A stretch of 36,700 nucleotides of DNA. Origin: an uncultured Helicobacter sp. (GTDB taxonomy: Bacteria > Campylobacterota > Campylobacteria > Campylobacterales > Helicobacteraceae). The stretch covers positions 1 through 36,700 of the forward strand of contig CAMWUR010000018.1 in the NCBI GenBank assembly GCA_947177485.1, in the 5' to 3' direction. The notes under the pieces were generated by a model. The model was given only the letters and a program-made list of their open reading frames with translations, made no database searches and was not told the origin of the DNA. Positions 1 to 36,700 of the stretch are shown piece after piece (position 1 is the stretch's first letter; every line of letters starts with the position of its first letter). A program made the position numbers and the translations under genes.

Positions 1-57
1 AATGGCAACACAATGTGGAACAACAAGCTATAACGATGTTAGGTAAGCAGAAGCTGT

Positions 58-94
58 CGTCATTGTGAGGGCTTGCCCGAAGTAATCTATGACG
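58..94 (+). repeat. REP-like hairpin element (ATTGT stem)
   Basis: The sequence folds as ATTGT, GA, GGGC, a TT loop, GCCC, GA, AGTAAT. The inner GGGC/GCCC stem is perfect. The outer stem uses two G-T wobbles. The tandem GA/GA internal loop is the shared signature of the other repeats in this window. Confidence 0.5.
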
Positions 95-112
95 TTGAGC
101 AACTCGGAATCA

Positions 113-140
113 TTGATTGCTTCGCGTAAGCTTGCAATGA
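113..140 (-). repeat. REP-like hairpin element (ATTGC stem)
   Basis: Read on the minus strand it is TCATTGCAAGC...GCGAAGCAATC. ATTGC pairs with GCAAT and GC with GC across a short loop. It is related to the element at 512-546. Confidence 0.5.
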
Positions 141-147
141 TGAATCT

Positions 148-230
148 TTGTCATGTTGAGGCAAAGCCGAAACATCTCATGATTCTCACAACATGAGATT
201 CTTCAGCCTAAAGGCTTCAGAATGACAAAT
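148..230 (+). repeat. About 83-bp composite REP-like repeat, copy A
   Basis: It is nearly identical (two differences by eye) to the reverse complement of 34686-34768. It contains two hairpins in tandem. The first is ATGTT-GA-GGC-AAA-GCC-GA-AACAT. The second, read on the minus strand, is ATTCT-GA-AGCC-TTTA-GGCT-GA-AGAAT. It is intergenic and non-coding. Confidence 0.8.
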
Positions 231-511
231 CATGAGATTTGTTTTGAGATTCTCAATGTGGTTGTTTTTCTAAGGGAGACAAGGGGCTAGTTGCCATAGC
301 AAACAGATAAGTTTGCGTGTTCACTGATAGCTTCGCCCTTATCCCCCTAACACCCCCAAACCCCTGCATGCTTTTATAATGTGCTGTATATGCCAATTGT
401 CCACAGCACTGCGTCTCCATAATTGCCTTTGGCACGAATAGAGACGTTACGCGCTGTGGTTGGGACGTTAAGATGAATGAGTAATAGCAAGCAAGAGAAT
501 CTGGGATTCTA

Positions 512-546
512 TCATTGCGAGCGTCCGCTAAGAAGCGAAGCAATCA
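512..546 (+). repeat. REP-like hairpin element (ATTGC stem)
   Basis: TCATTGCGAGC is followed by GCGAAGCAATC on the same strand, so ATTGC pairs with GCAAT around the GA/GA signature. It lies immediately downstream of the pseudopilin stop codon, where such elements often sit. Confidence 0.55.
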
Positions 547-551
547 ACATA

Positions 552-887
552 TCAAAGAATCAGAAAAAGTACAGAAACTACCGCGTTTTCTTGCAAGATT
601 CTTGCTTCGAGGCGATAGTGATGATTGGGAAGTGGGCTCGCATGCATTTGGATTGTATAATCCCCAAAACTTTCAGCCACTCCCAACGTGAGCTTGCCGC
701 TTTTGTCAAATGCAATCGCGATTTTGTGCAGCAGCTCCTCGGCACGCATTGTTACAAGCTGTGGCGCTGTGGGCAAAATGGCAATTTGTGTCGTGGCGCT
801 ATGCACTTGAAAAGCAGCAAAGCTCAATATCAGCAATGCCAAGAGAACCTCAAGCAGGCTAAACGCCTGCAAAACCCGACTTTGCAT
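552..887 (-). CDS. Type IV pilin-like / pseudopilin protein
   Basis: This is a 111-residue protein starting at ATG 887, preceded by a strong purine-rich ribosome-binding site (AAAAGGGGGA). The N terminus is a class III (prepilin-type) signal: a short leader (MQSRVLQA), then FSLLEVLLALLILSF, with Glu at position +5 after the likely cleavage site and a hydrophobic helix. The residue before the cleavage site is Ala rather than the usual Gly. The rest is short, so it resembles a minor pseudopilin of a type II secretion or DNA-uptake system more than a major pilin. It is an orphan: no prepilin peptidase, secretin or ATPase gene is nearby. It is divergent from the transporter at 990. The exact system it serves cannot be read from the window. 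Confidence 0.75.
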   Translation of the reverse strand: MQSRVLQAFSLLEVLLALLILSFAAFQVHSATTQIAILPTAPQLVTMRAEELLHKIAIAFDKSGKLTLGVAESFGDYTIQMHASPLPNHHYRLEARILQENAVVSVLFLIL

Positions 888-989
888 GTATCCCCCTTTT
901 GGTCAATCATAGCGCATTCTGCTTTGCAAAGCAATTGTTTGGGCGCTGATTGTATAATACGCGCGTCATTTTCGGGCTAAGGAGACATG

Positions 990-1442
990 ATGTATTATGT
1001 TGTGGCTTTGTGTATGGGGCTCTCAATCGCGCTGCAAGCGCCGATTAATGCTGCGCTTGGACGTTCTTTGCAAACGTCTCCGCTTGTTGCTGCGCTGATT
1101 TCTTTCTTTATCGGCACGGTCTGCCTTTTGCTCATTGCATTTTATAGCGGAGCTTTGAATCTAGGCATCTTTCAGGCTCTGGGCACACAAAATTGGTGGA
1201 AATTTTTGGGCGGTGTTTTGGGCGCATTTTTTGTATTTGGCACAACCCTGCTCGCTCCGCAAATTGGGCTGCTCAATATGTTCTTGCTTGTGTTGTTTGG
1301 GCAACTCATTACGAGTTTGTTGCTTGATTCTATCGGTGCTTTTGGGCTCGAGCCCAAACCGATTCTTTGGAACAAAATCATTGGGCTTGGCATCATACTC
1401 GTTGGGCTTTTTGTGTTTTTCTATCGCGAGATTCGGGGCTAA
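990..1442 (+). CDS. DMT-family inner-membrane transporter (YdcZ/DUF606 type)
   Basis: This is a small protein of about 150 residues with four to five hydrophobic segments. It starts MYYVVALCMGLSIALQAPIN and contains the GRSLQTSPLVAALISFFIGT region typical of the YdcZ/DUF606 branch of drug/metabolite transporters, which are normally about 140-150 residues. Two adjacent ATGs exist, at 987 and 990. The ribosome-binding site AAGGAG ends at 984, so 990 has the better spacing. The substrate is unknown. A second, full-length DMT transporter lies about 530 bases downstream on the same strand, separated by a small unknown gene. Confidence 0.8.
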   Translation: MYYVVALCMGLSIALQAPINAALGRSLQTSPLVAALISFFIGTVCLLLIAFYSGALNLGIFQALGTQNWWKFLGGVLGAFFVFGTTLLAPQIGLLNMFLLVLFGQLITSLLLDSIGAFGLEPKPILWNKIIGLGIILVGLFVFFYREIRG

Positions 1443-1587
1443 ACTCTGCCCCATCTCGCCCGTGCGATTGCTCCATTTCTTATCTGTACATGCGCTTATT
1501 TGCACTAGGAACGTTATTTGCTGGCATACGCATAGACGGCAGTGGGCGCATGAGCTTACTGCAAAAAGAGGATTGGAGGATACAATC

Positions 1588-1959
1588 ATGACTTTTACTC
1601 TGACAAAACACCAATGCGGATTTCCAAAACGTTATGGATTTATCGCCTATTACTGCGCTGATTATCGTTTGGAGCTCACCAAAAACGAGGAGATTGGCAG
1701 AAGACTTGATATTGGCACAGGAAAAAGCCTCAATGATTTCAAGGCTTTTGTGAAACTCTTGGGGACTTTAGAAAACGAGCTCTATCTCCGAATCGAAATG
1801 GATTATCGGACAAATCGCTTTACGCAACGACTTGTGAATAAAAATGGGCAATCAATCCGACAAAATGATTTTACGAAGCGATTGATGAGTTTTATTCGCA
1901 CATATTATGTTCGCAAATTTTGCGATGACAAAGAACGTTATTTGCGATTCTATAAATAG
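1588..1959 (+). CDS. Small hypothetical protein, 123 aa
   Basis: ATG 1588 follows a good ribosome-binding site (TTGGAGGA, 1573-1580). A longer in-frame opening back to 1213 only overlaps the preceding transporter gene in another frame and was not used. The protein is basic and soluble, with no signal peptide or membrane helix. It has a Tyr/Phe-rich N terminus (RYGFIAYYCADYRLEL) and a basic C terminus (LMSFIRTYYVRKFCDDKERYL). I do not recognise a family. It ends 15 bases before the next transporter gene, so the two may be co-transcribed. Confidence 0.65.
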   Translation: MTFTLTKHQCGFPKRYGFIAYYCADYRLELTKNEEIGRRLDIGTGKSLNDFKAFVKLLGTLENELYLRIEMDYRTNRFTQRLVNKNGQSIRQNDFTKRLMSFIRTYYVRKFCDDKERYLRFYK

Positions 1960-1974
1960 TCCAAAAAATAAGCA

Positions 1975-2865
1975 ATGCTAAAAAATAACATATTCTTTGG
2001 GCATGTGCTAGCACTTTTTACAATGCTTGTTTGGGCAAGCACTTTTAGCTCGACCAAAATTTTGCTCCATGATTTTTATGCAACAGAAATCTTGCTTTTT
2101 CGTTTTATCATTGCTTACGTGGCGCTTTTTGTCTTGCATTTTAGGGGTGTTGGTTTTAAAAATTATAAAGTCGAGATTCTGTTTTTCTTAAGCGGGTTAA
2201 GCGGTGTTTGCCTCTATTTTTTGCTCGAAAATGTCGCACTTTATGATACGACAGCGTCTAACGCCGCGCTGCTTGTTACAATCAGCCCACTTTTTGTCGC
2301 GATTCTCTCGCGCATCTTCTTGGGCAAACGGCTTAAGAAGCACTTCTTCATCGGCTTTGTTGTCGCGTTTGTCGGCGTGGCGCTCGTTGTGTCGCGCGGC
2401 GAGCTTTCGTTCTCTGTCTCGCCTGTGGGCGACATCATCTGTCTTGCTGCGGGAATCATGTGGTCGTTCTATACATTGCTCCTAGAACGACTCTTTTTAC
2501 ATTGCAAGGGCGAAAATCCCCTCGCAATCACGCGCAAAATCTTTTTCTATGGAATCCTTTGCATTCTGCCGTGCAGCATTGGCGTTTGGAATGTCTATGG
2601 AATTGGCAATTTCTGGACGCGCTTTGGAGATTCTATGAATCTGTTCAACCTGCTCTTTTTGGGGTTTGTTGCCTCTGCGCTTTGCTATGTAACATACAAC
2701 GCATGCATTCATCTTCTAGGCACAATCAAGGCGAGCGCTTATATTTATAGCATTCCTTTATTTGGGGTAATAGTCGCGACATTGACGCTAGGAGAAACTA
2801 TCACGTTCGCGACAATCATCGGGGGCATCGCCGTGCTTCTTGGGCTCTTTTTGAGTCAAATATAA
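1975..2865 (+). CDS. EamA/DMT superfamily transporter
   Basis: This 296-residue polytopic protein has about ten hydrophobic segments arranged as two EamA repeats (roughly residues 8-140 and 150-295). The first repeat opens with GHVLALFTMLVWASTFSSTK, the usual EamA start, and helix 9-10 carries AYIYSIPLFGVIVATLTLGE. It would sit in the inner membrane and export or import a small metabolite. The substrate cannot be predicted. The gene converges with acpS, with only two bases between their stop codons. The ribosome-binding site is weak. Confidence 0.85.
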   Translation: MLKNNIFFGHVLALFTMLVWASTFSSTKILLHDFYATEILLFRFIIAYVALFVLHFRGVGFKNYKVEILFFLSGLSGVCLYFLLENVALYDTTASNAALLVTISPLFVAILSRIFLGKRLKKHFFIGFVVAFVGVALVVSRGELSFSVSPVGDIICLAAGIMWSFYTLLLERLFLHCKGENPLAITRKIFFYGILCILPCSIGVWNVYGIGNFWTRFGDSMNLFNLLFLGFVASALCYVTYNACIHLLGTIKASAYIYSIPLFGVIVATLTLGETITFATIIGGIAVLLGLFLSQI

Positions 2866-2867
2866 TA

Positions 2868-3239
2868 TTATTGTGGGGGATTTTCGAGCTTGACAATCAC
2901 GGCGGCAATCACAAAGCCGCCATCATGCGAAATCGAGAGACTATGCTCCTCGATTCCAAAACGTTGTATGAGTTCGGGGGCGATATTGAGCGAAGGCTGC
3001 CCACGTTCGTCATGCATGAGCATCATATCGACAAAGCTGCATTGTGCGCCAATCCCGCAACCAAGCGCCTTGCTAAACGCCTCTTTTGCTGCCCAAGCAG
3101 AGGCAATGCGCTGAACATTGCCCGCATAGAGTGAAATCTCATGTTTGGTTAGGAAACGTTCAAGCGCACGCGTGTGCCAACGAGCAACAAATGTCTCTAC
3201 GCGCCCGATAGAGACAATATCAATGCCGAGCGCCGTCAC
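2868..3239 (-). CDS. acpS: Holo-[acyl-carrier-protein] synthase
   Basis: This 123-residue enzyme transfers 4'-phosphopantetheine from CoA to the serine of acyl carrier protein in fatty acid synthesis. Family motifs are clear: GIDIV at residues 5-9 (Asp7, Mg2+ ligand) and WAAKEAFSKALG with Glu53. Length matches bacterial AcpS. The start is GTG at 3239, overlapping the fliL stop as GTGA, so translation is probably coupled. I recall the same fliL-acpS adjacency in H. pylori. Confidence 0.93.
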   Translation of the reverse strand: MTALGIDIVSIGRVETFVARWHTRALERFLTKHEISLYAGNVQRIASAWAAKEAFSKALGCGIGAQCSFVDMMLMHDERGQPSLNIAPELIQRFGIEEHSLSISHDGGFVIAAVIVKLENPPQ

Positions 3240-3772
3240 TGGATTGCAAAATCTGTGAAAAAGAGATTGACGATTTTGCCATCGACAAGCGATTCGTTAA
3301 TCCTTTCCACAAGTTCATTCTTGAGATTCTCTTTGCCTTTAGCTGTCGAAATCTCTTCGAATGTTTTTGATGACAAAACGCTAATCATCGTATCGCGAAT
3401 TGCGGGCTTTTTGGTGTCAAGCTCAACCATCAAATTGTTAGAACTAAGCTCCGCATTGATGGTTGTTTTGAGATAGCGACGTCCGCTTTGTGAGGCGAGA
3501 TTCACAATGATTTGGTCAAACGCATAGGTTGGTCCAATGCTCAAATAGGTTTGTCCACCCGAGCGCATATTGAGCGCTGGGTTGCCGCCGCCTCCGCCGC
3601 CACCTGCTCCGCCTGCTGCTTGAGGCGGGGGCTCGTCCCCGCCGCTCATAAGCAAGATTGCAACAACCACACCAATAACGAGCAATAACCCAACGACAGC
3701 AGCGATGATGATAATCAGCATCTTATTGCTGCCACCACCTCCACCTGCGTCATCTTTTTTCTCGTCAGCCAT
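3236..3772 (-). CDS. fliL: Flagellar basal body-associated protein FliL
   Basis: This 178-residue single-pass inner-membrane protein forms rings around the stator and supports motor torque. It has a short cytoplasmic N terminus, a transmembrane helix at about residues 18-42 (MLIIIIAAVVGLLLVIGVVV), a flexible linker, and a periplasmic FliL domain (TYAFDQIIVNLA to VNLFFTDFAIQ). The linker is unusually Gly/Pro-rich, with a run of seven glycines, and the N terminus has another five. ATG 3772 is preceded by AAGGAG. It overlaps acpS by four bases. Confidence 0.93.
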   Translation of the reverse strand: MADEKKDDAGGGGGSNKMLIIIIAAVVGLLLVIGVVVAILLMSGGDEPPPQAAGGAGGGGGGGNPALNMRSGGQTYLSIGPTYAFDQIIVNLASQSGRRYLKTTINAELSSNNLMVELDTKKPAIRDTMISVLSSKTFEEISTAKGKENLKNELVERINESLVDGKIVNLFFTDFAIQ

Positions 3773-3817
3773 TTTTGCTCCTTTTTAGTGTAATATCAAA
3801 AACAAAACCTGTTAAAA

Positions 3818-4570
3818 CTAGGCTATCGGGCTATCGGTTGGCACAGAGGGATTCACACCAAGCGCATCGATTTGCTGCTCTTCGACCTCGCCATTGCCGC
3901 CACTGCCAAAGTTCCAATTTGTGCCGCCATTATCGTTTTCTTCGGTATTGCTATCATCAGGATTTTGCGAATCATTGCCCGCATTGTCATCTGGAGATGT
4001 TGTGTCATCACCGCTGCTATCGTTGTTTTCGCCTTTGCCAAGCTTGCCAATCTCTTCTTGTACTGTTGCAAGCGCGGTTGCAAGATTGCTTGTTGTGATG
4101 TCTGTGAGTCCCTTGCCAAACGTAACCGAATCGCTGTTGCTATCGAGCACCTCATCTTTGAGGGTATTAGACGCATAGATTCCAAGCGCAAACTTCACAT
4201 CAAATAGCGAAACGGCTTGCTTCTCGTCTGCGTTGCTTTCAATCGTGCCATCACGATATAAATCAATCGTATGGAGAAAATTCACCAAGAAATCTGCCTT
4301 GCTCCATGAATTTGCGCTCATCTGTTCTTCCCACCATTGCATTCCCTCTGCATCATCTGATGGCGATTTGCCCAACGCATTTTTGTATGCCATTTGAATA
4401 AATTCTTTATTTCCCTGCCCATTCTGCGTGCCTGCTTTTTCTCCCAAAAAAGCCTCGATAAGTGCGACATTAAAGTCGCCCTTTTGCGTCCATGCCGACA
4501 TTGTCGGTGCGTCTACCACGCGGTTTAGAACTGTGATAAAGAGTTGTGAAATTTGCTGTACTGTTGCCAT
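3818..4570 (-). CDS. DUF4214-like protein with acidic Asn/Asp/Gly-rich tail
   Basis: This is a 250-residue protein. The N-terminal 150 residues are helical and resemble the DUF4214 module found in some secreted and S-layer-like proteins: VQQISQLFITVLNRVVDAPT, then FIQMAYKNALGKSPSDDAEG, and WWEEQMSANSWSKADFLVNFL. From about residue 180 it becomes very acidic and low-complexity, rich in Asp, Asn, Ser and Gly, ending in PSVPTDSPIA. No Sec signal or membrane helix is seen. If it is exported, a leaderless route such as type I secretion would be needed, but no such system is in the window. It lies upstream of fliL on the same strand, 45 bases away. The family call is from memory of the motif pattern. 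Confidence 0.6.
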   Translation of the reverse strand: MATVQQISQLFITVLNRVVDAPTMSAWTQKGDFNVALIEAFLGEKAGTQNGQGNKEFIQMAYKNALGKSPSDDAEGMQWWEEQMSANSWSKADFLVNFLHTIDLYRDGTIESNADEKQAVSLFDVKFALGIYASNTLKDEVLDSNSDSVTFGKGLTDITTSNLATALATVQEEIGKLGKGENNDSSGDDTTSPDDNAGNDSQNPDDSNTEENDNGGTNWNFGSGGNGEVEEQQIDALGVNPSVPTDSPIA

Positions 4571-4589
4571 TTGGGCTCCCTCATGTTTT

Positions 4590-4638
4590 TTCGTTATAAT
4601 TCCACATGCATTATAGAGGATTTTGCTTAAAAAGCCCC
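4590..4638. promoter_or_regulatory. Probable divergent promoter region
   Basis: The 105-base gap between the DUF4214-like gene (-) and the glycosyltransferase gene (+) has a TATAAT at 4595-4600 on the plus strand and a TATAAT on the minus strand at 4615-4610. The minus-strand box would give a leader of about 30 bases. Neither has a good -35 box, which is common in Helicobacter and Campylobacter. Confidence 0.35.
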
Positions 4639-4675
4639 TGAAATTCCTAAAGACAATTTTATTTCAAAGGTTTCT

Positions 4676-5803
4676 ATGCGCCTTCTTCTCAATCTCTCGC
4701 TGCTCTCTCCTCCGCTCACAGGAATCGGGCAATACACCGCGCGCCTGCTGCCCCATTTGCTTGATGACTCTCGAGTCTCATTATGCGGCTTTGGGAGAAT
4801 GGGCTGGGTTGCTTCAAAAGAACAAATCCGCGCTCTGCTCCAAACTCCATCTAGCGCCCCAATCCTCATCAAAAAGCTGCGCTCACATGATTTGCTTGCG
4901 CTTCGTTTTGCGTATTTCGAGCTGCGCAAAATCTGGCTCTCGCTCAAAAAGCCGCATGATTACGAGGATTGGCATTATTGGGAGGGCGGATTCTTGCCAT
5001 TACTTGCGCACCCAAAGCTCATCACAATCCACGACCTCTCGCACATACGTTATCCCGAGTTTCACCCACGCGCGCGCGTGCAGCTTCTCAATCACTATTT
5101 ACCAAGCGCAATGGCGGAATCTAAAGCCATTCTCACGGTGTCTGAATTTTCAAAGTCTGAAATTATCGAGCTTTTTGGAATCCAAAGCGAAAAAATCCAT
5201 GTCCTCCCCCCCTCGATTCTGCCCACTTTTTGCCCCAAAAGCGAAGAAGAATGCGCGCCATTGCTGCAATCCTACAACCTCAACTACAACGGCTACCTTT
5301 TGAGTGTCGCCACGCTCGAGCCGCGCAAAAATCTCGAGCGCTTGCTCGATGCCTACACGTTGCTAAGCCCCGCTGTGCAAAAAGCCTATCCACTCGCGCT
5401 CATCGGCGCATCAGGCTGGCTCAACCACGCTTTGGGCGCAAGAATCATGCAACTTGTGCAAACAGGCAATGTGCGCCTGCTGGGCTATCTTAACAGCGCA
5501 CAGCTTCCGTTTCTCTATGCGGGTGCACGCGCGTTTGCCTACCCTTCAGTGTATGAAGGCTATGGCATGCCGATTGCCGAAGCGCTTTGCTGCGGGATTC
5601 CAACCGTTGTGGCAAATTGTGGGGCAATGCTGCAAACTGCAGGCAAGCACGCAATCACTGCTGATGTTTTTTGCGTTGCAAGCATTGCAAAAGCCTTGCA
5701 ACAAGCGCTCGATTCGCCAAAAATGGACAACTGCAATATAGAATCTGTTGTCTTTCCTCAAGATGCGGCGCAAAGACTGCTTAAGATTTTGGAATCGCTC
5801 TAA
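4676..5803 (+). CDS. Glycosyltransferase, GT4 family (group 1)
   Basis: This 375-residue GT-B fold enzyme transfers a sugar from a nucleotide-sugar donor. The N-terminal acceptor domain contains SPPLTGIGQYTARLLPHLL. The C-terminal Rossmann domain starts near residue 200 with LLSVATLEPRKNLERLLDAY. It carries the donor-site EX7E-type motif in YEGYGMPIAEALCCGIPTVV (about residues 290-310). Donor and acceptor are unknown. It may act on surface polysaccharide or LPS, given the neighbouring acyltransferase and pseG genes. Its 3' end overlaps the convergent acyltransferase gene by 23 bases. Confidence 0.88.
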   Translation: MRLLLNLSLLSPPLTGIGQYTARLLPHLLDDSRVSLCGFGRMGWVASKEQIRALLQTPSSAPILIKKLRSHDLLALRFAYFELRKIWLSLKKPHDYEDWHYWEGGFLPLLAHPKLITIHDLSHIRYPEFHPRARVQLLNHYLPSAMAESKAILTVSEFSKSEIIELFGIQSEKIHVLPPSILPTFCPKSEEECAPLLQSYNLNYNGYLLSVATLEPRKNLERLLDAYTLLSPAVQKAYPLALIGASGWLNHALGARIMQLVQTGNVRLLGYLNSAQLPFLYAGARAFAYPSVYEGYGMPIAEALCCGIPTVVANCGAMLQTAGKHAITADVFCVASIAKALQQALDSPKMDNCNIESVVFPQDAAQRLLKILESL

Positions 5804-6752
5804 GGCGATAACGTTCAATCGGGCGCTCAACCACAACGATTCCAAGCAGTGCAAGCGCGATTGCGAGGGCAATCACAGCCCCGACATACTCCAAGCTCGC
5901 CATTTTTGGAATCCCGCAAACCTCGAGAATCCACATCGCGGGCGTATGCGTGAGAAAGATTCCATACGACAATGCACCAAGAGGCTTATTTGCGCGCCAT
6001 TGCCGATGTTCAAACAATGCAATGAGCCACGGAGCAAGGGCGAGCCCAAGCAACACTTCGCGCGCGTAAGGCAAAAAAACAACGCCGCACAGCTTGCCGA
6101 TTCCAAACAGCAGCACAGCAGCGCATGACACAACAAGCGCAAAAGCAATTGTCGCATTCCCTCTTGTACGTTTCTGCCAGCTGCCGAGCACAAACACAAA
6201 AAAAATGCCCACAAGCAAACGATAGCCATAAATGTCTGTGTCGATGATTCCAAAAATAGCACAGAGAAATACAGCAAAAGAGAGCGCAGCAGCCAAACGC
6301 AAGAAAGCAGGGAACACAAACCCCAAAAGCAGCAAACCATAAGCTTGAATCTCTGCTCCAAGCGACCACGTGAGGTGGTTGAGCTCGGATTCAAAAGGCA
6401 TTTGAAGAATGCCAAAATCAAAAAACATGAAATAATTCAGCGGAATCACCAAGAGATGTGCCGCGACATTGAACAATGTAAAATGCGGGGAATGGAAATT
6501 GCAAAGCAGGACAAATGCGCTACACAGGCAAAAAGCATACAGATAGAGCGGATAAATGCGCAATAATCTATCGAGCAAGAGCGCGCGTATGCGATGGGTA
6601 TTGGAGCTAAAAACATCAAAATACAGATGTGCCATCACAAATCCTGCAAGCATATAGAACACAACAACTGCCACGACACCGATTTCAAATGTGAGCAGTG
6701 GCGTGTGCGAGATGAGCACACAAAGCGCAAGAACAAAACGTAAGACACCCAT
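5781..6752 (-). CDS. Membrane acyltransferase (acyltransferase family 3)
   Basis: This polytopic inner-membrane O-acyltransferase of about 323 residues has around ten hydrophobic segments. It starts MGVLRFVLALCVLISHTPLL, with the conserved R-x(n)-H of the first helix (Arg5 and His16). It also has the RLLRIYPLYLYAF stretch typical of Acyl_transf_3 and ends in a basic tail. I chose ATG 6752 because it forms TAATG with the pseG stop. The longer frame back to 6803 lies inside pseG. Such enzymes acetylate surface sugars, and the pseG neighbour suggests a carbohydrate substrate. The acceptor is inferred, not shown. Confidence 0.85.
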   Translation of the reverse strand: MGVLRFVLALCVLISHTPLLTFEIGVVAVVVFYMLAGFVMAHLYFDVFSSNTHRIRALLLDRLLRIYPLYLYAFCLCSAFVLLCNFHSPHFTLFNVAAHLLVIPLNYFMFFDFGILQMPFESELNHLTWSLGAEIQAYGLLLLGFVFPAFLRLAAALSFAVFLCAIFGIIDTDIYGYRLLVGIFFVFVLGSWQKRTRGNATIAFALVVSCAAVLLFGIGKLCGVVFLPYAREVLLGLALAPWLIALFEHRQWRANKPLGALSYGIFLTHTPAMWILEVCGIPKMASLEYVGAVIALAIALALLGIVVVERPIERYRLRAIPKS

Positions 6753-7624
6753 TAAAATTTCACAGATTGCCAAAGGCGCTCGCGCACAAGATTTTGCGCA
6801 CAAGCGCTAAGAATCTCGCGCTTATTTTTGGACTGCACACATGCAAATGCGTTTGAGAAATTGTGCGCAAATTCTGCGCTGCCCACCTCGCCATCACATG
6901 CTTGCACTGCCCTACTTTGCGCCCATGCAAAAAAATTCGGACGCTGATTATCGGCAATGCAACAAGCGATTGTGGGTGTGCCGCAAAATGCAAGCTCGGT
7001 GAGTGTCCCGCCTGCTGCGCTCACGGCGAGGCATGAAGATTCCATAAGAGCGCGAATCTCATGAGCACTTGGATTTGTCGACGGGTCGATTCTGACAATC
7101 CGCACATCTTGACAAAGCTTAAGCAACAACGCTTCGACAACCTCGAAATAATGTTGCGCTACGGCGCTGCCCCCAAACGATAGCAGAATCTGCTGGATTA
7201 TCTGATTGTGTTCGCGGAGCGGCAAAGGTGGGCAAAACGGCGCACGCAAAAGCGCATAGCCCAAGCCGAGCCATAATGTATGATTGGGATAGGTTTGTGC
7301 ATAAGGCAAATGCAGGGCTGCCATTGTTGCATTGAGAATTGTTGCGCTCGGATAGGGCAGGCGCAAGGTGTCATCAAGAAAAATAGCGCGCGTGGAGTGG
7401 GCGAGAATCTCGTAGGCTTGCAGTGGTTGCAGATAGGAGTCGAGCACGCCAATATCATACGATTCGAGTGTTTTTTCATAATCAAGCGGGCTTTGATTGC
7501 AAACAAGCTGTACATGGAACTTGTGTTGCTGCAAAATTTCGCGCAACGCCTCGCAACGGCGCAAATGCCCAAGCCCAATGCTAGACGTTGATTCCGTAAA
7601 AATAATCGCTCGCCGCTCTTGCAA
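6752..7624 (-). CDS. pseG: UDP-2,4-diacetamido-2,4,6-trideoxy-beta-L-altropyranose hydrolase
   Basis: PseG releases UDP in the fourth step of pseudaminic acid synthesis, the sugar that glycosylates Helicobacter and Campylobacter flagellins. The protein is about 290 residues with a GT-B-like fold. The N terminus has the diagnostic SIGLGHLRRC (G-x-G-H-x-x-R). Later come ILLSFGGSAV and AVSAAGGTLTELAFCGTPTI, typical of the nucleotide-binding half. I prefer TTG 7624, which follows GAGGAG and the preceding stop codon. An upstream in-frame TTG at 7687 would add 21 residues that lie inside the transporter gene. No other pse genes are in the window, so the pathway is scattered. Confidence 0.85.
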   Translation of the reverse strand: MQERRAIIFTESTSSIGLGHLRRCEALREILQQHKFHVQLVCNQSPLDYEKTLESYDIGVLDSYLQPLQAYEILAHSTRAIFLDDTLRLPYPSATILNATMAALHLPYAQTYPNHTLWLGLGYALLRAPFCPPLPLREHNQIIQQILLSFGGSAVAQHYFEVVEALLLKLCQDVRIVRIDPSTNPSAHEIRALMESSCLAVSAAGGTLTELAFCGTPTIACCIADNQRPNFFAWAQSRAVQACDGEVGSAEFAHNFSNAFACVQSKNKREILSACAQNLVRERLWQSVKF

Positions 7625-7628
7625 TCCC

Positions 7629-8591
7629 CTACTCCTCTTTGCAGATGTCTCCGCGCCATATTGCGCCAAGAGTTTTGAGCCCCACAAAGGCGATAATCAT
7701 CGTTGTCAGAACAAGAGAAAAAAAGCTCAATGGCTCAAATAGATAATATTGCGTTTTTTCGTATGCGGTCAAAAACGCAATCGTGAGCGCAGCAAAAGGA
7801 AAGGTGAATGCCCACCACGAAATGAAAAACTGGATTTTGTAGAAATTTTTTGCAAGTACAAACAGCAGCAATGCAAAAATGAACGCGATATTTAAGAGGA
7901 ATTTAGCAAACAAATCAAACACATTGCCATTGATATTGAGATAGCCCAACATCGCCACAGCAGGGGGTGCGATAAAAATTGCAAGTGTCGGTAAAAACTT
8001 TTGGGCAAGCATTCCGTGAAAGATAATGCGATTGAATAAAATCGCTGTGAGGATAATCCAAAAAAACATTCCCAAAGAAAAGAAAAACATCAAGACATAT
8101 TCATCAACAAAACCCTCGCCCGAAGCAGCCACAAGAAGATTGCCTGCAACGGGGATAAACCACGCGGGATTAGAATGCGCGATTTCGATATTTTTATTCA
8201 GCCAATAGGCGATGACATAGAACGCAACAAAGACTTGAAACCCCAAGCCAATGCTAAAAAGAACCAAAGAAAAAGTGGGCATTTCACGGAAAATATTTGA
8301 AAGCAACACCAAAGACATGGAGATTGTTGCAAAAAAATTGATTTTGATGGGGTGATTGAACTCCTGCAAAACCATTTTGGGGTATTTGATGATTTTCAGA
8401 AAATAGAGGCAAAAAATGGTGAGCGCGAGGATAGAGATAACAAAAGTGAGAACATGATAGAAAATCATTGGGACAGAGAGAACTGCTGCCGCTTTTTTGT
8501 ATGCAAGCGTGAGCCCTCCAAAACCCATTGTGATAGCAAATAGCATAATAGGGAAATGTTGTAGTTTTGATTGTAGCTTGATGTGTTCCAT
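7629..8591 (-). CDS. TehA/SLAC1-type (TDT family) transporter
   Basis: This 320-residue protein has ten predicted hydrophobic helices and opens with LQHFPIMLFAITMGFGGLTLAY, typical of tellurite-resistance/dicarboxylate (TDT) and SLAC1-like anion channels. The motif AHSNPAWFIPVAGNLLVAASG and the helix pattern support the family. Substrate is unknown; tellurite resistance should not be assumed. ATG 8591 follows GGAGAG at good spacing, and a TTG 12 bases upstream is less likely. It heads a three-gene minus-strand operon with pseG and the acyltransferase. Confidence 0.85.
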   Translation of the reverse strand: MEHIKLQSKLQHFPIMLFAITMGFGGLTLAYKKAAAVLSVPMIFYHVLTFVISILALTIFCLYFLKIIKYPKMVLQEFNHPIKINFFATISMSLVLLSNIFREMPTFSLVLFSIGLGFQVFVAFYVIAYWLNKNIEIAHSNPAWFIPVAGNLLVAASGEGFVDEYVLMFFFSLGMFFWIILTAILFNRIIFHGMLAQKFLPTLAIFIAPPAVAMLGYLNINGNVFDLFAKFLLNIAFIFALLLFVLAKNFYKIQFFISWWAFTFPFAALTIAFLTAYEKTQYYLFEPLSFFSLVLTTMIIAFVGLKTLGAIWRGDICKEE

Positions 8592-8624
8592 TTTGCTCTC
8601 CAATTTGAATTGAGATTTTATTAG

Positions 8625-8630
8625 AGTATA
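8625..8630 (-). promoter_or_regulatory. Candidate -10 box for transporter-pseG-acyltransferase operon
   Basis: TATACT on the minus strand, about 35 bases upstream of the transporter ATG. Upstream of it, at 8652-8666, lies the perfect inverted repeat TGTGATAAAATCACA, which overlaps the mnmH stop codon and could be an operator or a weak hairpin. There is no clear -35 box. Confidence 0.3.
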
Positions 8631-8661
8631 GAATCTAAAATATCTTTTGTCTGTGATAAAA

Positions 8662-9642
8662 TCACAATCCTATCGAATCAAATAATTGTTGGATTGTATG
8701 CACCGTTTCTTTAAGATTTCTGTGCTCAATGCGCACATCGCATGCAATGCGCCGATAGACGCGGTCATAATATTCAGCTAGCAAAATCTCAACACAATGC
8801 ACAATCTCACCACGTGCAAAATGTGCTTTGCATTGCTGCCACGCAGCTTTTTGCATATAGGGCTGGATTCTATCCATGCTTTGATTAAAAAAAGCCTTGT
8901 CCATTGTACCATATTCGGCAACAATGCGCTGCACACGTGCCTCAAAGGGTGCAACAATCTCAATCTTTTGCCCTTGTTGCATGGATTGTGCCAAACAAGA
9001 AGGCAGAATCAAATTGCCAATGCGCTTGCTTTCGCATTCGACAAGTGCGATTTTTTTGGAAACGAACGCCTCAAAGAGCAGATTTTGAAACATTTTGGTG
9101 CTTGGCTGCACGCGCCCAAAGCCACCAAAGCTCGAACCTCTGTGCGCCGCGATTCCTTCAATATCAACACCTTCTTTACACGCACGTACAATCTCGGTCT
9201 TGCCACTCCCGGTGAGCCCATAGAGCACAAACAGACGCGATGGCAGTGGCTTGGCAAAAAATGAGCAGACATGGTTACGATAGGACTTATACCCCCCAGA
9301 AAGCCGCGCAACGCGATAGCCAATGCTATCCAAAATCACCGCAAATGAGAGGCTTCGTTGCCCACCGCGCGCGCAATACGCAAGAATCTTTTGCGATGGG
9401 TGAAATCGTTGTGCAAACGTCTGCAGATGTTGCGACATTTGCGCGCACACAAACGAAGCACCCAACATGCGCGCCGAAAAAGGGTCGCGGCGATAGGTCT
9501 CGCCCACGATGTGCCGTTCATTGTCGTTGAGCACAAAGAGGTTATGCGCACGTGGGATATGCGAATGCGCAAATTCAGAAGGCGAACGCACATCGATGAT
9601 TGTCTCAAATGCACCAAGACAATCCGCGCCAACATCAATCAC
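8662..9642 (-). CDS. mnmH: tRNA 2-selenouridine synthase
   Basis: MnmH (SelU/YbbB) converts 2-thiouridine at the wobble position of some tRNAs to 2-selenouridine through a geranylated intermediate. The protein is about 326 residues. The N-terminal rhodanese domain begins TIIDVRSPSEF and has the catalytic Cys in AYCARGGQRS (about Cys90). A P-loop domain follows with YGLTGSGKT (about 142-149) and the family motif GVDIEGIAAHRGSSFGGFG. The GTG start at 9642 overlaps the pyrC stop by eight bases. A TTG at 9672 is an alternative. Whether selenophosphate synthetase (SelD) is present cannot be seen here. Confidence 0.88.
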   Translation of the reverse strand: MIDVGADCLGAFETIIDVRSPSEFAHSHIPRAHNLFVLNDNERHIVGETYRRDPFSARMLGASFVCAQMSQHLQTFAQRFHPSQKILAYCARGGQRSLSFAVILDSIGYRVARLSGGYKSYRNHVCSFFAKPLPSRLFVLYGLTGSGKTEIVRACKEGVDIEGIAAHRGSSFGGFGRVQPSTKMFQNLLFEAFVSKKIALVECESKRIGNLILPSCLAQSMQQGQKIEIVAPFEARVQRIVAEYGTMDKAFFNQSMDRIQPYMQKAAWQQCKAHFARGEIVHCVEILLAEYYDRVYRRIACDVRIEHRNLKETVHTIQQLFDSIGL

Positions 9643-10636
9643 AAAGAATCCACGAGAGCGATTTGCCTGCAAAAAGGCTCACAACACCGCCATATTCTTC
9701 GGCGACATCAAAACGTGCCTTGCGCAATCGCACAACTTTTTGTGGCGGGGTGAAATGATAGATTTTTGGTGCATTCTCGCACACAAAGGTGCTCAAAGAT
9801 TGCAACGCGCCATGGTTTTCAAACAACTCGGCGAGCGCGGCGAGCGCGATAGGCGCGCTAAATACACCCGCGCCACATTGCGCGCATTCTTTGTGCGTGC
9901 GCAAATGCGGGGCAGAATCGCTTCCAAAGCAGAATTTTGGGTTGCCGCTAAACGCGACCTCGCGCAATGCCTGCATATCGCGCGGGAGCTTGACACAAGG
10001 CTTGCAAAACACATGCGGATTGAGCGCGCCACCAAGCAAATCATCGAGCGTGAACAGGAGATGATGCAATGTGATAGTGCCAAAAGTGTTGGGAAAAGAC
10101 TGCACAACCTCGAGCGAGCGCGCATCGCTGATGTGCTCCATAATCAACGTCAATTTCGGAAAGCTGCGCGCAATCTCGGTAAGAATGGGCAAGAAATCAT
10201 GTTCACGTTCGAGCACAAAGCCATTTGTTTCGGAATGGATACAGAGAATAAAACCCTCATTTTGTAGATTCTCGAAAATCTGCAGATTCTCCTCGCAAAG
10301 AATCTCGCGAATGCCCTTTGCGCTGTTGGTTGTTACGCCCTGCGGATAGAGTTTGGTAAGCCTGATTCCTGCATTTTTAGCGCGGCGAATCTCTTGGAGT
10401 GTCAGCTTTGGGCTAAAAAAAAGACTCATGAGCGGCAGAAACGATTCACCCGTGATAGCAAGGATTCTACTCTTATAAGCAAGTGCATCATCTGTATTCA
10501 AAATCGGCGGCAAGAGATTGGGCATGATGACTGCTGCCGCAAATTGCGCGCTCGAAAGCGGCGCAACATTTGCAAGCATTGCGCCATCGCGCACATGCAG
10601 GTGCATATCACATGGACTATGTAAAGTGAGTGTCAT
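9635..10636 (-). CDS. pyrC: Dihydroorotase (class II, PyrC)
   Basis: PyrC cyclises N-carbamoyl-aspartate to dihydroorotate in pyrimidine synthesis. The 333-residue protein is close to the E. coli-type length. Zinc ligands and active-site residues are visible: His12 and His14 in MHLHVRD, carbamylated Lys95 in RLTKLYPQG, His134 in LCIHSE, His168 in IMEHISD and Asp240 in FCFGSDSAPH. Its ATG overlaps the stop of the upstream phosphomannomutase gene (ATGA), indicating translational coupling. Confidence 0.93.
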   Translation of the reverse strand: MTLTLHSPCDMHLHVRDGAMLANVAPLSSAQFAAAVIMPNLLPPILNTDDALAYKSRILAITGESFLPLMSLFFSPKLTLQEIRRAKNAGIRLTKLYPQGVTTNSAKGIREILCEENLQIFENLQNEGFILCIHSETNGFVLEREHDFLPILTEIARSFPKLTLIMEHISDARSLEVVQSFPNTFGTITLHHLLFTLDDLLGGALNPHVFCKPCVKLPRDMQALREVAFSGNPKFCFGSDSAPHLRTHKECAQCGAGVFSAPIALAALAELFENHGALQSLSTFVCENAPKIYHFTPPQKVVRLRKARFDVAEEYGGVVSLFAGKSLSWILCD

Positions 10637-12003
10637 TGGAATGTCTCCATGACAGAATCCAGCAAGGAGCGCAACGCTTTTTCGTAGATTGCCAAATTTT
10701 CTTGCTTGCTCGATTCAAAACGTGTAATGAGCATGGGCGTTGTATTGCTCGCGCGCAAAAGCGCCCAACCTTCGTCAAAGATAATGCGCACGCCATCAAT
10801 AGTGATGGTTTCTTTGATTGTGGGAAAGTCTGCAGGAGGCGATTCTAGGCGCTTACAAAATGCGTCAATAATGGCAAACTTCGCTGATTCGCTCGCGGGA
10901 ATCTTCAGCTCATCTGTCGCATAGAGCGGGGGCAATGCATCAAGCAGTGCGTCCATGTCGATTCCATCTTGCACGAGCTCGAGCACGCGCAGCGCGGCAT
11001 AAGTCGCATCATCGTAGCCAAAATAGCGGTCATTGAAAAAGAGATGTCCACTGACTTCAGCGCCAAAACTCGCATGGATTTCTTTGATTTTTGTCTTGAT
11101 ATTGCTATGCCCTGTTTTATACATGACGGCTTTGCCGATTTTGTTGATTGCGTCATACATATTCATCGAGCATTTCACCTCGCCCACCACAATGGGGTTT
11201 TTGATTTTTTGCGCAAACACAATCGCAAGGTCATCGCCTTTGAGCACACGTTTTTGCGTGAGAACCACGAGCCTATCGCCATCGCCATCAAATGCAAAAC
11301 CGATTCCGCCCTGTTTTGCTAGCACCGCTTTGATGTCGCACAGATTCTTGTCTTCGGTTGGGTCGGGGTGGTGGTTTGGGAAATTGCCATCAGGCTGCAT
11401 GAACAATCCTGTGTAGCGAATCTGCAAACTATCCAAAATGGGCGAGATTCCTTGCGCCACAACGCCATTGCCGCAATCGAGCACAAGCGGAATCTGCAAG
11501 CCCTTAAGATGTGCAAACGCGTGCGACAAGTAAGCGATGTAGCGCTCGAGTGCATTGTCTTTGCGGATTGTCGGTGCTGCATGTGTAGCGATTTTTGCGC
11601 GCACACAATCGGCGACTTCAGCGCCAAGCTGTTGCAAATCTTGCCCAAAAAAGGGCTTTTGTCCCAATGTTATCTTGAATCCATTATATTCTTTGGGATT
11701 ATGCGAGCCTGTAATCATAACCGAAAGATGAGGTGGACATTCTTCAAACATTGTAAAATATGCAACAGGCGTGGGGATGAGCCCCAAATCCAAAACCTCG
11801 CAGCCCGCTTTTGCAAAACCACTCGCAAGCCATTCAAAAAGTGTACGCGAATGCGTGCGCGCATCGTAACCGATTGCAACACAACGTGGCTTGGCTTGTG
11901 GAATCTTTGAAGCGAGCAAATAGCCGATTGCCTGCACCACGTCTTGACTAAGCTCATCTGGAAAGATACCGCGTATGTCGTATTCACGAAAGATATTTTG
12001 CAT
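10633..12003 (-). CDS. Phosphomannomutase/phosphoglucomutase
   Basis: This 456-residue enzyme of the alpha-D-phosphohexomutase superfamily interconverts hexose 6- and 1-phosphates for LPS and nucleotide-sugar synthesis. It begins IFREYDIRG, has the phosphoserine loop ITGSHNPKEYNG (Ser100), the Mg2+ loop DGDGDR (about 238-243), the sugar-specificity loop AEVSGHLFF, and the phosphate-binding loop LLRASNTTPMLITRFE. This layout matches AlgC/ManB-type bifunctional enzymes. It is first in the operon with pyrC and mnmH. Confidence 0.93.
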   Translation of the reverse strand: MQNIFREYDIRGIFPDELSQDVVQAIGYLLASKIPQAKPRCVAIGYDARTHSRTLFEWLASGFAKAGCEVLDLGLIPTPVAYFTMFEECPPHLSVMITGSHNPKEYNGFKITLGQKPFFGQDLQQLGAEVADCVRAKIATHAAPTIRKDNALERYIAYLSHAFAHLKGLQIPLVLDCGNGVVAQGISPILDSLQIRYTGLFMQPDGNFPNHHPDPTEDKNLCDIKAVLAKQGGIGFAFDGDGDRLVVLTQKRVLKGDDLAIVFAQKIKNPIVVGEVKCSMNMYDAINKIGKAVMYKTGHSNIKTKIKEIHASFGAEVSGHLFFNDRYFGYDDATYAALRVLELVQDGIDMDALLDALPPLYATDELKIPASESAKFAIIDAFCKRLESPPADFPTIKETITIDGVRIIFDEGWALLRASNTTPMLITRFESSKQENLAIYEKALRSLLDSVMETFQ

Positions 12004-12028
12004 GCGCTGCCTTTCAAAGTTTTAACGT

Positions 12029-12034
12029 ATTGTA
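12029..12034 (-). promoter_or_regulatory. Candidate -10 box for phosphomannomutase-pyrC-mnmH operon
   Basis: TACAAT on the minus strand, about 25 bases before the ATG at 12003, in an AT-rich divergent intergenic region. No strong -35 box is visible. Confidence 0.3.
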
Positions 12035-12095
12035 ACGCTTTGATTTTTAATGCAATATTGCACGTTTGATATTTTAGGAAAATTTATGTGTTTGT

Positions 12096-12104
12096 TGCTA
12101 TAAT
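12096..12104 (+). promoter_or_regulatory. Extended -10 promoter for hisC-fliF-fliG-fliH-dxs operon
   Basis: TGCTATAAT is a perfect TATAAT with the TG extension, about 60 bases before hisC in the divergent gap 12004-12165. There is no good -35 box, as expected for an extended -10 promoter. It suggests housekeeping sigma control of this early flagellar operon. Confidence 0.5.
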
Positions 12105-12165
12105 AGCTTGATTTTATGATAAAGAGCTCCTAACAAAGAGGGATGAATGGAGTGCGGAGAGGGAG

Positions 12166-13263
12166 ATGAGATTCAACGAGGTGCTAGATTGTCTACACAC
12201 CTATGAGGCAGGCAAGCCCATAGAATCGGTTGTCGCTCAATATGGTATTGCCGCCAAAGATGTCATCAAACTTGCGAGCAATGAAAACCCAAATGGCGTA
12301 GCGCCCGCTGTCAAGGAGCGCGTAGCACAAGCGCTTGACAAAATGAATCTCTACCCTGATGATTCGATGAGTGCGCTCAAAAATGCTTTGTCGCGACATT
12401 TTGACGTGGCATTTGGACAGCTGATTATCGGCTCGGGAAGCGACCAAATCATCGAGCTTGCTGTGCATGCAAAATGCCAAAAAGGTGATTGTGTGCTCAT
12501 GGCAGGCATCACATTTGCAATGTATGAGATTTACAGCAAAGCCGTGCAAGCGACAATCGTGCGCACCAAAAGTGCGGAGCATGACCTCACCGAGTTTTTG
12601 GAACTCTATCGCGCACACTCCCCTGCAATCATCTTTCTATGCACACCCAACAATCCGCTTGGCGAATGCCTGCTTGCCGAAGATGTGCGCGCGTTTTTAC
12701 GCGAGATTGATTCGCAAACGCTTGTTATCATAGACGGCGCGTATCAAGAATATGCCGCTTTTAAAGACAAGAATCGCGCTCTTTCTCCCAAAGATTTGGT
12801 TGCCGAGTTTCCCAATGTCCTCTATCTGGGGACATTCTCAAAAATCTATGGGCTTGGAGGGATGCGCGTTGGTTATGGAATCGCACATGCACCCATCATT
12901 GCCGCGCTGCATAAGCTGCGCCCGCCATTCAATGTGACAACCCTTTCGCTCCTTGCCGCAGAGGAGGCGCTTGCACAGCAAGATTTTGTGCAAGATTGTT
13001 TGCGACAATGCGCATGCGAAATGGTGCGCTATGAGCGATTTTGTGAGGAAAAAGGCATTGCGTTTATACGTTCCTTTGCGAATTTCATCACACTCAAACT
13101 CGAAAGCAAAGACAGCACAGAACTTGCGCAATGGTTATTGCAAAAAGGCTTGATTGTGCGCAATCTCGCGTCCTATCATCTCAATGCCATTCGTATCACG
13201 ATTGGCACAGAATCTCAAAACACAAGGTTATTGGGACTTTTAGAAGAATTTTGGAGTTTATAA
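12166..13263 (+). CDS. hisC: Histidinol-phosphate aminotransferase
   Basis: This 365-residue fold-type I PLP enzyme converts imidazole-acetol phosphate to histidinol phosphate. Features: LASNENPNG near the N terminus, the cofactor region IIDGAYQEY, and the Schiff-base Lys226 in GTFSKIYGLGGMRVGYGIA. The ATG follows GAGAGGGAG. It is 16 bases upstream of fliF. I recall the same hisC-fliF linkage in C. jejuni. Related aminotransferases can act on aromatic amino acids, so substrate range is inferred from the family. Confidence 0.9.
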   Translation: MRFNEVLDCLHTYEAGKPIESVVAQYGIAAKDVIKLASNENPNGVAPAVKERVAQALDKMNLYPDDSMSALKNALSRHFDVAFGQLIIGSGSDQIIELAVHAKCQKGDCVLMAGITFAMYEIYSKAVQATIVRTKSAEHDLTEFLELYRAHSPAIIFLCTPNNPLGECLLAEDVRAFLREIDSQTLVIIDGAYQEYAAFKDKNRALSPKDLVAEFPNVLYLGTFSKIYGLGGMRVGYGIAHAPIIAALHKLRPPFNVTTLSLLAAEEALAQQDFVQDCLRQCACEMVRYERFCEEKGIAFIRSFANFITLKLESKDSTELAQWLLQKGLIVRNLASYHLNAIRITIGTESQNTRLLGLLEEFWSL

Positions 13264-13279
13264 GACTAAGGGGTAATCT

Positions 13280-15001
13280 ATGGATTTTAAGGCAATTTTT
13301 AGACAAATACAAGCTGTCTACAACAAGCTGAATTGGCCACAGAAACTGACAATTATCGGCACCGTTGTTGCGCTTGTTATTTTTATCGGATTCTTGCTTG
13401 TCTATAATGGGCGCAGCGGACCACAAACGTCTTCGGGCTATGTTACACTCTTTGAAGGATTATCGCCCCAAGATTCCGCGCTCGTTTTGCAACATTTGCA
13501 ACAAAACCAAATCCCGTATGAGATTCCCAAAGAAAACACGATTGCCATTCCGGGCGACCAAGTCTATCAGCAACGAATCATTCTCGCAGGCAACGGGATT
13601 CCCAAGAGCTCGAAAGTTGGCTTTGAGATTTTCAACACGCCCCAATTTGGCGAAACAGATTTTGACCAAAAAGTCAAGCTTTTGCGCGCAACAGAGGGTG
13701 AGCTCACCCGCACAATCGAGAGCCTCAACCCTGTCGAAAAAGCGATTGTAAAAATCGCCCAGCCTAAAGAATCTGTTTTCACATCGCAAGCAATCGCCCC
13801 AACAGCGTCTATTGTCTTGCATGTGCGCCCCAATATGACGCTCACACCCGCACAGATTATGGGAATCAAAAACCTCACAGCAGCAGCCGTAACGAGCCTG
13901 ACACCTGAAAATGTTAAAATCACCAATGCCGAAGGCGAGCCTCTTGGCGAAGATGACGGACTCACAGGCGCAAAAGAAGCAGCAGCAATGCAACGTAACC
14001 ACAAACGAGCAGAAGAGCGTGCGCTTGAAGAAAAAATCATCACCGTCCTAGCACCCATTATCGGTGGACGTGAGCGCGTTGTCGCACAGGTAACAGCCGA
14101 ATTTGACTTTTCGCAAAAACAAAGCACACGTGAAAGCTATGGACCCAATAGCTTTGTGATTAGTGAGCAAAATATCGAAGAAAAGCGCGAAGGGTATAAA
14201 CCCAAAGAGATTGGTGGCGTTCCCGGAACAGTCAGCAACATTGGACCCGTGCAAGGGCTTGACAACCAAGACATTCGCGAGCGCTATGAGCGCACAGAAA
14301 GCACGGTCAACAATGTTGTTGACCGCGAGGTTGCAAGCATCAAGGGTGAATTTGCAACACTCAAGCGACTGACGGCGGCTGTGGTTGTCGATGGACATTA
14401 TCGCGTCAGCATTGATGATGCAGGCACAGAACAGCTCGAATATTTGCCGCTTAGCGAAGATGCAATGGCACAAATTGCTAATCAGGTGCGTCAAGCGATT
14501 GGATTCAATGCCGACCGCGGCGACCAAGTCACGGTGAGCAATTTTGAGTTCAATGCCACCACAGCGGGCTACGAGCCCAAAACGGCGTTTGAACGTTTTA
14601 TCATCGCCATGCAGAAATTGCTTGGACCTTTTGCGCCGTTGTTCAAATATCTTGTCGTAGCATTCATTCTATTTGTGTTCTACAAAAAAGTCATCGCACC
14701 CTTTATGGAGCGTATGCTTGAGGTTCAAGAAGACGATGAAGACGAGCTTGAATCTCTCATTCGGCTTGAAGACGATGACGAAGACATGAACAACAAACTC
14801 AACGAAATGCGCAAACGCGTTGAAGATCAGCTCGGGCTTAGTTCTGGGCTCAACGAAGAGGAGCTCAAGTATGAAATCTTGCTCGAGAAACTCAAAGCAA
14901 TTTTACAAGATAAGCCTGATGATGTTGCGAGCGTATTCCAAGCCCTTGTGCATGATGAACTTGGAATCGATGAAAAAGCAGCATTTGCAGACAAAAAGTA
15001 A
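13280..15001 (+). CDS. fliF: Flagellar MS-ring protein FliF
   Basis: FliF forms the MS ring in the inner membrane, the base for the rod and C ring. The 573-residue protein has the expected two membrane helices (about 22-42 and 455-473) flanking a large periplasmic region. That region contains the YscJ/FliF ring modules (EGLSPQDSALVLQHLQ, GFEIFNTPQFGETDFDQKVK, VKIAQPKESVF). A charged cytoplasmic tail with a DDDED-type stretch and a FliG-binding C terminus follows. It is slightly longer than most, mainly in the acidic tail. fliG follows after 11 bases. Confidence 0.96.
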   Translation: MDFKAIFRQIQAVYNKLNWPQKLTIIGTVVALVIFIGFLLVYNGRSGPQTSSGYVTLFEGLSPQDSALVLQHLQQNQIPYEIPKENTIAIPGDQVYQQRIILAGNGIPKSSKVGFEIFNTPQFGETDFDQKVKLLRATEGELTRTIESLNPVEKAIVKIAQPKESVFTSQAIAPTASIVLHVRPNMTLTPAQIMGIKNLTAAAVTSLTPENVKITNAEGEPLGEDDGLTGAKEAAAMQRNHKRAEERALEEKIITVLAPIIGGRERVVAQVTAEFDFSQKQSTRESYGPNSFVISEQNIEEKREGYKPKEIGGVPGTVSNIGPVQGLDNQDIRERYERTESTVNNVVDREVASIKGEFATLKRLTAAVVVDGHYRVSIDDAGTEQLEYLPLSEDAMAQIANQVRQAIGFNADRGDQVTVSNFEFNATTAGYEPKTAFERFIIAMQKLLGPFAPLFKYLVVAFILFVFYKKVIAPFMERMLEVQEDDEDELESLIRLEDDDEDMNNKLNEMRKRVEDQLGLSSGLNEEELKYEILLEKLKAILQDKPDDVASVFQALVHDELGIDEKAAFADKK

Positions 15002-15012
15002 AGGAGTCATCT

Positions 15013-16038
15013 ATGCCCCTAACCCCGCGTCAGCAGGCTCAATATGATGAAATGAGTATGGCGGAGAAAATCGCCATAGTCCTTTTGCAAGTCGGCGATG
15101 ACATTGCTGGCGATATTTTTGCACGGCTCGATTTGGATTCGATTACCGAAGTCTCGAAATATATCGCCCAAAATACAGGGATTGACAAGCCCATTGCCAC
15201 CGTGATTCTTGAGGAATTCTATGCCATTTTCCAATCCAATCAATACATTGCCGCAGGTGGTATGGAATATGCCAAAGAGATTCTCTATCGCGTACTAGGA
15301 CCAGAAGAGGCGAAAAAAGTCCTCGACAAACTCTCCAAATCCATGCAATCGACACAGAATTTTGCCTATTTGGGCAAGATTCGTCCGCAGCAGCTCGCCG
15401 ACTTCATCATCAACGAGCACCCACAAACCATCGCGCTCATTCTCGCGCACATGGACCCAACCAATGCCGCAGAAACATTGAGCTATTTTACCGATGATTT
15501 ACGTGCGGAAATCGCCATTCGTATGGCAAATCTCGGCGATATTTCGCCCAACGTTGTCAAAAGGGTTTCTACCGTGCTTGAAAGCAAACTCGAATCACTC
15601 ACAAGCTACAAAGTCGAAGTTGGCGGTCCGCGCGCTGTTGCAGAGGTTTTCAACCGATTAGGGCAAAAAGCCGCAAAAGCGACGATTGCCTATATCGAAC
15701 AAATCGATGAGCAGCTTGCAAATGACATCAAAGAGATGATGTTCACCTTTGAAGACATCGAAAAGCTCGACAATGCAGCCATTCGAGAGATTCTCAAACA
15801 GGCAGACAAAAAAGAGCTCACACTCGCGCTCAAGTCAGCACCAGAAGAGCTCAAGCAGAAGTTCATCGGCAATATGTCGCAACGTGCGGGCGAACAGTTC
15901 ATGGAGGAAATGCAATTTCTTGGAGCTGTGCGTGTCAAAGATGTTGAAAGCGCACAGCGCAAAGTCGTAGAAGTTGTACAAGCCCTTGCGGAACAGGGCG
16001 TAATTCAAATTGGCGAACAAGAGGATATGGTTGAATAA
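15013..16038 (+). CDS. fliG: Flagellar motor switch protein FliG
   Basis: FliG is the C-ring protein that contacts FliF and the stator and sets rotation direction. The 341-residue protein has the N-terminal FliF-binding domain (MAEKIAIVLLQVGDD), the middle-domain EHPQT motif at about residues 135-139, and the C-terminal torque helix with alternating charges (ELTLALKSAPEELKQKF). The ATG follows AAGGAG. Its end overlaps the preferred fliH start by eight bases. Confidence 0.96.
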   Translation: MPLTPRQQAQYDEMSMAEKIAIVLLQVGDDIAGDIFARLDLDSITEVSKYIAQNTGIDKPIATVILEEFYAIFQSNQYIAAGGMEYAKEILYRVLGPEEAKKVLDKLSKSMQSTQNFAYLGKIRPQQLADFIINEHPQTIALILAHMDPTNAAETLSYFTDDLRAEIAIRMANLGDISPNVVKRVSTVLESKLESLTSYKVEVGGPRAVAEVFNRLGQKAAKATIAYIEQIDEQLANDIKEMMFTFEDIEKLDNAAIREILKQADKKELTLALKSAPEELKQKFIGNMSQRAGEQFMEEMQFLGAVRVKDVESAQRKVVEVVQALAEQGVIQIGEQEDMVE

Positions 16039-16870
16039 TTCAGAATCAAAAGAAAACGTCATCGCGACCGATAGACGTTCTCGGCATGACATCAGAAGGT
16101 ATGAATTTAAGGCGATGGAGAATTTCACGCCTGATGATTCGAACAAAAGCATTGCGGCTGCGCCCTTGCTAGACGAGATAGAACAGCAACACGAGGAACA
16201 AGGCGCGCCCGAACAAGCCGAAGTCCCAGCAATGCCGCCACCACAGGTGATTAGCGGAATTGAAGCAGAGCTCATCGAACGTTTGCTCGAAAAAAGCGAT
16301 GGACTTGAAAAAACGCTTGCTACTGTGCAACAAAAGCTTGACAAACAACAAGAAGAGATGGAAAAAATCTTGCGCGAAGCAAAAGAAGAATCACGGCAGC
16401 AAGGAATCAAAGAAGGGCAAGAGCTTGCTAAAACACAAATGCAAGATGAAATCAATACGCAATTGCAAGCCTTCGGCGATTCGATTGCTCAAATCGGCGA
16501 GACGTCGCTAAAAGTCGAAGAGCAAATCAACGCTATTGAAAAAGATTTGAGCCTCATTGCGATTGATATTGCTAAGGAAATCATCGCCAAAGAAGTCTCG
16601 AGCGAAAGCAGTGAAATCGCCCTAACGCTTTCCAAGAAACTTCTTGAATCACTCAAAGAAGCAACGAAAATTCTCATCAAGCTCAACCCTCAAGATTATG
16701 CACTACTGCTCAAGCGATTTGATGGCGATGGGCGCATCAAGCTCCAAGCCGACAAAGCCATTGCACGTGGTGGCGTTGTCGTGATTAGCGATAGCGGCAA
16801 TCTCGATGGCACGATTATGTCACGTTTTGAGAATCTCAAGCGCTCGATTCTTGAAGGACGCTCATCGTGA
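16031..16870 (+). CDS. fliH: Flagellar export apparatus protein FliH
   Basis: FliH regulates the FliI ATPase and links it to the C ring. The protein is about 279 residues with a central long coiled coil rich in Glu, Lys and Gln (about 80-150) and a C-terminal FliH/V-ATPase E-like domain (LSLIAIDIAKEIIAKEV to FENLKRSILEGRSS). I prefer TTG 16031, preceded by AAGAGGA at six bases. It gives an N terminus (HDIRRYEFKAME) like other Campylobacterota FliH proteins. An upstream TTG at 16010 lacks a ribosome-binding site. Confidence 0.9.
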   Translation: MNNSESKENVIATDRRSRHDIRRYEFKAMENFTPDDSNKSIAAAPLLDEIEQQHEEQGAPEQAEVPAMPPPQVISGIEAELIERLLEKSDGLEKTLATVQQKLDKQQEEMEKILREAKEESRQQGIKEGQELAKTQMQDEINTQLQAFGDSIAQIGETSLKVEEQINAIEKDLSLIAIDIAKEIIAKEVSSESSEIALTLSKKLLESLKEATKILIKLNPQDYALLLKRFDGDGRIKLQADKAIARGGVVVISDSGNLDGTIMSRFENLKRSILEGRSS

Positions 16871-18744
16871 TAGTTTCAATGCAGCTCACAGCCATCAAAC
16901 AAAAAAGCATAGGCGAGCTCGCAATCCTTTGCGAGCAGATTCGCAACAGAATCTTACATGTCGTCTCGCAAAATGGCGGGCATTTGAGTTCAACACTCGG
17001 CGCAACAGAGCTCATTGTCGCGATGCACTATGTCTTTGACTGCCCGAGCGACCCTTTTATCTTTGATGTCTCGCACCAAGCCTACGCGCACAAGCTACTC
17101 ACAGACCGCTGGGAGAGCTTTGAAACCTTGCGGCAATATCAAGGCATTAGCGGCTACACCAATCCCAAAGAAAGCCCTTATGATTATTTTGTGGCAGGGC
17201 ATAGCTCGACCTCACTCTCGCTTGGTGTTGGAGCTGCCAAAGCCATTGCGCTGCGCGAAGAAGACAGAATCCCCGTTGTGCTCATTGGAGATGGTTCTTT
17301 GTCTTCAGGTTTATGCTACGAAGCACTCAACGAGCTCGGCGACCGCAAATATCCGCTCGTGATTCTACTCAACGACAATGAAATGAGCATCGCTCACCCC
17401 ATCGGCGCGATTAGCCGCTATCTCTCGCAAGCCATTGCGGGCGAGTTTTTTCAATCGCTCAAATCACGTGCAGAATCTATATTGCGCAAGCTGCCCGATG
17501 GGGCAACCTATATGGCAAAACGTTTTGAAGAATCGCTCAAACTCATCACGCCCGGGCTGCTGTTCGAGGAACTCGGGCTCGAATATATCGGACCTATCGA
17601 TGGGCACAATCTGCATGCAATCATAGACGCGCTCACGCTCGCCAAAAATATGCAAAAACCTATCGTCATTCACGCCCAAACACTCAAAGGCAAGGGCTAC
17701 AAAATCGCCGAGGGACATCAAGAATCATGGCATAGCGTCAGCTCATTTGATTTGCACAATGGGCAAACAAAGACAAAGAGCATCACGAAGTCACCGACAA
17801 GCGTTTTTTCACAAACATTGCTTTCCCTTGCACATGACGATTCCCGCTTGGTTGGAATCACTGCCGCAATGCCGAGTGGCACAGGGCTAGACGCGCTCAT
17901 TGCAGCCTATCCCGACCGCTTTTGGGACATCGCCATCGCCGAAGCGCATGGCGTTACCTCAATGGCAGCCTGTGCTAAAGAAGGCTTGCGCCCATTTGTA
18001 GCAATCTATTCCACTTTCTTGCAGCGCGGATTCGACCAGCTCGTGCATGATGTCGGAATCTTGAGCTTGCCCGTGCGCTTTATGCTCGACCGAGCAGGGA
18101 TTGTCGGAGAAGATGGCGAAACACATCAGGGCTTGTTTGATGTCGGCTATCTGCGGCTCATTCCCAATTTCACGCTTTGCGCGCCGTTTTGCAACGCAAT
18201 GCTCGCCGCAATGGTGCGCTTCGCGCAAACTTTTGATAGCGGACCACTTGCTGTGCGCTATCCACGCAAGAGTTTTATCCTCGATGATTCCACATTACCT
18301 TTTAGCGAGATTGAAACAGGAAAAGGCGAGATTCTCATTGCTGGGCAAGCCCGTGTGGCGCTTGTTTGCTATGGCAATGGTGTAGGCAGAGGATACCAGC
18401 TTGTACAGGCATTGCGCGAGAAAGAGTTGCCGATTCCAACACTTGTTGATTTGCGCTTTGCTAAACCGCTTGATTCTGCCCTACTCTACTCTCTTGCGCA
18501 AACTCATGACACATGGTGTGTTTTGAGCGACAATGTCATTCCTTGCGGCATTGCCAGCGCGCTTGGCGAATGGCAAAATGAACATGGCACGCATGTACGT
18601 ATCGTTTCATTCGAAATTCCCGATTTGTTTGTGCCACATGGCAAAGTCGAGCATATCGAACAAATGTTACAAATCGATACAGAATCGCTGTTACATCGCT
18701 ACATCGCAATGCTAAGACAACAAAAGGATCATGATGAATCCTAA
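16867..18744 (+). CDS. dxs: 1-deoxy-D-xylulose-5-phosphate synthase
   Basis: Dxs condenses pyruvate and glyceraldehyde 3-phosphate with thiamine diphosphate, the first step of the MEP isoprenoid pathway. The 625-residue protein has NGGHLSSTLGATELIVAMH near the N terminus, the ThDP motif GDGSLSSGLCYEALNELG with NDNEMSI (about 140-170), and DRAGIVGEDGETHQGLFD (about 407-424) in the pyrimidine-binding domain. The GTG start at 16867 overlaps the fliH stop as GTGA. ATG 16879 is a possible shorter start. The placement after fliH matches my memory of H. pylori and C. jejuni. Confidence 0.95.
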   Translation: MIVSMQLTAIKQKSIGELAILCEQIRNRILHVVSQNGGHLSSTLGATELIVAMHYVFDCPSDPFIFDVSHQAYAHKLLTDRWESFETLRQYQGISGYTNPKESPYDYFVAGHSSTSLSLGVGAAKAIALREEDRIPVVLIGDGSLSSGLCYEALNELGDRKYPLVILLNDNEMSIAHPIGAISRYLSQAIAGEFFQSLKSRAESILRKLPDGATYMAKRFEESLKLITPGLLFEELGLEYIGPIDGHNLHAIIDALTLAKNMQKPIVIHAQTLKGKGYKIAEGHQESWHSVSSFDLHNGQTKTKSITKSPTSVFSQTLLSLAHDDSRLVGITAAMPSGTGLDALIAAYPDRFWDIAIAEAHGVTSMAACAKEGLRPFVAIYSTFLQRGFDQLVHDVGILSLPVRFMLDRAGIVGEDGETHQGLFDVGYLRLIPNFTLCAPFCNAMLAAMVRFAQTFDSGPLAVRYPRKSFILDDSTLPFSEIETGKGEILIAGQARVALVCYGNGVGRGYQLVQALREKELPIPTLVDLRFAKPLDSALLYSLAQTHDTWCVLSDNVIPCGIASALGEWQNEHGTHVRIVSFEIPDLFVPHGKVEHIEQMLQIDTESLLHRYIAMLRQQKDHDES

Positions 18745-19231
18745 GCTTGTAACCGCCCTTTTTCAGGCGCTCACTATTTTCTATCTCTTCATGCTAGGCT
18801 TTGCATGTGGTGTGATTCTTTCGCTAGGTGCGCTTAGTGCTCCTGTGATTTTTCGCGATGCGCCCATCATCTCACAAGGCGCAATCGATGCTTTCCAAGC
18901 AGGGCAGATTATGACCGAAATCTTTGTCCGCGCAAGCTATGTACTGCTTTTTGTTGCAATCCTCATCGCAATCTATGAGATTCTTAGCGCCACAATCCAT
19001 TCACAAAAACGTTTCTTGATTTTTGGTGCAATCGCCATTGCTGCAATTTTGCTGTTTGTGCTCTATTATCTACCTGCAATAGTAGAAATTCAAAAACAAG
19101 GCGAAGAGTTTCTTGCAAACAGCAATTTCCATACGTTACACCAACAATCTGTATGGGTATTCTATATTGCATTCTATGCGCTTATCGCGCTTTTTGCTAG
19201 TCGGCTGCTACTCTTGTTGCGTCATGAATAA
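18734..19231 (+). CDS. DUF4149-like integral membrane protein
   Basis: This protein of about 165 residues has four hydrophobic segments (about 10-32, 65-85, 95-115 and 140-160). It has a short conserved-looking loop, LGALSAPVIFRD, after the first helix, and a periplasmic region around VEIQKQGEEFL, as in DUF4149 membrane proteins. Function is unknown. Two adjacent ATGs occur at 18731 and 18734; AAGGA at 18723-18727 fits 18734 better. It overlaps the dxs end and probably closes the hisC-dxs transcription unit. Confidence 0.75.
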   Translation: MNPKLVTALFQALTIFYLFMLGFACGVILSLGALSAPVIFRDAPIISQGAIDAFQAGQIMTEIFVRASYVLLFVAILIAIYEILSATIHSQKRFLIFGAIAIAAILLFVLYYLPAIVEIQKQGEEFLANSNFHTLHQQSVWVFYIAFYALIALFASRLLLLLRHE

Positions 19232-19288
19232 CATGCAGCTTGTTTTATTTTGTGCGTTATAGTACGTACTTTTATGAAAGAGGACAAA

Positions 19289-20578
19289 ATGACACGACAC
19301 ATTATTATGGCTTTTATGGTTTTCTGCTGGGTAGGGTTTGCCAATGCAGAAACCAATGCGACAAAAGACAAGGCGGCAAGCACTGGGCGGCTCGAAGCTT
19401 ACAACAAATTGCGCAATGTCATGCGCATGATTGAAGAGCGCTATGTCGATGAGATTTCATTCAACGAGATTGTCAACAAAGCCATTGACGGCATGTTGAG
19501 CAACCTAGACGCGCATTCTGCCTACCTAGACGCACGCAAATTTGACGAACTCAAGGTACAAACAAGCGGCGAATTTGGTGGCGTTGGAATCACGATTGGA
19601 CTCAAAGAGGGTGCGCTGACCATTATCTCGCCCATAGATGGTACTCCGGGCGAAAAAGCAGGACTGAAAAGCGGTGATATTATCCTCAAAATCAACGACA
19701 AGAGTACACTCAATATGGCAATCGATGATGCCGTCGACCTCATGCGCGGCGAGCCGGGCAGCAAGGTGCAGCTTGCGATTGTGCGCAAAAATGAGCCCAA
19801 GCCCATCGTCTTTGACATCGTGCGCGACATCATCAAAGTCGAGGCAGTCAAAGCAAAGCGCATTGCGGGTACCGACATTCTCTATATCCGCGTGAGCTCA
19901 TTTAGCCGCAATGTGAGCCAACACATCAAAGACGAACTCAAAAAAGCAAAATGGCTCAAGGGCATTATCCTCGATTTGCGCAGCAACCCGGGCGGATTGC
20001 TCAATCAAGCTGTTGAGGTCTCGGATCTTTTCTTAAAAGAGGGCATTATCGTCTCACAAAAAGGGCGCGAAGAAAGCGAGAATATCGAGTTTAAGGCTTC
20101 AGCAAATAGTGCCTATGAATCCGTGCCTATGGTGGTGCTCATCAATGGCGGGAGCGCAAGCGCAAGCGAGATTGTCGCAGGGGCGCTTCAAGACCACAAA
20201 CGCGCTGTGATTGTCGGCGAAAAAAGCTTTGGTAAAGGCAGCGTGCAAGTTGTGCTACCACTTGATAAAAACGAGGGCTTGCGTCTCACGATTGCGCGCT
20301 ATTATCTCCCAAGCGGACGCACGATTCAAGCGCTTGGAATCACGCCCGATTTGCTGATTTATCCCGGTGCCGCCCCACGTGAAGAAAATAGCTTTAGTAT
20401 CAAAGAATCTGACCTCAAGCAACATCTCGAAGGTGAGCTCGAAAAAATCGATACATCGTCCAAAAAAGAAAGCAACAAGAATGACATCACAAACACCATG
20501 CTTTGGGACGATATTCAGCTCAAAAGTGCGGTTGATGTGCTAAAATCTTGGGCTGTGATTAAGCCCGATTCCCAATAA
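19289..20578 (+). CDS. ctpA: Periplasmic C-terminal processing protease (S41 family)
   Basis: This 429-residue exported serine protease has a signal peptide (MTRHIIMAFMVFCWVGFANA), an N-terminal helical region (MRMIEERYVDEISFNEIV), and a PDZ domain (EFGGVGITIGLKEGALTIIS to VQLAIVRKNE). The catalytic domain carries the Ser motif GGSASASEIVAGALQ and the Lys motif GEKSFGKGSVQ. ATG 19289 follows GAAAGAGGA. A longer opening to TTG 19250 would place extra residues before the signal peptide. It heads a run of ten genes, and purC follows after nine bases. Confidence 0.93.
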   Translation: MTRHIIMAFMVFCWVGFANAETNATKDKAASTGRLEAYNKLRNVMRMIEERYVDEISFNEIVNKAIDGMLSNLDAHSAYLDARKFDELKVQTSGEFGGVGITIGLKEGALTIISPIDGTPGEKAGLKSGDIILKINDKSTLNMAIDDAVDLMRGEPGSKVQLAIVRKNEPKPIVFDIVRDIIKVEAVKAKRIAGTDILYIRVSSFSRNVSQHIKDELKKAKWLKGIILDLRSNPGGLLNQAVEVSDLFLKEGIIVSQKGREESENIEFKASANSAYESVPMVVLINGGSASASEIVAGALQDHKRAVIVGEKSFGKGSVQVVLPLDKNEGLRLTIARYYLPSGRTIQALGITPDLLIYPGAAPREENSFSIKESDLKQHLEGELEKIDTSSKKESNKNDITNTMLWDDIQLKSAVDVLKSWAVIKPDSQ

Positions 20579-20587
20579 GGAGAGAGA

Positions 20588-21286
20588 ATGGAGCTCCTCT
20601 ACGAAGGCAAAGGGAAAAGGCTATTTGCAACAAACAATCCTGATGAAGTCATCGCATTTTTCAAAGACGATTTGACAGCATTCAATGCTCAAAAAAAGAG
20701 TAGCGAAGAAGGCAAGGGCAAACTCAATTGCGCGATTACAACATTGCTCTTTGAATTGCTACAATCACACGGAATCGCCACACATTTTGTGCGCAAACAT
20801 AGTGAAAATGAAATTGTCTGCAAACGTGTGCAGATTATCCCCATCGAAGTTGTCGTGCGCAATGTCGCCACAGGCTCGCTCACCAAACGGCTTGGCGTAC
20901 GTGAAGGGACAATTCTCAACGAACTTGTCGAGTTTTACTACAAAAACGACTCGCTAGGCGACCCGCTCATCAACGATGAGCATGCGCTACTGCTTGGCTG
21001 CGTGCCGCATACGAATCTGCTCGAACAATTACGCAAAGAGGCACGTGCCGTGAATGCAATCCTCACTCCATTTTTTGCCAAGCGGAATCTGCGCCTGATT
21101 GATTTCAAGCTCGAGTTTGGACTTGATTCAGGCAACGCGCTCCTGCTTGCTGATGAAATCACGCCCGACAGCTGCCGCTTTTGGGACGCAACAAGCAATG
21201 AAAAGCTTGACAAAGACCGATTCCGAGAGGATTTGGGCAATGTCAAAATGGCTTATGAAGAGGTGCTTTCACGCATACTTTCTTAG
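20588..21286 (+). CDS. purC: Phosphoribosylaminoimidazole-succinocarboxamide synthase
   Basis: This SAICAR synthetase joins CAIR and aspartate with ATP in purine synthesis. The 232-residue protein has the family start [13 protein letters not shown], the motif [28 protein letters not shown], and the late motif [11 protein letters not shown] followed by [14 protein letters not shown]. Its length is typical of the short bacterial form. A good AAGGAGAGAG site precedes the ATG. Confidence 0.96.
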
Positions 21287-21295
21287 GAGACGACT

Positions 21296-21532
21296 ATGCA
21301 AGCAAAAGTCTGCATTACCTTTAAAGACGGAGTTTTGGATTCAGAGGGCAAAACGATTCTAAACGCATTGCACACGCTTGCATTTGATTCGATTCGCAAT
21401 GTACGTGCGGGCAGGCTTTTTGTGCTCGATATTGACGCGCCAGACAAGCAGAGCGCACATGAGGTGGCACAAAAGGCATGCGAGGTTCTGCTTGCTAATC
21501 ATATCATCGAAGATTATGAGATTGAACTATGA
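21296..21532 (+). CDS. purS: Phosphoribosylformylglycinamidine synthase, PurS subunit
   Basis: PurS is the small subunit of the three-part FGAM synthetase, bridging PurQ and PurL. The 78-residue protein shows VCITFKDGVLDSEGKTILNALH, then FDSIRNVRAGRLFVLDI, the usual pattern. It overlaps purQ by four bases (ATGA). purL is not in the window. Confidence 0.93.
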   Translation: MQAKVCITFKDGVLDSEGKTILNALHTLAFDSIRNVRAGRLFVLDIDAPDKQSAHEVAQKACEVLLANHIIEDYEIEL

Positions 21533-22176
21533 ATGTCGCTATCATACGCTTTTTGGGAACAAATTGCGAATGGGATATGCACCATGCCTACACGATGCTC
21601 GGCGCGCGAACGCATTTTGTTTGGTTTGCTGATTCTACCCTGCCAAAAAACACTGACCTAGTCGTTTTGCCCGGGGGCTTTAGCTATGGCGATTATCTGC
21701 GATGCGGAGCAATCGCACGTTTTGCGCCCATTATGAACGCTGTGGCAGAGTTTGCCAAAAAGGGTGGCAGAGTGCTAGGAATCTGCAATGGATTCCAGAT
21801 TCTGCTTGAAAGCGGCTTGTTAGAAGGCGCGCTTATGCGCAACCACAGCGGGCGCTTTGTGTCCAAAATAGCAACACTTTGCGTGCAAAGCAACGACAAT
21901 GCTTTCTTGCGAGATTTGCCAAAAGGCGCTCATTTGCGCATTCCGATTGCACATGCCGATGGCTGCTATTACACGCCCAATGTGCAATCATTGCGCGAGC
22001 ATGACCAGATTCTTTTGTGCTACGAGGACAACCCAAACGGCTCAATGCACAACATTGCAGGAATCTGCAATAAAGAAAAAAATATCTTTGGGCTCATGCC
22101 TCACCCCGAGCGCGCTATGGAATCCTTGCTTGGCAGCACCGATGGTGTAGCACTCCTAAGGAATCTTCTTTGCTAA
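21529..22176 (+). CDS. purQ: Phosphoribosylformylglycinamidine synthase, PurQ glutaminase subunit
   Basis: This class I glutamine amidotransferase supplies ammonia to PurL. The 215-residue protein has the catalytic triad: Cys86 in GICNGFQ and His192 and Glu194 in MPHPERA. It also has VLPGGFSYGDYLRCGAIA. Its end overlaps the next gene. Confidence 0.95.
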   Translation: MNVAIIRFLGTNCEWDMHHAYTMLGARTHFVWFADSTLPKNTDLVVLPGGFSYGDYLRCGAIARFAPIMNAVAEFAKKGGRVLGICNGFQILLESGLLEGALMRNHSGRFVSKIATLCVQSNDNAFLRDLPKGAHLRIPIAHADGCYYTPNVQSLREHDQILLCYEDNPNGSMHNIAGICNKEKNIFGLMPHPERAMESLLGSTDGVALLRNLLC

Positions 22177-23432
22177 AAGTTGTTTTCCTTTTCTTGTGTC
22201 TCTTTGCTCCTATTCTTGCACTCACGCAAGCTGAACAGATTCAAAAAGCACGTGAAGAAATCTTCCAAAGCATCGAAAATGAAAGTGGCTTAGAACTCGA
22301 AGAGATCAATCCAAGCGATTCCACATTTGGCGTTGTTCCGCCGCCACCCACACAAACGATTGAAGAATTACCCACGCCCAATCTCGCAAATCCATCTGAA
22401 TTGCCCGAACAATCGAACGTGACGGAACAAAGCAGCGCGCGTAGCCTTTATCTTTCGCACCTCAACCCGCTTTCGCGTTCACTCTATGTCGGCGAAGTCG
22501 TGCCGTTGCAATACAAACTCGTGGTTTTTGGCGAGCTACAAGGTTCGATTGAAACAACTTTTGTTGGCGACAATAGCGTTATCATTCTCAATGACGATTC
22601 GCCATGGCGCCAAAATAGTGATGGCACTTTCAATAATACATTCTATGCACAAATCAAAAGCGCGAATTTCACGATTCCCAAACTCAAAGTCGCTATCGAA
22701 GTACAAGGAGGCGAGCTTTCGCAAGAAATCAGTGCCACTAGCGGGCAGGCAATCACACTTAGCGGCAACCCAATGTTTAGCCATGTCATTGCATCCGATT
22801 TCTCACTTGATGATTACAAAATCACGAGCTACGACACGCAAAACAATCTCGCCGTGTTTGCCATTAGCACAGGAATCTCCAATATCCAAGACCTGCGCAT
22901 CGGTCATTACCCTCGCCAAAATTACGAAAGCGGCGTGATGAGTCCAGAAAAATCCTCCATTATTTATTATGTCATTATCCCCAAAGAAGTCGAACCCATA
23001 ACGTTTGATTATTTCAGCACACAAGATTTCCAGTTTCACCGCATCTCTGTTTCCAATGTACCTATCGATGACCGCGTCAGCACCCAAAGCGACCTCAAAC
23101 CCAAACGCACAATTAGCCTGTTTCAAATCAGTGTTGGCAGTGGCGCGATTTTGTTCCTGCTCATCGCCTTTGCTATCACGCGCTCATGGCTGTGTCTGTG
23201 TGGTATCGCGCTTGTGATTGCCTATTTTATTGTTGATATATTCATTACCGACACGGCACGATTATTGCCCAATGCCGAAGTGAAAATCCTGCCGACTTTT
23301 AATTCCACGGTGATTATTCGTCAAGAATCCCCGCTGTCTGTCGAGATTCTCGATAAACGTAATGGATTTTATAAAATCGTAACCAATGACGGACGCATTG
23401 GCTGGGTAAGGAGAGAAGAAGTTGAACACTAG
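22170..23432 (+). CDS. Membrane-anchored periplasmic protein with C-terminal SH3-like domain
   Basis: This 420-residue protein has a signal peptide (LKVVFLFLCLFAPILALTQA), a Pro/Glu-rich linker (about 50-90) and a large beta-rich periplasmic region (LNPLSRSLYVGEVVPLQYKL onward). Two hydrophobic segments follow (about 315-355), then a bacterial SH3-like domain at the C terminus (LPTFNSTVIIRQESPLSVEI to GRIGWVRREEVE). The TTG start at 22170 follows AAGGA at seven bases and overlaps purQ. Its position between purQ and plsC matches the Cj0515 locus as I recall it. Function is unknown; cell-envelope or peptidoglycan binding is a guess from the SH3 domain. Confidence 0.78.
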   Translation: MLKVVFLFLCLFAPILALTQAEQIQKAREEIFQSIENESGLELEEINPSDSTFGVVPPPPTQTIEELPTPNLANPSELPEQSNVTEQSSARSLYLSHLNPLSRSLYVGEVVPLQYKLVVFGELQGSIETTFVGDNSVIILNDDSPWRQNSDGTFNNTFYAQIKSANFTIPKLKVAIEVQGGELSQEISATSGQAITLSGNPMFSHVIASDFSLDDYKITSYDTQNNLAVFAISTGISNIQDLRIGHYPRQNYESGVMSPEKSSIIYYVIIPKEVEPITFDYFSTQDFQFHRISVSNVPIDDRVSTQSDLKPKRTISLFQISVGSGAILFLLIAFAITRSWLCLCGIALVIAYFIVDIFITDTARLLPNAEVKILPTFNSTVIIRQESPLSVEILDKRNGFYKIVTNDGRIGWVRREEVEH

Positions 23433-24165
23433 AAAGCTAAAGGGTATTTTATCCTACATCTACACATTCACTGTTGTGCCGTTTATTATCGCACTGATGT
23501 ATCTGATTCCAAAACAACAAAGACGTTTTCGCCGTTGGTGTGGAACGTGGTTTATGACACTTTTTCGTATCAAAGTGCGTGTGGAAGGCGAGTTTGACAC
23601 AAGCGCACAAGCCATTATTCTCAATCATCAGAGTTATCTTGATGTGATATTCCTTGAGGCATTCTATCCTGGCGATTTGTGTTGGGTTGCCAAAAAAGAG
23701 CTTGGCGACCTCTTTTTCTATGGGCATGCACTCAAAGCGCCCAAGATGATTCTGCTTGACCGCAAAGACAAACGTTCGCTCGTCATGCTGTTTAAGCTCG
23801 CAAAAGAACGGCTAGAAGAGAATCGAATCCTTGCCATCTTCCCCGAAGGCACGCGGAGTGCAGGCAAAGAAGAATTTTTGCCATTCAAAAGTGGTGCAAA
23901 ACTCTTGGTTGAGAAACACCATTTGCGCTATCAGCCCATCGTTGTCGTGCATACACGGCGATTTTTCGACATCGGCAAGCTGCTTGTTGGTGGTGGCGAA
24001 TCTCTCTTTGTGCCACTACCTGCACGCGATTTTACCCCCAAAGAAAAAGGAACAAAATCCACAGACACAGATTCACAAAGCAATGGAGAATCCACCGATT
24101 GGTTCACGGCTTTGCGCGAAGAAATGCACGCATGCTACATGCAGCATTACCAACCACAAGAATAA
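23422..24165 (+). CDS. plsC: 1-acyl-sn-glycerol-3-phosphate acyltransferase
   Basis: PlsC makes phosphatidic acid from lysophosphatidic acid at the inner membrane. The 247-residue protein has an N-terminal membrane segment (about 10-30), the catalytic HX4D motif NHQSYLDV (His69, Asp74) and the substrate-binding FPEGTRS motif (about 140-146). The TTG start follows AAGGAGAG and overlaps the preceding gene by 11 bases. The C terminus has a Ser/Thr/Asp-rich tail (about 208-225) beyond the usual domain. Confidence 0.9.
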   Translation: MNTRKLKGILSYIYTFTVVPFIIALMYLIPKQQRRFRRWCGTWFMTLFRIKVRVEGEFDTSAQAIILNHQSYLDVIFLEAFYPGDLCWVAKKELGDLFFYGHALKAPKMILLDRKDKRSLVMLFKLAKERLEENRILAIFPEGTRSAGKEEFLPFKSGAKLLVEKHHLRYQPIVVVHTRRFFDIGKLLVGGGESLFVPLPARDFTPKEKGTKSTDTDSQSNGESTDWFTALREEMHACYMQHYQPQE

Positions 24166-24174
24166 AGGAAAAAT

Positions 24175-25389
24175 ATGGAAGACATCATCAAACATTATCC
24201 CGAAGCTCTGGGCTACCACCAAGGAGGCAAGATTCAAATCATGCCCCGCCGTGGGCTTGAAAATGAGCGAGACCTTTCGCTTGCCTACACACCCGGCGTG
24301 GCGATTCCTGTCGAGACAATCCGCAAAAACCCGCTCGCAGCTTTTGACTACACCTCAAAAGGACATCTCGTCGCTGTGATTAGCAACGGCACGGCATGCC
24401 TTGGACTTGGCAATGTTGGTGCGCTCGCGTGCAAGCCCGTCATGGAAGGCAAGGCAGTGCTATTCAAAAAATTTGCAAATATCGATGCGTTCGATATTGA
24501 AGTGAACGAGAAAGACCCCGATAAATTTGTCGAGATTGTCAAAGCCATTGCACCCACTTTTGGTGGAATCAACCTCGAAGACATCGCATCTCCTGCATGC
24601 TTTCATATCGAAGAGCGCCTCATCAAAGAGCTCGATATTCCCGTGATGCATGACGACCAACATGGAACAGCAATCATCTCCGCTGCTGCACTCATCAACG
24701 CAGCCATGCTCACCCACAAAGAAATGCACAATTTACGTGTTGTTGTGATTGGCGCAGGCGCAGCAGCCATTTCATGCGCACGAATCTACAAGCAACTTGG
24801 CGTGGGCGAGATTCTCATGTTCGATTCGCGCGGGCTCGTGAACGACACGCGCACGGACCTCAACGACATCAAAAAAGAATTCATAAGCCACGAAAAATTT
24901 GCAACCTTCAAAGAAGCTCTCAAAGGCGCTGACGTCTTGCTCGGGCTTGCACGCGCCAATTTGATTCAGCCCGAAGACATTGCAGACATGAACAAAGACC
25001 CAATGGTGTTTGCAATGAGCAATCCTGTCCCAGAAATCATGCCCGAAGTCGCAAAAGCAGCACGAGCCGATGTCCTGATGGCAACAGGGCGCAGCGATTA
25101 TCCCAACCAAATCAACAATGTGCTTGGTTTTCCCTATATCTTCAAGGGCGCTTTGCGCGTGCGTGCCTCGTGTATCAACGAAGAAATGAAACTTGCTGCC
25201 GCGCATTCACTCGCCGAGCTCGCGCGATTCGATGTGCCACACGAGCTATCGGCAATGTTTGGCAAAGATTTGCACTTTGGCAGAGAATATCTCATTCCGT
25301 CTGCTTTTGACCCACGACTCAACGAATTTGTTTCAGGCGCAATCGCAAAAGCAGCAGTCGAAAGCAAAGTTTCGCGGCTCGAATTGTAA
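24175..25389 (+). CDS. NAD(P)-dependent malic enzyme
   Basis: This 404-residue enzyme oxidatively decarboxylates malate to pyruvate. It has the short prokaryotic form: [14 protein letters not shown] near the N terminus, [24 protein letters not shown], the metal-binding [12 protein letters not shown], and the dinucleotide-binding [12 protein letters not shown]. Length is typical of single-domain malic enzymes without a phosphotransacetylase extension. The stop overlaps the rsmH start (TAATG). NAD versus NADP preference cannot be told. Confidence 0.93.
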
Positions 25390-26291
25390 TGGCACATCTC
25401 CCCGTTTTGTGCAACGAAGTGTGCGCACTCTTTGCAGACCTGCAAGGCGTGATTATCGACTGCACATTGGGGTTTGGTGGGCATAGCGCGGCGATTCTTG
25501 CCCAAAATCCACATGTGCGAATCATTGGAATCGACCGCGATAGCGAGACAATCGAGCTCACATCAAAAAAGCTTGCGCATTTTGGCGAACGTTTTGTCGC
25601 GCATTGGGGCTGTTTTGGCAACATTGGCGCGCTTTTAGAATCCACGCATGTTGTGGGAATCCTTGCCGACTTGGGCGTCTCGAGCTATCATCTCGACACG
25701 TCTGCTCGCGGTTTTGGGTTTCGTTCTGAAACGCTCGATATGCGCATGGACCAAAAGCAGATTCTCAATGCAAAAGAGATTGTCAACCGCTACCCTAAAG
25801 ATTCTCTCGAACAAATTTTCAAGCGCGGCGATGTGCGTGAATACAAAAAGCTCGCCGCTTTGATTAGCGAACGGCGCAAGCAAAAGCCTTTTGAATCCGC
25901 GCGCGAACTTGCAGAGTTTATCGCACAACATTTGCACCACACCACATTACACCCCGCAACGCTCGCCTTTCAGGCGCTCCGAATCGAAGTCAATGACGAG
26001 CTCGGGCAGCTTGCACATTTACTTGCAAGCGCGCGCAACAAGACACAGATTCTTGCACTCATTTCGTTTCATTCACTCGAAGATTCGATGATTAAACAAA
26101 GCTTCAAAGATTTTGCAAAATCATGTATCTGCCCACCATTTGCGGCACGTTGCGAGTGTGGCAACAACCACGCGCTTGGCGAGATTCTGACCAAAAAGCC
26201 TATCACACCTAGTCCTGAAGAAGTCGCAAACAACGTGCGTTCAAGAAGCGCGAAATTACGTGCTTTTCGATTCTACAACAAGGAAAAGTAA
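25389..26291 (+). CDS. rsmH: 16S rRNA (cytosine(1402)-N(4))-methyltransferase
   Basis: RsmH (MraW) methylates C1402 of 16S rRNA with SAM. The 300-residue protein has HLPVLCNEV at the N terminus, the SAM loop DCTLGFGGHSAAIL (about 24-37), ILADLGVSSYHLDTSARGFGF, DMRMDQ, and SFHSLEDSMIKQSF near the C terminus. It overlaps the FtsL-like gene as TAATG, the standard mraW-ftsL arrangement. Confidence 0.96.
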   Translation: MAHLPVLCNEVCALFADLQGVIIDCTLGFGGHSAAILAQNPHVRIIGIDRDSETIELTSKKLAHFGERFVAHWGCFGNIGALLESTHVVGILADLGVSSYHLDTSARGFGFRSETLDMRMDQKQILNAKEIVNRYPKDSLEQIFKRGDVREYKKLAALISERRKQKPFESARELAEFIAQHLHHTTLHPATLAFQALRIEVNDELGQLAHLLASARNKTQILALISFHSLEDSMIKQSFKDFAKSCICPPFAARCECGNNHALGEILTKKPITPSPEEVANNVRSRSAKLRAFRFYNKEK

Positions 26292-26590
26292 TGGACGAGA
26301 AAATCGAAACGACATCCAAAGAAAAAGAACAATTGCTCAATGAATACGCCCGCTACCGCGAAGAGAGCACAAATCTTAACCTCAAAAACCTTTTAACAAT
26401 CTTTGGTGTCCTTTTTTTGGTGCTCGCACTTTTTGTGCCTAAAATCTATATCCGCAGCAATATCTATTATATTAGCCGCGATATTCTCCAGCTCCAAACA
26501 CAAGCAAACGCATTGCTTGAAGAGAATAAGCACTTAAAAAAACAGCTCGAGGACTTAAAATTTCGCTATTTGATTCTTGATTTTGAATAA
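26291..26590 (+). CDS. FtsL-like small membrane protein with coiled coil
   Basis: This 99-residue protein has a charged cytoplasmic N terminus, one transmembrane helix (about 34-52, LLTIFGVLFLVLALFVPKIY) and a periplasmic leucine-zipper coiled coil (about 62-92, DILQLQTQANALLEENKHLKKQ). This topology and the position directly after rsmH are those of the divisome protein FtsL, whose sequence is poorly conserved. The call rests on position and architecture. Confidence 0.7.
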   Translation: MDEKIETTSKEKEQLLNEYARYREESTNLNLKNLLTIFGVLFLVLALFVPKIYIRSNIYYISRDILQLQTQANALLEENKHLKKQLEDLKFRYLILDFE

Positions 26591-26600
26591 AAGGAATTTT

Positions 26601-28349
26601 ATGGAAATTTATAAAAAACGTCTTGAATCATTGCGCAAAAACATGCGGGAGAATCATCTTGATGTGTGCGTGATTCTCAATTCTGACCCACATCTAAATG
26701 AATATTTGTCAGAGCACTATCAAGCTGTGCAATGGCTTTGCGGATTTGACGGCAGCGCGGGCACGCTCATGGTTACGCAGGATTATGCTGGGCTTTGGAC
26801 AGACGGGCGCTATTTTGAGCAAGCATTGCGGCAGCTGCCAAGCGATGTTGTGCTCGAAAAACAAAGCGCGGCAAGAAGTTATAGACAGCAGCTTGCAAAC
26901 TTTAGTAAAAAAGGCTGGAAAATCGGAATCGACTTTTCGATTCTGCCTTTGGCTACCTACAAAGAACTCTGCAATCTGCTCAATCCCGCCTTGCTTGTCG
27001 ATTGTGATTGCATTGGAAACATCTGGAAAGAACGACCAAAACGCGTTACACATGAGATTTATGCACATGAGCTCGATGTTTCGAGAGCACAAAAGCTGCG
27101 CGATGTGCGCGCCAAAATGCGGCAAATGGGCCTACAATGGCATTGTATCAGCAGTCTTGATGATATTGCGTGGATAACAAATCTGCGCGGCAGCGATATT
27201 TTATACAATCCCGTGTTTTTTGCCTTTTTGCTCATTTCTAAAAATGAGGCACAACTCTTTTTACATATCAAATCCTTACCAAAATCATTGCAAAAAGAGC
27301 TGCATGCCGATGGCTTTTGCCTCTTCCCATATAAGCGCGCGCAAAAAGAGCTCGCCAAGCTCAAGAAAAAACACGTACTTGTCGATAGAATCACCACGCG
27401 CACGGCACAAATCTTGCGACAAAACGGCAACACATTGCATGAGGAGCTTGCGCCAAGCACCCTGCAAAAGGCTTGCAAGAGCGAAGCGGTGATTGCGCGG
27501 ATTCAAGACGCGATGATTCGCGATGGAATCGCACTCTGTCGGTTTTTTGCATGGCTTGAGCAAGCGCTGCCAAACGAATCGCTCGATGAATGCGACATCG
27601 ACACGCGCCTCACGGCATTTCGTGCAGAAATGGAACATTATGTCGGCAATAGTTTCGCGACAATCGCGGGCTTTGGCGCAAACGGCGCTTTGCCACATTA
27701 CCAAGCCAAACGCGGCACATGCGCGAGGCTTGTCGGCAATAATCTCTTATTGCTCGATTCGGGCGCGCAATATTTGGACGGCACGACCGACATCACGCGC
27801 GTTGTGCCTGTGGGCGAACCAAACGAAGCGCAAAAACGTGACTACACGCTCGTTTTGCAAGCGCATATCGCGATTGCACAGACACGATTCCCCGAAAAAA
27901 TTGCCATGCCGCTGCTTGATAGCATTGCACGCGCGCCGCTGTGGCGCGAAGGACTTGATTATGCGCACGGCACGGGGCATGGCGTGGGATATTTTCTGAA
28001 TGTACACGAAGGACCACAAAGCCTCTCGCTCAACGCCCCTATTTCGGCGCGAACACAGGTGCACGCAGGCATGGTAACCTCGATTGAACCCGGAATCTAT
28101 CGCGAAGGGCAATGGGGCATTCGGCTCGAAAACCTCGTTGTCGCCATGCCAAGCGCGCATGTGGGATTCTTGGAGTTTGTGCCGCTCACCCTCTGCCCGT
28201 TTGAGCCGCAGTTGATTGTGCGCGCAATGCTCACGCAATCACAAAAAGAATGGCTTGATTCCTATCACACACGCGTTTGGGAGCTGCTTTCGCCACATCT
28301 TGAAGGTGCGGCACAGGAGTGGCTTGCAAAAAGGGTGGAGAAAATTTAG
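26601..28349 (+). CDS. X-Pro aminopeptidase (M24B family)
   Basis: This 582-residue cytosolic metallopeptidase removes N-terminal residues before proline. It has three domains as in the long aminopeptidase P form: two creatinase-like N-terminal domains (from LESLRKNMRENHLDV) and the pita-bread catalytic domain. Metal ligands are visible in DSGAQYLDGTTDITR (about 386-400), HGTGHGVGYF (about 456), SIEPGIYREGQWGIRLENLV (about 495-515). ATG 26601 follows AAAGGA. An upstream TTG-type start inside the FtsL-like gene is unlikely. It ends the ctpA run and converges on the cassette at 28353. Confidence 0.9.
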   Translation: MEIYKKRLESLRKNMRENHLDVCVILNSDPHLNEYLSEHYQAVQWLCGFDGSAGTLMVTQDYAGLWTDGRYFEQALRQLPSDVVLEKQSAARSYRQQLANFSKKGWKIGIDFSILPLATYKELCNLLNPALLVDCDCIGNIWKERPKRVTHEIYAHELDVSRAQKLRDVRAKMRQMGLQWHCISSLDDIAWITNLRGSDILYNPVFFAFLLISKNEAQLFLHIKSLPKSLQKELHADGFCLFPYKRAQKELAKLKKKHVLVDRITTRTAQILRQNGNTLHEELAPSTLQKACKSEAVIARIQDAMIRDGIALCRFFAWLEQALPNESLDECDIDTRLTAFRAEMEHYVGNSFATIAGFGANGALPHYQAKRGTCARLVGNNLLLLDSGAQYLDGTTDITRVVPVGEPNEAQKRDYTLVLQAHIAIAQTRFPEKIAMPLLDSIARAPLWREGLDYAHGTGHGVGYFLNVHEGPQSLSLNAPISARTQVHAGMVTSIEPGIYREGQWGIRLENLVVAMPSAHVGFLEFVPLTLCPFEPQLIVRAMLTQSQKEWLDSYHTRVWELLSPHLEGAAQEWLAKRVEKI

Positions 28350-28352
28350 AAT

Positions 28353-29015
28353 CTATGAGAACATTTTGGAAAGAAACTTTTTGAATGGCGCGAGTTTTTC
28401 ATGATTCCAATCAAACGCGCCAGCCTTTGCTGCCTCGCCAATTTTTAGCGAGACATAATCGTCATGGATAGAAAAATATGTGTGGAGTTTTGTTTTAAAT
28501 GGGCGGGAAAATTTGAAATGATATTTTTCTTTTAATGTGTCCATGAAATAAACAATTTCTTGTTTTAATTCGGGCGCTTTGGCATTGGATAGAATCGAAA
28601 GGCATAAATCCTCTAATGTGCCATTTGCGGATTCCGCATTGCAATTTGGAAAAAGCAAAAAGCCAATTTTTGGCGTTCCGTTTTCCCACATGAACGGAGA
28701 CTTTGGAACGGAAAGCCCATTTGATTCGAGCGATTTTTGAATCGATTGTATGGCAGATTCAAAATTTGTTTCCGCGTCTCGAATGATGAGCAGAGATTTG
28801 ATATTGTCAAAATTGTCATCATTTCGCAAAAGCTTGAGACGATTAGTTAATTCATTATTCCCACCAAAATTGATGATTTGTATATCTTCAGAAAAATTTG
28901 GACTAGTATCGGATACGCTATCGAGATATGTTTTTAAAAATTCTTGGGCATCGCGCCCCTCACAAACAATTAAATATTGCTTTTTTATTTCTCGATTTGT
29001 GGTTCGCGGCGGCAT
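28353..29015 (-). CDS. TOPRIM-like protein (DUF3226 type), putative defence nuclease
   Basis: This is a 220-residue protein. The N-terminal strand-loop YLIVCEGRDAQEFL places Glu19 where TOPRIM domains have their catalytic Glu. A later strand, SLLIIRDAET (Asp80, Glu82), fits the acidic DxD/E motif. A GTLEDLCLSIL segment (about 130) resembles DUF3226 proteins as I remember them. TOPRIM domains of this kind act as Mg2+-dependent nucleases in OLD-type systems. Its ATG forms TAATG with the ATPase stop, so the two are almost certainly made together. The region is strongly AT-rich compared with flanking genes. Family assignment is by motif, not by search. Confidence 0.7.
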   Translation of the reverse strand: MPPRTTNREIKKQYLIVCEGRDAQEFLKTYLDSVSDTSPNFSEDIQIINFGGNNELTNRLKLLRNDDNFDNIKSLLIIRDAETNFESAIQSIQKSLESNGLSVPKSPFMWENGTPKIGFLLFPNCNAESANGTLEDLCLSILSNAKAPELKQEIVYFMDTLKEKYHFKFSRPFKTKLHTYFSIHDDYVSLKIGEAAKAGAFDWNHEKLAPFKKFLSKMFS

Positions 29016-30079
29016 TAGCGCACCTCCATATCTTCTGCAATTGCTATGCGCAAAAGCTCATCGGAGTAGCGATAAGTACGATTCTGTGTACCCTTTTTAT
29101 TAAGTCGAAAATAACAAAACTCATGCTTTCTATCCGCAGATTCTATGCCGTCAATTGCGCCAACGATACATTCATAACTATGCGTAGTCGCGATGATTTG
29201 GCATGCATATTTGCGAGCAATCGTGGCAATAATTTCCCATAATTTGGGATACATCGCATAATGGAATCCGCCCTCGATTTCATCGATAAGAAAGATAGAG
29301 TTAGGGTGAGAAATGATAGACACAATCAGACATAAGAGCTTACTCGTCCCATCTCCCATTAGATTCAACGGGAGCAAATGGTCATTTGTTTTGACATAGA
29401 GCGATGCTTGCCCATTAGTAGAAATTGTGGTAATATCCTGAATACTTTTATCAATCATCTGCATGATGTCAATCACATCTTGCTTCTTTTGCTGCATTTC
29501 GATTATGCCAAAATCATCAATAATGGCAACATCAAACATTCGCCGATTATTAATAAATTGAACATAGGGCATAAGCTCGACTTGATTGTCTTTATTTGTC
29601 GTCATGTTTTGAAAGATTCCCGTTTGTCCAGCAATAAAATGCCCTTCTTCAGTATAATCTCCCCTTGCATATTGAAACTTAAGTGTGTATTTTGATTTTG
29701 CAGATGTTACGATGTCGTTCATAATCTCTTTTGGCATAGAAGCATTATAGATTGGGACAAATGAAGAATCGCGCGCATATTTTAATATTGCCAACGTATC
29801 ATCAAAGTTCATTTCAATCTGTATTTCTCTATTGATGTCCATTTGATAAAAAATTAATTCCCACAGAATCGAACTATGGTTAAGTATATAATTTCCACGA
29901 AATATATTAATTTTCTCAAAAGAATCCGGCGCCTTATGGTCAAAAAACAAAAAAACTGCCTCCAAAATGGCGCTTTTCCCAACATTATTCTTGCCCGATA
30001 TTAATGTAATCGGGCACATGTTCGATAATTCGATGTCCTCAAATCCTCTAAAGTTTCTCAATCGCATGCTACGAATCAT
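29015..30079 (-). CDS. AAA ATPase, OLD/SMC-like (AAA_15/AAA_21)
   Basis: This 354-residue protein has an ABC/SMC-type ATPase head. N-terminal RSMRLRNFRGFEDIEL leads to Walker A GKNNVGKS (29-36). A signature-like LMGDGTSKLLCLI lies near 240, Walker B SIFLIDEIEGGFH near 260-267, and the His-switch ATTHSYE near 298. The middle is a helical insertion (VIDIMQMIDKSIQDI). No TOPRIM domain is fused; that role is probably filled by the overlapping downstream gene. ATG 30079 follows GAGGGGA; a TTG at 30100 lacks support. Such ATPases pair with TOPRIM proteins in AbiL, PARIS and OLD-type phage defence. It is divergent from ssrA. Confidence 0.82.
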   Translation of the reverse strand: MIRSMRLRNFRGFEDIELSNMCPITLISGKNNVGKSAILEAVFLFFDHKAPDSFEKINIFRGNYILNHSSILWELIFYQMDINREIQIEMNFDDTLAILKYARDSSFVPIYNASMPKEIMNDIVTSAKSKYTLKFQYARGDYTEEGHFIAGQTGIFQNMTTNKDNQVELMPYVQFINNRRMFDVAIIDDFGIIEMQQKKQDVIDIMQMIDKSIQDITTISTNGQASLYVKTNDHLLPLNLMGDGTSKLLCLIVSIISHPNSIFLIDEIEGGFHYAMYPKLWEIIATIARKYACQIIATTHSYECIVGAIDGIESADRKHEFCYFRLNKKGTQNRTYRYSDELLRIAIAEDMEVR

Positions 30080-30158
30080 TGTTCCCCTCAATCTCTGCAA
30101 TCATCATAAAAACAAAACCTACCACACGCAAGCTTCAAAACCGCTTAGTATTCTGCTC

Positions 30159-30187
30159 TTGACAAAACAGCTAAAACGTACTATAAT
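30159..30187 (+). promoter_or_regulatory. Consensus sigma70 promoter of tmRNA
   Basis: A perfect TTGACA (30159-30164) and perfect TATAAT (30182-30187) are separated by 17 bases. The tmRNA 5' end follows 17 bases after the -10 box. It is by far the strongest promoter in the window. Confidence 0.88.
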
Positions 30188-30203
30188 CCCCGCTTACGCT
30201 CAA

Positions 30204-30574
30204 GGGGTCGACTTGGCTTTCGACGGGAGTTTGTGAGCTTGAATCGCATGTGGGTCTGGACACACCCTAAAACTATCCGCGTCAAGTAAACGCAAACAAT
30301 ACAAACTACGCTCCAGCTTACGCAAAAGTCGCGTAAGTTTAACAACTCTTCGGAGCCGATTTGCTTGGGGATTCTAGCTATCTTTGCAAATCGTCATAAC
30401 CCGCTAGATGCGCCTCTGTGTTACCGAGCATTGGGGCAAAGATTTTAGGTTGCGTTGCTCTTTTGTTTTGGCTAGTTTTAAGGATAGCAACAAAGTTTTA
30501 AACTATGCCTAAGCATGTAGACATTTAAGTGGTCAGATTTTCGGACTGGGGTTCGATTCCCCACGACTCCACCA
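30204..30574 (+). ncRNA. ssrA: Transfer-messenger RNA (tmRNA)
   Basis: tmRNA rescues stalled ribosomes and tags nascent proteins for proteolysis. The 371-base gene starts GGGGTCGACTTGGC and ends with GGTTCGATTCC (T arm), then CGACTCC, A and the encoded CCA. The acceptor stem pairs GGGGTCG with CGACTCC, with one G-T. The tag frame resumes at GTA 30286 and encodes VNANNTNYAPAYAKVA, stopping at TAA 30334-30336 (after the tRNA-borne Ala). I remember the H. pylori tag as ending YAPAYAKAA, so this one is a close relative with Val in place of Ala. Confidence 0.97.
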
Positions 30575-30589
30575 ATTTAAGGAGAAACA

Positions 30590-31036
30590 ATGCACTATCG
30601 AGCAATGCAGCTCGAAGATTATGATTCTGTGCTTGCATTGTGGCAGAGTATCGAAGGATTCTACATCTATCGTGTCGATGATTCCTTCGAGGGCTTGCGC
30701 AAGTTTTTGCAGCGCAATCCCCACACCAACACGATTGCCGAGCACAACAACCAAATCATTGGCAGCGTTTTGTGCGGCTATGACGGACGTTGCGCGTATT
30801 TCTATCATGTCTGTGTGCGCAAAGACTACCGCCACCAAAACATCGGCAAGCGCATGGTCGAACGCACAATCGAATCGCTCCGCAAAGAAGGCGCAACACA
30901 TATCAACCTGATTGCATTCAAAACCAACGAAATCGGCAATCTCTTTTGGCATGACTTGGGTTGGTCGCTGCGCGACAATGCAAACCTCTATTCTTACACG
31001 CTCGATTCGGCAAATACCCGCTCGCTCACGCATTAA
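30590..31036 (+). CDS. GNAT-family N-acetyltransferase
   Basis: This 148-residue protein has the GNAT fold: MHYRAMQLEDYDSVLALWQ (beta1-alpha1), IIGSVLCGYDGR (beta4 region), and the acetyl-CoA loop VRKDYRHQNIGKRMVE (motif A, Q-x-x-G-x), followed by INLIAFKTNEIGNLFWHDLGW. The substrate is unknown. It starts only 15 bases after the tmRNA 3' end with an AAGGAG site and no visible terminator between, so it may be read through from the ssrA promoter. Confidence 0.85.
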   Translation: MHYRAMQLEDYDSVLALWQSIEGFYIYRVDDSFEGLRKFLQRNPHTNTIAEHNNQIIGSVLCGYDGRCAYFYHVCVRKDYRHQNIGKRMVERTIESLRKEGATHINLIAFKTNEIGNLFWHDLGWSLRDNANLYSYTLDSANTRSLTH

Positions 31037-31069
31037 AATCTATTAGGATTCTTGCATTACAATCTTTCC

Positions 31070-32791
31070 ATGAAACAATTCTACCAACGTTTTCTGCCCT
31101 ATCTTGACGGCAATTGGCTCTATTTTTTCTATGCCATGATTGGCGGCATGCTTGTTGCGGCTTCTACCGCCGGAATCGCGCATCTTGTCGAGCCCGTCTT
31201 AGACGGAATCTTTATCCAAAAAGACCGTGAGTTGCTCTATGTTCTCCCCCTATTCCTTGTCGGCGTCTATGCGCTCAAATCTGTTGGCGCGTATATCCAA
31301 TCCTATTTCATCGCCTATATTGGACAACGTGTGATATTCAAGCTGCGCAATGAAATGCTACAAAAAATGCTCACATTCGAGCTCGCGTTTTTCAATCAAA
31401 AACGAAGCGGCGAGCTGCTCGCACGTGTAATGTATGACACAGGGCAGGTGCAAGCGGCGCTTTCAAACTATTGCGCCGAGTTTGTGCGTGAGGCTCTGAC
31501 GCTCGTTGGACTCTTAGTGTTGCTGTTCTACAAAAACATCGAGCTTGCGTTCTATGGGCTTATTGTGCTGCCTGCCGCACTTCTGCCACTCTCGCTCTTG
31601 GCACGCAAAATGAAAAAAATCTCGAAACGTGCACAGGAAAAAAATGCTGATGTCATCTCGCGGCTCACGGAAGTGTTTGGCAATATCGAAATGCTCAAGG
31701 CGAATGGCTCGGAAAAACTCGAGATAGAACGGTTTGAAAAAGAAAATGAGCGCTTGCTTAGACTTGGAATGCGCTCAACGCGAACAAGCGAGCTGACATC
31801 GCCTATTATGGAAATACTCGGCGGAATCGCAGCTGGAATCGTGATTTTTATCGGCGGCGTGCAGGTGATTGATGGCGATATGGACGCGCCCGAATTTTTC
31901 TCATTCATGGCGGCTCTTTTTTTACTCTATCAACCCGTCAAGCGCTTGAGCCAGCTGCACAACAAATTCCAAATCGCCGTTGCATCAGGCGAACGCATTT
32001 TCGAGCTCAAAAACCGCGAATCAACAATGATAAACGGCACACAACCCATCACACACATTGAGAATCTCGCGCTTGATTCTGTGCATTTGCGCTATGATGA
32101 GATTGAGGCACTGCGCGGCGTGAGCTTTGCGCTAAAACGTGGGCAAAGCCTCGCGCTTGTCGGCAACAGCGGGGGCGGAAAGAGTTCGATTGCGAATCTC
32201 ATCTTGCGATTCTATGACCCAGATAGCGGTGCTGTGCGCGTGAATGGTACTGATGCGCGTGAGTTTGATATGCGCGCGCTGCGGCAAAACATCGCTGTTG
32301 TAACCCAAAAAATCGCGATTTTTAATGAAAATATCGCCTACAATGTCGCATATAGCGGGCTTGCAAATGGCGAAGAAATCGATGAATTGCGCGTCATTGA
32401 GGCTCTTAAGGCAGCGCATGCATGGGAATTTGTCAGCAAGCTTCCGCAAACGATTCACACATTGCTCGAAGAATCGGGCACAAATCTTTCGGGCGGGCAG
32501 CGGCAGCGAATCGCGATTGCACGCGTACTCTATCAAAACCCAAGCGTGCTGATTCTAGACGAAGCCACGAGCGCACTCGACAACAAGACCGAAAGCAGCT
32601 TCAAGGAGACACTCAAAGAAGTGATGCGCGATAAAATCACATTGATTATCGCACATAGGCTCTCGACAATCGAGCTAGCAGACAAAATCGCGTTTGTGCA
32701 GCAAGGCAAAATCATCGCGATGGGCAGCTATGAGGAGCTGCTCCAAAACTGCAAGGAATTTGCACAGCTTTATTATAGTACGTCGCAATAA
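31070..32791 (+). CDS. msbA: ABC exporter, MsbA-type lipid A/lipid flippase
   Basis: This half-transporter of about 573 residues has an N-terminal six-helix exporter domain (about 15-320) fused to an ATPase domain. Walker A is GNSGGGKSS (about 363), the signature is LSGGQRQRIA (about 473), Walker B is VLILDEATSALD (about 492), and the switch His is in IIAHRLS (about 526). It probably flips lipid A core or another lipid across the inner membrane; family members also export drugs or glycolipids. ATG 31070 was chosen because it begins MKQFYQRFLPYL. A TTG at 31052 near an AGGA is the alternative. Confidence 0.85.
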   Translation: MKQFYQRFLPYLDGNWLYFFYAMIGGMLVAASTAGIAHLVEPVLDGIFIQKDRELLYVLPLFLVGVYALKSVGAYIQSYFIAYIGQRVIFKLRNEMLQKMLTFELAFFNQKRSGELLARVMYDTGQVQAALSNYCAEFVREALTLVGLLVLLFYKNIELAFYGLIVLPAALLPLSLLARKMKKISKRAQEKNADVISRLTEVFGNIEMLKANGSEKLEIERFEKENERLLRLGMRSTRTSELTSPIMEILGGIAAGIVIFIGGVQVIDGDMDAPEFFSFMAALFLLYQPVKRLSQLHNKFQIAVASGERIFELKNRESTMINGTQPITHIENLALDSVHLRYDEIEALRGVSFALKRGQSLALVGNSGGGKSSIANLILRFYDPDSGAVRVNGTDAREFDMRALRQNIAVVTQKIAIFNENIAYNVAYSGLANGEEIDELRVIEALKAAHAWEFVSKLPQTIHTLLEESGTNLSGGQRQRIAIARVLYQNPSVLILDEATSALDNKTESSFKETLKEVMRDKITLIIAHRLSTIELADKIAFVQQGKIIAMGSYEELLQNCKEFAQLYYSTSQ

Positions 32792-33013
32792 ATTTTGTGC
32801 CCGCAAGCCCCTCCCGCATGCCAACGTCAAAAAAGTAGCAAAAAAATTGCAAAAATCTTGTTTTTTCTATTCAATTTTATTTTGTGCTGCCGATATTGTT
32901 TATGTAGATGTGGTAAGGACACCCACTTTGACTGCGCAAGCTCGCAATGACTGCAATGAGCTGCCACTCTCTCGATAAGGACATCCCCAAAAATTTAATC
33001 TTAGGGGTACACT
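32792..33013. other. Intergenic flagellin leader region
   Basis: This 222-base gap holds the sigma28-like promoter (listed separately) and an untranslated leader of about 110 bases. The leader contains two similar AAGGACACC/AAGGACATC segments (32915-32923 and 32977-32985), a degenerate REP-like hairpin (about 32930-32958), and CCCC (32985-32988) able to pair with the GGGG of the ribosome-binding site (33004-33007). I see no gene and no clear msbA terminator. Confidence 0.55.
32870..32896 (+). promoter_or_regulatory. Candidate sigma28 (FliA) promoter of flagellin gene
   Basis: GCCGATAT at 32889-32896 matches the sigma28 -10 element (GCCGATAA), and TTCAATTT at 32870-32877 matches five of eight positions of the -35 element (TAAAGTTT), with the canonical 11-base spacing. 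It lies about 118 bases before the flagellin ATG. Confidence 0.55.
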
Positions 33014-34540
33014 ATGCCTTTCAATATTAACACCAACATTCACGCGCTCAATTCACGCGCACAGGGTACATTTACCCAAAACAATCTCAAGGATTCTTTG
33101 GAAAAATTGAGTTCAGGGCTTCGAATCAACAAAGCAGCAGACGATGCTTCAGGTATGGCGATTGCCGATAGTTTGCGCTCACAAGCAAATTCATTGGGCG
33201 CAGCAATCCGCAACACCAATGACGGAATCGGGATTATCCAAATCGCCGATAAAGCGATGGACGAGCAGATTAAAATCCTTGATACCATCAAAACGAAAGC
33301 TGTACAAGCGGCACAAGACGGGCAAACCACTAAAACAAGGACAGCGATTCAGGCAGACATCACGCGGCTCATTGGCTCGCTCGACAATATCGGGCAAACC
33401 ACAAGCTTCAACGGGCTTGCATTGTTGTCAGGGACATTCACCAACAAAGAATTCCAAGTCGGTGCGTATTCAAACCAAAGTATCAAAGCGAGCATTGGTC
33501 CAACCACTTCCGATAAAATCGGGCATGTGCGCGTAGAAACAGGGGCGCTTGTTAGCGCAACAGGAACAGTCGTCATGCAAGTCGATGCTGTACAGGGCAA
33601 CAAGAGCGTGGTGCTTGAATCTGTCGTGATTTCGACATCTGCTGGAACAGGCGTGGGCGCTTTGGCAGAAGTCATCAACAAAAACTCGGATGCGCTTGGC
33701 GGACTCAAGGCGAGCTTCGTGGTCGAAACCACAGGCAGCGGCGCTGTTGTGGCAGCTGCAGCGATTTGCGGGCTTACGATTAATGGTGTTGTCATCGGGG
33801 CGCTTACCGACATTGTCGATAATGACCGAGATGGCAAGCTCATTAACGCAATTAACGCACGCAAAGAAGAAACAGGTGTGCAGGCGTCAGTCGATTACCA
33901 TGGGCGATTGCACCTCACAGCACTCGATGGACGTGGAATCCATGTTGCAGGAACAGCATTCAACACTGCAGGTGGTACGATAGCACTTAGCGGAATTATG
34001 GGTGTGGCAGACAACTCGTTCTTTGGTGGTCGCCTCACGCTCACCAAACTCGATGCGAGCGATATTCGCGTTACAGGCGCTGGGATTGGATTTGCTGGTT
34101 TTGCGACAAACTCTACCGTTGCGCAAACAAGCGTGAATCTGCGCGGCACACTCAACGCATGGGACGCAAACAAGGCCTCGGCAATGGGCGCAAACCCTAA
34201 CGCTGCTGTGGCAACGCGCGACAATGCGTCTGGAGTGAGCGCTGGGGTTACGACATTGCGTGGCGCAATGGTCGTGATGAACATCGCCGAAAGCGCGATT
34301 AAGCAGCTCGATAGCATTCGTGCCGACATGGGTTCTGTGCAACAACAAATGTTAAGCACACTCAACAACATCACGATTACGCAAGTCAACGTCAAAGCAG
34401 CAGAATCTCAAATTCGCGAGACCGACTTTGCCGAGGAAAGCTCAACATTCACAAAGCTCAACCTCCTTGCTCAAAGCGGTAACTATGCGCTTAGTCAGTC
34501 CAACGCGATTCAGCAAAACATCATGCAGCTTTTGAACTAA
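33014..34540 (+). CDS. flaA: Flagellin
   Basis: This 508-residue filament protein has the conserved D0/D1 ends: [20 protein letters not shown] and [20 protein letters not shown] at the N terminus, and [19 protein letters not shown] with [20 protein letters not shown] at the C terminus. The variable middle (about 190-410) carries Ser/Thr sites likely to be glycosylated with pseudaminic acid. Sequence features are mixed between H. pylori FlaA (length, [18 protein letters not shown]) and FlaB ([22 protein letters not shown]). The sigma28-like promoter favours the FlaA role, so the symbol is tentative. A single Cys (residue 252) lies in the variable region, which is unusual for flagellins. Confidence 0.93.
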
Positions 34541-34548
34541 CCTCCCGC

Positions 34549-34571
34549 TTCAGCCCCGCCTTGGGGCTGAA
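34549..34571 (+). terminator. Hairpin terminator after flagellin gene
   Basis: TTCAGCCCC and GGGGCTGAA form a perfect nine-base-pair stem with a five-base loop, starting nine bases after the flagellin stop codon. A T-run after it is lacking, so termination efficiency or a role in mRNA stability is inferred. Confidence 0.75.
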
Positions 34572-34638
34572 ACCTCACAACACAACCGCAAAACCCACCC
34601 TAAAGCTTCTCGCCCAAATATTTCTCCGATTCTATGTG

Positions 34639-34665
34639 CCATTGCGAGTGTGAGAGCGGCAATCC
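34639..34665 (+). repeat. Degenerate REP-like hairpin element
   Basis: CATTGCGAGTG...GCGGCAATCC keeps the ATTGC/GCAAT outer stem of the repeat family but has a poor inner stem. Confidence 0.4.
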
Positions 34666-34685
34666 AACAAGCACAGAATCTCCAT

Positions 34686-34768
34686 TTGTCATTCTGAAGC
34701 TTTTAGGCTGAAGAATCGCATGTTGTGAGAATCATGAGATGTTTCGGCTTTGCCTCAACATGACAAAT
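34686..34768 (-). repeat. About 83-bp composite REP-like repeat, copy B
   Basis: This is the reverse-orientation copy of 148-230, with about two differences by eye. It contains the same two hairpins with ATTCT/AGAAT and ATGTT/AACAT stems and GA/GA internal loops. It separates the flagellin terminator from the next gene and is intergenic. Confidence 0.8.
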
Positions 34769-34840
34769 GGAATCTTCACCCCCACAGAACGGAATAAAAA
34801 TTGCTTGACTTTTAGCATATTACGTCAAAAGGGGAACACG

Positions 34841-35350
34841 GTGAGAATAGGATTCATAGTTGCACTGTTCTTGTGCGTTGGGCTTGTGTTTGGGGCAACA
34901 ACACCACAACCAAGCGAGCTCAAGAAAGTTCCAAAGAGTGAGATTGCAAAGCTACAAGAAACGTTGAAAAGTCTCAAGAAAAAACAAGATACAAAAATAA
35001 GGGCGATTCTTGATGTGGACACTTTCACATTCGACCCAAACACCGATGATTTGTATCAAATTACGTCTGGTAGTCAGCAAATGTTTTTGGTAACAAAACT
35101 CAACCAAACAACCTTTGCAACGTCGAGCAACGAAGTTGGTATCACAAAAGAAAAATACGGGCAAACGCTCTGTGCGTTTATGGGGTTATACCGAACAGAC
35201 GGAAGCTATGATTCACGCGTGGGAATTAATTCTGCTGGTGGTTGGTTCTATCTCACAAGTTATCCAACAACCGATGTTGTGATTTTTGATAGGAGTTCGT
35301 GGAATACCATACTAAGGAGTCTATCATGCAAATCGCTATCAAAGGTCTGA
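34841..35350 (+). CDS. Small exported hypothetical protein
   Basis: GTG 34841 follows AAAAGGGGA at five bases and begins a clear signal peptide (VRIGFIVALFLCVGLVFGATT). The mature part of about 150 residues has a short Lys-rich helix (KSEIAKLQETLKSLKKKQ) and then a beta-rich region (TKIRAILDVDTFTFDPNTDD to INSAGGWFYLTSYPTTDV). A longer frame back to 34739 would translate repeat sequence and was rejected. I do not recognise the family. Its 3' end overlaps the next gene by 25 bases, suggesting co-expression. Confidence 0.72.
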   Translation: MRIGFIVALFLCVGLVFGATTPQPSELKKVPKSEIAKLQETLKSLKKKQDTKIRAILDVDTFTFDPNTDDLYQITSGSQQMFLVTKLNQTTFATSSNEVGITKEKYGQTLCAFMGLYRTDGSYDSRVGINSAGGWFYLTSYPTTDVVIFDRSSWNTILRSLSCKSLSKV

Positions 35351-36700
35351 CAAACGATTATGCACAATATTTGCGAGAGAAGCTTGATGCAAGGAGTCCA
35401 AAGATAGATGAGAAAGACTTGCGTATTCGCCATTCAAGTTATGCAGAGTTGCAAGAAGCAGCCGCGAATCCACAAAGAAAAGGAGACGGAAAGTCTATTA
35501 CTATCCTTGATGAAGAAATTGTTAGAATGGTAACTACATTGGATGCTGTCCAAAAATACCAATATTCTAATCCATATAGCAGCCTTAATATTATCGGGCA
35601 AAAATTCACGACTGAATTGGGCGATAGAAGCACGATGGATACACCTTTTGGAGAGATGAGAATCGGGGTCAAATTTGACGAAAAAACGACTCTCTATCTC
35701 GACAATCTCGCCCAATTAGCAAGCTTTGATACCAATAATGATGGTCTTCTGACCTCGAATGATTTGTCTGCAAAGAATCTTGTCTTAATTGGCTATGATA
35801 AAGATGGCACAGAAGTGGAAATGAGTCTGCTCGATGTGTTGGGTGGAGTTGAGCTCACACAGTTCTTTAATTATCCAAAGAGCGGAATCAAGAATAGTTT
35901 TAGCTTGAACCAAAATAGCTTCGCAGCAATCTTGCGCCCCGAAGAAAGCCATGAGCAACTCAAGAAAGAGAATATCCTCGATTTTTTTAAGGCTTATGCG
36001 GATAAATCGGGTTGGATTGACTTCACAAATCCCGACATTGCCGAGAAAATCTTTGGTAGTAATGAACTCGATTTGTCCTATCGTCAAAAGAGTGCAGATG
36101 GCACAACGAGGCTTACAAGAATTTCATTTGGTGGTAGCGTAGAAAGTTTGCGCAAGGCTCAAGCAGAAGGCAAAAAGTCTCTTGGTTGGGAATATCATGC
36201 CGCAAAGACATTAAGGGGAGCAGGTAGCGATTATCGTTTTAATATGAAAGATGTTGGGGCGCTCGAACGTCTGAAAAACGGCAGCATGAGCTATGAACAC
36301 GATAGCAACTTAAGACGCATGAATGGCTACCACCCTAGCGATAGGTATAATATTTTAATTGCAACTCTGAATGGTGTGATGAAAAATATTGAAAACACAA
36401 ACATGCACAATGGCACAGACGCTGCCAATCGTCTCGCTCGTGATTTCCATAAATTTACGGGAATGAATTATTCCGAATCTAACCTCGAAAAAGTCAAAGA
36501 GGGTTTAGCAAGTGGAGATATGGAATTTTTAAATACCCTCACCACGCAGATAGGTAATGTGTCTTATACTGGTGCTGATTATGTTCAGGGCATGCAACTC
36601 AACGACATCGCAGGAAATATCACACTATTGTTTGCTTCGGGGAATGAAATCAAGATTGCCATAGAAGATTTATATTCAGGCAATGGCGAACTCAATGTGG
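35326..36700 (+). CDS. Large hypothetical protein with EF-hand-like motif, runs off the window
   Basis: ATG 35326 follows TAAGGAG at good spacing and the frame stays open for 458 codons to the window edge, so the C terminus is missing. The protein is hydrophilic with no signal peptide. Residues 135-146 (DTNNDGLLTSND) match a Ca2+-binding EF-hand loop with acidic or Asn ligands at positions 1, 3, 5 and 12 and Gly at position 6. A second DKDG follows about 20 residues later. Other segments (IRHSSYAELQEAA, DFFKAYADKSGWIDFTNPDI, LARDFHKFTGMNY) suggest no family I know. It may be a surface or secreted Ca2+-binding protein, but this is inference. Composition is more AT-rich than the housekeeping genes. 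Confidence 0.75.
   Translation, partial: MQIAIKGLTNDYAQYLREKLDARSPKIDEKDLRIRHSSYAELQEAAANPQRKGDGKSITILDEEIVRMVTTLDAVQKYQYSNPYSSLNIIGQKFTTELGDRSTMDTPFGEMRIGVKFDEKTTLYLDNLAQLASFDTNNDGLLTSNDLSAKNLVLIGYDKDGTEVEMSLLDVLGGVELTQFFNYPKSGIKNSFSLNQNSFAAILRPEESHEQLKKENILDFFKAYADKSGWIDFTNPDIAEKIFGSNELDLSYRQKSADGTTRLTRISFGGSVESLRKAQAEGKKSLGWEYHAAKTLRGAGSDYRFNMKDVGALERLKNGSMSYEHDSNLRRMNGYHPSDRYNILIATLNGVMKNIENTNMHNGTDAANRLARDFHKFTGMNYSESNLEKVKEGLASGDMEFLNTLTTQIGNVSYTGADYVQGMQLNDIAGNITLLFASGNEIKIAIEDLYSGNGELNV

Follow-up and report, generated by a model that had tools for sequence, protein, structure and literature searches.

A DUF3226-type split OLD-family module beside ssrA in an uncultured Helicobacter: a divergent branch of a catalogued candidate defence system

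Introduction

Modules that pair an ATPase with a TOPRIM protein have been characterised in several forms. In PARIS, a hexamer of the ATPase AriA sequesters the effector AriB, phage triggers activate AriB, and AriB then cuts tRNA (PMC12409363). The system acts as a back-up when Ocr inhibits restriction (PMC9122126). TOPRIM toxins neutralised by AAA proteins have been validated experimentally, and AbiLii, from the AbiL abortive infection system of Lactococcus lactis, has been reported as RloB-type (PMC10440598).

Here we consider a two-gene cassette within a window (the whole stretch of DNA analysed) of 36,700 nucleotides, which is a complete contig of a 2.04 Mb uncultured Helicobacter sp. genome in 97 contigs. 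PADLOC assignments throughout are HMM matches to PADLOC 2.0.0 models, and by these matches the cassette is a DUF3226-type split OLD-family module that PADLOC already holds as the candidate system PDC-M38. The initial annotation of this DNA had proposed a split OLD-like ATPase with a different TOPRIM partner, and this reading stands, the partner being neither DUF4435 (as in PARIS) nor RloB. Its further suggestion that the pair was possibly not described as its own type does not, as PADLOC 2.0.0 contains PDC-M38A and PDC-M38B; since the annotation itself held that a direct hit to a named system would remove the novelty, most of that novelty is gone. In the openly accessible literature we found no papers on DUF3226 or PDC-M38, nor any results of phage challenge or toxicity assays on a DUF3226 pair.

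Layout and composition of the cassette

The features of the locus are as follows.

26601-28349, plus strand: M24 aminopeptidase gene (pepP-like), a housekeeping flank convergent with the pair
28353-29015, minus strand: DUF3226 TOPRIM protein gene, 220 aa; predicted nuclease effector (PADLOC PDC-M38B)
29012-29016, minus strand: TAATG stop/start overlap of 1 nt joining the ATPase and TOPRIM genes into a single operon
29015-30079, minus strand: AAA ATPase gene, ABC/OLD-type, 354 aa; predicted sensor/regulator (PADLOC AbiLi and PDC-M38A models)
30080-30203, no strand: intergenic region common to the divergent ATPase gene and ssrA, containing the ssrA promoter
30159-30187, plus strand: ssrA promoter, consensus TTGACA-17-TATAAT, within 30080-30203
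30204-30574, plus strand: ssrA (tmRNA), a flanking gene outside the cassette

Both open reading frames, which are on the minus strand, and their overlap lie where the initial annotation had placed them, and the tmRNA gene is indeed their neighbour. The ATPase gene is first in the operon and the DUF3226 gene second, and no clear promoter for the ATPase gene was found in the intergenic region 30080-30203. The marked AT-richness reported for the two genes was confirmed: their GC contents (0.372 for the ATPase gene and 0.373 for the DUF3226 gene, against 0.472 ± 0.030 for the 32 other long ORFs of the window) are the lowest among the window's long ORFs, as are their GC3 values (0.39 and 0.35 against 0.498 ± 0.035).

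The ATPase

The ATPase carries the complete motif set first read from the sequence, namely Walker A (GKNNVGKS), signature (LMGDGTSK), Walker B (FLIDE) and the His-switch (TTHS), with G29, K35, G242, G244, D266, E267 and H300 invariant in 21 relatives. It matches Pfam AAA_15 and AAA_21, the PADLOC AbiLi model end to end (3.7e-57, 192 bits) and PDC-M38A over residues 1-354 (3.6e-47). The PADLOC AriA models score 88 and 85 bits, well under both of these, and the best NCBIfam match, MAD3, reaches 41.6 bits and so falls below its cut-off of 420. At the profile level the protein matches OLD at 3.9e-10, and the fold of its predicted model (pLDDT 83) matches Rad50, retron Eco8, Septu PtuA, GajA and OLD. 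A search for its close relatives gave one GTDB contig (CAMXAV010000018.1, from an uncultured Helicobacter sp. MAG) and none in viral contigs or phages.

The DUF3226 partner and its metal site

The DUF3226-like features noted in the partner are borne out by a Pfam DUF3226 match of 1.7e-25, far above the cut-off, and PDC-M38B is matched over residues 6-220 of a 220-position model (1.6e-11). DUF3226 behaves as a TOPRIM family in sequence comparisons, with Pfam Toprim matched by 7 of 18 relatives and OLD-like_TOPRIM by 6. Fold comparison of the predicted models, which the initial annotation had proposed alongside that of the ATPase, likewise points to TOPRIM: Foldseek with the partner model (pLDDT 77.5, the K174 region being of low confidence) places retron-Eco2 TOPRIM proteins top (probability 0.99) and the C-terminal region of Xcc (Xanthomonas) OLD at rank 4 (probability 0.95), at weak E-values of 2.3e-3 to 1.2e-2, none below 0.001. 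No close relatives of the partner were found in GTDB contigs, plasmids or phages.

The acidic residues Glu19, Asp80 and Glu82 are at the positions first given for them; E19 is the strand-1 Glu expected of the superfamily, D80-x-E82 follows, and TOPRIM structures are the top fold matches. E19, D80, E135, K174 and Y180 are essentially invariant in 44 relatives. Judged by motif order and spacing, E19, D80, E135 and K174 have their apparent counterparts in B. pseudomallei (Bp) OLD at E400, D455, E508 and K562 (PMC6755086), and motif order suggests the same for positions 23 and 82 with E404 and D457. Of the OLD-type two-metal ligands, E135 and K174 are present, and the E+4 position is Ala23. It is at these last two positions that the protein departs from its family: position 82 is Glu here, giving D-x-E in place of the D-x-D of the other 42 relatives, and position 23 is Ala (with Asp22 adjacent) in place of the Asp found in all 41 of the other relatives with a residue there. 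Among the 44 relatives, Ala23 and Glu82 are seen only in the window protein and its orthologue in a second genome of the genus (G001).

Cleavage by Bp OLD was not discernibly affected when the matching positions were substituted singly, but triple substitutions abolished it (PMC6755086). Nuclease activity of the partner is therefore still plausible, but catalysis is not assured, because the protein departs from other DUF3226 members at two positions of the metal site. This divergent metal site seems to be the sole new feature of the cassette. A more speculative idea, which we think rather improbable, is that the site has been rebuilt (D23A with the adjacent D22, and DxD to DxE) in a lineage of two Helicobacter-related genomes and kept under purifying selection for a different substrate, metal or chemistry, or for a non-cutting role, as compared with all other DUF3226 effectors.

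Coupling of the two genes and family identity

The initial annotation had proposed a survey of co-occurrence, and the two genes prove near-universally coupled: a cognate ATPase gene adjoins DUF3226 on the same strand at 46 of 48 loci in relatives, mostly at a spacing of -23 to +5 nt. In three DUF3226 pairs (L012, L021, L028) the ATPase gene is seemingly split into two ORFs, a possible sign of decay or phase variation.

HMMs of the ATPase and TOPRIM families built without the window lineage recover the window ATPase at 3e-55 and the window TOPRIM protein at 3.1e-20. The partner has no match to AbiLii or RloB (PF13707) models at E<=1 and none to PF14491 (DUF4435). Local HMMs gave background only for RloB (E 0.04 at best) and, for DUF4435, E-values of 270 (window protein) and 4.3 (the orthologue in G001); the source genome has no DUF4435 protein. 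Against the model of DUF3226-partner ATPases, those encoded next to RloB or DUF4435 genes reach no more than ~32 bits, except at one locus (L193), which is itself a broken DUF3226 pair. Because HMM recovery and ATPase scores separate in this way, the DUF3226 pair is a separate subfamily; membership of PARIS or RloAB is rejected on the ATPase subfamily scores together with the DUF4435 and RloB HMM results.

History of this copy and the ssrA site

In G001 the pair occupies the corresponding site, with collinearity over 7.3 kb, amino acid identities of 81% and 79% to the two window proteins and an equally low GC content. Between the source genome (G000) and G001, dS for the pair is 0.47-0.49, within the 0.44-1.18 of flanking genes, and dN/dS of 0.21-0.25 indicates purifying selection. 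In a third species, G003, the pair is absent and the site spans ~700 bp. This vacant site holds an ORF of 122 aa (L064, 909-1277) whose long hydrophobic stretches suggest that it may encode a membrane protein, and for which no Pfam or PADLOC match was found.

Identity in the pepP region is 84.4% for G000-G001, 84.8% for G000-G003 and 89.5% for G001-G003, and flanking DNA is 89.5 and 93.6% identical between G001 and G003, compared with 84-90% with G000. As flanking identity is highest between them, G001 and G003 are taken as sisters, and the absence in G003, being within the closer pair, reads as loss. The simplest history is probably that the pair was present in the ancestor of the three species and was lost in G003; separate gains by G000 and G001 are a conceivable, less simple alternative. 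No relatives of the pair were found in other members of the genus, and no close one elsewhere in the order.

The low GC content had been taken as a sign of recent mobility. However, a second species carries the pair in synteny, with a dS resembling that of the flanks and an equally low GC, so the AT-richness of the pair is not a sign of recent arrival, and recent horizontal gain is rejected on the reading of G003 as a loss together with a pair dS lying among those of the flanks. The suggestion of a common island site at tmRNA does not hold up either. Integrases act at the 3' end of ssrA, where GNAT and ABC-transporter genes follow in this genome. The pair lies 5' of ssrA and before its promoter, which is the wrong end, and neither flanking direct repeats nor an integrase were found with the cassette.

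Genomic context of relatives

For most of 20 sampled relatives, as many as two genes to either side of the pair were taken, giving 67 proteins, and compared at a PADLOC threshold of 1e-20 with 67 control proteins drawn from elsewhere in these and related genomes. The neighbours match 113 PADLOC families as against 1 in the controls, although a single protein may match many models and the family count thus overstates the number of genes. Most of these matches are to type I, IIG and III restriction-modification (R-M), and R-M genes fall within the sampled stretch for 6 of 20 pairs, compared with 1 of 20 controls. At two loci R-M genes directly adjoin the pair in the same orientation, as though transcribed together with it: type III (res, mod) at L117 (1013-7614) and type I-like (methylase, specificity) at L113 (6364-12182). 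The window copy has no known defence gene beside it, R-M included, and its flanks are housekeeping genes.

The source genome also has a second DUF3226 pair (L095, 4473-10495, on G000:C10), which adjoins a DNA methylase (N6_N4_Mtase), a SLATT/2TM CBASS-type effector and a SMODS cyclase, and that region is a defence island. A single 614-aa protein fusing an AAA ATPase with an OLD-like TOPRIM domain is found on another contig (L096, 1030-2874, on G000:C41), so this genome holds both split and fused forms.

DUF3226 is patchy across the phylum (56 of 397 sampled genomes). Related pairs are also carried by plasmids, including a mobilizable plasmid of A. baumannii, a 13-kb plasmid of A. variabilis and a 4-kb ColRNAI plasmid of K. 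pneumoniae (L197, NZ_CP070094.1), where the pair is almost the sole cargo; on one small Acinetobacter plasmid the pair adjoins BrnTA. In the K. pneumoniae record the TOPRIM gene spans the start of the sequence, and the gene table does not list it.

Proposed function and alternatives

The coupling of the two genes, the defence-rich neighbourhoods and the presence of pairs on small plasmids make a PARIS/AbiL-like defence role likely. The initial annotation's candidate phage-defence system thus survives as a probable defence function and loses its claims to be undescribed, to mark an ssrA island and to be recently mobile. We consider it probable that the cassette is a split OLD-family DUF3226 defence module (PDC-M38) with a PARIS/AbiL-like mechanism, for which PARIS is a plausible working model; by analogy with PARIS and with the AAA-neutralised TOPRIM toxins, the ATPase most likely restrains the TOPRIM effector until infection.

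We infer phage defence, sequestration, trigger, substrate and nuclease activity in the following form. The ATPase would oligomerise and keep its TOPRIM partner inactive. A cue from infection, such as a phage anti-restriction protein or perhaps some other trigger, would then lead the ATPase to release or activate the TOPRIM protein, which would cut nucleic acid via its two-metal site, and growth of the infected cell would stop before phage release. It may cut tRNA, like AriB, or DNA, like OLD and GajA. The frequent R-M neighbours of relatives would fit a back-up role under restriction inhibition, the window copy itself being without an adjacent R-M gene.

Direct action on incoming DNA in the manner of OLD or Gabija, in which the ATPase would sense DNA ends or nucleotide state and its TOPRIM partner would degrade phage or plasmid DNA without abortive infection, is an unlikely alternative. 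The catalytic set fits that of OLD DNA nucleases (PMC6755086), the ATPase is Rad50/OLD-like, and the Toprim and OLD-like_TOPRIM matches of the relatives agree with it; the two-gene layout, however, is of the PARIS and AbiL type, no helicase partner adjoins the pair, unlike in Gabija, and the substrate is not readable from sequence. Less probable again is a pair that works mainly as a toxin-antitoxin-like addiction module, in which the TOPRIM toxin and ATPase antitoxin maintain themselves or their carrier, with phage defence at most a secondary role. In E. coli, AAA-TOPRIM pairs from other families do behave as a toxin with its neutraliser (PMC10440598), and the near-sole-cargo ColRNAI pair and the small Acinetobacter plasmids, one with BrnTA alongside, are what such a module would lead one to expect. 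Yet in PARIS the deletion of either gene is non-toxic, which excludes a toxin-antitoxin system there (PMC9122126), the ATPase gene comes first in the window pair, chromosomal pairs show an enrichment of R-M and CBASS genes nearby, and one species has lost the pair from the site. A conserved housekeeping or DNA-repair function of the lineage is very improbable, for although the pair is kept at one locus in two species under purifying selection with flank-like divergence, and a role in the cell cycle is described for an OLD ATPase of archaea (PMC12796447), it is absent from the same site in G003, which is closer to G001 than G000 is, it lacks relatives in the rest of the genus and close ones in the order, and the DUF3226 family is patchy, plasmid-borne and often interrupted.

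DUF3226, listed as a protein of unknown function, is now tied to OLD/RNase M5-type TOPRIM nucleases and to a dedicated ATPase. In Helicobacter and its relatives it is also linked to neighbourhoods of defence genes (R-M, CBASS), and Acinetobacter and Klebsiella have copies on plasmids. It thereby becomes a widespread, uncharacterised candidate system that is directly testable, and the window copy is a divergent natural variant that could be useful in establishing which metal ligands matter.

Comparison with known systems

In PADLOC, DUF3226 pairs already fall along a continuum of ATPase-TOPRIM modules that takes in AbiL, PDC-M38 and MADS. Among 18 DUF3226 relatives, 16 match PDC-M38B, 10 match AbiLii (best 3e-15) and 8 match mad4.

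The OLD and Gabija GajA proteins (classes 1 and 2) share with the cassette the ATPase fold and the two-metal TOPRIM residues, but in the window the ATPase and TOPRIM are unfused and there is no UvrD-like helicase neighbour. PARIS ('class 4 OLD') resembles it in having separate ATPase and TOPRIM genes (AriA and AriB), and its AriA models match the window ATPase, the better at 88 bits; it differs in that AriB is DUF4435, which the window partner is not, and in that the window ATPase is of a distinct subfamily. For MADS (mad3/mad4), the likeness lies in MAD3 as the best NCBIfam match of the ATPase and in the mad4 matches of the relatives, and the difference in the shortfall of 41.6 bits against the 420 cut-off for MAD3 and in the lack of a methylase system beside the window copy. 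AbiL (AbiLi/AbiLii) is nearer on the ATPase side, where the window protein matches AbiLi, and more than half of the DUF3226 relatives match AbiLii; the window partner itself has no AbiLii match at E<=1, and its RloB profile score is at background. PDC-M38 is matched by both window proteins over nearly their full length and has the same two-gene layout. It is a candidate for phage defence only, and the window copy differs from other DUF3226 proteins at two metal-site positions. The cassette is a real, well-formed candidate defence pair, and represents an unusually divergent branch of a catalogued candidate system.
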